NCBI GenBank assembly: GCA_022486625.1
Contig: JAKVKH010000013.1
Location: forward strand, 1-64,000
Origin: Butyrivibrio sp.
GTDB lineage: Bacteria > Bacillota > Clostridia > Lachnospirales > Lachnospiraceae
DNA length: 64,000 nucleotides
Reading direction: 5' to 3'
Shown here: positions 1 through 64,000 of the stretch, piece after piece
Layout of the letters: each line of letters opens with the position of its first letter
Numbering within the stretch: position 1 is the stretch's first letter
Translations under genes and position numbers: made by a program
Notes under the pieces: model-generated
What the model was told of the DNA's origin: nothing
What the model saw: only the letters and a program-made list of their open reading frames with translations
The model's database searches: none

Positions 1-1024
1 CGATTTCTCCCGGGATTGCAGGTTCCATCTGCTCATTCAGGATCACAACATCATATCCAAAGACCGGCCTGCCGACCGGATAGGTTCCGTCAGCCAGAGG
101 CGTGCCGTCATTACATCTGTAGTAGGACGCACACACTGTCGTCTCCGACGGGCCATAGGTGTTGTAGACAAACGCCTGTGAAATCAGTCTGTCGACATAG
201 GCAGCCCGCAGAACATCTCCGCCGCTGATCAGCAGCCGCAGGCATCCCGGAATTTTCTCCAGATGATTCATTTCCAGCAGCAGATACGGGAACCCGCTGA
301 GCATCGTCACCTGATTCTCCTCCACAAACTTCATCAGGCTCTGAATATCCTTTTTGTCCTCCGCAGAAGGAATTGCCAGAACCGCACCTGACAGAAGCGT
401 CGTAAACACTTCTTCGACAAAGATATCAAAAGAACAGACCGAATACTGCAGCATCGTATCAGACCCGTCCGGATGGAATTCATTCCGGAATGCCCGCACA
501 TACTGACATACGTTCCGGTTTCTGACGGCAACGCCCTTTGGCGCTCCGGTCGAACCTGAAGTGTACAGAATATAGGCAAGATCATCCGGCTGCGCCGGGT
601 TCTCCTTCCGGATGTCGTTTTCTGCCGTCTCTTCTGCCGTTTTCGCGTACTGCATCCCTTCCTCTATGAGGATCGTTTTCATGCCTTTCATACGGCTCTC
701 GTATTCCGGCACAGTAATCAGCACATCTGCTTCTGCATCCTTCATCATGAAACGGATCCGGTCATCCGGGAAAAAAGGCTCCGCAGGTATATAAGCTGCG
801 CCGCGCCCCAGCACCGCCAGAATCGCAGCAATCATTTCTGCGCCGTGATTCATTACAATGCCGACACGCTTTGCCCCATCCGGAATTGCTGCTGCAATCC
901 TGCCTGCAAGCGCATCCAGTTCGCCTCTCGAAAGCGTCCGCTGTGCATCCCTTACTGCAGGGTATGACGGATTTTCGTTTACCTTATTTTTAAACATACT
1001 GTAAATTGTATTATTATCATTCAT
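1..1024 (-). CDS. Amino-acid adenylation (AMP-binding) protein, 3' part outside window
   Basis: The frame is open from the ATG at 1024 to the window edge, so only about 341 N-terminal residues are visible. They show the ANL superfamily order: the A3 phosphate loop YTSGSTGAPKG (about 153-163), the A4 stretch CSFDIFVEEVF whose Asp is the residue that binds the alpha-amino group in amino-acid-activating domains, and A5 NTYGPSETTVC. The protein is therefore an adenylation domain of the NRPS/DltA type that activates an amino acid with ATP. Whether carrier or condensation domains follow is unseen. Its start overlaps the stop of the radical SAM gene by 8 bp (1017-1024), so the two are probably translated together. 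A free-standing D-alanine ligase-like enzyme is the main alternative to a multidomain NRPS. Confidence 0.85.
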   Translation of the reverse strand, partial: MNDNNTIYSMFKNKVNENPSYPAVRDAQRTLSRGELDALAGRIAAAIPDGAKRVGIVMNHGAEMIAAILAVLGRGAAYIPAEPFFPDDRIRFMMKDAEADVLITVPEYESRMKGMKTILIEEGMQYAKTAEETAENDIRKENPAQPDDLAYILYTSGSTGAPKGVAVRNRNVCQYVRAFRNEFHPDGSDTMLQYSVCSFDIFVEEVFTTLLSGAVLAIPSAEDKKDIQSLMKFVEENQVTMLSGFPYLLLEMNHLEKIPGCLRLLISGGDVLRAAYVDRLISQAFVYNTYGPSETTVCASYYRCNDGTPLADGTYPVGRPVFGYDVVILNEQMEPAIPGEI

Positions 1025-1916
1025 GATCTGATTCTCCTTTACGCTTTTTCCCTGCAGACGGTATGATCTCTTCATGGAAAAAATAATTGACAACAACCGG
1101 CGGTGCATCAAACGCCTGCTTCCCGGAATCATCATTTCTGAGATAGGTAAGCCCCAGCGCCTTTGTAAATTCCCGCATTTCAAGATCCAGTGCCGACCAG
1201 TAGCCGCGGTCTTTCTCTTCATAGATATCCTGATAAAGCGGCAGCAGATCCGGCCTGTTATCACGGATCCAGTTCATAATCGCTCCCTTATAGGAACCGC
1301 GCAGGTTCAGATTCTCCAGCCAGACCAGATTGCAGTAATCCTTCGTTTTCAGAATGATTTCCTTCGGATCTGTAATACCCGGAAAGATCGGAGAGATAAA
1401 GCAGGTGGTTCTGATTCCGGCTTCATGAAACGCTTTCATGGCTGCAATCCTGCGCTCTATACTGACGGCGCTGTCCATTTCCTTACGAAATGACTCATCC
1501 AGTGTATTGATGCTCCACGATACTCTTGCATTCGGAAATGTCCGGATCAGATCCAGATCACGAAGCACCAGATCTGACTTTGTTGCAATGCTGATACTGC
1601 ACCCTGAACCCTGCATTTCTTCCAGCAGCCTTCGGGTCCGTCTGTATGTTTCTTCGGCTTCCTGATACGGGTCTGTAACAGAACCTATGAACAGCTCTTT
1701 TCCTGCATACTTCTCAGGATTTCTGATTGCGGGCCAGTTCTTCACATCAACGAATTCGCCCCACGGCTCCGGATGATTGGCAAACCGCTTCATAAAGGAC
1801 GCATAGCAGTATCTGCATGCATGCGCGCAGCCGGTATACGGGTTCACCGAATAATCCGCAACCGGAAGATTTGATTTTGTTAATATCCCTTTGACTTCTG
1901 TTTCCTTAATGAGCAT
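1017..1916 (-). CDS. SPL-family radical SAM protein (resembles radical SAM mobile pair protein B)
   Basis: A 299-residue protein with the radical SAM cluster motif CAHACRYCYA (CxxxCxYC, about residues 31-40) near the N terminus, the arrangement of the spore-photoproduct-lyase-like group. Long stretches (NPYTGCAHACRYCYASFMKR, SWSINTLDE, CFISPIFPGITD) are, from memory, typical of the family called radical SAM mobile pair protein B; I could not check this by search. Substrate unknown. A GGAGGAAGG ribosome site sits 5-13 bases before the ATG. It is divergent from a MarR gene, which is also usual for that mobile pair, but no obvious pair protein A is present. The downstream adenylation gene overlaps it. 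Confidence 0.85.
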   Translation of the reverse strand: MLIKETEVKGILTKSNLPVADYSVNPYTGCAHACRYCYASFMKRFANHPEPWGEFVDVKNWPAIRNPEKYAGKELFIGSVTDPYQEAEETYRRTRRLLEEMQGSGCSISIATKSDLVLRDLDLIRTFPNARVSWSINTLDESFRKEMDSAVSIERRIAAMKAFHEAGIRTTCFISPIFPGITDPKEIILKTKDYCNLVWLENLNLRGSYKGAIMNWIRDNRPDLLPLYQDIYEEKDRGYWSALDLEMREFTKALGLTYLRNDDSGKQAFDAPPVVVNYFFHEEIIPSAGKKRKGESDHE

Positions 1917-1963
1917 TGCCTTCCTCCATACGTGAACGGTCCGTTGTAATGATCGATATATTA

Positions 1964-1991
1964 ATTATACTTTATTCGTTTAAAGGTTCAA
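1964..1991 (-). promoter_or_regulatory. Promoter of the radical SAM/adenylation operon
   Basis: On the minus strand TTGAAC (1991-1986) and a perfect TATAAT (1969-1964) are separated by 16 bp, about 50 bp upstream of the radical SAM start codon. Confidence 0.6.
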
Positions 1992-2073
1992 GTACGCAGA
2001 ATTTTGTAACATAGTACGCTGCAGCATACCATAAGAACTGTAACTAAAGGCTGACCCATTTTACCGGATCGCA

Positions 2074-2102
2074 TTGACAGATTCCGAAATCACGGGTATC
2101 AT
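2074..2102 (+). promoter_or_regulatory. Promoter of the MarR/DUF1848 operon
   Basis: A perfect -35 TTGACA (2074-2079) and TATCAT (2097-2102) are 17 bp apart. The palindrome at 2106-2121 begins 3 bp after the -10, over the likely transcription start. Confidence 0.65.
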
Positions 2103-2105
2103 AAT

Positions 2106-2121
2106 AGTCAATTAATTGACT
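2106..2121. promoter_or_regulatory. Probable MarR operator, perfect 16-bp palindrome
   Basis: AGTCAATTAATTGACT reads the same on both strands and lies between the -10 box and the MarR start codon. Its length and place are those of an autorepressor site for a MarR dimer. Binding by the adjacent regulator is inferred. Confidence 0.6.
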
Positions 2122-2168
2122 TTTGTAAAGAACTTTTTTTCGTGGTCAAAAAAGAGATGGGAAAAACA

Positions 2169-2648
2169 ATGACAAAAGAAGATCGCCGGAATGCATTCCT
2201 TTACTGCAAGTTCAGAGATGAACAATATGCGCTCTATGACGAGTTTGCCAAGAGAAACGGCATGCTGATGAAAACCTTTCTGGTTCTGAATGCCCTGTTC
2301 TATGCAGATGAGGGCATGACTCAGAAGCAGATCTGTGACCGGACCTTCAATTCTAAGCAGACGGTCAGCCTGATCATCAAAAATCTTCTGGCTGACGGCT
2401 ATATCGAACTTCTGGACAATAAAGAAGACAGAAGGAATAAAATTGTACGTATGACGAATGCAGGCCGCACCTACGCAGAGCGCCCGGTTCGTCACATTAC
2501 ACAGGCGGAGGACACGGCGATGTCGCTGTTCTCCCCCGAAGAACAGAAACAGCTGATTGACCTGTCACGGAAATTTACGAAGAGGCTGACGGAACTGGTA
2601 AACGAAGATCTTATAAATAAAGATGCAAATGAGGGCAAAAAGCAATGA
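2169..2648 (+). CDS. MarR-family transcriptional regulator
   Basis: A winged-helix regulator of about 159 residues. The recognition region reads KQICDRTFNSKQTVSLIIKNL, followed by the wing DNKEDRRNKIVRMT with the Asp/Arg pair common in MarR wings. The ATG at 2169 is preferred over the GTG at 2142 because a GAGATGG element lies about 8 bases before it, whereas the GTG has only a weak site; the ATG at 2157 is also possible. Its stop overlaps the next start as ATGA (2645-2648), so it is translationally coupled to the DUF1848 gene. It probably controls both divergent units through the palindrome at 2106-2121. Confidence 0.85.
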   Translation: MTKEDRRNAFLYCKFRDEQYALYDEFAKRNGMLMKTFLVLNALFYADEGMTQKQICDRTFNSKQTVSLIIKNLLADGYIELLDNKEDRRNKIVRMTNAGRTYAERPVRHITQAEDTAMSLFSPEEQKQLIDLSRKFTKRLTELVNEDLINKDANEGKKQ

Positions 2649-3556
2649 TAATCAACACAGGCGGACGCACCGATACGGTGCAGTACTATACAAAATGGCT
2701 TTTAAAGCGGTTTGAGGAAGGATACGTATATTCCCGCAATCCTCTTTTCCAGAATAAGGTCACACGCTATGAGCTGACACCGGAAACTGTAGACTGCGTG
2801 GTGTTCTGTTCCAAAAACTACGCCCCGATCCTGCCGGACCTCTCCGGCATCACGGACCGCTTCCATACTTATTTCCATTACACGATCACTGCCTATGGAA
2901 AAGAGATTGAACCAGGCGTTCCTTCCATCCGCGACAGCATGGAAACGCTCCGGAGGCTCTCTGCAATCGTCGGCAGAGAAAAGGTCGCCTGGCGCTATGA
3001 TCCTGTCCTTCTGACAGAAAAGTATACCATCGCCTGTCATCTTGAGACCTTTGAAAAAATGGCAAAAGCGCTGACTCCCTATGTCGACCGCTGCATCTTC
3101 AGTTTCGTTGAAATGCATAAGAAACTCGAAACCAACATGCCGGAACTGATTCCGATGACAGAAGCAGATCAGGATACTCTCGCACGTGAAATGGGAAAAA
3201 TTGCCGCAAAATACGGCCTGTACCTGCAAACCTGCGGAACAAACGGCGATTATGCCAGGTATGGAATTCACCCTTCCGGCTGTATGACACTGGATATGCT
3301 GGGGAAAGCAAACGGAATTGTCTTCCGGAATCTGAAGCATACGGGAATGCGAAACGGTTGTCACTGCATTCAGAGCCGCGACATCGGCGCATATGACACC
3401 TGCATGAATGGCTGCAGATACTGTTATGCCAATAAAAATCCGCAGAAAGCCTTTGAGAATTACCGGTATCATGACCCCGACTCCCCTCTTCTTCTGGGGA
3501 ATCTGAAAGACAGCGACACCCTTCTGCAGGGTGCCCAGAAGAGTTTTCTTTCTTAA
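2645..3556 (+). CDS. DUF1848 family protein, probable Fe-S protein
   Basis: A 303-residue protein recognised as DUF1848: N-terminal segment with a RYDP motif (WRYDPVLLT), a middle part resembling a TIM barrel, and a C-terminal cysteine cluster CMNGCRYCYA (about residues 254-263) that repeats the CxxxCxYC spacing of the radical SAM protein on the other side of the MarR gene. Other cysteines (CGTNG, SGCMT, GCHC) precede it. The family has no assigned reaction that I know of. It is translationally coupled to the MarR gene, and the divergent layout suggests that it works with the SPL-like enzyme, which is inference. Confidence 0.8.
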   Translation: MIINTGGRTDTVQYYTKWLLKRFEEGYVYSRNPLFQNKVTRYELTPETVDCVVFCSKNYAPILPDLSGITDRFHTYFHYTITAYGKEIEPGVPSIRDSMETLRRLSAIVGREKVAWRYDPVLLTEKYTIACHLETFEKMAKALTPYVDRCIFSFVEMHKKLETNMPELIPMTEADQDTLAREMGKIAAKYGLYLQTCGTNGDYARYGIHPSGCMTLDMLGKANGIVFRNLKHTGMRNGCHCIQSRDIGAYDTCMNGCRYCYANKNPQKAFENYRYHDPDSPLLLGNLKDSDTLLQGAQKSFLS

Positions 3557-3566
3557 GTCCATTACC

Positions 3567-4067
3567 TCATGTCCAGACAGATATGCTTGTCTTACCTGCA
3601 TGGCCTTCCTTTTCCCCTGCAGATATGACAAGTTCAGCTGTATCCTCATAAAATCCTGCTATTTCATCTGCAATTTCAGAAACATCTTCAAGTCGGATGT
3701 TTCCTTCTACTCTGATCACTGCGCTTTTCTCTGAATGCATTTTATTACGTCCGTTGTTCATCATTTCAGACAATGCATTCTCATAATCGCTTCTATCACA
3801 CTCTTTATATATAAAAATGCCATTCTCCGGCATAGCCCGGTTAATGTCCTGTGCATCTACCCCGATCAGCTGATCTGCATTCAGCAGATGATCAAACTGC
3901 CTTATAAAGTCATTCTATCTGTCCCGTTCACATCTTATCCCGCATTTTTTATGTTCTGCTGCAATATTGATACAGATGCTGTCTTCTGACTTCGTCAATA
4001 CATAGTCTGCTTTTGAAACGCTTCCCGGCGCTCCTTCTGAAATAACATCTATTGAATATCCTTCCAC
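3567..4067 (-). pseudogene. Orphan FtsZ C-terminal-like protein interrupted by an in-frame amber codon
   Basis: Reading the minus strand from GTG 4067, which has a very strong AGGAAGGGG ribosome site, one frame runs to a stop at 3567 and is broken only by TAG at 3915-3917, giving 50 + 115 residues. The second part (GVDAQDINRAM, then YENALSEMM, SAVIRVEGNIRLEDVSEIAD, then KTSISVW) follows the pattern of the FtsZ C-terminal (tubulin-like) domain without any GTPase domain. The amber could be a CAG-to-TAG change. It sits 15 bp downstream of the WYL gene and is the last gene of that operon. The FtsZ resemblance is my reading of the pattern and needs a profile search. Internal reinitiation at ATG 3833 is possible. 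Confidence 0.6.
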
Positions 4068-4082
4068 GGTCTTACCCCTTCC

Positions 4083-5108
4083 TCATTTCTTCTGTGAATA
4101 TCGCAAGGTCATCTGCGCCACTGCATCTGCAACTTTTCTTCTGAGTGCTTCCGGTCTTTCCACTTCCACATACTGTCCATACTGCATCAGCCAGAAGAAC
4201 ATTGCCTTCACGTTTACCCTTACCGTTACATGCACAGAACTTTCTGTTTCATCAAAAAAGCGAATATTCTTTCCAAACCAGTCCATAATCTCCGTAATCA
4301 AGAATCTGTCTGCCCTGAAAGTCACCTTCTCACTTTCGCCCGACATCATGTAAATATGTTCTGCCATATGTTCCGGGAGGTTCAGCCCTTTCTCACATCC
4401 AGGCAGGGATTCGAGCGGCTTAATTCTGTTCTCCGATAACATAATGTCTTTCATGCGATCAATACGGTAATAACTCAGATTCTCATACTTATCATTATTA
4501 CAGATCAGATAAAAGCGGCCGTTTGTAGCAACAATTCTATAAGGATTAATCATATACTCTTTCACACCGCCGGCATCATCCCTGCGCTCATACATCTTCT
4601 TGTCTGAATGATATTCACAATAGTGAAAACTGACCTGTCTCCCTTTTCCAATTGCTTCATCCAGAACATCCAGAATATAGAAAATCTGCTTGTTTTCCGG
4701 TCTTGTTTCCGGTAGATTCCGAATATTGTCCACATTGGCCCGAAAATAATTGCTCGAAAGCGCCTTCAGTTTCGTCACCAGTTCTCTGCACTGACAATAC
4801 GGTATTTCGTTTGAAAACAGCAGACTGTCAATCAGAACCCGAAGCTCTGGCTCTGTGAAGGAATGTGCATAATACCATTCTGATGAAATATTTTCTGACT
4901 CTCCTCTTTTATTGACTCTTATTCTGGAATCATCATATTGAATATTCGAATCATATTCTGAGAGTTGCATCAGACATTTCCTGATTGTCTTACGATCCGC
5001 TTCTTCCCCATATCCAGCCTTCAGCCTTTCCGATATCTGCTTCTGAGACATTCTATGGTTTTCGTCTGTTTCCTTCTGTAATATTTCATACAAATCAAGC
5101 AGAACCAT
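4083..5108 (-). CDS. WYL-domain transcriptional regulator
   Basis: A protein of about 341 residues with an N-terminal winged helix (MSQKQISERLKAGYGEEADR, RKTIRKCLMQL) and a C-terminal WYL region (EYMINPYRIVATNGRFYLIC, YYRIDRMKDI), the usual plan of WYL regulators, which bind ligands or nucleic acid and often control defence loci. The ATG at 5108 is chosen because GAGGTGA lies 5 bases upstream and it falls 10 bp after the nuclease stop; the longer frame would need a TTG start at 5153. It is the third gene of the helicase-fusion/nuclease operon. Confidence 0.85.
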   Translation of the reverse strand: MVLLDLYEILQKETDENHRMSQKQISERLKAGYGEEADRKTIRKCLMQLSEYDSNIQYDDSRIRVNKRGESENISSEWYYAHSFTEPELRVLIDSLLFSNEIPYCQCRELVTKLKALSSNYFRANVDNIRNLPETRPENKQIFYILDVLDEAIGKGRQVSFHYCEYHSDKKMYERRDDAGGVKEYMINPYRIVATNGRFYLICNNDKYENLSYYRIDRMKDIMLSENRIKPLESLPGCEKGLNLPEHMAEHIYMMSGESEKVTFRADRFLITEIMDWFGKNIRFFDETESSVHVTVRVNVKAMFFWLMQYGQYVEVERPEALRRKVADAVAQMTLRYSQKK

Positions 5109-5118
5109 TTGGGTCACC

Positions 5119-6297
5119 TCATCTCTGATCAGCGAATCCGCTCTTCTCTGCAATCTTTACTGCCTTTACACCTATTTCCCATAGTGAATTTTTCAGATCG
5201 TCTATTGACTTCTCATTAATATCAAATTTTATCAGACAGGTCTCATTCGCATCTTTCCAGGAACCATATTCATAACTTTTTATATATGGATAATCCTCGT
5301 AAATATGCTTTTTTAATCCCTCCAGAATTATTTCATACAAATCGTGCATCCGGGATCTGATCAGTTCCTGATCAGGCTGTTTTATGAAATATCTGTACAA
5401 TTTCAGCGATATACATGACATCTTGTCTTTATGATCAAGCCGGTAGCCGATCCAACATCCATACTTCTCTTCTCCATGTGGTCCCCACAGCCAGAACCAT
5501 GTAAAGGGATTCCCTTTATATTTCCTTGCTTCCAATATGGTTTTATATTTCTTTTCCGCATACATCTTTCCGGGCATTTGCTGCCCGATTTTATCTCTGA
5601 ACAGATCTTTCATGCAAAAGAGCTGCCCATAATTTTCCTGAAATGCATTTTCATAATCATGTTCTCTGTAATATTTCTCATAGCGCTCATACCAGCCATC
5701 CATTTCCAGCAGTCTTTTATAAAAATCCGAAACCAGAAATCCTTCCGGATTCTTCATATCCGCATATTTCCGGAATACCTGCTTGAGATCCGTGCGTCCG
5801 ATTTTTATTACTTTCACGGAGAATTCCATGCCTGCCTCATTTTTGTAACGGACATCTGTAACGGCATCATCTTCCGGGTAATAATTTCCGGTTTTTATAT
5901 AAACAACGCTGATCTGATTTTGATTTATCTTCTCCTGCTTTGCATTCCCTATAATAGATTTATAATATCTGTTCAGCTGATCATCATGAACAGAAGAATA
6001 TATTTTATCCTCGATGATGATCTGTTTCTTTTGACAGATTGTCAGAAGAATATCAATGCTCTCATGCTGCGTTTCTATTTTGACAAGCTCGTCCTGTACG
6101 CCTTTTCTTTTTTCAGCTTTAAGTTCTTCAAGCAGCTGATGATCCGCTTTGTCTGAGATCAGTTCCAGAAAAGAGATTGCCATTTGAAATAATGGTGAAT
6201 TTTCATCTTCGGCACAATTGATCCAGTTAAGACACCAGCAGAAAAATGCATCCTGAGAAAGTTCATTTTTACAAAATTCAAAAAAATTATTTTTCAT
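5119..6297 (-). CDS. PD-(D/E)XK nuclease superfamily protein
   Basis: A protein of about 392 residues. Counting from the ATG at 6297 the active-site signature is visible as Asp82 (ESIDILLTI) followed by Glu96-x-Lys98 (IIIEDKIY), the D...ExK pattern of the PDDEXK_4-like group. The C-terminal half (TWFWLWGPHGEEKYGCWIGY) resembles the companion region of such proteins. ATG 6297 is preferred to the TTG at 6357 because AGAGGAAA precedes it. The gene follows the DnaB-DnaA fusion by 72 bp and precedes the WYL regulator by 10 bp, so it is in one operon with them. Nuclease activity is inferred from the motif; the DNA substrate is unknown. Confidence 0.8.
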   Translation of the reverse strand: MKNNFFEFCKNELSQDAFFCWCLNWINCAEDENSPLFQMAISFLELISDKADHQLLEELKAEKRKGVQDELVKIETQHESIDILLTICQKKQIIIEDKIYSSVHDDQLNRYYKSIIGNAKQEKINQNQISVVYIKTGNYYPEDDAVTDVRYKNEAGMEFSVKVIKIGRTDLKQVFRKYADMKNPEGFLVSDFYKRLLEMDGWYERYEKYYREHDYENAFQENYGQLFCMKDLFRDKIGQQMPGKMYAEKKYKTILEARKYKGNPFTWFWLWGPHGEEKYGCWIGYRLDHKDKMSCISLKLYRYFIKQPDQELIRSRMHDLYEIILEGLKKHIYEDYPYIKSYEYGSWKDANETCLIKFDINEKSIDDLKNSLWEIGVKAVKIAEKSGFADQR

Positions 6298-6369
6298 GAT
6301 CAGTATTTTCCTCTCTGCTATTAACCGCTCATTACCTTCAGTATACCGCTTTTTCAATATTTTGAATCG

Positions 6370-7806
6370 TTATTCAGAAATATCAGTATAATCATCCATA
6401 TCTCCAAGTGTACACAATGACATTCTTTTAAGCCTCATCCGGAATCTCTCGCTAATGTCATGGACATGGCTTGGGATCAGACTTCCCGCAATGATAATCT
6501 GCTTATTACACATCACCATTGCATCAAGAATTTCAATTGCTTCTTCCTGCATCCTGTTATCCCCGGACAAGCCTTCTATATCGTCTATCATGATCACATC
6601 ATTCTCTTCAATGCCGTCTCTTACATATTGTACCATCCCGATATCCTGATTCATGTCGCCATATGTAATTACTTCCTTCAGCATTCTTGCAGTCATATAC
6701 TTAATACGAACAGAAGTATTCTTCTGAAATATATATTCACCAATTGCCTGCATCAGATGTGTTTTTCCGCTTCCGCTCCCACCTGCAATATACAGCTGTC
6801 TGTAATCAGGATTTCCCTTTGCCGCTTCCATTGCTTTACTGTAAGCATTCATGTTTTCTTCATTCACCATAAATGTATGAAACGTATAAGCAGGGTTCAT
6901 GTCTGCTCTATGCAGGAGTTCACCCAAATAAACAGATTCCGAAAAAATCAGCATTTCCGGGTTCCACATCAGATAAACGGATCTGAGCGGACCATAATTG
7001 TTCTTTGCAATGCTAAGGTCTGCAACATTTTTATCAACTTCATCATTTTCCTGATAATGATAGTAGTCCTGTCTGTAAAGAAGCATCACCGCATCAGCTA
7101 TCTCCTCAATTTCCCCTGATCCTCGAAGATCAGAAAGCATAGGTCTGTGATCCGGTCGATATTCCGGTGTTCTGTTAAGCTCAGAAATTACCAGAACCAC
7201 TGCATTCATTTTGGCGGCAAGATTTTTCAACATCCGACATTCTGCAGATAATTCCTCATTTCTGTTGGCATCTGTATAATTTCCATCATATTCAATCAGC
7301 TGCAGATAATCGATAATGATCAGATCGACTTTATCTGCTTCATTTATCTCACTGCTTCTGTCAAAAATTTCTGTGATAGAACGTGACCTGTCTTCTACAG
7401 TGATTGGTGCATTTATGATGCGTTCTCCTGTCACATGCAAAGTTTCATATTCTTTGTCAGACAGATATCCGTTATCTACTGCACCTTCCGCTTTAATCTG
7501 CCCTGTAATACACAGCAGTTTCTTTAACAGATGTATGGCTGACATTTTGAGTGAGAAATAAATGCATCTTTTGTTTTGAATCAAGGCTGCATTGTATAAA
7601 ATATTCAGCGCAAGTGCTGTTTTTCCAATTCCCGGTCTGCCGCCAAGCGCATAAAGACTTCCTCTCTCCAGTTGTCCTATCGTTTTATCCAGCTCCCGAT
7701 ACCCTGTGCTGATACTCTGTTCTGCCTTTTTTCCTGACTTTACGTCTTCAAATTCAATAAATATCTTTTCCATTTGTTTTTCTAATTGCTGATTCTGATT
7801 TTCCAT
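6370..7806 (-). CDS. Fusion of a DnaB-type helicase domain with a DnaA-type AAA+ ATPase
   Basis: A 478-residue protein made of two replication ATPases. Residues about 30-290 are a DnaB C-terminal RecA-like domain: STGYRELD, Walker A GGRPGIGKT (55-63), Walker B DLIIIDYLQL (161-170), SELNR (208-212) and SDLRGSGEIEEIADAVMLLY (225-244). The DnaB N-terminal domain is absent. Residues about 300-465 match DnaA domain III: LHRADMNPAYTFHTFMV, Walker A GGSGSGKTHLMQAIG (342-356), Walker B DVIMIDDIEGL (403-413) and a box VII-like SERFRMRL with an arginine finger candidate. The chain ends soon after, so the DnaA lid and DnaA-box-binding domain IV are missing. A loader or remodeller of replication forks is a reasonable guess. 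It heads an operon with nuclease, WYL and FtsZ-like genes. Confidence 0.85.
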   Translation of the reverse strand: MENQNQQLEKQMEKIFIEFEDVKSGKKAEQSISTGYRELDKTIGQLERGSLYALGGRPGIGKTALALNILYNAALIQNKRCIYFSLKMSAIHLLKKLLCITGQIKAEGAVDNGYLSDKEYETLHVTGERIINAPITVEDRSRSITEIFDRSSEINEADKVDLIIIDYLQLIEYDGNYTDANRNEELSAECRMLKNLAAKMNAVVLVISELNRTPEYRPDHRPMLSDLRGSGEIEEIADAVMLLYRQDYYHYQENDEVDKNVADLSIAKNNYGPLRSVYLMWNPEMLIFSESVYLGELLHRADMNPAYTFHTFMVNEENMNAYSKAMEAAKGNPDYRQLYIAGGSGSGKTHLMQAIGEYIFQKNTSVRIKYMTARMLKEVITYGDMNQDIGMVQYVRDGIEENDVIMIDDIEGLSGDNRMQEEAIEILDAMVMCNKQIIIAGSLIPSHVHDISERFRMRLKRMSLCTLGDMDDYTDISE

Positions 7807-7885
7807 ATTATGTTCCTCTGCTGCATTTTACAGCTGTTTACCGTTGATTTCTTTAATGATCTTATATATTTATATTTCTATAATA

Positions 7886-7923
7886 GCAAAAGGCATGGGG
7901 ATTATTTTCCTCATGCCTTTTGC
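7886..7923. terminator. Hairpin between toxin-antitoxin genes and the helicase-fusion operon
   Basis: GCAAAAGGCATG pairs with CATGCCTTTTGC around a short loop. It lies downstream of the toxin gene in the minus direction; the following T content is moderate, so termination is plausible rather than certain. Confidence 0.5.
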
Positions 7924-7930
7924 CATTAAT

Positions 7931-7950
7931 GCAGGTGCCGTTGCACCTGC
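7931..7950. terminator. Small perfect hairpin after the toxin gene
   Basis: GCAGGTGC and GCACCTGC are separated by four bases (CGTT). It precedes the larger hairpin at 7886-7923 in the minus direction, giving a tandem stop for the toxin-antitoxin transcript. Confidence 0.45.
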
Positions 7951-7986
7951 ATCTATTATAATTTCAGATATCATTTTGTTATCGTG

Positions 7987-8289
7987 TTATAAATTCCGTC
8001 CCTGATATTGGATTGTTACAACAATTACAAGCTTCTGTTTTTCATCAATTTTGAAAATCACAATATAGTTATCGATCAGAAGCTGTTTATACCCTTTTCC
8101 GGCATATCTGCCCGTTTGTCTGTCCTGATGAGATGCAGGCTGTGTATCAAGTTTTTTCAAAGCATCCCATATTCTGTCAGTCTGTCCCTGCGCATTTTCA
8201 GGTGCCATTTTCTCCATGGCAATGTAGCTAAAAATATCATCCAGATCCTTGAACGCGCGTGGAGTAACCTTGACTTTGAACTTATCCAT
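7987..8289 (-). CDS. RelE/ParE-family toxin
   Basis: A 100-residue basic protein beginning FKVKVTPRAFKDLDDIFSYI, the helical start of the RelE/ParE fold, and ending with the strand region YKQLLIDNYIVIFKID and VVTIQYQGRNL. Members either cleave mRNA at the ribosome (RelE) or poison gyrase (ParE); the sequence alone does not decide. It overlaps the antitoxin gene by 8 bp (8282-8289), a standard arrangement with the antitoxin first. Confidence 0.85.
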   Translation of the reverse strand: MDKFKVKVTPRAFKDLDDIFSYIAMEKMAPENAQGQTDRIWDALKKLDTQPASHQDRQTGRYAGKGYKQLLIDNYIVIFKIDEKQKLVIVVTIQYQGRNL

Positions 8290-8545
8290 AATATTTCTTG
8301 TTCAACCTTTCAAATGCTTCATCAAGATCCATAAGCTCTCCGTCTCCGGTCACCTCTTTTTCAGACTCATAAATAGCCTGATCAAGACGATTCTCTCTTG
8401 CAATCTTGTCATACAGTTCAGAACTCATAACAACAAGATCACTATAACCATTCTTTGTAATAAAAATAGGCTGCTGCTCTTTATGAGCAATTTCAGATAT
8501 TTCATTTGTTTTTCTTAAATCTCTGATTGGCATGATAATTGGCAT
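8282..8545 (-). CDS. Phd/YefM-family antitoxin
   Basis: An 87-residue protein with the Phd/YefM N-terminal pattern (PIRDLRKTNEISEIAHKEQQ, then PIFITKNGYSDLVVMSSELY) that forms the DNA-binding dimer, and an acidic C-terminal tail that would wrap the toxin. GGAGGTAATGATAC directly before the ATG is a clear ribosome site. It is the first gene of the toxin-antitoxin pair and normally represses its own promoter. Confidence 0.88.
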   Translation of the reverse strand: MPIIMPIRDLRKTNEISEIAHKEQQPIFITKNGYSDLVVMSSELYDKIARENRLDQAIYESEKEVTGDGELMDLDEAFERLNKKYYG

Positions 8546-8677
8546 GTATCATTACCTCCTGTATCATTATTGTATCACAATTATGCCACGTCATCAATTT
8601 GCCAACCCGAATGTCCGGCAATACAGTTCCGCCGCTTCCTTACTGTTTTTTTACATATATCCCCAATCCGATCCCCA

Positions 8678-9499
8678 TCAGGTTCTCCTTTCATCTGCTC
8701 TGCTGTCATCTGGCACTGCAGAATCAGCATCCTGATACATGACCGCAATCGCATGCACCAGACTCGCCGGTATACTGCGCGGCCCCCGAACATACAGAAC
8801 ACCGTGCTCCTTCAGAATGTCTCTGCCGACCGGTGCCTGATCATATTTCATCAGCTTCTGAATCCGCATGACATTCCTGATCTGCAGATGATCATCCTGA
8901 TACGCATATGGAATGTTCACTTCAACTGCCCTGCACTTGTATCTGATCGCGGAAAAAGGCGCTGCCACGTACATGTATACTGTATCTCCGACCTGAATGT
9001 TGCTGCTCTGTTTCCAGATAATAACATCTTCTTTGTCAAAAGCGGCATCCACATCAAAGAATTTCGGGTTTGCAGGGATCAGCCACTGCGTGATCCGTTT
9101 GCCCGATCTGTTCTTTGCCGCAGAATCCGTACTGCAGAAGCTTTCATCCAGAAGGCTCATGATCTGCTGCTCCGGTACTGTCCCGTCCAGCAGCAGTGTA
9201 ATCCAGGATCTGTGATTCATATGATATCCGGGAAAGATTCCTTCCTGCTGCCAGAGGATACCTGCCATATCCGAATCGCATCTGACATTGATAATATCGA
9301 CATACCCTGCCTGCTCCATTCCGATCGTATGATACGAAACCGTCCCGATCAGTGCAAACCACTTCCGGTTGTCTGCATGCCTGTAGATCGCATGGGACGG
9401 GCTGCGCTTCCAGAGATATTCCGGAGCCGTGCCATACTTTTTCTCAATCTTCTTCTGAATTTTTTCCCGAAAAGTCATCTGTTCTTCCCCGTAGTCCAT
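8678..9499 (-). CDS. MmcQ/YjbR-like protein fused to an EVE-type domain
   Basis: A 273-residue two-domain protein. Residues about 8-125 match MmcQ/YjbR (YLWKRSPSHAIYRHADNRKW, then GYHMNHRSWITLLLDGTVP), a small double-wing-like domain. Residues about 140-255 (WLIPANPKFFDVDAAF, IIWKQSSNIQVGDTVYMYV, then IRYKCRAVEV) resemble an EVE/PUA-like domain, which binds modified bases. The join suggests a reader of modified nucleic acid, but neither binding function can be shown here. The start may be the second Met (9478), which has a GGGGAAG element before it. Its C-terminal tail is short and charged. Confidence 0.7.
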   Translation of the reverse strand: MDYGEEQMTFREKIQKKIEKKYGTAPEYLWKRSPSHAIYRHADNRKWFALIGTVSYHTIGMEQAGYVDIINVRCDSDMAGILWQQEGIFPGYHMNHRSWITLLLDGTVPEQQIMSLLDESFCSTDSAAKNRSGKRITQWLIPANPKFFDVDAAFDKEDVIIWKQSSNIQVGDTVYMYVAAPFSAIRYKCRAVEVNIPYAYQDDHLQIRNVMRIQKLMKYDQAPVGRDILKEHGVLYVRGPRSIPASLVHAIAVMYQDADSAVPDDSRADERRT

Positions 9500-9523
9500 C
9501 GCTTTGCCTATGTGCTGATAATC

Positions 9524-10012
9524 TCATTTTGATTTCTCCTTATTTTCCTGACACCATTTTGAAACTTTGCCAAGGTTACTGCCTATCGTCTCAAGCATCG
9601 ATTTCACCTGATCAAGCTGTTCCCCGGAAATGCCCTCAAAAAGCATTTCCATAATTTTTTCATCCTCATTCTCATACTTTTTGCCAAGCTGCCGTGCACT
9701 GTCTGTCAGGGATACTCTCTGCTTACGTCGATCTGTCCTGTCTGCACTCAGTCTGATATAACCGCTGTCCGCAAGCTTTTGTGTGATTACTCTTGTATTC
9801 TGTCTTGAACACCCGATTGCATCTGATAATTCCTGCAGGGAAGGCTGCCTGTCTCCGAACAGCTGCATGCATGCCAGCAGAAAGAACTGCTTGAACGTAA
9901 CTTCTTCATAAAAGTGATCTCCCTCAGCCTGCAGGCGATTCGTCAATGAAAAGAACCACAGCATTAATTCATATCTCTTATCTGTAATTTCAATTCTGTC
10001 AATCTGTTTCAT
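9524..10012 (-). CDS. MarR-family transcriptional regulator
   Basis: About 162 residues with a winged helix (SLQELSDAIGCSRQNTRVIT) and a MarR wing (RLSADRTDRRKQRVSLTDSA). The ATG at 10012 is chosen because AGAGGAGCT lies just before it; the upstream in-frame extension to 10108 would overlap the SdpI gene and is low in similarity. The gene follows the SdpI-like gene by 73 bp, and the two probably share the promoter and operator at 10489-10525. Confidence 0.82.
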   Translation of the reverse strand: MKQIDRIEITDKRYELMLWFFSLTNRLQAEGDHFYEEVTFKQFFLLACMQLFGDRQPSLQELSDAIGCSRQNTRVITQKLADSGYIRLSADRTDRRKQRVSLTDSARQLGKKYENEDEKIMEMLFEGISGEQLDQVKSMLETIGSNLGKVSKWCQENKEKSK

Positions 10013-10085
10013 GATAGCTCCTCTCATTCTCTCTGTTCTTCCGGTTCGGTACGTTTCCCTGCCGTATTGCCCTTTATGATCAGGC

Positions 10086-10463
10086 TTATTTCTTCCTTCC
10101 GTCCTCATCGAAATTATTCTTTAATGCTTTCTCTGTAGGAAAAATTGAAACGATCAATATTGCAGTCTGTATTGTAACAAGGATTACTCCGGCGCCTCCG
10201 ATTTTGTCGTCTGTGCTTCCGTAAAACGGTATGTTGACAATCACTGATGGCACGAGCATCATCCATCCGATTTTCCACCACAATCTTCCGCAGTAAATAT
10301 GGGCAAAATCCCATGTATCCCTGTTCTTCATGGAACGCGGAGTTCTATAACCGACAAACCCGTTTATATTCTTCGGGGTATGTCTCCACATCATCCATCC
10401 TCCGATTATCATTATCATGGGAATCACCAAATCAGAGATTAACATAAACCACCAGAACCACAT
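10086..10463 (-). CDS. SdpI/YhfL-family membrane protein
   Basis: About 125 residues with three hydrophobic segments and the family signature GFVGYRTPRSMKNRDTWDFA (about residues 35-54 from this start), followed by a Trp-rich stretch and two further membrane helices. SdpI proteins give immunity to the SDP toxin in Bacillus, but most relatives have no tested role. ATG 10463 is preferred to 10469 because the GGGAGG site needs the extra spacing. It is the first gene of a pair with the MarR regulator. Confidence 0.75.
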   Translation of the reverse strand: MWFWWFMLISDLVIPMIMIIGGWMMWRHTPKNINGFVGYRTPRSMKNRDTWDFAHIYCGRLWWKIGWMMLVPSVIVNIPFYGSTDDKIGGAGVILVTIQTAILIVSIFPTEKALKNNFDEDGRKK

Positions 10464-10488
10464 TATCATTTCCTCCCGAAAGCAAAAC

Positions 10489-10525
10489 GCGCAGCATACT
10501 GCGTATTATATGCAGCATGTTGCGC
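10489..10525. promoter_or_regulatory. 37-bp imperfect palindrome over the SdpI/MarR promoter
   Basis: The outer arms are GCGCAGCATACTGC and GCAGCATGTTGCGC, and the centre contains TATAAT on the minus strand (CATATAATACGC), so the repeat embraces a -10 box. It is a likely binding site for the MarR protein at 9524-10012. Confidence 0.55.
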
Positions 10526-10547
10526 ATTGTCAAGATTGTGTTTCACT

Positions 10548-11045
10548 TTATTCCGGCTTTACTGTCCTCATCCTTGTCAGTTCAATTGCCTCTTTACCGG
10601 TCACCTGTTCGATCGTTATTTCAATGCAGCTGAGCGCATTCCATTCTTTCGCAATCTCCTTCTCAACTGCTTCCGGATCATCACAGTATTTCAGACTGAG
10701 AACTTCTGCAGCATGATGAATCTCTTCTTCTGTCTGAAGCTTTCTGGCTCTGCCGAAAATAATGACACTTCTGAAATAGGTAGTCAGTTCCTGTGCCACA
10801 ATATCGTCTTTCTCTATTACGCAAAGAGAAACCTTATCACATGCTGCAATGGCATCCTGCTTATGTCCGCTTCTGGCGCCATGAATATATATTTTACCAT
10901 CTGCATACACATAGTTTACCGGCACCGTATAGGGATAACCTTCGTCACCAATTACACCCAGCACCGCCGTTTTTCCCTGTTCCAGAATCTGAATGCTTTC
11001 CTCCTGACTTAACTGCTGTCTGAATCTTCTCATTTTACGAAACAT
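10548..11045 (-). CDS. Pyridoxamine 5'-phosphate oxidase-like flavin-binding protein
   Basis: About 165 residues of the split-barrel PNPOx-like fold: AVLGVIGDEGYPYTVPVNYV, then KIYIHGARSGHKQDAI, then VSLCVIEKDDIV and a central FRSVIIFGRARKL. This is the pattern of the NimA-related/FMN-binding subgroup, which includes nitroimidazole reductases, so a flavin-dependent reductase or a heme-binding protein is likely; the substrate is unknown. The second Met (11045) has GGAGG at 7 bases, whereas the first overlaps that site. Confidence 0.82.
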   Translation of the reverse strand: MFRKMRRFRQQLSQEESIQILEQGKTAVLGVIGDEGYPYTVPVNYVYADGKIYIHGARSGHKQDAIAACDKVSLCVIEKDDIVAQELTTYFRSVIIFGRARKLQTEEEIHHAAEVLSLKYCDDPEAVEKEIAKEWNALSCIEITIEQVTGKEAIELTRMRTVKPE

Positions 11046-11089
11046 AGTCATCCTCCATTCTCGATTTCACAGCCATCCAAATAAAAAAC

Positions 11090-11149
11090 GCATCTGCAGA
11101 TGCATATCTTCTTTGACCTAACGATATACACTCAGATGCGTAATTACGC
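11090..11149. promoter_or_regulatory. Two perfect palindromes upstream of the PNPOx-like gene
   Basis: GCATCTGCAGATGC (11090-11103) and GCGTAATTACGC (11138-11149) lie 45-105 bp before the start codon at 11045. They are candidate operators; no regulator can be assigned from sequence. Confidence 0.3.
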
Positions 11150-11283
11150 TTCTACCCGGTGGCAGTTTTATCATATTTAATTCAGATTCTCATAATACCA
11201 ATCTACCCGCCTTTAGTCAAGCAATTGCATTCTGCATTTTTTCCCGGTTCCCTCCGGTGCTTCTTCAAACCGGTTCACTGAAC

Positions 11284-12420
11284 TTACTCCTCCAGATCTT
11301 TCGCCACTTCCGGCAGCCATTCAGAAATATGGATATGCTGCGGACACACTTTCTCACAGCCTTTGCAGGAAATGCAGGCAGATGCCCTGCCATATCCCTG
11401 GTTCACATAGTTCCCGTAATATTCCACTTCCGGTGAGAAGTCTTTGCGATGCATCATTTTCCGGGTGTTATACAGTGCAAAATAGTTCGGAATCAGTATT
11501 CCTTTCGGACAGTGATTGGCTTCGACGCAGTACCTGCAGCCGGTACAGGGAATTGCGACCGACTTGCGGATCATCTCCGCTGCTTTCAGAAGAAGCTCAT
11601 TCTCCGCCGGCGTCAGCGGTTCAAAATGCTCCATAAACGCAGTATTTTCTTCCAGCTGTGCAAGTGTGCTCATCCCGGAAAGAACAACCATAACTTCCGG
11701 AAGGCTCGCTGCAAAGCGAATTGCCCAGGATGCCAGGCTCCAGTCCGGATGTACCTGCTGCAGCAACTGCTTCACATCTTCCGGCGGATCTGCAAGCGTT
11801 CCTCCCTTGACCGGTTCCATGACAATGACTTTTTTGCCATGCTTCACACATACGTCATAGCATTTATGCGACTGGATTCCTGCACTTTCCCAGTCCAGAT
11901 AATTGATCTGCAGCTGAACAAATTCAAAAAAGGGATTCTCCGTCAGAACCTGATCCAGATATTCCGGCGTATCATGGCAGGAAAATCCAAGGCAGCGGAT
12001 TTCTCCGCTCTCTTTCTTCTGTCTGAGGAAGTCGATCGCACCGAACTTTTTTGCTTTCTCATAATTTACGTTGTTCATGTCGTGAACCAGGTAATAGTCA
12101 AAATAATCAACCTGAAGTTTTTTCTTCTGCTGTGCAAAGATCTGTGCCGGTTCTTCGGCAGAATGCAGCATCATATCAGGCATTTTCGTCGCAATCGTGA
12201 ATGCATCCCGGGGATATCTGTCAGTCACAGCTTTCCCGACCGCATCCTCACTCGCAAAGTCATGGTACATCCATGCTGTGTCACAGTATGTGAAGCCCCT
12301 GTCAAAAAAGCAGTCGACCATTTTCTCCAGCTGCGGCATATCAATTGCCGTCTGGTCGCCGGGGTCTGTCAGCGGCATCCGCATAAAGCCAAATCCAAGT
12401 TTTTTCTCAGGTTCCATCAT
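11284..12420 (-). CDS. Aldo/keto reductase with C-terminal 4Fe-4S cluster domain
   Basis: A 378-residue protein. Residues 1-260 form an aldo/keto reductase barrel with the catalytic Asp/Tyr region (FDRGFTYCDTAWMYHD), Lys (FTIATKMPD) and His (YFDYYLVHDMN). The C-terminal part carries two cysteine clusters, CTGCRYCVEANHCPKGI and CISCKGCEKVCP, typical of the clostridial AKR-ferredoxin fusions that may take electrons from reduced ferredoxin. The substrate is unknown. Two copies of a TetR-type palindrome lie upstream (12450-12497), linking it to the TetR regulon further along. Confidence 0.88.
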   Translation of the reverse strand: MMEPEKKLGFGFMRMPLTDPGDQTAIDMPQLEKMVDCFFDRGFTYCDTAWMYHDFASEDAVGKAVTDRYPRDAFTIATKMPDMMLHSAEEPAQIFAQQKKKLQVDYFDYYLVHDMNNVNYEKAKKFGAIDFLRQKKESGEIRCLGFSCHDTPEYLDQVLTENPFFEFVQLQINYLDWESAGIQSHKCYDVCVKHGKKVIVMEPVKGGTLADPPEDVKQLLQQVHPDWSLASWAIRFAASLPEVMVVLSGMSTLAQLEENTAFMEHFEPLTPAENELLLKAAEMIRKSVAIPCTGCRYCVEANHCPKGILIPNYFALYNTRKMMHRKDFSPEVEYYGNYVNQGYGRASACISCKGCEKVCPQHIHISEWLPEVAKDLEE

Positions 12421-12449
12421 TGTTTTTTTCCTCTTAAAATGTCATGTTC

Positions 12450-12462
12450 TGACGCAGTGTCA
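12450..12462. promoter_or_regulatory. TetR-type operator, copy 1
   Basis: TGACGCAGTGTCA, a near-perfect 13-bp palindrome, 30 bp upstream of the aldo/keto reductase start. It matches the consensus TGACAYNRTGTCA at all but one position. Confidence 0.6.
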
Positions 12463-12484
12463 GTATATTTAGTATACTATTTTC

Positions 12485-12497
12485 TGACACAATGTCA
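12485..12497. promoter_or_regulatory. TetR-type operator, copy 2
   Basis: TGACACAATGTCA, 35 bp beyond copy 1. Between the two lies TATACT-like promoter sequence on the minus strand. Confidence 0.6.
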
Positions 12498-12590
12498 ATA
12501 TGTTGTATGATATCAATATTTCCAGTTACTCTTGAAGGATATCCCGGATCTGTAGTAACATACAAGAAAAACATGAATGGAGAAAACAGA

Positions 12591-12869
12591 ATGAGCGATA
12601 TTTCAATCCCGGGAGAAAGCATTATTTTAAGGGGCATTATTCAGAACATTCATCTCGGATCTCACATGTATATCGTATACCACAATGAGACTGACCAAAA
12701 AACTAAAATATGCATCTGTTCAGACTTCTGGTGTGATGATGATGGCACATATGGTGTAGAACCCGCCTATACCAGAGGACTCTGCGATACAATTGAAGAA
12801 TTTGAGAAGCTTACGATGGCTGAAATAGAATCGGATGCCTATGGTGCATGGATGGATGGGGCACGCTGA
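12591..12869 (+). CDS. Small protein of unknown function
   Basis: Ninety-two residues from ATG 12591, with GGAG 8 bases upstream; the longer frame from 12492 has no ribosome site. The protein is acidic, with a strand-rich middle (GSHMYIVYHNETDQKTKICI) and a C-terminal helix (EEFEKLTMAEIESDAYGAW). I recognise no family. A 26-bp segment near its 5' end (12624-12649) recurs almost exactly at 14151-14176. Confidence 0.5.
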   Translation: MSDISIPGESIILRGIIQNIHLGSHMYIVYHNETDQKTKICICSDFWCDDDGTYGVEPAYTRGLCDTIEEFEKLTMAEIESDAYGAWMDGAR

Positions 12870-12898
12870 TTTTTAAGTAGTTCTGAAATATCAGTTTA

Positions 12899-13393
12899 TC
12901 AGCGGATATAAGTAATTTTATCCTCGTTCCATTTATTCTTTGGCTTCGGATTTTCCGCAGGATATCCGATATTGATCAGATTAAGCGGGATCAGGTGATC
13001 CGGAAGCCCGAGGACGGTGCCGGCACGATCCATATATTGTTTCAATGGATAAAGAGCTGTCCATATTCCTCCGAGATTCATGGAATTTGCAGCCAGAAGT
13101 ATGTTGTCGGAAGCCATGGAACAGTCTGTAATCCACCATTCCGGTCCCATCTGGACAAAATGATTTCTGTCCCCGCATACAACAATTGACAGCGGTGCAT
13201 TGTACTGCGAGATCTGTTCCAGCTTATCCTGATCCGTAACCACCACGAAATGCCATGGCTGGCTGTTCACTGCTGTCGGCGCTGTCATCGCAGCCCTGAG
13301 CATGGCTTCAATTTTCTCTTCTTCCACGGCCTGATCCGTAAATTTTCTGACCGAAGCCCTTGTCATCATATTTTCTATCACTTTGTTTTCCAT
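12899..13393 (-). CDS. Nitroreductase-family protein
   Basis: A 164-residue FMN-dependent nitroreductase-like protein: RASVRKFTDQAVEEEKIEAM, then TAPTAVNSQPWHFVVV (the SQPW motif of FMN-binding small nitroreductases), then DCSMASDNILLAANSMNLGG and LINIGYP. It is of the short class that reduces quinones, nitro compounds or similar electrophiles with NAD(P)H. It stands alone, about 90 bp from a convergent small gene. Confidence 0.88.
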   Translation of the reverse strand: MENKVIENMMTRASVRKFTDQAVEEEKIEAMLRAAMTAPTAVNSQPWHFVVVTDQDKLEQISQYNAPLSIVVCGDRNHFVQMGPEWWITDCSMASDNILLAANSMNLGGIWTALYPLKQYMDRAGTVLGLPDHLIPLNLINIGYPAENPKPKNKWNEDKITYIR

Positions 13394-13476
13394 TCTTTAA
13401 TCCCTCCTTATTGTTCTGATGCCTCCATTATAGCCTTTTGCAGGAATAAGTCTTCTTATCAGAATCCCTGGAACAC

Positions 13477-13815
13477 ATGAACCTCAAATGGTCTTTTTAC
13501 AGAAAACTGTATGCAGATAAATCACAGAACTCTCTCATAGGCTATAGCATGAACTATGCCATGAAAATGGTGGATGATGTCGTGACAGCGACGACCGGAG
13601 CGCACCCGACTGCCCGGCAGTTTCTGGAAGCCAGGCACCACACGTTCGGAATTCTGGGGCTGCAACAGGAATGGTTTCTCGGTGAAATCAATCTTTCCTC
13701 CGAAGAACTGGCTCAGTTCCTGTACGATACAACCCCGGAATTTCTGAAAAAAGCTTTTGCAGCATATGATTTTCAACGTGATGAAATCCTCAGTAATGCA
13801 GGTACCGGCAAATAA
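13477..13815 (+). CDS. Possible TetR C-terminal remnant
   Basis: A 112-residue frame with no helix-turn-helix and no convincing ribosome site. Its helical character (EARHHTFGILGLQQEWFLGE, then TPEFLKKAFAAYDFQRDEIL) resembles the ligand-binding half of a TetR-type regulator. It lies next to two other gene fragments, so it is more likely a remnant than an active gene. The family call is weak. Confidence 0.3.
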   Translation: MNLKWSFYRKLYADKSQNSLIGYSMNYAMKMVDDVVTATTGAHPTARQFLEARHHTFGILGLQQEWFLGEINLSSEELAQFLYDTTPEFLKKAFAAYDFQRDEILSNAGTGK

Positions 13816-13833
13816 CAGCACGATTCACCTGTC

Positions 13834-13963
13834 TCAGTCTTTTTTATCTCCCGGCTTCCCGTTGGCAAGCCAGACCTGATGTCCCCATTCTCCGAGTGTA
13901 TCAAGCGCAGGTGTCAGTTTCCTGCCAAGCTTTGAAAGAGAATATTCCACATGCTGACGACGT
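13834..13963 (-). pseudogene. HxlR-family regulator, C-terminal fragment
   Basis: About 42 codons on the minus strand ending at TGA 13834 read RRQHVEYSLSKLGRKLTPAL and then DTLGEWGHQVW, the wing and last helix of HxlR regulators (YSLTxLGxxLxPxL...W pattern). There is no start or DNA-binding helix upstream: the sequence turns directly into a fragment of another gene on the opposite strand near 13963. Confidence 0.65.
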
Positions 13964-14096
13964 CCTCCCGACTGGCGATCCCTACCCGCAGAACTATGTA
14001 TTTTATGTACGCCTTGAAAACGGTAAGATCAGAGAATACCGCAAATATATGAATCCTGTGCAGCTCGGCAAAGCACTTGCACTGCTTCAGGGTTAA
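13961..14096 (+). pseudogene. SnoaL/NTF2-like protein, C-terminal fragment
   Basis: From about 13961 the plus strand encodes NYVFYVRLENGKIREYRKYM followed by NPVQLGKALALLQG and a stop, the end of a SnoaL-like (nuclear transport factor 2 fold) protein. The first half is missing, and the fragment abuts the HxlR fragment, so both were probably cut by one deletion or inversion. Confidence 0.55.
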
Positions 14097-14105
14097 TCAG
14101 AAACG

Positions 14106-14150
14106 AAGAAAGCGTTATCCCATTCGGCAAATTTGGGATAACGCTTCTTT
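14106..14150 (+). terminator. Rho-independent terminator
   Basis: GCGTTATCCCA (14112-14122) pairs with TGGGATAACGC (14134-14144) and is followed by TTCTTTATTTT on the plus strand, just after the SnoaL fragment. Confidence 0.8.
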
Positions 14151-14167
14151 ATTTTAAGGGACATTAT

Positions 14168-14248
14168 TCAGAACATACCGTTATCCGCCAGGATTCCGAT
14201 CGTCTTCACTGCATCTTCAAACAATCCCCTATCCTCATGTAAATACAT
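14168..14248 (-). pseudogene. 26-codon stub of an AbiEii-type toxin gene
   Basis: Overlapping the end of the AbiEi-like gene by 14 bp, ATG 14248 opens a frame starting MYLHEDRGLFEDAVKTIGIL that stops at TGA 14168. The start resembles the first residues of AbiEii/AbiGii nucleotidyltransferase toxins, and the position is where that toxin is expected. The remaining 250 or so residues are gone. The stop lies inside the 26-bp repeat shared with 12624-12649, which marks the break. The family match of so short a piece is inference. Confidence 0.45.
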
Positions 14249-14858
14249 CGTATAACTCCATTTCATATATTATTCTGTATATTCTGTCCGGATATAATTG
14301 TATCAGTTCATCGACATCTGCCTTTGAAATATCATTATCTCTCACATATTTCCTGACACGTCCGGCAACACCCGCAGTTTCTGTGTCAGCGTACTTATCT
14401 GCATCCTTCAGAAGATCCAGCAGCTGAAGGGTCATCCAGTTTCGATCTGTCACCTCAGCTTTAGGCTTTCTGAGAATCACTTTCTGACCGCTGTATTCTA
14501 CTTCCCGATAGTTTCTGGAAGCATAATTAGTCACAATTTCTATGGAAAATGGAACCTGGGATGTAAGTCCTATCTGATTGGCAAATACATATCCTGAATA
14601 ATATCCCGATATCTGCCCATGCCTTGTGATGTATCTGGAACTGATCACCCTTGAGGCAGGAAGCGTCTGATTACCTTTCAGCCTCGATTCTTTCGGAATA
14701 TAATAGATTCCTTTGTCATATCTTTTGATCTTTCCGGAATCGCAAAGTACTTTAAAAGACTGACGCAGATTATTATCACTCATTCCTTCAATCTGTACAT
14801 CAGCTTCAAATATAGGCTCTCCGGCTTTGTAATTATTTTCTATATATTCAGACAACAT
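14235..14858 (-). CDS. AbiEi/DUF6088-like antitoxin, probably orphan
   Basis: About 207 residues: an N-terminal winged helix (NNLRQSFKVLCDSGKIKRYD, KGIYYIPKES) followed by a beta-rich domain (SRVISSRYITRHGQISGYYS, FSIEIVTNYASRNYREVE) and a helical tail, the plan of AbiEi-type antitoxins of type IV systems (DUF6088). The ATG at 14858 has AGAGGA 8 bases upstream; the ATG at 14879 has no site. Normally a nucleotidyltransferase toxin follows with overlap; here only a 26-codon stub does, so it may act as a free regulator. Confidence 0.75.
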   Translation of the reverse strand: MLSEYIENNYKAGEPIFEADVQIEGMSDNNLRQSFKVLCDSGKIKRYDKGIYYIPKESRLKGNQTLPASRVISSRYITRHGQISGYYSGYVFANQIGLTSQVPFSIEIVTNYASRNYREVEYSGQKVILRKPKAEVTDRNWMTLQLLDLLKDADKYADTETAGVAGRVRKYVRDNDISKADVDELIQLYPDRIYRIIYEMELYDVFT

Positions 14859-14950
14859 AGTTTTGTCCTCTAACAACATTTAACTTGTTATGTTCCGTAT
14901 TGTTAGCATATCATCCATCTGTAAAAAAGTAAAGAACAGGCTATGCCAGA

Positions 14951-15379
14951 TCACCTGATCATCTTCCCCGGATTCCATACTGCTCCCGGTGCTGACGGTT
15001 TCAGTTCTTCATTGCTGCGTCCATAGCCGCTTCCTCCGGAAGTTGCAAACGGCGTAATCGTCTTACCCGTCAGATCATAGTCTTCCAGAAAGCTGTTGAT
15101 GATATGCGGTGCAACACCCCACCAGATCGGAAAGCCGAGAAATATTTCGTCATAGCCTGCCATATCCGGAACACGCGCTGCAATTTCCACGCGGGAAGAA
15201 GAATCTTTCATTTCCACACTGCTTCTGCTCTGACTGTTGTTCCAGTTCAGATCCGCATCTATATATGGCTGCACCGGTCTGATTTCAAACAGATCTGCCC
15301 CCTGCTCCTTAGCCAGTTTCTCTGCCGCTTTCTTCGTTACTCCGCTTGCTGAAAAATATGCCACCAGTTTTTTACTCAT
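14951..15379 (-). CDS. Flavodoxin, C-terminus slightly short
   Basis: A 142-residue flavodoxin: the FMN phosphate loop FSASGVTKKAA (about 9-19), FLGFPIWWGVAP with the flavin-stacking Trp, and the second loop TPFATSGGSGYGRS. Members of this Flavodoxin_4-like group usually run to about 155-165 residues with a final helix; this one ends at NPGKMIR, so the last helix may have been lost. It is followed upstream by the TetR gene (22 bp apart) and likely shares its promoter. Confidence 0.85.
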   Translation of the reverse strand: MSKKLVAYFSASGVTKKAAEKLAKEQGADLFEIRPVQPYIDADLNWNNSQSRSSVEMKDSSSRVEIAARVPDMAGYDEIFLGFPIWWGVAPHIINSFLEDYDLTGKTITPFATSGGSGYGRSNEELKPSAPGAVWNPGKMIR

Positions 15380-15401
15380 TTCGTTTTCCGCCTTTCTTTT
15401 T

Positions 15402-16022
15402 TTATTTCAGAATCAGCATAAGGAACCGATATACCAGTTCCTGCACAGGCTGCACTTCATATCGGACACCTGCCTGCTCCATTGCTTCACACTGTTTTCT
15501 GGTCGGATGGGTATATGGATAGATTCCGTACGTAAATGGGAAAAAAGCATACCGGATCCCGTTCTTTTTTTCTTCACTGCAGCCTGGCAGGCATTCTTCC
15601 AGACACTCCGTAAACGCATCCATGGAACTGCGGAACGCCTTTTTGTATTCCACAAGCCGCTCAGTTCTGCTGTTTTCTTCAATCTCATAGAGATTCATCG
15701 CCGACACCTTAAGAAGTACAGTTCTCTTTTCCAGTGTTGCTGCGATCTGCCTGGCAAAATCGTCACAGCTATGCACCTTCTTCGACCCGGAGACCATCCG
15801 GAGATCCCTTGCCCATTCCTCGTATTCTCTGGTCAGAAGCGCCAGAAAGATTTCTTCCTTGGTCTCAAAATAATTGTAAATGGATGGTCTGGAAAAAGTT
15901 GTCTCCACACTGATATCCTTGATCGTAATATCTTTAAAGCCTTTACGCTGATACAGCTTTTCGCAGGCACTTACAATTTCATTTTTTCTCTGATCTGTGA
16001 GTTCTTCTGATCCCTTTGGCAT
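15402..16022 (-). CDS. TetR-family transcriptional regulator
   Basis: About 206 residues with the TetR helix-turn-helix (FKDITIKDISVETTFSRPSI, YNYFETKEEIFLALL) and a helical ligand-binding half. ATG 16022 follows AGAGAGG at 8 bases, while the ATG at 16073 has no site. A perfect copy of TGACACGATGTCA lies at 16101-16113 just upstream, and further copies precede neighbouring flavin and aldo/keto reductase genes, so this protein is the natural candidate regulator of that set. Confidence 0.88.
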   Translation of the reverse strand: MPKGSEELTDQRKNEIVSACEKLYQRKGFKDITIKDISVETTFSRPSIYNYFETKEEIFLALLTREYEEWARDLRMVSGSKKVHSCDDFARQIAATLEKRTVLLKVSAMNLYEIEENSRTERLVEYKKAFRSSMDAFTECLEECLPGCSEEKKNGIRYAFFPFTYGIYPYTHPTRKQCEAMEQAGVRYEVQPVQELVYRFLMLILK

Positions 16023-16100
16023 GGCATTTCCTCTCTTCTGTATGCACGTCTGATGATGCGCATACTTCGACATCGCATCAGTTTTATCTTAATCAATTTC

Positions 16101-16113
16101 TGACACGATGTCA
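16101..16113. promoter_or_regulatory. TetR-type operator, copy 3
   Basis: TGACACGATGTCA, about 80 bp upstream of the chosen TetR start, consistent with autoregulation. Confidence 0.65.
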
Positions 16114-16134
16114 AAGATTCCATTATCTCCCTTT

Positions 16135-16680
16135 TCAGTTTTTCTTAAATGACAGGCATTTGCCGATCACATCACCGGTCCTTAAATATTCATAGGTCGG
16201 GAATTCGAACAGCACCGGCTTCATGTTGCGATAGCTGATCCTGCCGTCTTCTGTCAGATTTTCTTCCTGCACATAGGTTCCGGTGAATTTCAGAACGAAA
16301 TTATCAAAGCCGTTCTTCTCGTAAATATCTTCCACTTCACATTCGATGGAAAGCGGTGAAGCTTTGATCATCGGCACGCCGTTTTCTCCCATTTCATATT
16401 CGAAAGCTTCTGACTTGTCTGTCTTTGCTCCGCTTACGGAACCGACATAATCCGCCTGTGGCAGCATTTCTTCCGATACCATGTTGATGGAAAGCTTTCC
16501 TGCTGCCTTGATTTTATCATTGATAAAATGTGCCTGTGCCAGACTGACCATCAGTCTGTCGTGGCTCATGATGCCGGTGTGGGCCACCAGTGTCCAGGTC
16601 GGTCTGTCTCCGTTCATTGCTCCGATCACAACAAGTGGTGACGGATAAAGTGCAAGCTGTGCTCCAAGATTTTTCTTCAT
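16135..16680 (-). CDS. Flavin reductase-like (FMN-binding split barrel) protein
   Basis: A 181-residue member of the DIM6/NTAB flavin reductase family: PSPLVVIGAMNGDRPTWTLV, GIMSHDRLMVSLAQAHFIND, FSINMVSEE-type stretch KLSINMVSEEMLPQADYVG and a C-terminal TGDVIGKCLSF. Such proteins bind FMN and reduce flavins, quinones or act in aromatic metabolism. Three copies of the 13-bp TetR-type palindrome lie upstream (16764-16861). It is followed by the TetR-flavodoxin pair on the same strand. Confidence 0.85.
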   Translation of the reverse strand: MKKNLGAQLALYPSPLVVIGAMNGDRPTWTLVAHTGIMSHDRLMVSLAQAHFINDKIKAAGKLSINMVSEEMLPQADYVGSVSGAKTDKSEAFEYEMGENGVPMIKASPLSIECEVEDIYEKNGFDNFVLKFTGTYVQEENLTEDGRISYRNMKPVLFEFPTYEYLRTGDVIGKCLSFKKN

Positions 16681-16763
16681 ATTCTGATTCTCTCTTTCTT
16701 TTGGTTTGATCTGTTACGATTAATTGGTTTCTTTGATTTGGTTCTTTAGTTTGGCTTTTATTC

Positions 16764-16776
16764 TGACATTGTGTCA
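16764..16776. promoter_or_regulatory. TetR-type operator, copy 4
   Basis: TGACATTGTGTCA, 84 bp before the flavin reductase start. Confidence 0.6.
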
Positions 16777-16813
16777 GTTTGCATGTAAAAAAAATAATTC
16801 ATCTGTTTTTTAA

Positions 16814-16826
16814 TGACACCATGTCA
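16814..16826. promoter_or_regulatory. TetR-type operator, copy 5
   Basis: TGACACCATGTCA, with 37 bp between it and copy 4. Confidence 0.6.
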
Positions 16827-16848
16827 GCAAAATCACTATATCACATTC

Positions 16849-16861
16849 TGACACGATGTCA
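16849..16861. promoter_or_regulatory. TetR-type operator, copy 6
   Basis: TGACACGATGTCA, identical to the copy before the TetR gene. It lies 19 bp past the stop of the EamA-type transporter. Confidence 0.65.
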
Positions 16862-16879
16862 ACATATTTTTTCTGACAG

Positions 16880-17890
16880 TCAATGTACATGTTCTTCATG
16901 ATGATGTGCAAGCCCCGGGCCGATATGCGTATGCTCGTGCTCGTGCGTAATGACTTCCTTCCGCAGGTGCCCGTTTACGATATGATAGACGGTATGGCTG
17001 TGAATGTGACTGTGCCGGTATCTCAGCGTATCGATCACTGCCAGCAAAGATCCGGGGATCATGATGAGAAGGCCTGCCGCATACATGGCAGAAAGATGCT
17101 CCTTCAGAATCAGGAAGGACAGCGCCGCGCTGATAAAGGGCGCCAGCGCATAGAATGCACTGGTCTTGGCTGCGCCGATCACGCTCTGCGCTCTGATATA
17201 GGTGAAGATACTGAGTCCGTAGGCCACAAATCCCAGCAGCAGAATCGCTCCGATAACCGGAAACGCCGGCACCTTTTCTCCGATGACAAGTGCAATGAGC
17301 AAGGACGCTGAGCCGGAAAAAAGGCCTTTCAAAATCACAATTTCATAGGTACTCTTATTCGAAATCATTCTGGTACAGTTATTTTCCAGTCCCCAGCAGG
17401 CCGCTGCGCCCAGCACCATCAGTGATCCGGCTGAAAAGTGCAGACTGGATGCGCCTTCAAAGGACAGAACCACGCTCGATGCCGTGACCAGAAAAAGCGC
17501 CGTCCACATGGTCCGTGATATCTTTTCATGAAAAATACCAAAGGCAATCAATGCCGTCGCTACAATTTCAAAATTGCCAAGGAGCGATACGTTCGCTGCA
17601 GCCGTGCGTTCCACTCCGTTCATCAGAAGGATCGGTGCAGCAATATCAAGCAGGATCATGCCGATCGTATAGGGAAGGTCAGCCCTGCTTAGCCTCTCTC
17701 CCGGTTCCCCCTTATCCTTCCGGCAGAAGTATAACACTGCGATGCCGACACCGGCACCCAGATACAGAAATGCCGCCAGCATCGTCGGCCCCGCATACCG
17801 CATCAGTACTTTGGAAAAAGGTGTCCCCGCCGCATAAAATACCGCTGCCAGAATCGCCAGCAGAATTGCATATGTCTTTTTTACATTCAT
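16880..17890 (-). CDS. EamA/DMT-family transporter with His-rich C-terminal tail
   Basis: A 336-residue membrane protein with about ten hydrophobic helices and two EamA repeats (AAVFYAAGTPFSKVLMRYAG in the first, AACWGLENNCTRMISNKSTY in the second). The last 45 residues are cytosolic or exposed and rich in histidine (RHSHIHSHTVYHI, HEHEHTHIGPGLAHHHEEHV), a likely metal-binding tail. It starts with ATGA overlap after the ogt-like gene. DMT exporters move metabolites or drugs; the tail suggests a metal link that most relatives lack. Confidence 0.85.
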   Translation of the reverse strand: MNVKKTYAILLAILAAVFYAAGTPFSKVLMRYAGPTMLAAFLYLGAGVGIAVLYFCRKDKGEPGERLSRADLPYTIGMILLDIAAPILLMNGVERTAAANVSLLGNFEIVATALIAFGIFHEKISRTMWTALFLVTASSVVLSFEGASSLHFSAGSLMVLGAAACWGLENNCTRMISNKSTYEIVILKGLFSGSASLLIALVIGEKVPAFPVIGAILLLGFVAYGLSIFTYIRAQSVIGAAKTSAFYALAPFISAALSFLILKEHLSAMYAAGLLIMIPGSLLAVIDTLRYRHSHIHSHTVYHIVNGHLRKEVITHEHEHTHIGPGLAHHHEEHVH

Positions 17891-18390
17891 TTATTTTTTG
17901 CTCCCTCATGCTCCAGCAGCCATCTTTTCTTATCAAGGCCGCCTGCATACCCGGTCAGACTGCCATCCGCGCCGGTAACCCGGTGACACGGAACAATCAG
18001 TGAAACCGGATTGTGTCCCACAGCGCCGCCTGCTGCCTGCGCAGACATTCCGGAGGTTCCCCGCCTTCCGGCCAGTATCTTCGCAATATCTCCGTAGGTC
18101 ATCGTCTCCCCGTAGGGAATTGTCAGCAGAATCTCCCAGACTTCCCGCCGGAACGGCGTTCCTGTCAGATGCAGCGGCGGTGTGAATTCAGGTTCTGTCC
18201 CTGCGAAATACTGATCCAGCCACAACGATGTCTGTGCAAAAACAGGAAGTGGCGCCTCCATATGATGCGCCGCATCCAGTGTGTCCGCATAGTATTTCTG
18301 ACCTTCGAACCACAGCCCGGTCAGTGCTTCTCCGTCACCTGCCATCAGCATTTTCCCGATCGGAGAAATATATTGAAACGTATAGTCCAT
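17887..18390 (-). CDS. ogt: Methylated-DNA-protein cysteine methyltransferase
   Basis: About 167 residues. The active site NPVSLIVPCHRVTGADGSL contains the acceptor Cys in PCHR, and the helix-turn-helix region (PFRREVWEILLTIPYGETMT, YGDIAKILAG) precedes it. It removes methyl groups from O6-methylguanine in a suicidal transfer. The N-terminal part is of the Ogt type. ATG 18390 has a GAGGAATGA element upstream; the longer frame from 18468 overlaps the esterase gene. It lies between the esterase and the EamA transporter in one operon. Confidence 0.9.
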   Translation of the reverse strand: MDYTFQYISPIGKMLMAGDGEALTGLWFEGQKYYADTLDAAHHMEAPLPVFAQTSLWLDQYFAGTEPEFTPPLHLTGTPFRREVWEILLTIPYGETMTYGDIAKILAGRRGTSGMSAQAAGGAVGHNPVSLIVPCHRVTGADGSLTGYAGGLDKKRWLLEHEGAKNK

Positions 18391-18394
18391 TCTG

Positions 18395-19075
18395 TCATTC
18401 CTCATGAAGCACAAACGAAATACCACGGGCAAGACGAAGATCCGGTTCCCTGAAATGGTTTCCTTCATTCAGTTCGAAGGTGATCCGGATTCCCTGCTGC
18501 CGGTACAGTTCCTGCAGATTTCTGCAGACCGTCTCTGTCGTCTTCATATAGCGGTTTCTGGTTCTGGTCTCCCGGTTTCCCAGCGAAAGATAGATTGCAG
18601 AAGGTTTTTTCACAGGATCATGCGTCCTGCAGTACTCTTCAAATCCCGGATACCACACGGAACCCGATGCAGACACAATACAATCAAACAGATCTGTCTG
18701 GCAGGCGGCGTACAGTGCAAACATCCCTGCCATGGAATAGCCTGCGAGCACGCGTTCTGTGCAACGCCCTGCCAGACTTTTTTCTGCAGGGACAATCACC
18801 TCTGCCTGCAGCCATTTCAGATATCCGTCCGCCTCTCCGGTAAAATGATCCTGTGCAGAAACAACAGGTTCTGACGGCCATGGTGACAGATCACTGTCCC
18901 AGTTAATTCCGGAAACGGTGACCAGATGGAACTCCGGGCAGCCGATCTGTGCGCACTTCTCCAGAATGGCCTGTCCGTTCTCCATATATTCGTTGTCATA
19001 CACAACCGGCGCCGTATGTCCGCAGTCATAGACCCGGATGACTTTGCCGTCTCTGCATGTTTCCGATATGTTCAT
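18395..19075 (-). CDS. Putative alpha/beta-hydrolase esterase (esterase D-like)
   Basis: A 226-residue cytosolic hydrolase with the nucleophile elbow GYSMAG (Ser114), a later SGSVWYPGFEEY stretch and the catalytic His region FELNEGNHFREPDLR, the pattern of the Esterase_D/IroE-type family. Relatives hydrolyse esters such as S-formylglutathione or siderophore lactones; the substrate here is unknown. It is the first gene of an esterase-ogt-EamA operon with 4 bp before ogt. Confidence 0.8.
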   Translation of the reverse strand: MNISETCRDGKVIRVYDCGHTAPVVYDNEYMENGQAILEKCAQIGCPEFHLVTVSGINWDSDLSPWPSEPVVSAQDHFTGEADGYLKWLQAEVIVPAEKSLAGRCTERVLAGYSMAGMFALYAACQTDLFDCIVSASGSVWYPGFEEYCRTHDPVKKPSAIYLSLGNRETRTRNRYMKTTETVCRNLQELYRQQGIRITFELNEGNHFREPDLRLARGISFVLHEE

Positions 19076-19088
19076 GCCTGCCTCCCGC

Positions 19089-19520
19089 TCATTCCAGATA
19101 TGCCTTCAGGTCGTTTCTGATATCTGCCAGCGTTATGCTCCTCAGTTCCCGCTCCATCGCCGACTGCACCTGCCACAGCCGCGGGTCGAGCACATGATGG
19201 ATGTTACGCCCGACCGGACACTGAAGGCTTGGATTCTCATGGAAGTGAAACAGCCTTCCGTCCTCCACGCTCTCCACGGCATTATAAATGTCAAGAAAGG
19301 TGATCTGATCCAGCGGTTTTGCAATACTGGCGCCGCCGCTTCCTCTCGTCACTTCCACCAGCCCTGCACGCCTTAACTGTCCCAGTATATTCCTGATGAT
19401 CACCGGATTGACATTTGTGCTGGCTGCCAGGAAATCGCTCGTCACCTTCTGGCTGTCTCCAAATGTATCAATACAGGCAAAAATATGAATTGCAAGTGTG
19501 AATCTGCTTGAAATCTGCAT
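19089..19520 (-). CDS. Rrf2-family transcriptional regulator
   Basis: A 143-residue winged-helix protein: SSRFTLAIHIFACIDTFGDS, TSDFLAASTNVNPVIIRNIL, then the wing LVEVTRGSGGASIAKPLDQI. The three-cysteine [2Fe-2S] ligand set of IscR/NsrR is absent; only single Cys residues (ACID, QCPVG) remain, so it is of the cluster-free group such as YwnA/CymR-like proteins. It lies 13 bp upstream of the esterase gene in the same direction and may control that operon. Confidence 0.85.
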   Translation of the reverse strand: MQISSRFTLAIHIFACIDTFGDSQKVTSDFLAASTNVNPVIIRNILGQLRRAGLVEVTRGSGGASIAKPLDQITFLDIYNAVESVEDGRLFHFHENPSLQCPVGRNIHHVLDPRLWQVQSAMERELRSITLADIRNDLKAYLE

Positions 19521-19628
19521 CGTACTCCTTTACCCGGTTCGCATTTTCTGCTCCCGTCTGATGACCTGAACTGCTTTCTGTATCATACCATTTCCATGAT
19601 GTAATATCAATTTTTACAACCAGGTAAA

Positions 19629-19675
19629 AAAAGGTACTGCCCTTCAGCACAACGGCTTAACAGGCAGTACCTTTT
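19629..19675 (-). terminator. Terminator of the fructoside operon
   Basis: AAAAGGTACTGCC (19629-19641) pairs perfectly with GGCAGTACCTTTT (19663-19675) and is followed on the minus strand by a T run. The GH32 stop codon touches the stem. Confidence 0.85.
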
Positions 19676-21177
19676 CATACAAGCTCATAACAGGTCATAT
19701 TCATCACTGCAGTTCCATCTGCCTCAAAATCAATCTGATCCGCGTTCTGCTCCGTACAGATCAGCATTGTCAGCACCTGCTGCCCGTCATTTACGAACAC
19801 TTCCGCGCTGTATCTGTCCAGAATGATTCTGAGTTTCAATTCTTCCGTATCTCCCGTCACCGGGCACTGTGCATCATGAAGCGCCGCTCTGCGGATGCCG
19901 GAATACTTTCTGTCCAGCGTCAGACGATGCAGACTGGCATCATAGGTAAGACTGCTGTAAAAAAGATGTTCCGCGCCTCCCCCGGTCATGGCAAAGCGCA
20001 TGGTAAACCGCTTCAGTTTATTATACTCTGCATTTTCATCCGGCCGGATTGTCATTTCCAGATCCAGTCTTCTTCCGCAGATACCGTCCAGCTGCCTTCT
20101 GTCGGATATACGCTCTGCAGTATATCTGACTCTCCTGCCATGCATCTGTTCCAGTTCCCTGACAGGGCTCTGCAGAAGTTTTCTGTTCTTCAGATGAAGT
20201 TCTCTTGGAAGACTCATCTGTCCGAACCATCCGGCGTCCTTTCTTCTGACCATACAGGTATCCCAGTTCTGCATCCAGCCGATCATGATTCTTCTGCCGT
20301 CTTCTGCTTTCACCGTCTGCATTGCGTAGAAATCAATTCCGAAATCAACCGTCTGCACTGCTTCTGTTCTGAACTCACCGGAAGCTGTATTCCCGATCAG
20401 ACACAGCGTTCCGTTTCCCCCTGCAAATTCATCCGGTTCCGGCAGCATATCCTGCGGACTGATGAGCAGAACCTTTTTTCCATCCAGATCAAAATAGTCC
20501 GGGCACTCCCACATTCTTCCAAAACGCCCGTCATTTCTGATCAGGATCTTATCATATCTCCAGCTGAGTGCATCTTCACTTCGGAACTGCAGGAGCTGTC
20601 CGTTTCCGTTCTGCGCACGGTTGCCAATGATACAGGTATAGCTGCCGTCCTTTTCCTGCAGGATCTTCGGGTCTCTGAAATCCGCTCTGCTGAAGCCTTC
20701 CGGCAGATTTTTTCCATCAATGACCGGATTATGTTCATATTTCTGATATTCGATACCGTCTCCCACCGCAATACATTGTGTCTGGCAACTTTCTGCCTCT
20801 TCATTCTTTTTTTTTCCGCTGACTCCGGTGTACATCAGCAGATGACGCCCGTCCGGAAGTGTAAGCGCACTTCCGGAGAAGCAGCCGCCGGCATCATAGA
20901 AAGCGTCCGGTGCAAGTGCTGCAGGCAGATACTTCCAGTGCAGAAGATCGCTGCTGACCGCATGTCCCCAGTGCATCGGCCCCCAATCCGTGCTGTACGG
21001 ATGATACTGGTAGAACATATGGTATTCACCATGATACCGACAAAAGCCATTCGGATCATTCATCCAGCCGCATCTGGTTGACAGATGAAACAACGGTCTG
21101 TCGCTTTCCTCTACTTTCTTTTCTGCTGTCACTTCATACCTGCGCGCCCTGCCCAGGATTTCGCTTTCTTTTTCCAT
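19675..21177 (-). CDS. GH32 beta-fructofuranosidase / sucrose-6-phosphate hydrolase
   Basis: A 500-residue GH32 enzyme without a signal peptide, hence intracellular. The catalytic nucleophile lies in GWMNDPNGF (about 37-45), the transition-state stabiliser in FRDPK, and the acid/base in WECPDYF. A beta-sandwich follows and ends with EVFVNDGQQVLTML. It cleaves terminal fructose from sucrose or short fructans. It is the last gene of an operon with a binding protein and two permeases, so the substrate enters unphosphorylated and a fructosidase role fits better than sucrose-6-phosphate hydrolysis. Confidence 0.9.
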   Translation of the reverse strand: MEKESEILGRARRYEVTAEKKVEESDRPLFHLSTRCGWMNDPNGFCRYHGEYHMFYQYHPYSTDWGPMHWGHAVSSDLLHWKYLPAALAPDAFYDAGGCFSGSALTLPDGRHLLMYTGVSGKKKNEEAESCQTQCIAVGDGIEYQKYEHNPVIDGKNLPEGFSRADFRDPKILQEKDGSYTCIIGNRAQNGNGQLLQFRSEDALSWRYDKILIRNDGRFGRMWECPDYFDLDGKKVLLISPQDMLPEPDEFAGGNGTLCLIGNTASGEFRTEAVQTVDFGIDFYAMQTVKAEDGRRIMIGWMQNWDTCMVRRKDAGWFGQMSLPRELHLKNRKLLQSPVRELEQMHGRRVRYTAERISDRRQLDGICGRRLDLEMTIRPDENAEYNKLKRFTMRFAMTGGGAEHLFYSSLTYDASLHRLTLDRKYSGIRRAALHDAQCPVTGDTEELKLRIILDRYSAEVFVNDGQQVLTMLICTEQNADQIDFEADGTAVMNMTCYELV

Positions 21178-21185
21178 ATCTGTCC

Positions 21186-22883
21186 TCAGTTACTTGCAGA
21201 CGCTCCCGCAGCCGCACCTGAAAGGCTCTTTTCGTACCTGTCATATGCGCTCTGATAAGCCTTCTGCAGATCCTCCATTCCACATGTATCGTTCAGCTTT
21301 GTAAGATATGCATTCCATTCGTCATCTGTCGGACCGCCATCCTTGAGCCATGCACATTCCTGCTCGGAGACTGCATCCTGAAAGTCTTCCTTATACTGAT
21401 CAATTGTATCGAGTTCATCACTGCTATAGACACAGTCAATCGGGTACGTCGTTGTACTCGTCACATAAGGCATCCAGAAATCCTTCAGATCTGTCAGTCT
21501 CTGTACTGCACGGTCTTCCATCTTAAAGGTTGTCTTGTAATAATCGCTCAGAATCAGCTTGGGTCCGTTTACTTCATACTGATTTTTCAGCTCTCCTGCT
21601 GTCTTTCCGTACTTTTTCTTACTTTCATCGTCTGTAATACTTTCCCACAGACCATCTGCATCCTTACCGGTGAAATAAACGCCTTCCGGACCATACTGCA
21701 GCTGCATGACATTTTCAGGATTGTACCACTGATCGTAGAACTTCAGCAGATTGACGGGACTCTTGCAGGCTGAGGTAATGCTGAGATTACCGCTGACTGT
21801 ACCGCCGCCATCACGTACCGTTACATTATGTGTTCCGTCCGGGCCATCCAGAATCGGCAGATATACATAATCCTTTGCATGATCTCCCATCAGTTCTTCG
21901 ATATACCACCATGTGGATACCCCGACATAACCCTGCGAGCACTTGGCCATCAGCTGTGTGTCATCCTGCGTAAACATCTCAGGGTCCATCAGTCCTTCTG
22001 CCAGCCAGTTGTGGAAATAGGTAACGGCCTTTCGATAATTATCCTTTGCACATACGAAATCCACTTTTCCGTCATCACCAAGTTCCAGATCATTGCAGAT
22101 ATCATTCGTCCAGTTCGTAAATCCAAATCCTGCGTAAAAGACATTCTGTCCCCAGCACCACTGATCATAGCCGGTACTCATCGGAATAGTTGTCCCTGCG
22201 GCATTGCCGTAATAGGTGTGACTCATATCATTCTTCTTGAAAGCGACCAGACAATCATGCAGTTCGTCAAGCGTTGTGGGTACTTTCAGTCCCAGCTTGT
22301 CCAGCCATGCCTTGTTGATCATGGAAAACTGCGGAACAGTGAAAATGCTCAGATCCTGACTGTCTCCGACTGCCGCCGTTCCCATTTTTTCTGCAGAAGG
22401 CAGTCCGTAGATCTTGCCGTCATTCATCGTGATTGCCGCTTTGATATCCGGATTATCATTCAGAATCTTTGTCAGATTCGGCATGGTCTCTGCATTGATA
22501 TAAGGTGTCAGATCAATGAACGTACCATCACTTCCGTAGTTGGACAGATCATAGTTGCTGAAGCCGATTCCCTGAAATGCATCCGGCAGGTCCCCGCCGG
22601 CAATCCTGACATTTACCTGTTCATCCACTGAATCACTCTGGGTCTCCCATTTGATGCCGATGCCTGCTGTCTTCTCCATGTTTTTCAGCACCGTGTTGTC
22701 ATCATATCCGCTGCTGAGTGCGCTGATCGAGCTCATAATATCGAACTGCGTCTGTGACGTATCCGTATTGCCCTTTGTACTGGCATCTGTGCCTGCATTC
22801 TTTGTACTGCCGCATGCTGCAAGTGACGCTGTCATCGCAGTTGTCAATGCAACCGCCAGTGCCCTGTTCCACATCTTTCTCAT
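21186..22883 (-). CDS. ABC transporter extracellular solute-binding lipoprotein
   Basis: A 565-residue protein with a lipoprotein signal (hydrophobic stretch and lipobox LAAC, Cys24) followed by a Ser/Thr/Asn-rich linker. The large size and the pattern (GGDLPDAFQGIGFSNYDL, then YDQWCWGQNVFYAG) are those of the LplA-like type 2 family that serves oligosaccharide importers. It lies between the permease genes and the GH32 gene and probably binds sucrose or fructo-oligosaccharides. Confidence 0.88.
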   Translation of the reverse strand: MRKMWNRALAVALTTAMTASLAACGSTKNAGTDASTKGNTDTSQTQFDIMSSISALSSGYDDNTVLKNMEKTAGIGIKWETQSDSVDEQVNVRIAGGDLPDAFQGIGFSNYDLSNYGSDGTFIDLTPYINAETMPNLTKILNDNPDIKAAITMNDGKIYGLPSAEKMGTAAVGDSQDLSIFTVPQFSMINKAWLDKLGLKVPTTLDELHDCLVAFKKNDMSHTYYGNAAGTTIPMSTGYDQWCWGQNVFYAGFGFTNWTNDICNDLELGDDGKVDFVCAKDNYRKAVTYFHNWLAEGLMDPEMFTQDDTQLMAKCSQGYVGVSTWWYIEELMGDHAKDYVYLPILDGPDGTHNVTVRDGGGTVSGNLSITSACKSPVNLLKFYDQWYNPENVMQLQYGPEGVYFTGKDADGLWESITDDESKKKYGKTAGELKNQYEVNGPKLILSDYYKTTFKMEDRAVQRLTDLKDFWMPYVTSTTTYPIDCVYSSDELDTIDQYKEDFQDAVSEQECAWLKDGGPTDDEWNAYLTKLNDTCGMEDLQKAYQSAYDRYEKSLSGAAAGASASN

Positions 22884-22928
22884 CTCTGTTTCCTCCCTTT
22901 TTCTGCTATGTTCAAAAAGATAACTGAG

Positions 22929-23918
22929 TTATCCTTTGACTGCCCCTGCCATAAATCCTTTATCAAAATACTTCTGTACAAACGGATAGACGACCAGCAT
23001 CGGTGCCGCTGCCACCGTTATGGATGCGAATTTGATCAGCTCGGTAAGTTTATTCAGTTCCGCATAGCCTCCGGATACCATTCCTGCCTGGGATGCACTC
23101 GTGGTGCTCTTGATCAGGATTCCGCGCAGTACAAGCGGAAGCGGTGCTTTCTCCGCGCCAGGCAGATAAATCAGTGCCGTAAACCAGTCATTCCAGTAGG
23201 CAACCATACTGAATACCACCATGACTGCCATAATTGCCTTGCTGAGCGGAATAATGATCCGGATGAATATCTCCCATTTCGATGCACCGTCTATCTCTGC
23301 CGCCTCCATCATCTCTCCCGGAATACTGTGTTCAAAATAATTTCTGGCAATGATCATGTTGCCGACAGCAACACCGCCCGGCAGGAACAGGGCGCCCATA
23401 TTATTGATCAGGCCCGTATTCTTGACCACAAGGTAAGTCGGGATCAGACCGCCTCCGAAATACATGGTGATGATAAAGAAAATACTGAAAAATTTTCTTC
23501 CCGGCATATCCCTGTTGCTGAGCGGATAGGCGGTCAGATAGATCATGGCCACTGAATAGAGTGTCCCGATCACCGTATATCTGATACTGTTGAGATAACC
23601 CGTAATGATTCCGTCATCTGCAAATACAGCCTGATAGCCTTTCATGGTAAATCCGGACGGAAGCAGGAACGTTTTCCCTGCATACACCTCATACGGATCT
23701 GATACGGAAGCAATCAGCACATAATAAAGCGGATAGGCGATGATCACCAGAATCACCACGCAGAGCGTTACCAGCAGAAAATCGCTTTTTCTGTCAGACA
23801 GACCCCTGGTCTTGATTGTTCTGTTTACAATATTTCTGTTCCCGCCGCTCCTGCTTCTTCCGTTTTCATTTCCTTCACTGGTACCTCTTCCATTTCTACT
23901 GATTTCTTTTGTATTCAT
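22929..23918 (-). CDS. Carbohydrate ABC transporter permease (YtcP/MalG-like)
   Basis: A 329-residue inner-membrane protein with six helices and the EAA loop EMMEAAEIDGASKWEIFIRI that docks the ATPase. The first 40 residues are an Arg/Gly/Asn-rich extension not usual for the family. It is the second permease of the importer, 34 bp after the first; no ATPase gene is present, so a shared MsmK/UgpC-type ATPase encoded elsewhere is needed. Confidence 0.9.
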   Translation of the reverse strand: MNTKEISRNGRGTSEGNENGRSRSGGNRNIVNRTIKTRGLSDRKSDFLLVTLCVVILVIIAYPLYYVLIASVSDPYEVYAGKTFLLPSGFTMKGYQAVFADDGIITGYLNSIRYTVIGTLYSVAMIYLTAYPLSNRDMPGRKFFSIFFIITMYFGGGLIPTYLVVKNTGLINNMGALFLPGGVAVGNMIIARNYFEHSIPGEMMEAAEIDGASKWEIFIRIIIPLSKAIMAVMVVFSMVAYWNDWFTALIYLPGAEKAPLPLVLRGILIKSTTSASQAGMVSGGYAELNKLTELIKFASITVAAAPMLVVYPFVQKYFDKGFMAGAVKG

Positions 23919-23951
23919 TGTGCTCCGCTCCCGGTTTTCATCTGCAAATTT

Positions 23952-24890
23952 TCAGACAAAGCTTACATCCTCTGACATTTTCCCAGCCATCTTATTGACG
24001 ATGATCAGCAATATGATATTGACTACCGTATTGAACAGCCCGACCGCCGTGGAATAGCTGTACTTGGCATTTTCAATACCCTGCTGATAGACGTAGACAG
24101 CAATAACATCCGAAGTCGCCATATTCAGATCGGTCTGCAGCAGCCATACCTTTTCAAATCCTACATTCATGAGGCTGCCGGCACTCATGATCAGCATCAG
24201 CACAACTGTGGGCATCAGCTCCGGGATATCAATCGCCCTGATCCGCTGAAACATTGAAGCGCCGTCGATTCTGGCCGCCTCATACTGTGCCGTATCGATA
24301 CAGGCAAGTGTTGCCATATATACGATGATGCCCCAGCCTGCATCCTGCCAGATTCCGGAAGCAATGTATATGGTTCTGAATGCGGATGCCTCCGACAGAA
24401 AATCTATGTTCGTTCCCGCAATCAGATTGATCAGTCCTCCGGATGGGCTTAAAAAAATCCGGATCATACCGCAGATGACCATGGTGGAAATGAAATGTGG
24501 TGCATACAGAACTGTCTGTGTGAATCGCTTAAACCGTTTGAATCTGAGCTGATTGATCATCAGCGCCAGTATTATCGGCACCGGGAAGCTCCATAACAGT
24601 CCATACAGACTCAGAAGAAACGTATTTCTGATCATTCGGATGCAGTTCGGTGAACTGAAAAATCTGACAAACCATTTCACTCCGACCCATTCGCTGCCGC
24701 TCATTCCCCTGTTCGCCTTATAGTCCCGGAAGGCAATCTGAATTCCATACATGGGAATATATTTGTATATCACCGTAATCACAACCGGAATCAACAGCAT
24801 TGCGTACAGCTGCCAGTTTCTGTACAGCCTTCGTTTCAGATTCTTTCTTCCGGATGCTGTCTGATGTTTTATTAAGGATGGTGTCTTCAC
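23952..24890 (-). CDS. Carbohydrate ABC transporter permease (LplB/UgpA-like)
   Basis: A 312-residue permease with six membrane helices, the N-terminal YRNWQLYAMLLIPVVITVIY segment and the EAA loop QYEAARIDGASMFQRIRAID. It is the first gene of the fructoside importer operon, and the region upstream contains operator-like palindromes for the divergent LacI regulator. Confidence 0.9.
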   Translation of the reverse strand: MKTPSLIKHQTASGRKNLKRRLYRNWQLYAMLLIPVVITVIYKYIPMYGIQIAFRDYKANRGMSGSEWVGVKWFVRFFSSPNCIRMIRNTFLLSLYGLLWSFPVPIILALMINQLRFKRFKRFTQTVLYAPHFISTMVICGMIRIFLSPSGGLINLIAGTNIDFLSEASAFRTIYIASGIWQDAGWGIIVYMATLACIDTAQYEAARIDGASMFQRIRAIDIPELMPTVVLMLIMSAGSLMNVGFEKVWLLQTDLNMATSDVIAVYVYQQGIENAKYSYSTAVGLFNTVVNIILLIIVNKMAGKMSEDVSFV

Positions 24891-25223
24891 GCTTCCGTCT
24901 CCCTTCGTTCCATTCTATTTCATTCTGTTTCGTTTTTTAATTTTCGCGAAACGTTTTTCTTTTCTGAAATGAATCTTACGTCCGGAATCTTTCAGTGTCA
25001 ATCGTAAATTGACGTTTTTCATTCTTTTTGTTAAATTCTGCTATTTTTTGTTTCTCACTTTTGTGCAGAATAGTTTTTACCCGACTACAGATTATCAAAA
25101 AACGTTTTTATTTCTGTTTACAGTATTCTTTTGCAGACGTATAATCATGATATGAGTGTCAGAATCAGCTTCCGGCATCACTGACAGTATGAACTGCATT
25201 ACCGGTTTGAAGAGAGGATTCCC
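24891..25223. promoter_or_regulatory. Divergent control region of the fructoside operon and its LacI regulator
   Basis: This 333-bp AT-rich stretch holds no gene. It contains two palindromes centred on CG, AAACGTTT at 24949-24956 (within CGCGAAACGTTTTTC) and AAAAACGTTTTT at 25098-25109. LacI-family repressors and CcpA bind such sites, so local repression, catabolite control or both are possible. Confidence 0.6.
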
Positions 25224-26219
25224 ATGAAAAAAGACAATCAGGTGCCCACCATCAAAGATGTTGCAAAAGAAGCCGGTGTTGCGCTTTCGACCGTTTCCAA
25301 AGTGATCAATCATCTCCCGGTCAGAGAACCTTACCGTATCAGAGTGGAAGCCGCCATCGATAAGCTGCATTATCAGGTCAACACATATGCCCGGGGCATG
25401 AAATCAAATAAGACCAGCACCATTGCAGTGCTGATTCCCAATACAACCGCTCCGTTCTTTGGTCTGCTCGTACATCACATCAATCAGGTGCTTTCCGGCA
25501 GGAACTACCATATGCTTCTGTGCTGCACCGACTATCGTCCGGATCAGGAACAGGAATTTATCCGGATGGCGCAGCAGAACAAGGTGGACGGCATCATCGG
25601 TCTGACGTACAATCCGGATCTGGATGTTCCTGAAAACACTCCTTTTGTCTCTGTTGACCGTGTCTTCGGGCATCACATTCCCTGTGTTGCTGCAGACAAT
25701 TTTGCCGGCGGTCAGCTTGCAGCTGAGAGGCTCTCCGATCTTGGCTGCCGCCACGCAGCTTTCCTGCGGATCGGTTCTTCTCTGGTCAATGAACCCAATA
25801 AACGGAAAGCCGGATTTGAAAACGGCTGCCTCTCACGCGGTCTTTCCTATGAGGAAAAAATTCTGAGTGACGGCGATTCCCTTGAAGAATTCCGCACCTT
25901 TCTGAAAGAACATCTTCATCATGGCATGCTTTCCATTGACGGTATCTTCTGTGTCACAGATCTGATTGCCTACGAAGTAATCCGCATGCTGTCAGATCTG
26001 CAGGTCAGAGTTCCTGAAGATGTTCAGGTCATCGGCTTCGACGGAATCCGGATGTTCGGGACACAGAATTATATCTGTTCAACCATCGTGCAGCCCGTAC
26101 AGGAAATTGCGCAGACCTGCGTTGATCTTCTGCTGCAGGCAGATAACGCTCCGAAATCCCAACTGATCTGCCTGCCTGTATCCTATGCCGCAGGCGGAAC
26201 AACAAAGGAGCAGGCATAA
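25224..26219 (+). CDS. LacI-family transcriptional regulator
   Basis: A 331-residue regulator. Residues 7-30 (PTIKDVAKEAGVALSTVSKV) are the LacI helix-turn-helix with the hinge following, and the rest is a periplasmic-binding-protein-like sensor (STIAVLIPNTTAPFFGLLVH, VDGIIGLTYNPDL, QLAAERLSDLGCRHAAFLRI). It is divergent from the fructoside importer operon and most likely represses it until a sugar ligand binds. AGAGAGGA precedes the ATG. Confidence 0.92.
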   Translation: MKKDNQVPTIKDVAKEAGVALSTVSKVINHLPVREPYRIRVEAAIDKLHYQVNTYARGMKSNKTSTIAVLIPNTTAPFFGLLVHHINQVLSGRNYHMLLCCTDYRPDQEQEFIRMAQQNKVDGIIGLTYNPDLDVPENTPFVSVDRVFGHHIPCVAADNFAGGQLAAERLSDLGCRHAAFLRIGSSLVNEPNKRKAGFENGCLSRGLSYEEKILSDGDSLEEFRTFLKEHLHHGMLSIDGIFCVTDLIAYEVIRMLSDLQVRVPEDVQVIGFDGIRMFGTQNYICSTIVQPVQEIAQTCVDLLLQADNAPKSQLICLPVSYAAGGTTKEQA

Positions 26220-26229
26220 CGCCTGCTCC
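26207..26229 (+). terminator. Hairpin spanning the LacI stop codon
   Basis: GGAGCAGGC and GCCTGCTCC are separated by ATAAC, which contains the stop codon. No T run follows, so termination efficiency is doubtful. Confidence 0.4.
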
Positions 26230-26346
26230 ATACATAGACTGTACCTGATCGGATATCATACAGCGCTTCCGGCAACCTTATAACATCACGAGTTGCTTCG
26301 TTGCAAAGTATAACTTCCGCAATTTTAATATCATAAGGAATTTTTC

Positions 26347-26973
26347 ATGGCAATCAGCAGATACACTTCTGAATCTGAATATCATTTAAACACAACACGC
26401 CCCGACGGCACGCACGAATCCATTCCATGTAAAGTCATAAAAAGCAGACGCCGCAGCTATACAATCTCTGTAGATACTGGTGGCGCGATCACACTCCGTG
26501 TACCACTTTATGCACCTGCTTCTGCTATTGCAGAGATTCTACAGGAGAAGTCGGACTGGATTCTTTTGAGACGTATGGAAGCGCTTCGCCTGCTTGCCGC
26601 AAAACCGCAGTCTGAATATACCGATGCCCAGCGCACACTTCTGGAAAAGCGCTATCGCCGGGCTGCATCTGAATATTTCCCCAAACGTGTACAGTATTAT
26701 GAGCATCTGATGGGTGTCCATCATACCAGAATCGCCATCCGGGATCAGAAAACCCGCTGGGGAAGCTGTTCTTCAAACGGAACACTTTCCTTTAACTGGC
26801 GCCTGATGCTGGCTCCGCCGCACATTCTTGATTACGTTGTCGTTCATGAACTATGTCATCTGATTCACATGGATCATTCCGCTGCATTCTGGAAGACCGT
26901 GGAGTCTGTTATGCCTGACTACAGAGAATGCAGACAATGGCTTCGTGTACACGGTCAGGAGCTGATACTGTAG
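26347..26973 (+). CDS. YgjP-like (SprT/M48-type) metallopeptidase
   Basis: A 208-residue DUF45/YgjP-like protein with the zinc-binding motif VVHELCHLIHMDHSAAFW (HExxH with a downstream His) and the conserved RDQKTRWGSCSSNGTLSFNW stretch. The family is thought to be metal-dependent proteases, with some members linked to restriction systems. It is monocistronic here, ends in TAG, and has a terminator just after. Confidence 0.88.
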   Translation: MAISRYTSESEYHLNTTRPDGTHESIPCKVIKSRRRSYTISVDTGGAITLRVPLYAPASAIAEILQEKSDWILLRRMEALRLLAAKPQSEYTDAQRTLLEKRYRRAASEYFPKRVQYYEHLMGVHHTRIAIRDQKTRWGSCSSNGTLSFNWRLMLAPPHILDYVVVHELCHLIHMDHSAAFWKTVESVMPDYRECRQWLRVHGQELIL

Positions 26974-26982
26974 TTCAAAAAA

Positions 26983-27008
26983 ACGCCTCGCTGCATGCAG
27001 CGGGGCGT
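26983..27008. terminator. Bidirectional terminator
   Basis: ACGCCTCGCTGC pairs with GCAGCGGGGCGT, one of the pairs being G-T. An A run precedes it and T-rich sequence follows, so it can end both the YgjP-like gene and the convergent helicase gene. Confidence 0.8.
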
Positions 27009-27019
27009 CATTTATTTAA

Positions 27020-29101
27020 TTACTCGTAAAACTTACCATCTGTTCCGCGTGTCTTGATGGATACACGATCAGAAGGTGTGCTGAAAGAAGACTGCGGCAT
27101 TCTGCCTGTTCTCTTCTTTTTATCAGACTTTCCTTCAAAGGAACGTCCGCCACGTTCATCCTTGCCATAGAAGCGTTCTGCCTTGTGCTCAGACTCTCCG
27201 TAGGATCTCGTCTTCTTTTCGCCGAAATCTCTGGAATCTGCAGGCTTTCTGGTGTGCGGCTTCTTGGTCAGTCCGCTCAGCATCTTCTCGCTGACTTCTG
27301 AGAAGTGAACACTCTTGCCGTTCTTATCCTTGTCTTTTCTGGCAAAACGATCACCTTCCGGACGTCCGTAACGACTGCCACGACTGCCCTCAGACTTGCC
27401 TTCGTATCTTCCGCCGCGTCCGCCTTCGGATTTGCCTTCATATCTTCCGCCACGTCCGCCTTCAGACTTATCTCCAAATCTTCCGCCGCGTCCGCCTTCA
27501 GACTTGCCTTCGTATCTTCCGCCACGTCCGCCTTCGCTTCTGCCACGTCCAAAGTCACGTCCTCTGCCTCTGCCGCCTTCACTTCTGCCGCCGCGGTCGC
27601 CGTTTCTTCCACCGCGTCCGCCTGCTTCACGCTCGATCTTGAGATCTTCGATGTCCTTACCCATCTTCAGTCTCATAAACCCTGCAGCAAGCTGCTCTGC
27701 TGTATATTCTCCTTCTTCTACCTTCTTCTGTACGAACTCGAGTGTAGATTCAATATCGCCATTTTCAATGATATCGATTACTTCTGCGAATACCTTTGTT
27801 GACTTGGCCTTTGTAATCTCCTTCGCTGTAGGAACCTGTCTCTCTTCAATCTTTGTATGGCAGATTTTCTCAATGTCACGAAGCTTGTACATTTCACGTC
27901 CGGAAACAAGGGTAAAGGACTTTCCGCTCTTACCGGCACGACCTGTACGGCCGATTCTGTGAACATAATATTCAATGTCTTCCGGAATATCAAAATTAAA
28001 GACGCAGTCTACATTGCTGACATCAATACCTCTTGCTGCAACATCAGTTGCAAGGAGAAGACTGATCCGTCCGCTTCTGAAAAGATTCATAACCGTATCA
28101 CGCTGATTCTGTGACAGATCTCCATGAAGACCTTCTGCCTGATAGCCTCTGTTCTTCAGGCTTTCTGACAGTTGATCTACCATACGCTTTGTATTGCAGA
28201 AAATCAGCGCGCGATGAGGCTGATAGAAGTCAAGCAGTCTTGCCAGAACTTCTTCCTTATCCTTGTGCGGAATTCTGTAATATGCCTGCTCAATTGCAGA
28301 AACAGTAATTTCCTTGGGTGTCATACGGATATACTTTGCATCATGCTGATACTGATTGGTAATATCCAGAATCGGCTTCGGCATTGTTGCTGAGAAAAGA
28401 GCGGTCTGACGCTCCTGCGGCATCTCTTTCAGAATGGTCTCAATATCCTCTCTGAAACCCATGTCCAGCATCTCATCTGCCTCATCCAAAACCAGAACCT
28501 TTACATCCTGTGTCTTTAAGGTATGACGACGCATATGATCCATGACACGTCCGGGAGTTCCTACCACAATCTGTACTCCTGCGGAAAGTGCTCTGATCTG
28601 CCTGGAAATATCCTGTCCGCCATAAACTGCCAGAACCTTCACACCAGGCATATATTTTGCAAAATCACGAATGTCATCTGCTGCCTGCATTGCCAGTTCT
28701 CTTGTCGGGCACAGTACAATGGCCTGCAGATGCTTATCTGTAGAATCCACCTTCTGAAGCAGCGGAATACCGAATGCTGCTGTCTTACCAGTTCCGGTCT
28801 GTGCCTGACCGATAATATCCTTACCCTCCATCATGACAGGAATAGCTGCTTCCTGAATCGGAGACATATATTCAAATCCCATTTCAGATACTGCATGGAT
28901 GATTCTCTCATCAAGTCCGGACTGATCATAGCGCATGCGCTTTTCTTCTTTTTCTTCCTGCTCTGTTTCTGTAGCTTCTGCTGTTTCTGTTGTTTCTTCT
29001 GCTTTCTTCACTGTTGTTTCTTCTACTGTTTCTGCAGCTTTTACTTCATTTTCGTTCATTTCGATGTCTTCTGTTACTTCGTTGTTTCCTTCTAACTTCA
29101 T
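27020..29101 (-). CDS. DEAD-box ATP-dependent RNA helicase with repetitive RGG-like tail
   Basis: About 693 residues. An acidic Thr/Glu-rich N-terminal leader of about 50 residues precedes the helicase core: AQTGTGKTAAF, PTRELA, VLDEADEML, FSATMP and HRIGRTGRAG in order. The C-terminal tail carries tandem 12-residue units of the type YEGKSEGGRGGR, then a Lys/Arg-rich end. It resembles the CshA/DeaD group that unwinds rRNA and mRNA and works with the degradosome. ATG 29101 has AAAGGATAAT before it; the upstream in-frame Met lacks a site. It is transcribed alone. Confidence 0.92.
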   Translation of the reverse strand: MKLEGNNEVTEDIEMNENEVKAAETVEETTVKKAEETTETAEATETEQEEKEEKRMRYDQSGLDERIIHAVSEMGFEYMSPIQEAAIPVMMEGKDIIGQAQTGTGKTAAFGIPLLQKVDSTDKHLQAIVLCPTRELAMQAADDIRDFAKYMPGVKVLAVYGGQDISRQIRALSAGVQIVVGTPGRVMDHMRRHTLKTQDVKVLVLDEADEMLDMGFREDIETILKEMPQERQTALFSATMPKPILDITNQYQHDAKYIRMTPKEITVSAIEQAYYRIPHKDKEEVLARLLDFYQPHRALIFCNTKRMVDQLSESLKNRGYQAEGLHGDLSQNQRDTVMNLFRSGRISLLLATDVAARGIDVSNVDCVFNFDIPEDIEYYVHRIGRTGRAGKSGKSFTLVSGREMYKLRDIEKICHTKIEERQVPTAKEITKAKSTKVFAEVIDIIENGDIESTLEFVQKKVEEGEYTAEQLAAGFMRLKMGKDIEDLKIEREAGGRGGRNGDRGGRSEGGRGRGRDFGRGRSEGGRGGRYEGKSEGGRGGRFGDKSEGGRGGRYEGKSEGGRGGRYEGKSEGSRGSRYGRPEGDRFARKDKDKNGKSVHFSEVSEKMLSGLTKKPHTRKPADSRDFGEKKTRSYGESEHKAERFYGKDERGGRSFEGKSDKKKRTGRMPQSSFSTPSDRVSIKTRGTDGKFYE
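27385..27540. repeat. 36-bp coding tandem repeats in the helicase tail
   Basis: Four to five imperfect 36-bp units encode the 12-residue motif EGKSEGGRGGR(Y/F). They differ at third positions, which argues for selection on the peptide; copy number could vary between strains. Confidence 0.85.
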
Positions 29102-29225
29102 ATTATCCTTTCGTTTCTGCGACCTTTCCGGCCGCAACCTTACCGGACTTTTCCGGTACCCTCATACAAACAAACCTCATGTGCACCCGTTTGGCTTCTT
29201 CATTGCAAATTAATCTGCACACAAC

Positions 29226-29245
29226 AAAAACAGGCAAAAGCCTGC
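29226..29245 (-). terminator. Terminator of the yicC-cinA operon
   Basis: On the minus strand CAGGC-TTTT-GCCTG is followed by TTTTTG, 30-50 bp after the cinA stop codon. Confidence 0.7.
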
Positions 29246-29275
29246 GAGTGCTCCTACATCCATATGGAACCAGAA

Positions 29276-29740
29276 CTAGATCAGCTCCAGCATTCCATGG
29301 ATAGCACGCTCTGCGGCCTGCCTGCGAACTTCTCTTCTGTCACCGTCGAATAAGTGCTTCTCGACAATTACCATTCCTTTTACATAAAAACCTATATAAA
29401 CCAGACCAACCGGCTGCAATTCTGTTCCGCCGCCGGGGCCTGCAATGCCTGTCACTGAAACTGCACAGTCTGCCTGTGCCTGCTGCGCTGCGCCTCTCGC
29501 CATTGCTTCTGCCGTCTGTTGACTGACTGCAGTAAACTTCTGCAATATTTCGCCCGGCACACCGAGCATCTCATGTTTGGCCTCATCGCAGTACGTTACA
29601 AAGCCTCTGTGAAAGACCTCTGAAGATCCTGCCACATCGGTAATCGCAGCTGCAACCAGCCCTCCGGTACACGATTCTGCAGCAGTAACTGTCATTTTCT
29701 TCTCCTGCAGAAGACGCACCAGCTTTTCATTATCTGTCAT
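29276..29740 (-). CDS. CinA C-terminal family nicotinamide-nucleotide amidohydrolase
   Basis: A 154-residue stand-alone CinA_C/PncC domain: TAAESCTGGLVAAAITDVAG, FVTYCDEAKHEMLGV and VSVTGIAGPGGGTELQPVGL. It deamidates nicotinamide mononucleotide in pyridine nucleotide recycling. The N-terminal CinA domain is absent, as in many short members. It ends the yicC-remA-gmk-rpoZ-rimO-pgsA run and uses a TAG stop. Confidence 0.92.
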   Translation of the reverse strand: MTDNEKLVRLLQEKKMTVTAAESCTGGLVAAAITDVAGSSEVFHRGFVTYCDEAKHEMLGVPGEILQKFTAVSQQTAEAMARGAAQQAQADCAVSVTGIAGPGGGTELQPVGLVYIGFYVKGMVIVEKHLFDGDRREVRRQAAERAIHGMLELI

Positions 29741-29777
29741 TCCTTATCCATATCCTTCTGAAATGTGAAGCTTCTGA

Positions 29778-30314
29778 TCACATTTCCCCGCTCATGACGT
29801 CCTTATTCTTAACCAGATAATCCACAAGTGAAATTACCGTAAGAACAAGTGCCACATACATGATGATCTGGGTCAGAATATACAGCTGCGGAATATCCGC
29901 AATCATCAGAATGACCATGACCATCTGAAAGGTCGTTTTAAATTTTCCCCAGTAACTTGCAGCAATGACACGACCATTATCTGCTGCGATCAGACGGAAT
30001 CCGCTGATAATAAACTCTCTGGCAATAATCACAATAACGATCCATGCCGGAATTTTCCCAAGACTTACAAGACAGATCATTGCAGAACATACAAGCAACT
30101 TGTCTGCAAGAGGATCCATAAATTTTCCGAAATCCGTGATCAGATTATACTTTCTTGCGATCTTCCCGTCAAGTAAATCTGTAAGACTTGCAATAATAAA
30201 TATTGCAAGGGCAATCCACTTATCCGCATCACCTGTTACGGAAACGAGCATAAACACTACAAAAACAGGAATCAGTATTACACGAAATAACGTAAGTTTA
30301 TTCGGAAGATTCAT
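29778..30314 (-). CDS. pgsA: CDP-diacylglycerol-glycerol-3-phosphate 3-phosphatidyltransferase
   Basis: A 178-residue membrane enzyme with the CDP-alcohol phosphotransferase motif DLLDGKIARKYNLITDFGKF followed by MDPLADK (DG..AR...G...D...D pattern) and several membrane helices. It makes phosphatidylglycerophosphate, the first step of phosphatidylglycerol synthesis. Its start overlaps the rimO stop by 4 bp. Confidence 0.93.
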   Translation of the reverse strand: MNLPNKLTLFRVILIPVFVVFMLVSVTGDADKWIALAIFIIASLTDLLDGKIARKYNLITDFGKFMDPLADKLLVCSAMICLVSLGKIPAWIVIVIIAREFIISGFRLIAADNGRVIAASYWGKFKTTFQMVMVILMIADIPQLYILTQIIMYVALVLTVISLVDYLVKNKDVMSGEM

Positions 30315-31654
30315 TCAAGTTCTCCTATCAGATCATAGTCGTGAGAGCCTGTGATCTTAACATTCACAAAATCTCCGCTGATCAGTTCTTTTCTTACCCC
30401 ACTGATAAATACATATCCGTCAATGTCCGGCGCATCCTTATAAGTTCTGGCTACGTAGGTAAAGCCCTCGTCTTCAGATTCATCATCTGCGATTCTGCCC
30501 TCAATAACTGCGCGGACATTTCTGCCGATCATGGCTCTTGCGGATTCAAATGCAATCTCCTGCTGCAGCTTCATGATCCTTGTTCTGCGGGTCTTCTTCA
30601 CTGTTTCAGAAACCTGATCCGGCATAACTGCCGCAGGTGTATCCTCTTCTGCAGAATAGGTAAATACCCCGAGTCTGTCAAACTTCAGATCTTTCACCAG
30701 CTGCATTGTTTCTCTCTGGTCTGCCGCCGTCTCTCCGGGGAATCCCGTAATCAGGGTTGTCCGGATACAGATATCCGGAATTTCCTCGCGAAGGCGTGAC
30801 ACCAGCGCTCTGATCTCCGCATTATCGGTTCGTCTTCCCATTCGTTTCAGAATCGCATCGGATCCGCTCTGGATCGGCATATCCAGGTAATGACATACCT
30901 TAGGCTCTGCCTTGATCGCCTGGATCAGTTCCTCTGTGATTTCCTCCGGATAGCAGTACAGAATCCGGATCCATTCAAAGCCTTCAATCGCACACAGCCT
31001 GTGCAGCAGCTCCGGAAGCTTTTTGCTTCCATACAGATCTGTTCCGTACAGCGTTGTTTCCTGCGCGACCAGAATCAGTTCTCTGACACCTGCCTGTGCA
31101 AGTTTCTCTGCTTCCGCCGTCAGCTGTTCCATGGGAACACTTCTGTAGTGACCTCTTACCTTTGGAATAATACAGTAGGAACAACATTTATTGCAGCCCT
31201 CGGCAATCTTCAGATAACTGAACTGTCCTCCGGTTGTCAGTACACGTTTTCTGTCACCTGCAGGTTTCAGATCAACGCTTTCAAAAAAGGTCTCCTCCTG
31301 CCCTTCCAGCGCTTTATCCAGCGCAGTGGCAATGGAATCCAGTGCAGTTGTTCCCAGCACCTCATCCACTTCAGGAATTTCCTTCTGAATTTCTTCTTTA
31401 TAACGCTGTGCAAGACATCCGGTGACAAGAAGTGCTTTCAGCTGCCCGCTCTTTTTACGTTCCGCGAGCTCCAGAATCGTGTTTACACTCTCTTCCTTCG
31501 CATCGTTAATAAAGCAGCACGTATTGACAACCGCAGCTTCTGCCTGTTCCTCATCATCTGTGAATTCATATCCGCGGTCAGACAGCATTCCCAGCATGAC
31601 CTCTGAATCCACCCGGTTCTTATCACAGCCAAGTGATACAAATAAAACTCTCAT
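30311..31654 (-). CDS. rimO: Ribosomal protein S12 methylthiotransferase
   Basis: A 447-residue MiaB/RimO radical SAM enzyme: N-terminal UPF0004 domain with three Cys (FVSLGCDKN, VVNTCCFI, VTGCLAQRY), the radical SAM motif CNKCCSYCIIP, and a C-terminal TRAM domain. It adds a methylthio group to an Asp of ribosomal protein S12. Stop and start overlap pgsA by 4 bp and rpoZ by 1 bp, so it is in the same operon. Confidence 0.95.
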   Translation of the reverse strand: MRVLFVSLGCDKNRVDSEVMLGMLSDRGYEFTDDEEQAEAAVVNTCCFINDAKEESVNTILELAERKKSGQLKALLVTGCLAQRYKEEIQKEIPEVDEVLGTTALDSIATALDKALEGQEETFFESVDLKPAGDRKRVLTTGGQFSYLKIAEGCNKCCSYCIIPKVRGHYRSVPMEQLTAEAEKLAQAGVRELILVAQETTLYGTDLYGSKKLPELLHRLCAIEGFEWIRILYCYPEEITEELIQAIKAEPKVCHYLDMPIQSGSDAILKRMGRRTDNAEIRALVSRLREEIPDICIRTTLITGFPGETAADQRETMQLVKDLKFDRLGVFTYSAEEDTPAAVMPDQVSETVKKTRRTRIMKLQQEIAFESARAMIGRNVRAVIEGRIADDESEDEGFTYVARTYKDAPDIDGYVFISGVRKELISGDFVNVKITGSHDYDLIGELE

Positions 31655-31983
31655 TAATTCTTATTCTCTTCTGTTTCAGTATTTGCAGCCTTCTGTTCTT
31701 CCGCTTCTGCTTCTGCCTCAGCCTGCATTCTTGTTTCCATCGCTTCTCTTTCCTCATCAGTCAGAATGCGGATCTGTCCTTCATTCAGTTCTCTTACGGC
31801 AATGCTCAGGGGCTTTTCCTTGGCTTTTGTCTTTACCAGCGGTTCGTCACCTGCAATGATCTGTCTTGCACGCTTTGCAGTTGCCATAACAACGGAATAT
31901 CTGCTGCTGATTACAGGTTCCTCACCTTCCTCAACGTCTTTATTTACTACCTTCATAAGATCTACATAAGATGGATGTAACAT
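31654..31983 (-). CDS. rpoZ: DNA-directed RNA polymerase omega subunit
   Basis: A 109-residue omega subunit: MLHPSYVDLMKVVNKDVEEG, SRYSVVMATAKRARQIIAGD and KPLSIAVRELNEGQI. The core is followed by a Glu/Ala/Asn-rich tail of about 30 residues, longer than in most species. It helps assemble RNA polymerase. It lies between gmk and rimO as in other Clostridia. Confidence 0.94.
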   Translation of the reverse strand: MLHPSYVDLMKVVNKDVEEGEEPVISSRYSVVMATAKRARQIIAGDEPLVKTKAKEKPLSIAVRELNEGQIRILTDEEREAMETRMQAEAEAEAEEQKAANTETEENKN

Positions 31984-32013
31984 AGTCTGCTCCTTTTCCT
32001 TATATCAGCTTTA

Positions 32014-32637
32014 TCAGCTGAGTTGTTTTAACTGTCCTCTGATATCTTCTATAAAAAGTCTGTTTCTGAATGGTGTATAATGTGCCGCATCGATAATGGA
32101 ATTCATCTGCTCCACACACTCATCCAGCTGATCATTGATCACAATGTAATCGTATTTCTCTATACCCTCGGACTCGGCTTTTGCACGAAGCATTCTTTCA
32201 TGAATGACTTCATCTGTTTCCGTGCCTCTTCCCTTCAGCCGCTTTTCAAGTTCTGCCACACTCGGCGGCATCACAAACAGCAGTAATGCTTCCGGGAATT
32301 TCTCCTTGATCTGAAGAGCTCCCTGAATTTCAATTTCAAGGATCACATCTTTTCCCTGTTCGATCTGCTCTTCCACATATTTCTTCGGTGTACCGTAGTA
32401 ATGTTTGCAATACCCCGCATGTTCAATCAGACCGTCTTCCGCAATCATCTTTTCAAATTCCGTATCGGAAATGAAAAAATACTCTCTTCCGTTTTCTTCT
32501 CCGGGTCTCGGGCTTCTGGTTGTTGCTGAAACCGATAACGCATAATTGCCATACTTTGCAACCAGCGCCTTCATCAGCGTACCCTTGCCTGTTCCGGAAA
32601 ATCCTGAAACAACTACAATCAATCCCTTACGCTTCAT
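32014..32637 (-). CDS. gmk: Guanylate kinase
   Basis: About 207 residues beginning MKRKGLIVVVSGFSGTGKGT with the ATP-binding P-loop, then TTRSPRPGEENGREYFFISD, the GMP-binding region. It converts GMP to GDP. The start at 32637 overlaps remA by 11 bp; the much longer open frame upstream is only the remA region read in another frame. Next gene is rpoZ, 30 bp on. Confidence 0.95.
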   Translation of the reverse strand: MKRKGLIVVVSGFSGTGKGTLMKALVAKYGNYALSVSATTRSPRPGEENGREYFFISDTEFEKMIAEDGLIEHAGYCKHYYGTPKKYVEEQIEQGKDVILEIEIQGALQIKEKFPEALLLFVMPPSVAELEKRLKGRGTETDEVIHERMLRAKAESEGIEKYDYIVINDQLDECVEQMNSIIDAAHYTPFRNRLFIEDIRGQLKQLS

Positions 32638-32887
32638 CTGTATCATCACTTTCTGTCTGTACTCTTGCGGCAATCGTTTCCGGCAGGAGTGCAGATAAAA
32701 CCAGCATTCCGTTCTCCATAACCAGTACTGCCTTGGTCTTCCTGCCCTGCGTTGCATCAATTGCAGTGCCGTCTTCCTTTGCCTTCTGCACCATCCGTTT
32801 CACCGGTGCTGCATCAGGACTGACAATGCTGATAATCTTGCCTGCATTTACAATATTTCCGAACCCGACATGAATAAATCCGCTCAT
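32627..32887 (-). CDS. remA: RemA/DUF370 family regulator
   Basis: About 86 residues: FIHVGFGNIVNAGKIISIVS, then SPDAAPVKRMVQKAKEDG and IDATQGRKTKAVLVMENGML, the DUF370 signature. In Bacillus RemA is a DNA-binding activator of biofilm matrix genes; in clostridia it is usually placed between yicC and gmk, as here. ATG 32887 with GGAGTGA upstream is preferred to the GTG at 32893. Confidence 0.92.
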   Translation of the reverse strand: MSGFIHVGFGNIVNAGKIISIVSPDAAPVKRMVQKAKEDGTAIDATQGRKTKAVLVMENGMLVLSALLPETIAARVQTESDDTDEA

Positions 32888-32899
32888 GCTCACTCCATG

Positions 32900-33787
32900 T
32901 TATTCAATATTCTGAATCTGCTCACGGACCTTTTCCACATCCGTCTTCAGATCAATTGCACGATTTGAAATCTCGAGATCAGAGGTCTTCGATAATGTGG
33001 TATTGGCTTCCCGGTTCATTTCCTGTGCCAGGAAATCCAGTTTACGTCCGATCCCGTTCTGATCATCTCCCGTTTCCAGTGCCTGCCTTACTGCACTGAT
33101 ATGACTGCGAAGTCTTACCAGTTCTTCATCCACACACACCTTATCCGCATAGATCGTAACTTCCATCAGAAGTCTGCCTTCATCAATCTGCGTATCTTCC
33201 AGCAGCTCTTTTACCTTATTGCGAAGATTCTGTCTGTATTCCTCAACGATAACCGGTGAACGCTCCGTAATGAAATCCACGTTTGCAAGCATTCCGTCCA
33301 GCTTCTGGATCAGATCTGTCTTCAGAAACTCGCCTTCACGAAGACGCGCCTTTGCAAACTGCTCACCCGCCATGCGGATTGCCTTCTGCAGAGGTTCCCA
33401 CAGAGAAGCCTCATCAATTTCCTCATCTTCCGTTGTCAGTACCTCGGGGAATCTGGAAAGTGCAGAAAGCCTGATGTCATTTTCCAGATGAAAATCATCC
33501 GACATCTGCTTCAGACACTCCATATATTCTTCCGCAATGCCCTTATTATACTGAACCCTTGAACCGGACTCCGTCAGATCTTCATAGGTAATGTAAACAT
33601 CCACCTTGCCGCGTTTCATATACTGCTTCAGTTCAGAACGGATATTTGCCTCAAGTGCATTGAACACTTTGGGCATCTTGATGTTCAGATCCAGATAGCG
33701 GTTATTCACAGACTTCAGTTCTACCGTATATCTGCGCTGTCCTTCTGTCACTTCGCTTCTGCCGAAGCCCGTCATGCTGCTGACCAT
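32900..33787 (-). CDS. YicC family endoribonuclease
   Basis: About 295 residues: N-terminal MVSSMTGFGRSEVTEGQRRY and VELKSVNNRYLDLNIKMPKV, C-terminal IGRKLDFLAQEMNREANTTL (DUF1732). YicC proteins are RNA-binding endoribonucleases. ATG 33787 has GGAGG 8 bases upstream; the longer frame adds only MYTFMKVEDLR. It is the first gene of the remA-gmk-rpoZ-rimO-pgsA-cinA operon and divergent from rqcH. Confidence 0.93.
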   Translation of the reverse strand: MVSSMTGFGRSEVTEGQRRYTVELKSVNNRYLDLNIKMPKVFNALEANIRSELKQYMKRGKVDVYITYEDLTESGSRVQYNKGIAEEYMECLKQMSDDFHLENDIRLSALSRFPEVLTTEDEEIDEASLWEPLQKAIRMAGEQFAKARLREGEFLKTDLIQKLDGMLANVDFITERSPVIVEEYRQNLRNKVKELLEDTQIDEGRLLMEVTIYADKVCVDEELVRLRSHISAVRQALETGDDQNGIGRKLDFLAQEMNREANTTLSKTSDLEISNRAIDLKTDVEKVREQIQNIE

Positions 33788-33887
33788 GCGCAAGTCCTCC
33801 ACTTTCATAAAAGTGTACATACATTGTTTATTATATGACAGGGGCCGCTGTGAGTCAACAAAAAGTAAACTGTCTCCCGATCTTCGC

Positions 33888-33917
33888 TTTACAAGCAGCG
33901 CGGCAGATATGTATAAT
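33888..33917 (+). promoter_or_regulatory. Promoter of rqcH
   Basis: TTTACA (33888-33893) and a perfect TATAAT (33912-33917) are 18 bp apart, about 35 bp before the rqcH start. Confidence 0.65.
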
Positions 33918-33951
33918 AATAAGAATTGAATCTACAGAATTGAGGAATATT

Positions 33952-35712
33952 ATGGCTTTTGATGGGATTACCGTTGCAAATATTGTAAAAGAACTCTCCG
34001 ATCTGCTTACAGATGGCAGAGTCTATAAAATCGCGCAGACTGAAAGTGATGAACTGCTGCTCACAATCAAGGTTCCTGCAGAAAAAGGCGGTCAGCACCG
34101 CCTGTATCTGTCGGCAGATGCTTCTCTTCCGCTGGTATACATGTCGGATGAAAACAAAAACAGCCCGATGACTGCCCCCGGCTTCTGCATGCTGCTGCGC
34201 AAACACATCCAGAACGGCAGAATCCGTTCCATTACCCAGCCCGGTCTTGAACGGATCATCCGCATCAGCATCGAGCACCTTGATGAAATGGGTGATTTGA
34301 AAGCCAAAACCCTTCTGATCGAGCTGATGGGCAAATACAGCAATATCATTTTTACAGATGAAAATGATGTTATCATCGATTCCATTAAACGGATCCCGGC
34401 ATCTGTCAGCTCCGTACGTGAGGTACTGCCGGGACGTCCCTATTTCATCCCCGAAACGCAGAACAAGCTGGATCCGCTTCACACCGATGCGCTCTCCTTT
34501 TCAGATGCCCTGCGCTCAAAGTCTGCTCCCGTATACAAGGCAATCTACGGCAGCTACACAGGTCTTTCCAGCATGATCTCTCAGGAAATCTGCTACCGTG
34601 CCGGCGTTGACAGTGATCTTCCGACCTCTGTCCTTGAAAATGCGCAGATTGCCTCTCTTTATGCTGCATTTGATTCCTGCCTGCAGCTCGTTAAGGACGG
34701 CACATTTACGCCCTGTGTGGTATATGAGAACGGAAGTCCGAAGGAATATGCGGCAATTCCGCTTGCCATCTACGCCCATGAAGAAGGCTGCAGCATAAGG
34801 GAATATCCTGATATGTCTTCTCTTCTGGAACAGTACTATGCCGAAAAAAATACGATGACCAGAATCCGTCAAAAATCCGTTGATCTTCGAAAAATCGTTT
34901 CTACTGCACTTGAACGTACCGTCCGTAAATATGATCTGCAGCTGAACCAGATGAAGGACACGGAAAAGAAGGACCGTTACCGGATCTATGGTGAACTGCT
35001 GACCGTTTACGGCTACAATACCCCTGCACAGGCGAAGTCAATCACGGTCAACGATTACAACAGCGGAAATGACGTTACCATCCCGCTGGATCCATCGCTT
35101 ACACCTTCCCAGAATGCAAAAAAATACTTCGACCGTTATTCCAAGCTCAAGAGAACCTATGAAACGCTTTCTGAGCTTACTGTCGAAGTAAAAAAAGAAA
35201 TAGACCACCTGGAATCCATCAGCACGGCACTTGATATCGCACAGCAGGAAGAAGATCTTGTACAGATCAAGGAAGAGCTGATTGCTTCAGGCTATATTCA
35301 CCGCAAGGGCGGTAAAGCCGGGAAAAAAGTCAAAGTCACCAGCAAACCGTTCCATTATCTTTCCAGTGATGGTTTTGACATCTATGTCGGAAAAAACAAC
35401 TATCAGAATGACGAACTGACCTTTAAAACTGCAAACGGAGGCGACTGGTGGTTTCATGCCAAGGGCATGCCGGGCTCCCACGTCGTTCTGATCACAGACG
35501 GAAAAGCCATTCCCGATCGTGCCTTTGAAGAAGCTGCTTCCCTTGCAGCCTTTTATTCCAAGGCCAAAAATCAGGATAAAGTGGAAATTGACTATCTGCA
35601 GCGTAAGAACGTTAAAAAGCCCAATGGCAGTAAGCCTGGATTTGTCGTATATTATACCAACTATTCCATGGTCATCAGCCCGGATATTTCTACTCTGCAG
35701 CAGCTTTCCTGA
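33952..35712 (+). CDS. rqcH: Rqc2/RqcH-type NFACT ribosome rescue factor
   Basis: About 586 residues. Order: NFACT-N (MAFDGITVANIVKELSDLL, then KAKTLLIELMGKYSNIIFTD), helix-hairpin-helix and coiled coils (about 270-430), and NFACT-R/DUF814 (GFDIYVGKNNYQNDELTFKT, then DWWFHAKGMPGSHVVLIT). RqcH recruits Ala-tRNA to stalled 50S subunits to add C-terminal alanine tails; older annotations call it fibronectin-binding. ATG 33952 follows TGAGGAA; the longer frame to 33835 would cover the promoter. Confidence 0.93.
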   Translation: MAFDGITVANIVKELSDLLTDGRVYKIAQTESDELLLTIKVPAEKGGQHRLYLSADASLPLVYMSDENKNSPMTAPGFCMLLRKHIQNGRIRSITQPGLERIIRISIEHLDEMGDLKAKTLLIELMGKYSNIIFTDENDVIIDSIKRIPASVSSVREVLPGRPYFIPETQNKLDPLHTDALSFSDALRSKSAPVYKAIYGSYTGLSSMISQEICYRAGVDSDLPTSVLENAQIASLYAAFDSCLQLVKDGTFTPCVVYENGSPKEYAAIPLAIYAHEEGCSIREYPDMSSLLEQYYAEKNTMTRIRQKSVDLRKIVSTALERTVRKYDLQLNQMKDTEKKDRYRIYGELLTVYGYNTPAQAKSITVNDYNSGNDVTIPLDPSLTPSQNAKKYFDRYSKLKRTYETLSELTVEVKKEIDHLESISTALDIAQQEEDLVQIKEELIASGYIHRKGGKAGKKVKVTSKPFHYLSSDGFDIYVGKNNYQNDELTFKTANGGDWWFHAKGMPGSHVVLITDGKAIPDRAFEEAASLAAFYSKAKNQDKVEIDYLQRKNVKKPNGSKPGFVVYYTNYSMVISPDISTLQQLS

Positions 35713-35726
35713 CGGATTCACATTCT

Positions 35727-37370
35727 TTACAGCAAATGTATCCTTTTTACCAGTGTGACAATTTTACTTCCTTTAGGAAAACCTCTGAGTTCTTCTTCTG
35801 TCACACCCTTCGTTCTGATCAATACTGCCGCATATACAAATGCCGCAATGCAAAGTGCAACCGCTGCCGCCAGGAAATTGGCAAAATAGCCATCCCCCAT
35901 TGCCATCATGAATACAAAATGTGCACCCTGGTAGGCAACCCATGCGGCAATTCCCATTACCGCTGATGCCAGAAGCGGCATCAGATAGGTCTTACGCACA
36001 TCCTGATTTACTTCCAGATTACGGTTCACCGACATTTGATTAAACATGCACATCAGAAGAGAATACACAATCGTTGCCACAACCAGGCCGAAACTGCCGA
36101 TATCCGTGGTAAACAGAAGCACGCACAAAAGCGCCGCCTGAATGCACAGCGAAAGCGCCGCATTCACAACCGGTGCATTGACCCTTCCAATTCCCTGCAG
36201 CACTGCATTGGTCACTGTGGAAAGAGAATAGAAAATCACGGTAATTCCCATTCCTGCCAGCAGAAACGCAGCCTGATCGAGTGATGCTCTCTGCGGAAAC
36301 AGCATCATCATTACCGGTTTTGCAAGTGCAATGAGACCGACTGCCGAAGGAATTGCAATCATCATGGTCATCCGGACTACCTTGTTGACCAGCTGCGCGG
36401 TTTCCTTTTTCTGCCCCTGTGCATAACTTGATGCAATGCTGGGCATCATCGCTGCTGACATTGCCGTAGCAAGTGCAATCGGAATATTGGAAATGACAAC
36501 TGCTTTTCTGGAGAAAATGCCATAGGATGTCAATACATCCTTTTCCAGAAATCCCTTACCATAAATCAGGATCTTGGTATAAATGGTCTGATCCAGCATC
36601 GTCGTGAAATTGTAGATAAAGGTACTCATGATAAACGGTGTGACAATCAGAATAATGGTTTTGAAAATTGTCCGATAGCTGTCCTCCGGATGTGTATCTC
36701 TTTCCGCACGTTTAAGAACAGTTTTGCGATTAATATGATACATAAACCACATAAACAGAAGGGCAGTCACAACACCTGAACCCGTCCCGATAGCACTTCC
36801 AATGGCACCATAGATTGCTTTCGTTGTCTGACTCTGACCGTTCACACTTTGCATCAGCAGATATGCCCCGCTGAGACTGACAACTGCATTGCACAGCTGC
36901 TCCAGAATTTGTGAGATGGAAGTCTGTACCATAGTTTTATGCGCCTGGAAGTAACCTCTGAGCACGCCTAACAAACCAAAGAAAAAGATCGTTGGTGCAA
37001 ATACCTTCAGCACCGGCACTGAATTGCCTTCTACCAGAAGTCCTGCGCCAAAGAACAGAAAAAGGCTCGCTGCACCGCCCACAATGATCACATAGATCAG
37101 AGCGCAGTGAAAAATTCTCTGTGCATTACGATACTCTCCTACCCCCAGTTTCTGTGCGATTACCTTGGATATGGCAGAAGGTATACTGTAAGAAGAGATC
37201 AGCAGAATGATGGTGTAACAGTTATAAGCCTGGCTGTAATAACCGTTTCCCTCATCTCCGATGATCCCTGTCAGCGGACTTCCATATAAAAGTCCGATAA
37301 TTCTGCATATTATACCGGCCACGGCAAGAATGCCCGCCTGCATGAATACTCCATTTCTACGATTCTTCAT
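35727..37370 (-). CDS. MurJ/SpoVB-like MOP-superfamily lipid flippase
   Basis: A 547-residue polytopic protein with about 14 helices and the polysaccharide_synt signature (FMQAGILAVAGIICRIIGLL, then YGSPLTGIIGDEGNGYYSQA). The size and GNGYYSQAYNCY pattern fit the YtgP/SpoVB group that flips lipid II or related undecaprenyl-linked units. Convergent with rqcH; only 14 bp separate the stops. Whether it is the main MurJ or a sporulation paralogue cannot be told here. Confidence 0.88.
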   Translation of the reverse strand: MKNRRNGVFMQAGILAVAGIICRIIGLLYGSPLTGIIGDEGNGYYSQAYNCYTIILLISSYSIPSAISKVIAQKLGVGEYRNAQRIFHCALIYVIIVGGAASLFLFFGAGLLVEGNSVPVLKVFAPTIFFFGLLGVLRGYFQAHKTMVQTSISQILEQLCNAVVSLSGAYLLMQSVNGQSQTTKAIYGAIGSAIGTGSGVVTALLFMWFMYHINRKTVLKRAERDTHPEDSYRTIFKTIILIVTPFIMSTFIYNFTTMLDQTIYTKILIYGKGFLEKDVLTSYGIFSRKAVVISNIPIALATAMSAAMMPSIASSYAQGQKKETAQLVNKVVRMTMMIAIPSAVGLIALAKPVMMMLFPQRASLDQAAFLLAGMGITVIFYSLSTVTNAVLQGIGRVNAPVVNAALSLCIQAALLCVLLFTTDIGSFGLVVATIVYSLLMCMFNQMSVNRNLEVNQDVRKTYLMPLLASAVMGIAAWVAYQGAHFVFMMAMGDGYFANFLAAAVALCIAAFVYAAVLIRTKGVTEEELRGFPKGSKIVTLVKRIHLL

Positions 37371-37416
37371 AACTTTGTTTCACCCATCAGTGCCCGCCCT
37401 GACAGGCGAACAAAAA

Positions 37417-37443
37417 CAATCGAGCAGTTTTACTGCTCGATTG
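37417..37443. terminator. Terminator between glgA and the flippase gene
   Basis: CAATCGAGCAGT and ACTGCTCGATTG flank a TTT(A) loop. T runs follow on both strands (TTTTTG on the minus side), so it can end glgA transcription. Confidence 0.85.
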
Positions 37444-37501
37444 CATTATTTTTTCATAAATACCTTACTACCAATTTTTCATTTGTGCAAGTCCCGTAAA
37501 A

Positions 37502-38947
37502 TCACGGTTTTAACCAGTCATACATCTCCTGATATTTTCCGGCAGATACTTTCCACGAAAAGTCGACTGCCATTGCACGGTCAATCATCTTGTTCCATTC
37601 TCTCTTCTTATCATAATACAACGCTTCTGCTTCCCTTATTGTATGCATCATTTCATGTGCATTATAGTTCAGGAAACCAAACCCTGTTCCCGTACTCTCA
37701 AACTTATTATAAGGCTCAACTGTATCCTTAAGTCCTCCGGTCTGACGTACAATCGGGATTGTCCCATAGCGGAGCGCCATCAGCTGACTCAGTCCACAGG
37801 GTTCAAAGAGCGAAGGCATCAGGAACGCATCAGAAGCCGCATAAATCTTATGTGACATCGGTTCTGAATAATATATGTTGGCAGATACCTTATCGCTGTA
37901 TTTCCACGCAAAGTGGCGGAACATGTTCTCATACTGCTCTGTTCCGGTTCCCAGAACGACGATCTGAATCGCATCCTGACACAACTCATCCAGAACACAG
38001 GAGATCAGATCAAGGCCTTTCTGGTCTGTCAGTCTTGAAACAATGCCAACCATAAAGCTCTTTTCATCCTGCGCAAGTCCCAGCTCTTTCTGCAACGCCA
38101 GTTTGTTCTTTGATTTTTCTTTTCTGAAGCTGATGGCATCATACGGATATTCAATAAACTTATCTGTTGTCGGATTGAAATCAGTATAATCGATACCGTT
38201 GACAATTCCCCTCAGGTCTGTTGCTCTTGCCTGAAGAAGTCCTTCCAGATTTTCTCCGTAGAACTTCGTCTTGATTTCCTCTGCATAGGTTTCACTGACC
38301 GTAGTAATGGCATCCGCATAAACGATACCACCCTTAAGCAGGTCTGCATCACCGTACATCTCCAGTTTATCCGGTACAAAGAAATAGTCCGGAAGTCCTG
38401 TAATATCCTGTACTTCTTTTTTGTCCCATCTGCCCTGGAACTTCAGATTATGTATGGTCATAATCGCCTTGATTCCGCGGTAGAACTCATTTCCCTGGAA
38501 CCGTTCCTTAAGATATACAGGGATCAGTCCGGTCTGCCAGTCATGGCAATGAATAATGTCCGGCCTGAAATCAATCACCGGCAGAATGGAAAGTGCTGCC
38601 TTGGAAAAGAATGCAAATTTTTCAATTTCAAAAAGAGTATCCTCCCCGTAGGGTTTAAATCCGTTAAAATAAAACTCATTGTCAATAAAATAATATTTTA
38701 CGCCATCTTCCTCAGCCGCAAATATTCCCACATATTCACGTTTCCAGTGAAAGTCCATGTAGAAATTCGTGACATATTCCATCTTGTCTTTCATTTCCTG
38801 AGACATACACCTGTACTTCGGCAGGACAACTCTGACGTCGAAATATCTGCGATCAATATATTTCGGCAATGACCCGACAACATCTGCCAGACCTCCTGTT
38901 TTAATGAATGGAACCCCCTCCGATGCAACAAACAGAATATTTTTCAT
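37502..38947 (-). CDS. glgA: Glycogen synthase (ADP-glucose)
   Basis: About 481 residues of GT5: N-terminal MKNILFVASEGVPFIKTGGL, ADVVGSLPKYI with the KTGGL ADP-glucose site, and C-terminal SLFEPCGLSQLMALRYGTIP, PIVRQTGGLKDTV. It elongates alpha-1,4-glucan. The other glg genes are not nearby. The first Met (38959) is also possible; the second is chosen by homology. Confidence 0.94.
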   Translation of the reverse strand: MKNILFVASEGVPFIKTGGLADVVGSLPKYIDRRYFDVRVVLPKYRCMSQEMKDKMEYVTNFYMDFHWKREYVGIFAAEEDGVKYYFIDNEFYFNGFKPYGEDTLFEIEKFAFFSKAALSILPVIDFRPDIIHCHDWQTGLIPVYLKERFQGNEFYRGIKAIMTIHNLKFQGRWDKKEVQDITGLPDYFFVPDKLEMYGDADLLKGGIVYADAITTVSETYAEEIKTKFYGENLEGLLQARATDLRGIVNGIDYTDFNPTTDKFIEYPYDAISFRKEKSKNKLALQKELGLAQDEKSFMVGIVSRLTDQKGLDLISCVLDELCQDAIQIVVLGTGTEQYENMFRHFAWKYSDKVSANIYYSEPMSHKIYAASDAFLMPSLFEPCGLSQLMALRYGTIPIVRQTGGLKDTVEPYNKFESTGTGFGFLNYNAHEMMHTIREAEALYYDKKREWNKMIDRAMAVDFSWKVSAGKYQEMYDWLKP

Positions 38948-39005
38948 AAAAAAGCCCATACCTTTCTTATTTATCTGTGCAGAAAAATCTCCCGGATCTT
39001 TCCAC

Positions 39006-40097
39006 TTATTCCGCGTCGTGATATTTTGCAGACTGCATCGCGATCAGTTCCTTATCTTCAAAGTAATTGATCTTCATGGCACTCTTTACTTCGCTTAACG
39101 TCTGTGCTGCTGCTGCTTCTGCTGTTTCACTGCCTTTTTTCAGAATCTCATAAATATACGGAATGTCCTTCTGATATTCCTGCCTGCGCTTTCTGATCGG
39201 TTCGAGTTCTGCCTGAATGACATTGTTAAGGAATTTCTTGACTTTCACATCACCCAGACCGCCTCTGCGATAATGATCCTTCAGCTCATCCAGGTTCTGA
39301 TAATCAGGTAAAAACTCAGCAAAATACGCATCCGTTGCAAAGGCATCCAGATAAACGAACACCGGATTGTCTTCTACCTTGCCTGGATCCTCCACACGCA
39401 GATGATTCGGATCGGTAAACATGCTCATGACCTTCTTCTTGATGGAATCCGGATCCTCTGACAGATAAATGCAGTTGCCAAGTGATTTACTCATCTTGGC
39501 TTTGCCATCAATTCCCGGAAGGCGCAGGCATGCCTGATTGTCCGGAAGCAGAATCTCCGGTTCTGTCAGCGTATCCCCATAAACAGAATTGAACTTACGC
39601 ACAATTTCCTTGCACTGCTCCAGCATCGGCTCCTGATCTTCTCCGACAGGTACCGTAGTCGCCTTAAATGCGGTAATGTCCGCTGCCTGACTGATCGGAT
39701 AAGTGAAGAAACCTACCGGAATACTGGTTTCAAAATTCCGCATCTGAATTTCGGATTTTACTGTCGGATTTCTCTGCAGTCTGGATACAGTAACCAGATC
39801 CATGTAATAGAATGTCAGTTCCGTAAGTTCCGGAATCTGCGACTGAATGAACAGATTTGATTTAGCAGGATCAAGACCACATGCAAGATAGTCCAGTGCC
39901 ACTTCAATAACATTCTGTCTTACCTTTTCCGGATTTTCTGCATTGTCTGTCAGTGCCTGCGCATCTGCAATCATAATGAAAATCTTATCAAAATTTCCTG
40001 AATTCTGTAACTCCACACGTCTCTTCAATGAACCGACATAATGACCGACATGCAGCTTGCCCGTCGGACGATCACCTGTCAAAATAATTTTAGCCAT
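39006..40097 (-). CDS. trpS: Tryptophanyl-tRNA synthetase
   Basis: A 363-residue class Ic synthetase. [18 protein letters not shown] holds the HIGH-type motif (HVGH), and KMSKSLGN is the KMSKS motif. It charges tRNA-Trp. The leader contains a long inverted repeat (40166-40199) but no T-box consensus. Confidence 0.95.
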
Positions 40098-40165
40098 TCC
40101 CCTTATACACTCCTTAAATCATTTTCTTACTTTTCTCATAGCACCGAGGCCTCTTTGCATCCTCG

Positions 40166-40199
40166 ATCAGATACAATCAACGCTTCGGTTGTATCTGAT
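40166..40199 (-). promoter_or_regulatory. Inverted repeat in the trpS leader
   Basis: ATCAGATACAA pairs perfectly with TTGTATCTGAT across a 12-nt loop, 70-100 bp upstream of trpS. A second small stem (CGAGG/CCTCG, 40145-40165) follows in the direction of transcription. An operator or attenuator-like leader is possible. Confidence 0.4.
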
Positions 40200-40261
40200 T
40201 ATACCATATTCTTTGTGCATAAGGAATGTTTTCATGGAGCAATCCTTTGCCTGTCCCGTTA

Positions 40262-40299
40262 AAAAGGGGATGAAAGCCTGTTCAGCTTCCATCCCCTTT
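40262..40299 (-). terminator. Terminator of the radical SAM gene
   Basis: On the minus strand AAAGGGGATGGAAGC pairs with GCTTTCATCCCCTTTTT (one mismatch), 20 bp after the stop codon at 40321. Confidence 0.8.
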
Positions 40300-40320
40300 C
40301 TGTTTTTTCTGTAATCTCCG

Positions 40321-41679
40321 TTATTTATTCCAGAGTTCATCTGCCTTGACGCTCCAGTTCTTTGCATACTGGTCGCACTTACCGCAGAGATGATCCACAT
40401 CCTCGACAGATTCCATATCTGTTGACTTTGCGCCTGTCTTCTTTACAATTTCACGCAGCTTCTCCGGGTTTTCCAGCATCGGACACGGCTGCAGATGGTT
40501 TTCATTGAACGGCTGTCCTTCCTGATACGCCTTGAACAAAGGCTGCTGCAGGCATTCGAGAAGTGACTTGTCATGAATGTTGGCCTGTGAATAATGAATA
40601 AATACACAGGGTTCAACATCACCGTTCGGATTGATATGGCAATAGTATTTGCCTCCCGCGATACATCCGTGAATGAATTCACCATCATTCTGGAAATCTA
40701 CTGCAAAGACCGGCTTGCCGCCCTTGAACGCACGGATTTCACGTACACGATGATACATATACTCTCTCTGCTCAGGCGTCAGGAGCAGATCCAGTGATGC
40801 TGCATTTCCAACCGGCATATAGTGGAAATACCATACGTATTTCACGCCATGCTCAATTACCATATCCAGAAACTCATCGCTGGTAACCGTCTTATAATTG
40901 GCGCTTGTATAACAAATCGACAAACCAAATGCAATCTTATGTGCCTTCAGAAGATCCATTGCATTCAGTACCTTCTGGTAATCACCTGCACCACGTCTTG
41001 CATCGTTACTCTGCTCAAAGCCTTCCAGCGAAATGTTCACCATGAAATTGCCGACATCCAGACAATTCTGGCAGAATTCCTCATCAATCAGTGTTCCGTT
41101 TGTAAATGCTTCAAAAAAGCTGTGATTGTGCTTTTTGCAAAGTTTGAAAATATCGGCCTTACGTACTGTCGGCTCACCACCGGTCATCAGATAAACATGA
41201 ATTCCCAGTTCCTCACCCTGCGTTACAATGCGGTCCATGTCCTCATAGGACAGGCTCATCTGATGTCCGTACTCTGCTGCCCAGCAGCCTGTGCAATGCA
41301 GGTTGCATGCACTCGTAGGATCAAACAAAAGTACCCACGGAATACTGCATCCATATTTCTTCGCATTTTCCTTCGTAGTCTTATATCCTCTGAAACCAGC
41401 CTCATAGGCAAGGTTCAATGCTGCCATTTTCAGCATCTTATGGTCTACCGAATCAAAAAGATCATTCGTAAACTTATTCCATTTGCTGTCCGGATCCTTA
41501 TATACATTTCTCAGTGCTTCATATGCTGCCGGACTCCATGTATCCCCCAGAATCTTTTCCATCAGATCAATGAACTGCAGCATCGCCTTTTCACGATCCT
41601 TGTCCACGTGCTTCAGAGCTGCATCAATTGCAACTTCAAACGCTTTACGTTCTGCCTTATGTGCAATACTTTCTGCCAT
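40321..41679 (-). CDS. Radical SAM protein with C-terminal cysteine-rich region
   Basis: About 452 residues. An N-terminal helical domain of about 110 residues precedes the radical SAM core with DPTSACNLHCTGCWAAEYGH (CxxxCxxC) and GGEPTVR. The C-terminal part has further Cys (HGCIAGGKYYCHINPNGDVE, PCVFIHYS, and LCGKCDQYA), as in SPASM-type enzymes with extra Fe-S clusters. I do not recognise the exact substrate. ATG 41679 lies 9 bases after a perfect AGGAGG. Monocistronic, with its own terminator. Confidence 0.85.
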   Translation of the reverse strand: MAESIAHKAERKAFEVAIDAALKHVDKDREKAMLQFIDLMEKILGDTWSPAAYEALRNVYKDPDSKWNKFTNDLFDSVDHKMLKMAALNLAYEAGFRGYKTTKENAKKYGCSIPWVLLFDPTSACNLHCTGCWAAEYGHQMSLSYEDMDRIVTQGEELGIHVYLMTGGEPTVRKADIFKLCKKHNHSFFEAFTNGTLIDEEFCQNCLDVGNFMVNISLEGFEQSNDARRGAGDYQKVLNAMDLLKAHKIAFGLSICYTSANYKTVTSDEFLDMVIEHGVKYVWYFHYMPVGNAASLDLLLTPEQREYMYHRVREIRAFKGGKPVFAVDFQNDGEFIHGCIAGGKYYCHINPNGDVEPCVFIHYSQANIHDKSLLECLQQPLFKAYQEGQPFNENHLQPCPMLENPEKLREIVKKTGAKSTDMESVEDVDHLCGKCDQYAKNWSVKADELWNK

Positions 41680-42060
41680 TTCTGTCGTCCTCCTGATCAT
41701 TAACAGATTATAAGTTCTGTTTCGCTGTAATGTCATATTTCAGTTTAGTCCTGTTGAAAAAGTGTATCAATGGACAGATTTGAAGATCTGTTCCCTCCTG
41801 TTTTTATCAAAGACTATCGTAAAATAGTTCAGTTTTATGTACACATTATCGTTATCTGTTATCTATTATTTCGATTTATTTTATTTTTAGTTTATAATTT
41901 GTCCATATTCTGTACATAATCTTTTTTTATCATTATCTTATCAGAAACGGAAACGCTTCTGACTCCCCCAACAAAACTTTTTTCATACCGGACCGTCCGG
42001 TTCCCCTCCGGGCGGTCCCTCCTCCCAAAAAGCCTTTACAGGCTTTATTTTTTTGCCTGA
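41680..42060. other. AT-rich intergenic region upstream of the radical SAM gene, with hairpins
   Basis: No gene is seen. Most of 41740-41960 is AT-rich and probably carries the radical SAM promoter. At 41991-42018 GGACCGTCCGG and CCGGGCGGTCC form an imperfect GC-rich hairpin, and at 42028-42047 AAAGCCT/AGGCTTT is followed by ATTTTTTTG, a terminator-like element on the plus strand. Confidence 0.55.
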
Positions 42061-42096
42061 AAAAAGCGCTGTCCCCTCATAAAGAGACAGCGCTTT
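42061..42096 (-). terminator. Terminator of rho
   Basis: AGCGCTGTC (42066-42074) pairs with GACAGCGCT (42087-42095). On the minus strand a T run follows, 12 bp after the rho stop codon. Confidence 0.85.
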
Positions 42097-42107
42097 CGTT
42101 ATTCCAT

Positions 42108-43772
42108 TTAAAACATCTGCTTTTCAAGCATTCTGACAAATTCTGTATTGTTTCTGGTCTTCGAAAACAGGTTGATAACCTGATCTACAGCATCATCCGC
42201 CTTCATACCGTTAAAATTCTTGCGCATACGATTCACCGCTTCAAGCTCCTCCGGCGTCAACAACAGATCTTCACGACGTGTACTGGACTTCGGAATATTG
42301 ATTGCCGGGAAAATTCTCTTCTCCTGCAGTTTTCTGTCCAGAATCATTTCCATGTTACCGGTTCCCTTGAATTCCTCATATACCACATCATCCATCTTTG
42401 AACCCGTTTCGATCAAGGCTGTTGCCAAAATGGTAAGGCTTCCGCCTTCACGCATGTTTCTGGCTGCGCCAAAGAACCGCTTCGGCATATGAAGTGCTGC
42501 CGGATCAAGACCACCGGAAAGCGTTCTTCCGGACGGTGGCACAACCTGGTTATAAGCACGGGTCAGTCTTGTAATACTGTCAAGCAGAATCATGACATCC
42601 TGCTTATGTTCCACAAGACGCTTCGCACGCTCAATTACCATTTCCGCAACTCTCTTATGATGCTCCGGAAGCTCATCGAATGTAGAATAAATTACCTCTG
42701 CATTCGGCCCTTCGATAGTTTCCTTTATATCCGTTACTTCCTCAGGACGTTCATCGATCAGCAGGATGATCAGATGTACATTCGGATAGTTTCTGCGAAC
42801 TGACTTGGCCACTTCCTTCAGAAGTGTTGTTTTTCCGGCTTTTGGCGGTGATACGATCATGCCTCGCTGTCCTTTGCCGATCGGACAGATCAGATCCATG
42901 ATCCTCATGGCAATAGAAGCACCATAGGTTTCCAGTGTCAGCTTTTCGTTCGGGAAAATAGGTGTCATGTTCTCAAAATTACAACGTTTTGCCGCCACTT
43001 CCGGCAGATAACCGTTAATGGACTTCAGTCTCATCAGTGCGCCGAATTTTTCATTCTGTGACTTCACCCTGCTGACGCCGTGCAACACATCACCTGTTTT
43101 CAGATTGAATTTGCGGATCACACCGGGTGCCACATATACATCATTTTCTCCGGGCAGATAATTCTCACAGCGAATAAATCCGTAACCATCCTGCATGACT
43201 TCCAGAATTCCGTCCGCGGAAACGCCTTCATCTTCACGGTTATTTTCTGCATTTTCCGGCTGAGGTCTTGTCTCTTCTCTCTGCGCAGATGCTGCTGCAG
43301 CTGCCTGCTGCTTTTCTGCCATCTCCGTCTTCTCCGGTACAGGCTCCTGGCTCTCAGACATTCTGCGTTCATTTACCGCACCGACAGATACACTTTCCTC
43401 ATTGGAGTCCGGTTTTCGCACGGAAATCTTTTTTCTGGTTACCGGTCTGTCAGCAGGCCTTCTGTCTCTGTGCCCCATCTGATCCGTAGCTTCATTCTTT
43501 CCCGGATTTGCTGCTTCCGCAGTTCTTCTGGTATGCTCAGACATAACTACATGCCTTACCGTTTTTTTCTCCTGTACCGGAGTTTCCGTTTTTACCGGTA
43601 TCGCCTGTTCTGTCTGCATCGCCTGTTTTTTTTCTGTTTTATCCTTTTCATCCAAAGCTACCATTGCATCAATCACTTCTGACTTTTTCATTGATGAAGT
43701 GCTCTTGATTCCACGGATTCTTGCAATTTCTCTCAGGTCAGCAAGACTTAATGATTCGTACTTTTCTCTCAT
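42108..43772 (-). CDS. rho: Transcription termination factor Rho
   Basis: A 554-residue Rho. The N-terminal helix bundle (SLADLREIARIRGIKSTSSM) is followed by a charged, low-complexity insertion of about 130 residues (roughly 45-190), then the RNA-binding cold-shock-like domain (GILEVMQDGYGFIRCENYLP) and the ATPase core with VSPPKAGKTTLLKEVA and a C-terminal ring interface. It unwinds RNA from the polymerase. The insertion is typical of some clostridial Rho proteins and can favour prion-like or phase behaviour, which is not shown here. Confidence 0.95.
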   Translation of the reverse strand: MREKYESLSLADLREIARIRGIKSTSSMKKSEVIDAMVALDEKDKTEKKQAMQTEQAIPVKTETPVQEKKTVRHVVMSEHTRRTAEAANPGKNEATDQMGHRDRRPADRPVTRKKISVRKPDSNEESVSVGAVNERRMSESQEPVPEKTEMAEKQQAAAAASAQREETRPQPENAENNREDEGVSADGILEVMQDGYGFIRCENYLPGENDVYVAPGVIRKFNLKTGDVLHGVSRVKSQNEKFGALMRLKSINGYLPEVAAKRCNFENMTPIFPNEKLTLETYGASIAMRIMDLICPIGKGQRGMIVSPPKAGKTTLLKEVAKSVRRNYPNVHLIILLIDERPEEVTDIKETIEGPNAEVIYSTFDELPEHHKRVAEMVIERAKRLVEHKQDVMILLDSITRLTRAYNQVVPPSGRTLSGGLDPAALHMPKRFFGAARNMREGGSLTILATALIETGSKMDDVVYEEFKGTGNMEMILDRKLQEKRIFPAINIPKSSTRREDLLLTPEELEAVNRMRKNFNGMKADDAVDQVINLFSKTRNNTEFVRMLEKQMF

Positions 43773-44152
43773 GATGCTCCATTTCTGTTTATCTCACTCT
43801 TAAGAACTTCTCCAAAAAACTGTAAATATCTGAAAACAAGCTGTTTCATGGTTTATGGGATTGATATCAACGATGGACAGACTCACGGTCATGTCCTGTT
43901 GTTCTTGAAGCAGTTTTGATATCACTGCTAATCGCTAAGATACTATAAAGCTGTCAAAAAATCAACAGGCAATTTGCAAATTTTCTGTGAAAACTGCAGG
44001 AACACAGCGTGTTCCTGCAGCACTAAAACACAACTTTCACCACAATCAGAAATTCCCGTAACAAACTCTTAAAGCAAGGGGTACCCAGAGATCGCCTTCA
44101 AAATATCCGGAGCTTGTCCTGCAAGCTCCTAAAGCAAGGGGAACCCTTGCTT
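43773..44152. other. Intergenic region with several hairpins and a short direct repeat
   Basis: No gene is seen. A perfect 12-bp stem CTGCAGGAACAC/GTGTTCCTGCAG lies at 43994-44020, another GGAGCTTG/CAAGCTCC at 44109-44129, and AAAGCAAGGG/CCCTTGCTTT at 44131-44153 overlaps the end of the chemotaxis gene. TAAAGCAAGGGG occurs twice, near 44070 and 44130. The last two can act as terminators for the minus-strand gene. Confidence 0.55.
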
Positions 44153-45871
44153 TTAATATTTGAATTCCTTCATATCCTCATCCAGATCTCGTGCAATCTG
44201 CTTAAGATCCCCTGAACTCTGCTCAATGTCTGCTGCAATTCCTGTAATCGATGTTACGGATGCAGAGGATTCCTGTGTACTTGCTGCGTTCTCCTCCGCT
44301 ATGGCGGTCAGATTCTGCACCGTATCCACAACATTGACACGCGCCTGATCCATTGTATGTACTTTATCAGATATGTTCTTAATCACATTCAGAGACTGAT
44401 CAATTCCATCAGAAACTTCGCCGAAGGCTCTTCCTGTCTCATCCACATCTTCACTCTGCTTGCTGATGATCTCTTTCACCTGATCCATTGTCGTAACTGC
44501 CTGTTCTGAATCTGAAATCAGGCGATCAACAATTTCTTCGATCTGTTTTGCAGATGAGCTTGACTGATCTGCCAGTTTCTGAATCTGTGATGCCACAACT
44601 GCAAAACCTTTTCCGGCATCTCCTGCTCTTGCTGCCTCTATGGATGCATTAAGCGACAGAAGATTGGTTTCTTCTGCGATCTCCGTAATCAGGTTGGTTA
44701 CCTCTCTGATCTTAGATGCTGATTCATTGGTCGTTGTTGTCTGTCTTGCAATTTCACTGATGGAACTCTGTGTCTGCTCATTTACCTTACCAAGTTCCTG
44801 TAAAATACCGATGGCAATCTTATTGGATTCCCGCATTGCTTCTGCCATCTCATTCAGGCTTGTAACTTCCTGACTGGTTTCCTCAATCATATTTCCAATG
44901 GTAATAACATTCTCAGTTGCCTTCTACGTTTCTCCCGCCTGTGAAGATGCTCCTTCAGCAATCTCTGAAACTGCCTTATCCACCTGTGAAGAGGTTTCAC
45001 TCATGGTATTGGCATTCTGATACATTCCATCAGAAGACTGGAAGAGCTTTGTACTCTGCCCCTTGATCCGTTCGATGGTCATTGCCAGCTTTTTCTGCAG
45101 GCCGACTACTGCACGTGCCATATAGCCAAATTCATCCTGCCTTGCTGCAAGTGCGTGTCCGATATGGTCGTCTGTAAAATCAAGATCCGTCATCTTGGAA
45201 ATAAATGTAGTCATCAGACTGATCGGCTTCAGAATCCGTCCGATAATAAACGAACTGATCACACCAACAGCTACTGCAATAATGATTCCGATGAGGATAC
45301 TTGACGCAAGCATGTCATTAATCGGTTTCAAGACTTCGCTTTCATCCGCAGATATGACCAGAATGAAAGAACCATCCTTCGCTACATAATAGGATGCATA
45401 CTTGGTTGTTCCATTGAATTTGTAGGATGTCACACTGCTTTCAGGAATCGTTCCGGCCTGAATCTGTGCTACCAGTCCCTTTACCACGGAATTTTCCACC
45501 GGTTGCCCGATTTTGGATGCCGTCGGATGATACAGCATGGTTGCATTTTTATCCACTACATAAGCGTAACTGGAGCTGATTCCTTCTATTCCGACTCCCT
45601 GCAGCCGTCCCTTAAGATACTCCGCGGTCAGAACCTTGTCTGCCCCGGTTGTCGTACAATCGTTTTCAATTTCCTGTCCATAGGCAAGTGCCATGTCCGC
45701 CAGATAATTCTTATTTGTGCTTCGCATGGAACTCTGCGCTTTGGGCACGATGTTGACCAGAAGCACGATCATCATCATCACAATAATTACATCCACCAGC
45801 AGAATTGTCTTTCCTCTTGCCGACTTGAATATACTGATTTTTTCCTTACCTGTGTTCTTTGAATCACCCAT
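44153..45871 (-). pseudogene. Methyl-accepting chemotaxis protein split by an in-frame amber codon
   Basis: One minus-strand frame from ATG 45871 to 44153 encodes a whole receptor of about 570 residues except for TAG at 44924-44926 (SSQAGET-stop-KATENV; CAG to TAG would restore Gln). Before the stop: membrane helix (TILLVDVIIVMMMIVLLVNI), a single-Cache-like external domain, a second helix (ILIGIIIAVAVGVISSFIIG) and HAMP. After it: the signalling domain with the conserved hairpin tip [23 protein letters not shown] 45871 has AGGAGG upstream. The C-terminal half could restart at ATG 44890 as a soluble piece. Otherwise the receptor is dead. Confidence 0.85.
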
Positions 45872-45925
45872 TACCATGCCTCCTGCATCACCAGATGTAA
45901 TTTAACTCCATTTAAAAAACAACCT

Positions 45926-46627
45926 TCATACTTCTTCGCATAAGTAAATATTCAGTTTTTTCAGCCATGTAAGCAGATCCCGTTCCGCGGTATTCTCATC
46001 TTGCCCGCTCATCTGGCAAAAAGATGACTGGCTGATCACCTTTGCCATGATTACCGGATGTTCCGGCAGTACCTCCCCTTTGTCGTATTTTTTCAGTTCC
46101 AGCATCTCTTTCTGCCTTCTGCGATAAATTTCATCCCGAACGCAGTATATATCATATCTTTTCCGAATCTCTTCCGCACGCTCCGCAGTCTCTGAGAAAT
46201 CACAGATCACCTCGAATCCCATCCATTCATAGATTGCGGTATCCACCGGAAGAAGATAACAGAAAGGAATATGTTTTTCTTTCATAAATACAAATGCCCT
46301 CTGCATGACCAGCGTCATCAGTCCTTCATGGCGCCTGTCCCTGTCTGTTGCCACAGCCACAAGATAAAAGGAGCGAACACTCCTGCCTCTGACACTCAGC
46401 AGATACGGATTAAGGTGACACATGGAAAGCACCCTTCCATTTTCTTCTGCAGTAATGATCACATTGCTTTTACAGATTTCTCTGTAATAAAAGTCCACAA
46501 AAGGCTTCGGATCATCAAAAGCCTCTTCGTACAGAGCCCTTGTTCTCAGTTTTTCCTCCGGTTCAGTCAAAACCCGAAGCTGCAGCTTTTTTTCATCATT
46601 TTTCATCTGTATCCGTTCCGGAACCAT
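45926..46627 (-). CDS. GNAT-family N-acetyltransferase
   Basis: A 233-residue protein with a GNAT core: FYLVAVATDRDRRHEGLMTL is the acetyl-CoA-binding V/I-x-x-x-x-R/Q-x-x-G/A pattern (RDRRHEG). The C-terminal half is of the Eis-like type (FCYLLPVDTAIYEWMGFEVI). The substrate is unknown. It overlaps the preceding DUF2156 gene by 32 bp if the first Met is used, or 11 bp from the Met at 46606. Confidence 0.8.
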   Translation of the reverse strand: MVPERIQMKNDEKKLQLRVLTEPEEKLRTRALYEEAFDDPKPFVDFYYREICKSNVIITAEENGRVLSMCHLNPYLLSVRGRSVRSFYLVAVATDRDRRHEGLMTLVMQRAFVFMKEKHIPFCYLLPVDTAIYEWMGFEVICDFSETAERAEEIRKRYDIYCVRDEIYRRRQKEMLELKKYDKGEVLPEHPVIMAKVISQSSFCQMSGQDENTAERDLLTWLKKLNIYLCEEV

Positions 46628-47624
46628 AGTTCTGAATTTCAGCCTCGTAATAATCGATCAGTTCATCCTGATAACCCGCTGCATTTTTCTGAAGCACCAT
46701 ATATTTATGCTCATAACCGATCGGATTATAACTCTGCTTTGCTCTTCGCAGTCCTTCCAGTCCGACATCATCTTCACGGTTAATAAGCTCTGCCTCCGGA
46801 AATTCATGAATCAGGTACTGCTGATTGATTACCTGATAAATTCCGGGAATCTGTGCATTTCCCTTTTCCACACTGACACAGGCCATTTTCTCCAGTGCAT
46901 TATATGCACCCACGCTGAATGCCTCAATCCGCCCGTCAATGAAGATTCCACCCATTCTGTAATGCAGCTGACAGCATTTCTGCAGAATCTCTTCAATTCC
47001 GCGTCTTTCATATTCCAGTGATTCCTCACCGTCTGTATCCTCTTCCATCCGGAGTTCAAACCATTTTTTCAGAAACTCTGCAATCTGGGGTCTGTCCTCA
47101 CAGTGCAGCGTCCGGTATTCCCATCTGCCTGCATATTCACGGTCAAACTTGTTCACAAGATTCCGCTTCTTCTGAAAATGCTTTCCCTGAAGCGTCCGGA
47201 GGTCATCTCCACTGTAAAGATAATCCTTCAGATCCTCCTCTTCTTTTACAAAATAGCCGGAATTATTTTTCAGATTCAGATACTCGACACCCTCTTCATC
47301 TGCAAGATATATTTTAAAGGGTCTTTTCAGAACTTCATTGAAATAACGCTGAAACAGCCTGAAATAATATGGCAGATCTTCTTCCCTGCAATACGGCATT
47401 GCTGCAAAATACTCTTCTCCATCCTGCATGCACAGAAGAAGCGCCTTTTCATCTGCAATATGATACTGAATCCGGTAATAATCCGCCCAGATAAAAGTAT
47501 CCAGCCATCCGCTGTCGCAGGTTTTATTCGGCCTCAGGCTGAAATACGGAGCAAGCTCTGCTGCATCTTCGGCCAGTGGTTTTTTAAAATCCAGATTCAT
47601 CTGACAGGAAACTTCTCTTTCCAT
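46596..47624 (-). CDS. DUF2156 (phosphatidylglycerol lysyltransferase C-terminal-like) protein
   Basis: A 342-residue soluble protein with two GNAT-like halves as in the LPG_synthase_C/DUF2156 family: DSGWLDTFIWADYYRIQYHI, GKHFQKKRNLVNKFDREYAG (substrate-binding helix), GGIFIDGRIEAFSVGAYN and EAELINREDDVGLEGLRRAK. There is no membrane domain, so it is not a full MprF. Relatives transfer amino acids from aminoacyl-tRNA. It precedes a GNAT gene and overlaps it, suggesting a joint acyl-transfer role. Confidence 0.82.
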   Translation of the reverse strand: MEREVSCQMNLDFKKPLAEDAAELAPYFSLRPNKTCDSGWLDTFIWADYYRIQYHIADEKALLLCMQDGEEYFAAMPYCREEDLPYYFRLFQRYFNEVLKRPFKIYLADEEGVEYLNLKNNSGYFVKEEEDLKDYLYSGDDLRTLQGKHFQKKRNLVNKFDREYAGRWEYRTLHCEDRPQIAEFLKKWFELRMEEDTDGEESLEYERRGIEEILQKCCQLHYRMGGIFIDGRIEAFSVGAYNALEKMACVSVEKGNAQIPGIYQVINQQYLIHEFPEAELINREDDVGLEGLRRAKQSYNPIGYEHKYMVLQKNAAGYQDELIDYYEAEIQNYGSGTDTDEK

Positions 47625-47828
47625 CGCAATACCTTGACTGCGATCATAATTTTCTGATAATTCGAATACTTTTCCTCTTTATTGTACCACATTTTCATAC
47701 GCCGGCATCATAAACTTTTAAGATTCTTAATGATTCCCTGCGTTTTCTTTTAGTTTATTTTAAAGTTTGCCCTGTAGGATAATTACAACCTCGACTGAAG
47801 CTGTTTTTTTAAGAAAGGAAAGACATTT

Positions 47829-48416
47829 ATGATCTCAATTACAGAACTTGCTGCCCAGATTATTCAGGATATACAGGAACCGGTCGCATATCTGCCCTAC
47901 GGGCTGTTACTCGGAGGTATCTGTATTTTCATTTTTGAATTTGTACACATATATCGCAGAAAGAAAACCGACCGGGTGCATGTCTTTGTCTTCTTCCTGC
48001 TGATTACCTACCTGACGGTTCTGATGATACAGGCATTTTTCTCCAGAGAATCCGGCTCACGAACCGGTATAGAGTTCTATCCGTTCTCCATTCTGGGAAT
48101 TTCCATCGGAGAGGACGCAAGCTTCATAGAAAACATCCTCATGTTCCTGCCTTTCGGAATCCTGGTGCCGCTTGCATTCCGTTTTCTCCGGAGCGGCTTC
48201 TACTGCGTGGGAATTGCTTTCATCGGAAGTGTCAGCCTTGAAATTCTGCAGCTGATCACAGGCCGTGGCTACTGCCAGGTAGACGATGTGATCTCCAATA
48301 CCCTGGGTGCCTTTTTCGGCTGGTTCTTCACTGCCGTATGGTTTGCCATCCGCAGACGAAATGAAGAAAAAGTTTACGCTGTCAGAAGTTTTTCCATGTA
48401 TCAGTTTTCCAGATAA
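47829..48416 (+). CDS. VanZ-family membrane protein
   Basis: A 195-residue protein with about five membrane helices and the VanZ signature (ENILMFLPFGILVPLAFRFL, then EILQLITGRGYCQVDDVISN). VanZ proteins are membrane proteins of unclear activity; the first one gives slight teicoplanin resistance. It lies alone on the plus strand and overlaps the end of the convergent HAD gene by 16 bp. Confidence 0.88.
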   Translation: MISITELAAQIIQDIQEPVAYLPYGLLLGGICIFIFEFVHIYRRKKTDRVHVFVFFLLITYLTVLMIQAFFSRESGSRTGIEFYPFSILGISIGEDASFIENILMFLPFGILVPLAFRFLRSGFYCVGIAFIGSVSLEILQLITGRGYCQVDDVISNTLGAFFGWFFTAVWFAIRRRNEEKVYAVRSFSMYQFSR

Positions 48417-49057
48417 TTTTTCACTTCCACAAGAGACGGCAGTATGACCTCAGCCAGTTGCCGCATTTCAGCATCCGGTTCCAGCAGATCCGGCACCATG
48501 ACCGGATGCATCCCGGCCGCATGCAATGCCCTGATGCCATTGTAAGAGTCTTCTATTCCATACGCCGCCTGCGGCTTTACCTGCAACTGGCTGCAGGCTT
48601 TCAGAAAAATATCCGGTGCCGGCTTACTCTTTTCAATCATATCGCCGCAAATCACCGCGTCAAAATATGAAATCAGTCCGGCATCGGTCAGTTCCTGATG
48701 CACCACTTCGCTGCGCGTAGAAGAAGCCAGCGAAATCCTGACCCCGTTTTCCTTCAGAAAACGCATCAGCTCATGCACACCTTTTTTCAAAGGAAGCCTG
48801 CCGCCATCATATCTTCCATGAAAAAGGGCTGACATTTCCTTGCGATATTCCATGTACGGAAGATCCTTCCCGTAATATTCCAGAAACTTTGCCCTGCCTG
48901 CTGCTTCATTAAGTCCTGTACAGCTCCTGCAGACCTTCTCCACATTCTGCATTCCATGCCGGTCTGCGATCTCCTTCCAGCACTCCACCACCATTCTCTC
49001 TGAATCAAAGAGAATCCCATCCATGTCAAATACAACTGCATCTGTTTTAAGCGGCAT
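48401..49057 (-). CDS. HAD-superfamily hydrolase (beta-phosphoglucomutase-like)
   Basis: A 218-residue HAD-IA protein: AVVFDMDGILFDSERMVVEC (motif I), RISLASSTRSEVV (motif II Ser), then KSKPAPDIFLKAC (Lys) and GIEDSYNGIRALHAAGMHPV (motif IV). It is a phosphatase or phosphoglucomutase-like enzyme of unknown substrate. It overlaps the membrane protein gene by 11 bp and sits in the operon headed by the ROK kinase gene. Confidence 0.9.
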   Translation of the reverse strand: MPLKTDAVVFDMDGILFDSERMVVECWKEIADRHGMQNVEKVCRSCTGLNEAAGRAKFLEYYGKDLPYMEYRKEMSALFHGRYDGGRLPLKKGVHELMRFLKENGVRISLASSTRSEVVHQELTDAGLISYFDAVICGDMIEKSKPAPDIFLKACSQLQVKPQAAYGIEDSYNGIRALHAAGMHPVMVPDLLEPDAEMRQLAEVILPSLVEVKNYLEN

Positions 49058-50456
49058 CTTTTTTCCGTAACCTTTCCATCATCAGAATCAGTGCTGCATA
49101 AAACAGACCCATTCCATATGTCATATATCTGGGCTGCGGAAAAATCAGTGCACCAACCACAACCGTATTGATCAGAATTCCGCCAAATGCAATCTCTGAA
49201 AACAGGCACAGCTGTGCCTGTTTCCTGCGTACCATGGCAGCATAAAGCATCAGAAAAATCACATAGATCAGTATTCCGATTTCATTCAGCACAGGCATAA
49301 CCCGCGCATCAGAACAGACAAACCCCTTGATCAGATTCGCCCCGTATACCCGCAGCAGGTCCTTTTTATCCTGATGCCACAGCACACGAACGATCTCTGA
49401 ACTGATCTCATCCAGCTTCAGTTCCTGATGAATTTCATCCAGATCATAATGAGAAGTAATATATTCCCTGATCACAGGCTGCGCCACATCAAATCCGATC
49501 ACATCATAGCTGTCTGCATAATGCTCTGCAAGCGTTACCCATCCGGCTTTCTCCGGTACATTTCCGATCAGCAGCTGCTGTGCTTTCGCCTTACTCATGA
49601 TTTCTTCAAACATGGCTTTTTCATCCGGCGTACCATAAGTGTCAAACAGCGCCGCATCATTCTCATCCGCAGAAAAAATCAGTGTACAGAGCTCCGCCTT
49701 TGAATTTCCGGTATGCTCCATCCAGACACCCCGCAGCAGATAATTGTAGGTATAATCAAAGCCTTTCGCCATCAGAACAACCAGTCCTGCAAGAAGAATA
49801 CTGTATAAAAAGCGCTTCATATTCCGGCTGTTCTTCCGCAGCACATCATACAGGCAGGAAATACACAGAAACAGAAGCAGTCCGATCGCCATCTGCTTCC
49901 GGATACTGATCAGGAGAAATGTGCTGACGGCAATCAGAACCAGATCTCTGCGCCTGTGCCGGCGCACCCAACGGTACATCTGTACGCCCAGAAGTACATA
50001 GAGCGGCATGGCAAGACTCTCTGTCATGATGCATTCCGAATACATGGATCCGCGAATCGCAGCAAAACGGTTTAAAAGCGGTACTGCAAACTGCAGCAAT
50101 ATACCGGTCCAGCCCGCAGCCACCGCTTTCCCTCCGGGATTTCTGCTGCCATATTCTTCATACAGAAGTATTCCGACGCTCCATGCAGCAAATGCCCACA
50201 ATATGCTCTGCCCCAGAATCGCCGGGAACAGATACACCGGCTGTCCGTACAACTGTGCCTGTTCTCCGAAAATACGGCGAAAAAATGCGAGATACAACGG
50301 ATAGAACGGTTCTCTTGTAAGTCCCATGGTTGCATAACTGTATGAGTCCTTACACCACACCGGTCCGTCAGCTACTGCAAACATCAGATAAAACATCAGG
50401 CTGACTGCCAGTGAAACCGGTCTGAAGTATCTGATGCAAAACTGTCTGATTTTCAT
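49047..50456 (-). CDS. Polytopic membrane protein, glycosyltransferase-like, unknown
   Basis: A 469-residue protein with about ten hydrophobic helices (first: PVSLAVSLMFYLMFAVADG). The first loop holds WCKDSYSYATMGLTREPFYP, with an Asp placed as in GT-C membrane glycosyltransferases, and a large loop of about 120 residues lies in the middle. No family is certain. It starts with ATGA overlap at the ROK kinase stop, and the HAD gene follows with 11 bp overlap. Confidence 0.65.
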   Translation of the reverse strand: MKIRQFCIRYFRPVSLAVSLMFYLMFAVADGPVWCKDSYSYATMGLTREPFYPLYLAFFRRIFGEQAQLYGQPVYLFPAILGQSILWAFAAWSVGILLYEEYGSRNPGGKAVAAGWTGILLQFAVPLLNRFAAIRGSMYSECIMTESLAMPLYVLLGVQMYRWVRRHRRRDLVLIAVSTFLLISIRKQMAIGLLLFLCISCLYDVLRKNSRNMKRFLYSILLAGLVVLMAKGFDYTYNYLLRGVWMEHTGNSKAELCTLIFSADENDAALFDTYGTPDEKAMFEEIMSKAKAQQLLIGNVPEKAGWVTLAEHYADSYDVIGFDVAQPVIREYITSHYDLDEIHQELKLDEISSEIVRVLWHQDKKDLLRVYGANLIKGFVCSDARVMPVLNEIGILIYVIFLMLYAAMVRRKQAQLCLFSEIAFGGILINTVVVGALIFPQPRYMTYGMGLFYAALILMMERLRKKDAA

Positions 50457-51325
50457 GATTTCATCGCATCCATGGCAAGACGGATGGCACCCATGATTCC
50501 CTGATTATCGTTCAGACTGGCCGGTACAATATAATGCTCAATATCTTTAAGAAGCGGCGTCTGGATATAACCGTTGATCATTTCCAGACTCTTTTGTCTG
50601 ATCAGCGGGAAAAGCTGCTGCTGATGCATGACACCGCCACCAAAAATGATAATCTGCGGGCTGAGCAGCATGACACAGTTCATGACCGCCTGTGCCAGAT
50701 AGTAGCTTTCAAGATCCCAGACTTCCGGTCTGTCTACCAGCTCTTTGGCCGGAGCCCCCCATCTTGCTTCAATCGCCGGGCCTGCTGCCATTCCCTCCAG
50801 GCAGGTTCCGTGTGTCGGACACTTGCCCTGATAACGGTCATCACTGCGAACCGCCATCATGATATGTCCTGCCTCAGGATGCAGCATGCCATGCAGCATC
50901 CTGCCGTTGGTCATGACACCTGCGCCGACGCCTGTGCCGATAGTAAAATAAACTGCGTTCTCAAGTCCCTTCGCACAGCCCCATGTCACCTCTCCCAGAA
51001 GAGAGCCGTTGACATCTGTATCAAAGCCCACCGGAATCCCAAGTGCATCAGAAATACATTTCACCATGTTAAAGCCGCGCCACGGAATCTTGGGGGTCTG
51101 CAGAATGCAGCCATAAGTTTCAGACTTCTGATTCAGATCAATCGGACCAAAGCATGCCACACCGATTGCTTTAATTTCCTTATCTTTAAAATATGCAATG
51201 ATCGGAGGCATCGTTTCCTCCGGTGTTGTTGTCGGAATGGAAATCTGCTCCAGAATCTCCCCATTTTCATTACCAATGGCACATACCATCTTTGTGCCGC
51301 CTGCTTCCAGTGCTCCGTATAACAT
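50453..51325 (-). CDS. ROK-family fructokinase
   Basis: A 290-residue kinase close in pattern to the Bacillus GmuE/YdhR fructokinases: GALEAGGTKMVCAIGNENGE (phosphate loop), FDTDVNGSLLGEVTWGCAKG, IGTGVGAGVMTNGRML and the zinc site HPEAGHIMM with CPTHGTCLEG. It phosphorylates fructose, the product of the GH32 enzyme at 19.7 kb. The palindrome TGAAACGTTTCA lies 85 bp upstream, matching the core of those before the importer. It heads an operon with the membrane protein and HAD genes. Confidence 0.88.
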   Translation of the reverse strand: MLYGALEAGGTKMVCAIGNENGEILEQISIPTTTPEETMPPIIAYFKDKEIKAIGVACFGPIDLNQKSETYGCILQTPKIPWRGFNMVKCISDALGIPVGFDTDVNGSLLGEVTWGCAKGLENAVYFTIGTGVGAGVMTNGRMLHGMLHPEAGHIMMAVRSDDRYQGKCPTHGTCLEGMAAGPAIEARWGAPAKELVDRPEVWDLESYYLAQAVMNCVMLLSPQIIIFGGGVMHQQQLFPLIRQKSLEMINGYIQTPLLKDIEHYIVPASLNDNQGIMGAIRLAMDAMKS

Positions 51326-51409
51326 ATACTGCCTCCCGTATTTTCAGAATTAAAAACACACTTTTTTCTATTGTAATAAGGAACGGGAGGGATGGCAAGT
51401 GATTTTGTG

Positions 51410-51421
51410 TGAAACGTTTCA
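51410..51421. promoter_or_regulatory. LacI/CcpA-type palindrome upstream of the ROK kinase
   Basis: TGAAACGTTTCA is a perfect 12-bp palindrome sharing the AAACGTTT core with the sites at 24949 and 25098. It suggests joint control of fructokinase and importer. Confidence 0.55.
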
Positions 51422-51525
51422 TTTTATCTGACCATCACGATTTGTTACTTCATCTTCTACTCACTGCAATAATATCTGTATCGCCACTGATCATTCAGAG
51501 AGATTCTGTTGCAGAATACTCTATT

Positions 51526-52107
51526 TTACGCAGCAGGGCCACTATCACTATATTCAAATACTGTATATGTTGTTCCATCAGAAGCGATATATGTATAACA
51601 GCCGCAGCTCTTGAATCTCGCTCTAATCATATTTTCATAGTGATGAGGAGAGTTCACCCATGCACTCACATTTTCTGCTGAGGATGTATATCCATAGGCA
51701 ATATTTTCTCCATTCATATACTTTTCATCCAGTGTCCACCAATCCGAACCGTCTGGTCTTGTATGCTCCCACAATCTTGATGTCTCTTCTGCTCTTACTG
51801 CAGCATCTTTACATAATCTTGTACTCACAGGAATTGCTGCCTGCCCTGCTGCTACTCTTTGTGCATTACACTGATCAATAATCTGCTTATCATAATCAGA
51901 TATCACATAATTTTCATCTACAGTTTTTTTGGGTTTGCTTCCCTGTGGAGTTTCTTCGTCCTGAACGCCTTTTCCAGATTTACATACCGAAGTACCAATA
52001 CTTTGATTTACATTCTGTCTGTCTACTGTCAAAAACAATACAGCAACAAACGCTGCTGATAATGCCATGCCAATCAGAAATAATAATTTTTTCCTTTTTT
52101 TTATCAT
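51526..52107 (-). CDS. CAP-domain (SCP/PR1-like) extracytoplasmic protein
   Basis: A 193-residue protein with a basic N-terminus and a single membrane helix (residues about 8-28, LFLIGMALSAAFVAVLFLTV), a 45-residue linker, and a CAP domain: IIDQCNAQRVAAGQAAIPVS, EETSRLWEHTRPDGSDW and NSPHHYENMIRARFKSCGCY. Two His and acidic residues of the CAP cavity are present. Bacterial CAP proteins are secreted and of uncertain activity. It is the last member of the envelope-signalling island. Confidence 0.85.
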   Translation of the reverse strand: MIKKRKKLLFLIGMALSAAFVAVLFLTVDRQNVNQSIGTSVCKSGKGVQDEETPQGSKPKKTVDENYVISDYDKQIIDQCNAQRVAAGQAAIPVSTRLCKDAAVRAEETSRLWEHTRPDGSDWWTLDEKYMNGENIAYGYTSSAENVSAWVNSPHHYENMIRARFKSCGCYTYIASDGTTYTVFEYSDSGPAA

Positions 52108-52160
52108 TTTTTATCCCTCCTATATTTCTCATCCATACGAAATTATCGTATTTTCTGTTA

Positions 52161-53141
52161 TCACTGTGAATTAATTCTGAACTGAATCTGATACAACTGT
52201 CCATACAAATCCATCCTTTTCTGTCCCAGCTTTCCGATTTCATCGAACAGTGCATTTCCTTTCTGACTGCCTGGTCTTGAATTCATATAATCAGTTCTGG
52301 CCTGTGCAAGCTGCGCTTCAACATCATTAATTTGTGACTGAATCTGCTCTGCCTGCTCCTGATCTGATAAATTCCCCTGGGTTGTCTGAGTTTGTTCCGT
52401 AACATGATTTTCCGAATCTGCCTTTTTAACTCTTTTTTTATTTGCTGCAGTAGTTGCCTTACCTGCTGTCAATGACTGTGAATATGCAGTACCTGCCGGT
52501 TCTGCAGACCATATGTCATCCACCAGCTGATTGTCTGACAGATATCCCCAAATCATGATTATTGCTATACACGCAGCTGCAAATTTAAATACTGCCATAA
52601 CACGGCCTGCGCTACCTGACTTTTTGCCATAATTAACAATTTTTCCTGTATTGCGCATCAATCTTACATTTGCTACTGCATCTTTCTGCATATACACATT
52701 TCCAAAACGTTCTGCCTCAACAAGCATGATTGTACGCATATTCATGGCTTCGTCGCGAAGTTCTTTAATTCCTATTGTCTGATAACATTTTCCACCCGCA
52801 TTTTCTGATTCATGAACTGCACTATTTCTGAACTTTCTGAGTTTTTCATAATTGTTACCACTATCAACGCTGACAAAACCAGTCGCCTTAAGGGCCATAA
52901 TTTTACCATACAGATCCGCAATACCATCTTTTCCATTCTGTTTCTTGATTTTTAAAATCTGCTCCTGTGTAATTCCAGCTTTAAGAATAAGCACATTTAC
53001 CATTTTTTCAAAAGCTGACCCATAACTGCGAAGTGCTGTCAGGATTTCAACTCTGGTTGTACCTGAAATCATTTTATCGGCAAGCTCACAGTCTTCATAA
53101 ATGCTCTGATTATTTTTAATCACTTCAAAATCTGTGTTCAT
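52161..53141 (-). CDS. Single-pass membrane protein with C-terminal coiled coil, unknown
   Basis: About 326 residues. The N-terminal 170 are soluble and helical (EILTALRSYGSAFEKMVNVL, YEKLRKFRNSAVHESENAGG), faintly resembling HEPN/DUF4145-type helical domains including an R-x-x-x-x-H motif (RNSAVH). A membrane helix follows (about 185-205), then a Thr/Lys-rich linker and a coiled coil (EQIQSQINDVEAQLAQARTD). ATG 53141 follows GGGGAGA; the first Met adds five residues. No family is certain. Confidence 0.6.
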   Translation of the reverse strand: MNTDFEVIKNNQSIYEDCELADKMISGTTRVEILTALRSYGSAFEKMVNVLILKAGITQEQILKIKKQNGKDGIADLYGKIMALKATGFVSVDSGNNYEKLRKFRNSAVHESENAGGKCYQTIGIKELRDEAMNMRTIMLVEAERFGNVYMQKDAVANVRLMRNTGKIVNYGKKSGSAGRVMAVFKFAAACIAIIMIWGYLSDNQLVDDIWSAEPAGTAYSQSLTAGKATTAANKKRVKKADSENHVTEQTQTTQGNLSDQEQAEQIQSQINDVEAQLAQARTDYMNSRPGSQKGNALFDEIGKLGQKRMDLYGQLYQIQFRINSQ

Positions 53142-53190
53142 AATTTCTCCCCTCATGAAGTCTTTGAAATTATATGGTCATCATCTTCTG

Positions 53191-53649
53191 TCAGAATTCC
53201 AGACCATCAAACCCGTTTCCCATCATATTAAAACTGTTCCCCTGTGTCAAATCAAATCCCGACTGCTCAAATGGTATTACCTGCCGCATTGCCATATCCA
53301 TCTGCATCTGATTCAACTGATCCATCTGCATCCGGTTTTCATCCATCTGTCTTTGATTTTCATCCACTTCTCTCTGCAGTTCCTCCATCTGTAACATATT
53401 TTGCGGCTGTTCGTATTCGTTCATGGCACCCATCTGTTGCTGAAGATCCGCATATTGTCTTTCCTGTTCATACATAAGATTTTCAAGCTCCAGCTTTTTC
53501 ACCATACTTCTTTGATTAAACAGTACTCTGTTTCGTTGATCAATACTCGCTTCCTTGCTTTTTTCGCAATTCTTAACCGTACCTGCAACAGATGAAACCA
53601 TATTTATAACCCAAAAAACAATTCCCGCAATACATAAGATAGCTCCCAT
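53191..53649 (-). CDS. Small membrane-anchored Gln/Met-rich coiled-coil protein
   Basis: A 152-residue protein with an N-terminal membrane helix (AILCIAGIVFWVINMVSSVA) and a long heptad region rich in Gln, Met, Asn and Glu (YADLQQQMGAMNEY, QMEELQREVDENQRQM, then DQLNQMQMDM). It looks like a short helical rod facing the cytosol or the outside. No family is known to me. Its neighbours are other membrane or secreted proteins of the same strand. Confidence 0.55.
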   Translation of the reverse strand: MGAILCIAGIVFWVINMVSSVAGTVKNCEKSKEASIDQRNRVLFNQRSMVKKLELENLMYEQERQYADLQQQMGAMNEYEQPQNMLQMEELQREVDENQRQMDENRMQMDQLNQMQMDMAMRQVIPFEQSGFDLTQGNSFNMMGNGFDGLEF

Positions 53650-53739
53650 AATAATCTCCTTTTTCTGAGGTTCTGCCTCTTGCTTATGTATTTATATTAA
53701 CAGTGATTTTTCTTATTGTATCCCCTGTTTTATTGCACT

Positions 53740-54602
53740 TTATTTTTCATTTTTTTCTTCTGACACATAAATATGGTCTGCAATTGCATCAAAAAGTTCC
53801 TGGTTTTCCTGCGTATTTTTATATTTATCTTTCGAAATTCCCCAGTCCACAAGCTTTGCATTTATCCCATCTGACAGATACACTGCCTTTCCTTTGTAAT
53901 AATATTTTTGATCCTGCGTTTCAATCGTTTTATCCTGATCAAACACAAAATAATAATAATCTCCTTTCACAAATTTTTTCATGTTCGTAACTGCAACCGG
54001 TGTCTGTGTTTCATCATCATCAAAATATCCGATTTGCTTAAAACAATTCATCAGATCACCTTCTGTCTGAATCTTTTCAAGTACATCCTCTGATAATGTC
54101 GACATGTTCAACGCTTCAAGATAACAGTCCAAAGAAGGTGCAATCCAGTGATCCTCAGAAAGTTCCTGTCCATTGTAAAACGGGACTTCAAATTCATCTC
54201 CCAAATCAATCACCGTAAGACCGATTTTATCAATATTCTGATAACTGAAGTTAACATCCTTATCTCCAATTCTGACAGAGGTTTTATCATCTTTAAGTGA
54301 TATGTTGTCCTTATATGGCGTTATATTTTCATATATTGCATGTTCAATCATATATCTGGACACCTCAGATGTAAATTTACTGTCCTTTAATGCCTGTCCC
54401 AGAATCAGCGTATATACATTGTGTCCATTTTTTATTGCACTGTAAGTTCCATTCCACTTAACATCCGTAACCTGCTCACTTTTTTTAATGTTGTATCCTT
54501 TTTGGTCATACTCTGATTCTGGTCTGACGTAACTGTTCCGCAACCTGTTGCCATGCAGCATATTATAACCGCACATATAATTTCACTGATTATTTTTTTC
54601 AT
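53740..54602 (-). pseudogene. Lipoprotein gene with a frameshift after the signal peptide
   Basis: From ATG 54602 (AGAGGGAAAAT just upstream) the minus strand encodes MKKIISEIICAVIICCMATG ending in the lipobox Cys of TGCG, then stays open for only about 35 further codons. The long body (YDQKGYNIKKSEQVTDVKWN, through KKFVKGDYYYFVFDQDKTIE, to VSEEKNEK at 53740) lies in a neighbouring frame that has no good start of its own. A one-base indel near 54510-54530 would join them into a lipoprotein of about 285 residues. It is either a broken gene or a sequence error. The body has no family I recognise. Confidence 0.7.
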
Positions 54603-54620
54603 ATTTTCCCTCTCGTCTGA

Positions 54621-55514
54621 TTAATCCTCAAATTCAATGTTCTCAATATCCGAATATGCATTTTCTGCTACATGGGAATTGCTGAATTCACTGCTGTTAT
54701 TCAAATAATAATCATAAGAGTTTACAACTCCGCTATCTCCATTTATCGGATCATCCCAGGTCACATCCATGTTGTACCATTTTCCATTTACCTTTACCTG
54801 ATTCCAGGCATGACTGCCTCCATTTGGATACAAATCGTTATAACCCGTTCCTTCCACATATTTACTGTCAATTCCCATATAATCCATAAAACGTTTAAAA
54901 GCTTCTGCATATCCTGAACATACAGCTGTTTGATAATTCATCGGACCTGAGGCTGTATAGCTGTCAGCTGCAGCCTCATTTGTATCCGTATATCTGACAA
55001 AACCATAATGAATATTTGTGCACAGCCAGTCATGCACTGCTTTTACCTTTTCTTCATCTGTCATACCGGGTTTGGTAATTGTGGGAATAACCCTGTAAAG
55101 CTTCAGTTTTGCTTCGATAAGATCATCTGTTGAATGCCCTACTCTGCCCGTAATAAATCCAACTGTTATAAAATTCTGATAAAGAGCCTTTGCACTTTTT
55201 CCAACTGCTGCCGCAATATCCGGATTATCTTTCGCATATTGTGCTGCATTAAAGTTCTGCACTGTCAATCCTTCCGTTGGCGTCATGCATGCAACCCGCC
55301 CTTCAGCTTTTCCGTATTTCACATAATGATCATAAATCTTATCTCTGTCATAACCGAACGCCGCATACACATCAGGATAAGTATTGGCATACTGTACATA
55401 ATTAAAATTGCTTTTTGTAATTCCTTCCATTGCAAATACCGGTGTTCCAAAAGCCAGAACTCCACAAATCATACTGACTGCTGTCGCCATCATCACCTTT
55501 ACTGTTTTCATCAT
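54621..55514 (-). CDS. Secreted transglutaminase-like protein with tyrosine/glycine repeats
   Basis: A 297-residue protein with a signal peptide (about 1-28, cut near VFAME). Two repeats follow: NFNYVQYANTYPDVYAAFGY, then YDHYVKYGKAEGR, and NFNAAQYAKDNPDIAAAVGK then NFITVGFITGR. The C-terminal transglutaminase-like domain has Cys in AVCSGYAEAF, His in GGSHAWNQVKV and Asp in YNMDVTWDDP, the full triad. Such proteins are extracellular peptidases or crosslinkers of the cell wall. The gene lies just upstream of the broken lipoprotein gene in the same direction. Confidence 0.85.
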   Translation of the reverse strand: MMKTVKVMMATAVSMICGVLAFGTPVFAMEGITKSNFNYVQYANTYPDVYAAFGYDRDKIYDHYVKYGKAEGRVACMTPTEGLTVQNFNAAQYAKDNPDIAAAVGKSAKALYQNFITVGFITGRVGHSTDDLIEAKLKLYRVIPTITKPGMTDEEKVKAVHDWLCTNIHYGFVRYTDTNEAAADSYTASGPMNYQTAVCSGYAEAFKRFMDYMGIDSKYVEGTGYNDLYPNGGSHAWNQVKVNGKWYNMDVTWDDPINGDSGVVNSYDYYLNNSSEFSNSHVAENAYSDIENIEFED

Positions 55515-55632
55515 TTTTCCTCCTCATTCTCCTGATATATCAACGTTTCTTCCTTGATCTATAATTAAATTTACCATTCATTCGTTCTTATGTAACACCT
55601 GTATTGTTGCACTTTTAAAATTATAAAAAAAA

Positions 55633-55672
55633 CGGTTATCTTAAAACTGCTGTTGTAGTTTTAAGATAACCG
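55633..55672 (-). terminator. Strong terminator after the FHA kinase gene
   Basis: CGGTTATCTTAAAAC and GTTTTAAGATAACCG form a perfect 15-bp stem, followed on the minus strand by at least seven T. It separates the kinase operon from the transglutaminase gene. Confidence 0.92.
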
Positions 55673-55691
55673 CCTGATATTTCCTATTGAT

Positions 55692-57029
55692 TCATTCCGC
55701 TTTGAATATAAACGTATTATTTTCTCCGATTGTGAATTTCTCTCCTTCATGGACAAGCTTATCCTTGCCCGGTTCAATTAAACATCCACTATTGTCTTTT
55801 GTTCCATATGTAGATCCCAGATCCCTTAACAGGGCTTCCTTTCCATCTGGCAGTAATGTAATCTGGCAATGCTTTGCACTCACACCAGGTGTATCTTCAG
55901 GAAATACAATCTGGCACAGATCTTTCTGCCGTCCCAGTATGATTGAACCGGTAATCCGATATTTTAATCCCTGAAAGCAACCTCCTGCAGCCAACAGCAT
56001 CGGACCATGGTAAATCGCCTCATCCTTTTGTCCTGCCAATTGCTCAGCGCATATCCCTTTAACATCTGTTTTCTGCCTTTCATACAGATTTCTCTTAAAT
56101 TCTGCAACAGTACTGTATCTTTTTGAAGGCATACAGGCAAGCGCCTGTATCATTACCTGTGCCATTTCTTCAGGAAAAACAGCTGAGTACAAAAGCGCAC
56201 CTTCCTTGTCTTCCGAACGTTTTTCAGCAGATATCATTTTTTTACCTGTACAGCATCGATATACTGTTGCCGCAAGTGAATAAACATCTGACCAGGGGCC
56301 CTGCTTAACATCATCCTGATACAGTTCTATCGGTGCGTAGCCCTCTTTGGCAAAGTCCACAATACGACTTTTTCCATACATTGCCTCACGTGCAAGTCCG
56401 TAATCAATGAGCCGTGGAGTTCCATCCGCACATACGATTATATTGTCCGGGCTGATGTCCCGATGAATAATATTACATTTATGCAGACCAATTACTGCAT
56501 CAAATATCGGTTCAAGAAGTGTCAACGTCTCCTTGAACGAAATCAAACCGCCCTTCTTTTTCAAATATTCTTCCAGACTGATCCCCTCAAGAAACTCCAT
56601 TGCATAATATAATGTATCATTTTCGTAAAAAATATCATATAACGCAATTATTCCTCTGACACCACTGTTTACCTTTAATATCTGTGCTTCTTTTTCAAAT
56701 CCTGCATATATTGTATCAAATTCTTCTCTGTTTTCCTTTGATCTCAGCCTGACTCTTTTGCCATCATCGGCACGTTGGCAGATCGTTCTTGCAAAGCACT
56801 CCTTGATTGCAACTTTTTTCTCTGTCTCAAGATCAATTGCAGCATAGGTAATTCCGCAGCCGCCTACACCGGCTACAAGCCCTACCAGATATTTTCTTCC
56901 TACTACCGTCCCAAGAGGGAGTGCAAATTCATATAACTGTGCTGTTATATTTTTCCGTCCGCACTTTGTACATATCCCATTCTGCACGCTGTCAGTCATG
57001 CAATAAAAACACAGTTTATTATAATCCAT
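55692..57029 (-). CDS. Zinc-ribbon Ser/Thr protein kinase with C-terminal FHA domain
   Basis: A 445-residue protein. A zinc ribbon (C7-x2-C10...C20-x2-C23) comes first, then a Hanks-type kinase: glycine loop AGVGGCGITYA (53-63), VAIKE Lys76, catalytic HRDISPDN (Asp191, Asn196) and DYG (209-211) in place of DFG. The C-terminal 85 residues form an FHA domain (GSIILGRQKD, SAKHCQITLL, DLGSTYGT) that binds phospho-Thr. There is no membrane helix. It is the last gene of a kinase-phosphatase-kinase operon, 22 bp after the PP2C gene, and probably senses the phosphorylation state set by the others. Confidence 0.9.
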   Translation of the reverse strand: MDYNKLCFYCMTDSVQNGICTKCGRKNITAQLYEFALPLGTVVGRKYLVGLVAGVGGCGITYAAIDLETEKKVAIKECFARTICQRADDGKRVRLRSKENREEFDTIYAGFEKEAQILKVNSGVRGIIALYDIFYENDTLYYAMEFLEGISLEEYLKKKGGLISFKETLTLLEPIFDAVIGLHKCNIIHRDISPDNIIVCADGTPRLIDYGLAREAMYGKSRIVDFAKEGYAPIELYQDDVKQGPWSDVYSLAATVYRCCTGKKMISAEKRSEDKEGALLYSAVFPEEMAQVMIQALACMPSKRYSTVAEFKRNLYERQKTDVKGICAEQLAGQKDEAIYHGPMLLAAGGCFQGLKYRITGSIILGRQKDLCQIVFPEDTPGVSAKHCQITLLPDGKEALLRDLGSTYGTKDNSGCLIEPGKDKLVHEGEKFTIGENNTFIFKAE

Positions 57030-57051
57030 TTCTTATCTGCAGCTCCCGTTC

Positions 57052-57888
57052 TCAGTTAAAGTCCATAATCAGTGCAGTATAATTATCCTGCGTTGGCTTC
57101 TTCTTTCCGGCAATGCATTCATCAATCCTCCTTGCAGCATTATCCGCTGACATTCGCATTGCTTTACACATTTCATTTTCTGACAACGTTCCGAATACAC
57201 CATCGGTCATCAGCACTACCTTATCATGCGGTAAAATTTTCACGGGATTAAGATTAAAGTCAATCTGATCAAGTTCATCCATTCCTATAAAATGAGTTAA
57301 TGCCTTCTTTTCATTGTTTTTCATAAATTCATCCATACCAATATTACCGGACGCTTTATCCATAAGAAGGTCCCTGATATAAACATGTTCACGATTCAGC
57401 TGAATCATGCCTCCCCTTCTTACAAGATATATTCTGCTGTCTCCGACTGATGCAAAATAAAGCTTGCCGTCAATAAAATCAACTGCTACAACAGTTGATC
57501 CGCTGACATCACCTGACGTATTCCGGATATATTTTCTGGCATCCTGATTGGCAACATGAATCATCTTTACAAGTTCTGATGATACATCCTCAGAAAACGG
57601 CACTTTACTGAAATATTCTTTCATGGAAGCCGTTACGATACCACTGATCTCTGCTCCATTTGCCAATCCTCCCATACCATCAGCAACTACTGCAAGAATT
57701 CCTTTTTCATGTGCCAGAACATAATCAGATAAATCTGAATGATAATAGCTATCCTGCTGACTTTCTCTGGCACCGATCTGGCTCACTTCGGAAATTTCCG
57801 GCATAAGTTCTTTTTTTTGAGCCTCGGAATGTTCTATCGTTCTTTTCCCTTTATTTCTGTCTGCCTTTTTACCTAAAAAACCAATCAT
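57052..57888 (-). CDS. PP2C-family Ser/Thr phosphatase
   Basis: A 278-residue PPM phosphatase: SQQDSYYHSDLSDYVLA, VADGMGGLANGAEISGIV (metal-binding DGMGG), FASVGDSRIYLVRRG and VVLMTDGVFGTLSEN. All acidic metal ligands appear present. It is the partner phosphatase of the two kinases on either side (18 and 22 bp gaps), as with the PrpC/PrkC pairs of Gram-positive bacteria. The N-terminal 35 residues are charged and lack a signal peptide, so it is cytosolic. Confidence 0.9.
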   Translation of the reverse strand: MIGFLGKKADRNKGKRTIEHSEAQKKELMPEISEVSQIGARESQQDSYYHSDLSDYVLAHEKGILAVVADGMGGLANGAEISGIVTASMKEYFSKVPFSEDVSSELVKMIHVANQDARKYIRNTSGDVSGSTVVAVDFIDGKLYFASVGDSRIYLVRRGGMIQLNREHVYIRDLLMDKASGNIGMDEFMKNNEKKALTHFIGMDELDQIDFNLNPVKILPHDKVVLMTDGVFGTLSENEMCKAMRMSADNAARRIDECIAGKKKPTQDNYTALIMDFN

Positions 57889-57906
57889 GTAATCACCTCT
57901 TGATTC

Positions 57907-59523
57907 TTATTTCACAAAGAAAATCCAGAAAACATATCCCTGCGAATTCTGAGTCACATCCACGCCAAGTTCATTCCCTGATAAAAGAACTTTTTTATAT
58001 GATTCATTTGAATCAATTTCATCCATAATTTTCTGCGCACTTACATTTTCATCTTCCGGTATTACAACCCATGATACATCTGACTGATTCGCATCATTTT
58101 TTACTTCATCCGCATATTGGTTGAACCTCGTTGTCCAGTCCTGTGCCGTTTTCACAATTCCTGTCTTATGACACTTTTCAGCATAAGCAGATGCCATATC
58201 CGTCAGATCCGCATTAATATGATATGTATCATAATTATTGTCTTCACAATAACGGTTCAATAACGAAACCAGCTCACTGACCTGCTGCTCCGGCTGCACT
58301 TCCTGCTGTTTTACAGAAACTATCGACGTCTCTGTCGTTCCATTTTCTGTCTCCGCCGCTTCATTTGCTGCCTTTCTGAAACGTTCTGCCGCTACAAAAA
58401 TAAGATCAGTTGCAATTACTGCAATTGCAATTATCAGAAATGTTTTTTTTCTCCGCTGACTGATGCTTACTTTTTCTATATGCTGCATCATGGCTTTTGT
58501 TGAACGTTCTCTTACAAGAATCTTCATTTTATCCGGTGTGGCAGAATCTGCATCCTGCTGTCCGTATACATATAGGAAATAATAAAGATCCCTTGCATTC
58601 TGAATCCGGTCTTCTGCCCTGACCGCCAGTCCATTCATAATTGCTGCATTCTGCAATGCCGTAAGATTCACATGATATGACAAAAGATCCGGTAGCTGAT
58701 CTTCTGTACTCCTTTTCACACAATCATCCGGAAGATGCCCTGATATCGCATGATACATTGTTGCTGCAAATGCATAGATATCTGTCCAACTCCCGAGCTG
58801 TCCGGTCCCTGTTTTCTGTTCCACCGGAGAATATCCCTGTTTATATACCCATAATTCCTGCCCATCTGCAGTTGATGTCTTAGCAGCAGCGCCAAAATCA
58901 ATCAGTTTTACTCTGTTATCCTCCAGTATCATGATATTATCCGGGCTGATATCCTTATGAATAATTCCCTTATCATGAATTTCTGCCATAGATCGTATAA
59001 CAGGTCTCATCAACTGGAAAACTTTTTCAGATTCCAGTTTTCCTCCTGATTCTCTCATAATCTGTGCAAGTGTCCTGCCTTCAAGATACTCCATTACAAT
59101 ATAGGCAGTTCCATTCTCTTCAAAATAATCCTTTACACTGACAATACCAGGCTCTTTATCAAACTGGGCAAGAATTCTTGCTTCTTCAATGAAACGCTCT
59201 TTTTCTTCCAGAAAAAACTTCTGTGCTCTTCCCGGAAATGGTACTACCATTTTTTCCTGTTCCCTTGATACATAATCTCCTGGATAAAACTCTTTAATTG
59301 CTACCCTTATCTCCAGATACAGGTCAAATCCAATATATGTCACACCGAATCCGCCGGCACCGAGGGCTCTTCCAACCAGATATTTTCCATGAAGAACAGT
59401 TCCATATGGTAAATGAGACGGTTCCTGCGGTGATGCAGCTTCATCAAAGCCGCACCACTCGCAGGAACCATCTGCATTTCCTTTTTCTCTCATGCAATTC
59501 AGACAGAGATTATTCACATTCAT
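57907..59523 (-). CDS. Zinc-ribbon Ser/Thr protein kinase with external CAP-like domain
   Basis: A 538-residue membrane kinase. Zinc ribbon Cys 7, 10, 21 and 24; kinase with LGAGGFGVTY (54-63), Lys77 (RVAIKEFY), HKDISPDN (Asp191, Asn196; HRD changed to HKD) and DFG (209-211). A membrane helix lies at about 371-388 (TFLIIAIAVIATDLIFVA). The external part (about 420-538) reads like a divergent CAP domain: SELVSLLNRYCEDNN, MASAYAEKCHKTG, LGVDVTQNSQGYVFWIFFV. Sensor domains of such kinases are more often PASTA, so this pairing is unusual. It overlaps the TPR gene by 14 bp. Confidence 0.88.
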   Translation of the reverse strand: MNVNNLCLNCMREKGNADGSCEWCGFDEAASPQEPSHLPYGTVLHGKYLVGRALGAGGFGVTYIGFDLYLEIRVAIKEFYPGDYVSREQEKMVVPFPGRAQKFFLEEKERFIEEARILAQFDKEPGIVSVKDYFEENGTAYIVMEYLEGRTLAQIMRESGGKLESEKVFQLMRPVIRSMAEIHDKGIIHKDISPDNIMILEDNRVKLIDFGAAAKTSTADGQELWVYKQGYSPVEQKTGTGQLGSWTDIYAFAATMYHAISGHLPDDCVKRSTEDQLPDLLSYHVNLTALQNAAIMNGLAVRAEDRIQNARDLYYFLYVYGQQDADSATPDKMKILVRERSTKAMMQHIEKVSISQRRKKTFLIIAIAVIATDLIFVAAERFRKAANEAAETENGTTETSIVSVKQQEVQPEQQVSELVSLLNRYCEDNNYDTYHINADLTDMASAYAEKCHKTGIVKTAQDWTTRFNQYADEVKNDANQSDVSWVVIPEDENVSAQKIMDEIDSNESYKKVLLSGNELGVDVTQNSQGYVFWIFFVK

Positions 59524-61699
59524 TTATTTTCTTCGCCCTTTTATGCGCTCTGACGTTCAACAATATCCCAAGTGATAATATCACAAGGCCCGCCACAGTC
59601 ACTCCTCCTGTCACCATCGGATTCTGCCACAAAGCTGTTCCAAGATTCAAAGGTTTAACTCCAAGCATTCCTGCAATCTCCTTATCCGTCAGTGCATAAC
59701 GCATGTCGTATCCGTCAACAAGCGTCTGCACATTATCCTTCTCCGGATGATTTTTGAGATATTCACTCAATCTGCTGACTACTTTATCATTTCTTCCAAG
59801 GATACTGTCAACTTCAATCTGCTCTGAATCACATGCCCCTGCATTTCCCATTGCATCAATCTGACTTATAATAGCATCTGCGCCATCCTGATGTAATTCA
59901 GTCAATGCTCTGGCCTTATAGGCAAGCGCATATTTATCATTCGGACTTTCTTTCAGAATTTCATCTGCATATTTAATTACGGATGCATAATCCTTCTTCA
60001 GATCATATGCACGCATCATTCCGCCCATATATCCAGTATTATCTGAATATTTAGACAGAAGTTTCTGATAAATTGCAATTGCTCCATCCGGGTCATTCAT
60101 TTTCTTATAATCAATTATCGCTTCCCATTCTGAAAATTCCGGATGATCAGTAAATGATTTTGCTGCAGCCTGCGCCAGTCTGACTGCATTTACAGGTTCT
60201 CCCAGCTTGACATATACGCCAATCTGTTTATTTATGATTCCTGCCGTCCGGTAGCTGTCTGCCTTCTTTGCCTGTTCATATACAGTAATTGCGTCTGCAT
60301 ATTTGCCATTTGCGCTCAAAATGCTTGCATACTCATTCAGAATCGTATAATCTTCAGGATATTTTTCAGACATTTTCTTCAGATACATTTCATAGGAATC
60401 AAATGACTTCTGTGTAAAATGTCCATCATTTATATGATTAATAATATAATCAGCCTGCTGATATTCATCTGCTGGAAAATCCTCCAATCTGGCATATGTC
60501 GCAATCACATCATTCATTGTAATATCTTTTTTGCCATTAATATAATCTGTACATTCTGTTTCTGTCGTATTATCTTTCCCTACCAGTGGTTCTACCGCTT
60601 TCATTGCTTCCTCTGGATCTGACTTATACATATTAATCCAGAACTTTATATTTGCTGCTGTATTTTCATCGACTTTCCCAACCGTAAGCGTTTTCAATGC
60701 ATTATCATAATCGCTCATGTCCATATAGCAATCGCTGATGTATTCCATGCTATATTGATACGTTGGATCAATTTTGTAAGCAGCCTCAAATCCGTTTATT
60801 GCATCTGTATACTTTTCTGTATTGTAAAATGCCATTGCCCGCCAATATGTTGCATCAATATTCTTTTTGTCCGTCTTAAGCACTTTATCATAATATTGAA
60901 CAGCCCGGTCATAATATCCGTTGTTAAAATAGAAATCAGCCACGGTTATATCATCTGCTTTCAATCCGTCTATCATATATTTTTTTACTGCAGCATCAAG
61001 ATCCCCTTCCGACTTTTCTCCTATGCAGTTTACTATTTTCTCGGTATAACTTCCTTTATATTGGTCATCCGTCTCATCTATTATCTTTTGATAATATGCA
61101 ATGGCCTTATCATAATTTTTTCTTATCTCCTCAAGCTTTCCAAGTAAATCATTTACATACGCTTCATTTTCAGGTGAAACTTCTGCAAACTTCTGATAAT
61201 ATTTTTCCGCTTCATCATACTGTCCCAATGCTTCCATTGCATCACCACACACCAGATATAGGTCGAAAGAATCTGCTGTTCCAGGACATTTAAATGCTAT
61301 ATTGGCAACTGCAAGTGCCTTTTCATAATTTCCTATGCTGTTGTATTCCTCTCCAAGCCGATAATAAATGCGCATTAACCTGTCATTATCATCTGTAAAC
61401 AGATTCTTTGCCTCCTCATATGCGGCAATTGCCCCATATGCATCATTTAATTGATAATAGCACTCCCCCAGATTATAGTATACAAATGGTTCCCTGTCTT
61501 CCTGTTTTGTACCGGCTTTTTCATATTTATCATTGATCTGCTGATAAATTACAGCTGCATCCTGATAATTTTCTTTCTGAAACTGATTCCATGCCTGCTC
61601 ATTCATAGAATCTATGCTGTCTTCAGCAAAGACCGGTATCGTATATGCTGAAAAACAAATTGCGATTGTCATAATCCCTGTTATAAGTTTATGATTCAT
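59510..61699 (-). CDS. Secreted/membrane-anchored TPR protein
   Basis: A 729-residue protein with a signal peptide (about 1-25, cut near VFAED), at least ten TPR units (e.g. YYNLGECYYQLNDAYGAIAA, YDEAEKYYQKFAEVSPENEA, YDRAVQYYDKVLKTDKKNID), and a C-terminal membrane helix (MVTGGVTVAGLVILSLGILL) before a short basic tail. The repeats thus lie outside the cell. The stop overlaps the CAP-kinase start by 14 bp, so the two are co-translated, and the TPR may be the partner or target of that kinase. Confidence 0.88.
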   Translation of the reverse strand: MNHKLITGIMTIAICFSAYTIPVFAEDSIDSMNEQAWNQFQKENYQDAAVIYQQINDKYEKAGTKQEDREPFVYYNLGECYYQLNDAYGAIAAYEEAKNLFTDDNDRLMRIYYRLGEEYNSIGNYEKALAVANIAFKCPGTADSFDLYLVCGDAMEALGQYDEAEKYYQKFAEVSPENEAYVNDLLGKLEEIRKNYDKAIAYYQKIIDETDDQYKGSYTEKIVNCIGEKSEGDLDAAVKKYMIDGLKADDITVADFYFNNGYYDRAVQYYDKVLKTDKKNIDATYWRAMAFYNTEKYTDAINGFEAAYKIDPTYQYSMEYISDCYMDMSDYDNALKTLTVGKVDENTAANIKFWINMYKSDPEEAMKAVEPLVGKDNTTETECTDYINGKKDITMNDVIATYARLEDFPADEYQQADYIINHINDGHFTQKSFDSYEMYLKKMSEKYPEDYTILNEYASILSANGKYADAITVYEQAKKADSYRTAGIINKQIGVYVKLGEPVNAVRLAQAAAKSFTDHPEFSEWEAIIDYKKMNDPDGAIAIYQKLLSKYSDNTGYMGGMMRAYDLKKDYASVIKYADEILKESPNDKYALAYKARALTELHQDGADAIISQIDAMGNAGACDSEQIEVDSILGRNDKVVSRLSEYLKNHPEKDNVQTLVDGYDMRYALTDKEIAGMLGVKPLNLGTALWQNPMVTGGVTVAGLVILSLGILLNVRAHKRAKKINECE

Positions 61700-61752
61700 T
61701 TTCTCCCCTCATTTCTGTGCTTTAGCAAGTGCATCCAATGTTGCATCTGTTT

Positions 61753-62436
61753 TTATTTCCCCGCTGCTGACACTAAATCTTTAGTAACTCCATTACTTTT
61801 CAGATGCTGATTGCATTCATCTACAGGCGTAAAAATAATATGCTTCGAATTGGAATACAATTGCAAGTCAACACTTCCTCCGGCAGTATTTCAGGAATGC
61901 TGCAGTCTGTTTGCGCTTCTCCTGTAGCCGCTGCCAGACTGTACAGCCTCGTACCTTCCCTGACAGCCCGATCCATTGCCGCATTCTTTCGCCTGTGCAA
62001 TTTCACTTACAGACATTTCTTCATAGTAGAAGAATTACTGGACAGAAAACTTCTGTTCAATTGACAACTGGTCAAGTATTTCTGCTATCAGGCGCTGTTC
62101 CTCCTTATCCATAAGTACTTCTTCCGGAATAAACGTCTCTGTCATCACTTACCGTTTCAAAGAAATCTTCTCCGTCTTCATGTTCCTCATCTGTGAGTAC
62201 TTCCCTGCGATACTTCTGGATATAACGAAGCGTCATGTTGGTTGCAATTCTTCCTGCCCACACATAGAATGCTTCCGGGTTCTGCAGCGTGCCGATTTTG
62301 TTATAGTTCTAAAGCTACGTTTCCTGCATCAGGTCTTCTGTTGTCTGGTGATTCTTTACAATATCACCGATAATTTTGTAGATATATTTCTTTGAAAGAT
62401 CATAAATTCTCTGTCATCCTTCTGATATTGTCCCAT
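61753..62436 (-). pseudogene. Decayed, internally deleted second copy of the ECF sigma/membrane fusion gene
   Basis: Almost all of this stretch aligns with the intact gene at 62466-64000 but with losses. From ATG 62436 (MGQYQ) the sigma part is recognisable, with an 11-base insertion at about 62413-62423, an in-frame stop, small indels and a 58-bp loss near 61990. At about 61922 the sequence jumps from the start of region after sigma 4 (LYSLAAA) to ATGEAQTDCSIPEILPEEV, so some 535 bp of Ala/Gly linker and membrane segment are missing. The tail VDECNQHLKSNGVT is a diverged version of the intact IDECNQYLAGQGVS. It cannot make the full protein. Confidence 0.85.
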
Positions 62437-62465
62437 TACTTCTATGTAATTTTCCCATCCTGATC

Positions 62466-64000
62466 TTAGTTATATGTCGTAACCGTATCCTTTTTGGTAA
62501 TCGTAACTATCTCAGCCTCACATGACTTATCCGGAATATCATTTTGTGTAAGTTTATAAGTAGATACACCTTGCCCCGCCAGATACTGATTGCATTCATC
62601 AATTGAGGCAAAATCCATCGTTTCTCCGGTATCCAGCCTTTCCCCATGACAACTGCCATCCGCTTTTACTGTTATCCTCATCCAATCAGATACAGTTTCT
62701 TCTGTTGTTGCCTGCAATGCCGCTGTATCAACTATGCTGCTTGCTGCTGTACTTGCTGCAACCGGTGCTGCCTTGGCCGGAGTTTCAGTTACTGTTTTTT
62801 TCTCTTCTTTATCTGCTTTTTCCTCTTTGGGCGGTTCTTCAGTTGTCTGTTCAGGTTCTTCTACTTCTTCCGGCAGTATTTCAGGAATGCTGCAGTCTGT
62901 TTGCGCTTCTCCTGTAGCCACTGCCACCTGTACCTCTGATGACTCCGCTTCCTGCGGTGCTTCTGCCACAACTGCCTGCTGCACCTGTACTGCATTTACA
63001 GTTGCAACAGTTCCTCCTGCCAGGACTACCGCACCAACGGCAATTGCCACCTTTACTGCAATTGCAGAAACAACTGTACTTCCTGCAGATGCCCCGGCTG
63101 CTCCTGTTGCTGCAGACGCTGCCGTTGCCGCAGATCCCGTTGCACCTGCTGTACCTGCTCCTGCTGTACCTGCTCCTGCTGCTCCTGCTCCTGCTGCTCC
63201 TGCTACGTTTATCGCAGCACCTGCTGAACCTCCGGTTACTGCTCCGGAGCCAGATACCACAGCGCTGCCGGACACTGCTGCATCCGCTATTCCTGCGGCC
63301 CCGGCAGGGGCAACCCCAGCTGCTCCTGCTCCGGCTCCAATTCCGGCTGGTGCCGCTCCTGCAATCCCTGCCCCGGCTGCTGCTCCTGCTGCCACTCCTG
63401 CAATCCCTGCCACTTCCGCAACTCCTGTACGGAATACCAGCAGGAACAGCGGCGCCGCTGCCAGGCTGTACAGCCTCGTACCTTCCCTGACATCCAGATC
63501 TATTACTGCATTCTTTATGGATTTTCTCGCATAATTCAGTCTGCTCTTTACTGTCCCGGTTGAACATCCCATCGTCTGTGCAATTTCGCTTACAGACATT
63601 TCTTCATAGTAGAAGTACTGAACAGAAAGCTTCTGCTCAATCGACAACTGGTCAAGTATTTCTGCAATCAGGCGCTGTTTCTCCTTATCCATAAGTACTT
63701 CTTCCGGGATAAACGCCTCTGTATCATCACTTACCGTTTCAAAAAAATCTTCTCCGTCTTCATGTTCCTCATTTATGAGCACTTCCCTGCGATACTTCTG
63801 GATATAACGAAGCGTCATGTTGGTTGCAATTCTTCCTGCCCACACATAGAATGCTTCCGGGTTCTGCAGCGTGCCGATTTTGTTATAGATCTGAAGATAC
63901 GTTTCCTGCATCAGGTCTTCTGTTGTCTGGTGATTCTTTACAATATCACTGATAATTTTGTAGATATATTTCTCTGAAAGATCATAAATTCTCTGATAGC
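62466..64000 (-). CDS. ECF sigma factor fused to Ala/Gly-rich linker, membrane helix and external domain (5' end just outside)
   Basis: At least 510 residues. The frame is open to the window edge; comparison with the decayed copy (ATGGGACAATATCAG) puts the real start 2-4 codons beyond it. The N-terminal 165 residues are an ECF sigma: region 2 (EAFYVWAGRIATNMTLRYIQ) and region 4 (SIEQKLSVQYFYYEEMSVSE then IAQTMGCSTGTVKSRLNYAR). A segment of about 145 residues follows, almost only Gly, Ala, Ser, Thr and Val, then a membrane helix (VKVAIAVGAVVLAGGTVATV), a Glu/Lys-rich linker and an outer domain of about 70 residues. Sigma and membrane sensor are thus one chain. It lies upstream of the TPR-kinase genes. 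Confidence 0.85.
   Translation of the reverse strand, partial: YQRIYDLSEKYIYKIISDIVKNHQTTEDLMQETYLQIYNKIGTLQNPEAFYVWAGRIATNMTLRYIQKYRREVLINEEHEDGEDFFETVSDDTEAFIPEEVLMDKEKQRLIAEILDQLSIEQKLSVQYFYYEEMSVSEIAQTMGCSTGTVKSRLNYARKSIKNAVIDLDVREGTRLYSLAAAPLFLLVFRTGVAEVAGIAGVAAGAAAGAGIAGAAPAGIGAGAGAAGVAPAGAAGIADAAVSGSAVVSGSGAVTGGSAGAAINVAGAAGAGAAGAGTAGAGTAGATGSAATAASAATGAAGASAGSTVVSAIAVKVAIAVGAVVLAGGTVATVNAVQVQQAVVAEAPQEAESSEVQVAVATGEAQTDCSIPEILPEEVEEPEQTTEEPPKEEKADKEEKKTVTETPAKAAPVAASTAASSIVDTAALQATTEETVSDWMRITVKADGSCHGERLDTGETMDFASIDECNQYLAGQGVSTYKLTQNDIPDKSCEAEIVTITKKDTVTTYN
63040..63440. repeat. Low-complexity GCTCCTGCTGC-type coding repeats
   Basis: Short imperfect repeats of six to nine bases encode the Gly/Ala-rich linker of the sigma fusion. 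The other five frames are also long and open here, which is only a result of the repeat and not evidence of genes. Confidence 0.85.

What the first reader, a model, noticed from the sequence alone, without database searches (positions are those of the whole stretch)
6370..7806. One polypeptide joins a DnaB-type helicase motor to a DnaA-type AAA+ domain
The sequence shows two full Walker A/B sets, the first with DnaB-specific motifs (STGYRELD, SDLRGSGEIEEIADAV) and the second with DnaA-specific ones (MNPAYTFHTFMV, GGSGSGKTHLMQAIG, DVIMIDDIEGL). In known bacteria helicase and initiator are separate, and DnaA or DnaC/DnaI load DnaB in trans. Here the DnaB N-terminal domain and the DnaA-box-binding domain IV are both missing, so the protein can neither be a normal replicative helicase nor bind oriC by itself. 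It may remodel forks or load onto foreign or damaged DNA, with the nuclease encoded next door.
Basis: partly seen in the sequence, partly recalled or inferred. Interest (0 to 1): 0.9.

Follow-up and report, generated by a model that had tools for sequence, protein, structure and literature searches.

The report
Dead helicase fused to replication initiator
A bacterium encodes one protein that joins the motor domain of the DNA-replication helicase, with its key catalytic residues changed, to the ATP-binding core of the replication initiator DnaA, beside a nuclease and a regulator, which suggests a protein that interferes with or monitors DNA replication rather than one that drives it.

Summary
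The fusion is real. Window 6370-7806 (minus strand) is one intact 478-aa frame: DnaB_C at residues 32-289 (Pfam E 5.5e-69) plus the DnaA AAA+ core at 304-460 (1.9e-28; DnaA model 122.8 bits, Hda 65, DnaI-like 43). DnaB's N-terminal domain and DnaA domains I and IV and the lid are absent. The host keeps ordinary DnaA and DnaB genes.

"Helicase motor" is doubtful. The ATP-binding motifs are kept, but the catalytic Glu is Lys, the motif-H3 Gln is Glu and the Arg finger is Asn. Glu and Gln are invariant in 51 of 51 ordinary and 80 of 80 viral DnaBs aligned.

The genus has at least six other divergent DnaB_C proteins without an N-terminal domain; none shows an Arg finger, two lie near WYL regulators. 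One (G323) is fused to DnaA domain IV: a second DnaB-DnaA fusion of another design. The window's exact architecture was found nowhere else in the samples searched.

The neighbours are a PD-(D/E)XK nuclease and a WYL regulator; that pair recurs in two other genomes without the fusion. Best reading (0.4): a replication-targeting pseudo-helicase of a conflict or defence module. Function is inferred only.

The parts
6370..7806 (-). Fusion protein, 478 aa: DnaB C-terminal (RecA-fold) domain joined to the DnaA AAA+ core
6940..7713 (-). DnaB_C domain (residues 32-289); TIGR00665 aligns from residue 3, so the stretch where DnaB has its linker helix is covered
7618..7641 (-). Walker A of the DnaB half, GRPGIGKT (residues 56-63), intact
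7546..7548 (-). Residue 87: Lys in place of the catalytic Glu (E262 in E. coli; residue 241 of the PDB chain aligned)
7180..7182 (-). Residue 209: Glu in place of the motif-H3 Gln (motif name recalled)
6997..6999 (-). Residue 270: Asn in place of the Arg finger (R442 in E. coli, R420 in B. stearothermophilus); the Lys at 268 is kept
6427..6897 (-). DnaA AAA+ core (residues 304-460): Walker A GGSGSGKTH, Walker B IDD, Arg 458 at the DnaA Arg-finger position, aromatic Y307 at the His136 position; no lid, no domain IV
5119..6297 (-). PDDEXK_4 nuclease (likely start ATG 6297, 72 bp after the fusion's stop; the listed ORF starts at TTG 6357)
4083..5108 (-). WYL-WCX transcriptional regulator (likely start ATG 5108, 10 bp after the nuclease's stop; the listed ORF starts at TTG 5153)
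7881..7928 (.). Inverted repeat (21-nt arms, 90% complementary, 6 nt between) between the toxin-antitoxin pair and the fusion gene; looks like a terminator, though the terminator scan did not list it

Best explanation
The protein is a pseudo-helicase that targets replication, acting in a WYL-regulated nuclease module acquired by the chromosome, probably for conflict with phages or other mobile DNA. SHOWN: the two-domain architecture, intact nucleotide-binding motifs in both halves, loss of the DnaB catalytic residues, the neighbouring nuclease and WYL genes, and a set of similar N-domain-less DnaB_C proteins without an Arg finger in related genomes. INFERRED: the DnaB half binds ATP but does not translocate, and docks on a helicase ring or its loader; the DnaA half is the ATP-dependent switch that senses or joins a DnaA or loader assembly (host, phage or plasmid); the outcome is blocked or reported helicase loading, with the nuclease as effector and the WYL protein controlling expression.
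For: Fusion and domain identity. Catalytic Glu->Lys, H3 Gln->Glu and Arg finger->Asn, while 51 of 51 ordinary DnaBs keep Glu and Gln and 50 of 51 keep Arg (one gap, a frame cut by a contig end), and 80 of 80 viral DnaBs keep Glu and Gln, with Arg 76 and Lys 4 at the finger. E262 as catalytic Glu and K440/R442 as nucleotide-site residues of E. coli DnaB are from PMC6391071 (passages). Six other N-domain-less DnaB_C proteins from five genomes of the genus show no Arg at the finger position; contexts: WYL directly upstream after McrB/McrC genes (L129), WYL and DUF2779 genes upstream (L128), HNH and macro-domain genes (L130), AAA+ and MBL-fold genes (L154). WYL-PDDEXK_4 pairs recur with an AAA+-M41 gene (G311) and a macro gene (G471). 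The block is low in third-position GC. An aromatic residue stands at the DnaA His136 position (Y307).
Against: The exact fusion occurs in one genome only, so its link with the nuclease and WYL genes is not shown by recurrence; the three nuclease relatives found lack it. No PADLOC system is matched beyond weak or partial hits. No structure model was obtained. Five of the six other divergent DnaB_C proteins keep the catalytic Glu, so 'dead' may not hold for the group, and the finger column of the most divergent ones (L130, L154, L155) is unsure in the alignment. The DnaA half has lost its sensor-1 residues and lid, so switching by ATP is uncertain. The DnaA His136 region is said to meet the DnaB N-terminal domain (PMC6127211), which the fusion lacks, so that contact could only be with another DnaB; whether DnaI, the Firmicute loader, binds the linker-helix module is not settled (PMC9912922).
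Confidence: 0.4

Rival explanations
1. It is a replication factor of a mobile element, now stranded in the chromosome: a loader-like platform that brings the host helicase to the element's origin, with DnaA-type ATPase and DnaB-type interface in one chain.
For: The sister fusion DnaB_C-DnaA domain IV (L131) lies beside a DnaA domain I gene on a contig with a ParA-type ATPase and a TraG/TraD-type gene. Four genomes of the genus carry a cluster with a stand-alone lidless DnaA AAA+ gene between dnaA and dnaB.
Against: I saw no replication, partition or transfer genes around the fusion in the ORF lists (by eye); only 1 DnaA-box-like match between 4 and 9 kb; the neighbours are a nuclease and a WYL regulator.
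Confidence: 0.22
2. It is a regulator of host DnaA: the AAA+ half joins DnaA filaments and its Arg finger stimulates ATP hydrolysis or caps the filament, as Hda does in E. coli (recalled), with the DnaB half as a tether to forks.
For: Arg at the DnaA finger position (R458) and Walker motifs kept; domain IV absent, as in Hda (Hda anatomy recalled).
Against: Hda model score 65.3 bits against a cut-off of 194.8; lid and sensor 1 lost; found in one of 79 genomes of the genus, so not a housekeeping regulator.
Confidence: 0.14
3. It is a decaying relic: a chance fusion of fragments of element-borne dnaB and dnaA genes without function.
For: Very long branches for both halves, loss of catalytic residues, no homologue with the same architecture.
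Against: 478 codons open, both P-loops and Walker B motifs intact; N-domain-less, finger-less DnaB_C proteins recur in other genomes.
Confidence: 0.13
4. It is an active helicase carrying its own loader in cis.
For: Domain order and Walker motifs; the Lys next to the Arg-finger position is kept (K268).
Against: Catalytic Glu, H3 Gln and Arg finger replaced; N-terminal domain missing.
Confidence: 0.06
5. Assembly or sequencing chimera at about residue 295.
For: No second genome shows the identical join.
Against: Both halves divergent from the host's copies, alike in third-position GC, one intact frame.
Confidence: 0.02

Closest known systems
Replicative helicase DnaB, C-terminal domain (PF03796)
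   Same: Same domain family, Walker A/B, motif order; best matches 38-42% identical over about 260 residues
   Different: No N-terminal domain; catalytic Glu, H3 Gln and Arg finger replaced; fused to a DnaA core
Initiator DnaA, AAA+ core (PF00308)
   Same: NPxYTF motif, Walker A GxxGxGKTH, Walker B IDD, Arg at the finger position; about 28-35% identity
   Different: No domains I, II and IV, no lid; sensor-1 Ser-Ser-Asp aligned with Ala-Gly-Ser; fused behind DnaB_C
DnaB_C-DnaA domain IV protein of species G323 (L131 9036-10271, found here)
   Same: Same genus; divergent N-domain-less DnaB_C with Asn at the Arg finger; fused to part of DnaA
   Different: The DnaA part is the DNA-binding domain IV, not the AAA+ core; catalytic Glu kept; on a contig with partition- and transfer-type genes
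Stand-alone lidless DnaA AAA+ protein beside dnaA and dnaB (L059 3279-3797 and three others, found here)
   Same: DnaA AAA+ core truncated at about the same place, encoded next to a dnaB
   Different: Separate gene, full DnaB with catalytic residues; Walker A fits GxxxxGKT but is not of the usual DnaA type
Helicase loaders DnaC/DnaI
   Same: A DnaA-related AAA+ unit working on DnaB (recalled)
   Different: Score far lower (43 bits against 123 for DnaA); fused in cis
PDDEXK_4 nuclease with WYL regulator (G311, G471)
   Same: Same pair of genes beside another accessory gene
   Different: Third gene is an AAA+-M41 protein or a macro-domain protein, not the fusion

Membership tests
Replicative helicase DnaB | DnaB_C domain above cut-off | tested here: met
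   232.8 bits against 27
Replicative helicase DnaB | Whole-protein DnaB model (TIGR00665) above cut-off, with N-terminal domain | tested here: not met
   246.5 bits against 385.25; matches model positions 149-432 only
Replicative helicase DnaB | Catalytic Glu and Arg finger | tested here: not met
   Lys and Asn instead
Replicative helicase DnaB | Hexamer formation and unwinding | not testable with these tools
   needs biochemistry; the linker-helix stretch is covered by the model match
Initiator DnaA | Bac_DnaA AAA+ core with Walker A and B | tested here: met
   100.1 bits against 23; alignment
Initiator DnaA | Domain I, lid and DNA-binding domain IV | tested here: not met
   absent; DnaA model 122.8 against 343.9 bits
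Initiator DnaA | Sensor 1 residues | tested here: not met
   Ser-Ser-Asp of chromosomal DnaAs aligned with Ala-Gly-Ser
Initiator DnaA | Arg finger | tested here: inconclusive
   Arg at the position (R458), but neighbouring residues changed
DnaC/DnaI helicase loader | Loader-type AAA+ as best match | tested here: not met
   PRK06835 43.3 bits, DnaA 122.8
Hda (DnaA regulator) | Hda model above cut-off | tested here: not met
   65.3 against 194.8 bits
Known anti-phage system (PADLOC) | Match of fusion or neighbours to a system's proteins | tested here: inconclusive
   partial hits only: mad8 E 6.5e-14 within the AAA+ part, PDC-S26 E 9.5e-9 for the nuclease, WYL E 4.2e-27; system rules not tested
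PDDEXK_4 nuclease (neighbour) | Pfam match and D...ExK residues | tested here: met
   36.2 against 22.3 bits; D and EDK invariant in 3 of 3 aligned

The most novel reading that the evidence does not exclude
Bacteria of this genus use a class of pseudo-helicases, DnaB motor domains stripped of their N-terminal domain and Arg finger, as a chassis to which different DnaA pieces (AAA+ core here, DNA-binding domain IV in G323) are fused, so that a defence or mobile-element module can recognise and block or report helicase loading at a replication origin. This would be a new way to sense or sabotage replication initiation.
Probability: 0.27. Interest if true: 0.87.

Novelty: new variant of a known kind. 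Interest (0 to 1): 0.62.

Why it matters
Helicase loading is an early, controlled step of bacterial replication, and a phage protein is known to attack it (PMC4887207, abstract). A natural polypeptide that holds a DnaB domain and a DnaA core in one chain would be a handle on the DnaA-DnaB contact, which in trans is described as partly weak and transient (PMC6127211, abstract and passages), and would point to replication initiation as something that bacterial accessory modules watch or block. The recurrence of finger-less DnaB_C proteins, some in defence-like loci, makes it a testable class and not one oddity.

Tried and rejected
Looked for the same fusion. Genus, 79 genomes, all candidates scored at E <= 1e-12; family, 299 genomes; order, 392; class, 391: the only full-length match shown in each is the window's own. 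These samples overlap; match lists were cut below the best rows; in the three larger samples only the best 4-5 candidates per genome were scored as a rule. Phages (50,697 records) and plasmids (72,556): 0 records cover 80% of the query. The genome-contig scan gave one stretch matching 53 residues, which was not used.

Looked for the G323 fusion (DnaB_C-DnaA domain IV). Six plasmid and one phage record cover 80% of it; only one of these seven was opened (Pseudomonas silesiensis, 91%) and it is an ordinary DnaB; a second plasmid hit was opened and not pursued. A search with the junction and domain IV alone gave 60 plasmid records, none covering 80%, and 37 phage records, two covering 80%; the six phage records of that search that I opened, those two among them, hold full-length DnaA, and one DnaB hit is an ordinary DnaB. 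The viral-contig scan gave no relative.

The empty-site comparison led nowhere: relatives of two flanking genes are 40-49% identical, and in the five genomes that have both they lie on different contigs. Trees did not resolve the origin of either half because of long branches. DnaA-box scans showed nothing notable: 11 in the window, 6.25 expected; 1 in L131, 1.69 expected. A first alignment (A3) placed the DnaA rows on the DnaB half and was dropped; subsets were tried in scripts until both halves aligned. Relatives of the nuclease were also sought in plasmids (4 partial hits) and viral contigs (none). Structure prediction gave no model.

Paper searches for a DnaB-DnaA fusion or a divergent or inactive DnaB of this kind (open-access PMC only) returned no description of one in the listings and passages that I saw. 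The nearest are divergent DnaBs of jumbo phages, held there to be catalytically active (PMC7824862, passages). This does not show that none is in print.

Full report
What is there. The frame 7806..6370 on the minus strand encodes 478 aa without a stop. Pfam finds DnaB_C at 32-289 (E 5.5e-69) and the DnaA ATPase domain at 304-460 (E 1.9e-28). Against NCBIfam the first half scores 246.5 bits with the DnaB model, from model position 149 on, so the N-terminal domain is missing while the stretch that holds the linker helix in DnaB is covered. The second half scores 122.8 bits with DnaA, 65.3 with Hda, 46.5 with IstB and 43.3 with a DnaI-like model. Solved structures agree: DnaB for the first half; for the second, five DnaA sequences down to E 4.9e-17, then PRMT5 at 0.0048 and a helicase loader at 0.0076. 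The second half ends shortly after the DnaA Arg-finger position, so lid and domain IV are absent.

The host has ordinary copies. The genome carries a full DnaA (G000:C12), a full DnaB (G000:C2:9290) and a third, weaker DnaA-domain match (G000:C2:26344) in a 321-aa frame that looks by eye like DnaI, beside a DnaD-like gene (not run against a family library). The fusion is therefore accessory.

The helicase half lacks its catalytic residues. In an alignment with 51 ordinary DnaBs (chromosomal and element-borne, all from the window's family of bacteria) and six divergent ones, the fusion has Lys for the catalytic Glu (51 of 51 Glu), Glu for the H3 Gln (51 of 51 Gln) and Asn for the Arg finger (50 of 51 Arg, one gap in a frame cut by a contig end), while Walker A, Walker B and the nearby Lys 268 are kept. 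A first count on 55 sequences, which included four of the divergent ones, gave 54, 54 and 50. As a control, 80 of 80 viral DnaBs keep Glu and Gln, and the finger is Arg in 76 and Lys in 4; these 80 are the best of 571 relatives found through two conserved motifs, so the control leans towards good DnaBs. That E262 is the catalytic Glu of E. coli DnaB and K440/R442 its nucleotide-site partners is stated in PMC6391071 (passages); the finger role also in PMC8421360 (passages). Loss of hydrolysis in the fusion is inferred, not measured.

The DnaA half is better kept. Walker A (GGSGSGKTH) and Walker B (IDD) are intact, Arg 458 stands at the finger position, and Tyr 307 stands where E. coli has His136, whose aromatic nature is said to be conserved and which guides DnaB to the unwound origin (PMC6127211, abstract and passages; the numbering was matched by spacing). 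The same paper places that contact on the DnaB N-terminal domain, which the fusion lacks. The sensor-1 Ser-Ser-Asp is aligned with Ala-Gly-Ser.

Neighbours. The next gene downstream, 72 bp on if its ATG at 6297 is used, is a PDDEXK_4 nuclease; a WYL-WCX regulator follows 10 bp later if its ATG at 5108 is used. Upstream lie an inverted repeat (7881-7928) and a ParE-type gene with an upstream gene just under the Pfam cut-off for Phd/YefM (29.1 against 29.8 bits). GC at third codon positions is 0.28-0.44 in this block and 0.46-0.57 in six other genes of the window. WYL domains are predicted ligand-sensing regulators of defence systems (PMC4012209, abstract and passages). Relatives of the nuclease are rare: 1 of 78 other genomes of the genus at E 1e-5, 1 of 298 others in the family sample at 1e-6 and 1 of 391 others in the order sample with a profile at 1e-10. 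Of these three, G311 has WYL plus nuclease after an AAA+-M41 protein, G471 has WYL, nuclease and a macro-domain gene near a TraG-type gene, and G112 has the nuclease with no WYL gene that I could see on its 11.7-kb contig. None has the fusion, so the pair is a unit of its own and its link to the fusion rests on the window alone.

A wider class. The genus search and a profile search of 13 chosen genomes also gave DnaB_C proteins without the N-terminal domain: G303 (two), G307, G323, G326 and G335. None of the six shows Arg at the finger position; one (G303, L128) has Arg for the catalytic Glu, five keep the Glu; the H3 Gln is changed in three. The finger column is unsure in the most divergent ones (L130, L154, L155). 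Two frames cut by contig ends (G338, G374) were counted as ordinary; a 191-aa DnaB fragment in G363 was left out of both groups. The other 66 genomes were not searched with the profile. Contexts: L129, McrB-like and McrC genes, a 217-aa gene, WYL, then DnaB_C directly; L128, DUF2779 and WYL genes, then an AAA+ gene and three others, then DnaB_C; L130, HNH and macro-domain genes; L154, AAA+ and MBL-fold genes; L131, see below. L155 was fetched but its neighbours were not listed. Gene names without a Pfam hit (McrB beyond its AAA_5 domain, the AAA+ genes of L128 and L154) were read by eye.

A second fusion. The G323 protein (L131 9036-10271, 411 aa) is DnaB_C (E 3.7e-90) joined to Bac_DnaA_C, the DNA-binding domain IV (E 4.6e-23), and the next gene encodes a DnaA N-terminal domain (E 1.6e-9). 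The contig also has a ParA-type ATPase and a TraG/TraD-type gene. G323 has an ordinary DnaB and DnaA elsewhere. In the DnaB tree the window's fusion falls with L131 and L130, but on long branches and with weak support (80/51), so common descent is not shown. The two fusions use different DnaA parts. I found no second copy of the G323 type among the plasmid and phage hits that I opened.

A related oddity. Four genomes of the genus (G309, G310, G316, G324) hold DnaA, a lidless DnaA AAA+ protein (172 aa in L059, 174 in L061) and full DnaB in a row; three of the four also have a DnaI-like protein nearby. The short protein ends at about the same place as the fusion's DnaA half; its Walker A fits GxxxxGKT but is not of the usual DnaA type (GKRYDGKT in L059), and it is a separate gene.

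How far the exact fusion spreads. Nowhere else found, in 79 genus, 299 family, 392 order and 391 class genomes (overlapping samples), phages, plasmids and viral contigs, with the limits told under Tried and rejected. Both halves sit on very long branches: 3.09 changes per column for the DnaA half, 4.96 for the DnaB half. This speaks against a recent join of host genes and against an assembly artefact, but leaves open decay.

How it most likely works. The residues lost are those that turn ATP binding into movement. The parts kept are the nucleotide sites, the stretch in which DnaB carries the linker helix, part of the module that DnaC, DciA and lambda P bind (PMC9912922, title and passages; for DnaI it is not settled there), and the start of the DnaA core that meets DnaB. 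That fits a protein that docks on a helicase, a loader or a DnaA filament and blocks or reports loading, better than one that unwinds DNA. With a nuclease and a WYL regulator next door the use is probably conflict with mobile DNA (0.4). An element's own replication factor (0.22), a DnaA regulator (0.14) or a relic (0.13) remain open.

Verdict. The novelty lies in the architecture, the changed catalytic residues and the recurrence of finger-less DnaB_C proteins, two of them fused to different DnaA parts.

Noticed in passing
L131 9036-10271 (+) and 10450-11181 (+) (species G323): DnaB_C fused to DnaA domain IV, followed by a gene with a DnaA N-terminal domain, on a contig with a ParA-type ATPase and a TraG/TraD-type gene.
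   Followed up: partly
L059 1888-6195; also L060, L061, L062: DnaA, a stand-alone lidless DnaA AAA+ protein of about 172 aa and full DnaB in a row, with a DnaI-like gene nearby in three of four; a PolC-like gene (by eye) precedes dnaA in L059.
   Followed up: partly
L129 2726-9357, L128 39-8947: N-domain-less DnaB_C genes near WYL regulators, with McrB/McrC genes (L129) or a DUF2779 gene (L128) close by, that is, in defence-like islands.
   Followed up: partly
L063 6040-9651 (G311): AAA+-M41 gene + WYL + PDDEXK_4 nuclease: a possible three-gene module parallel to the window's.
   Followed up: partly
L105 5658-8302 (G471): WYL + PDDEXK_4 nuclease + macro-domain gene, close to a TraG-type gene.
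   Followed up: partly
window 7987-8545 (-): ParE-type toxin gene with an upstream Phd/YefM-like gene, just upstream of the fusion, in the same AT-rich block.
   Followed up: no
window 55692-59523 (-): Two serine/threonine-kinase-like genes (one with an apparent FHA domain) and a PP2C-like phosphatase in a row, read by eye.
   Followed up: no
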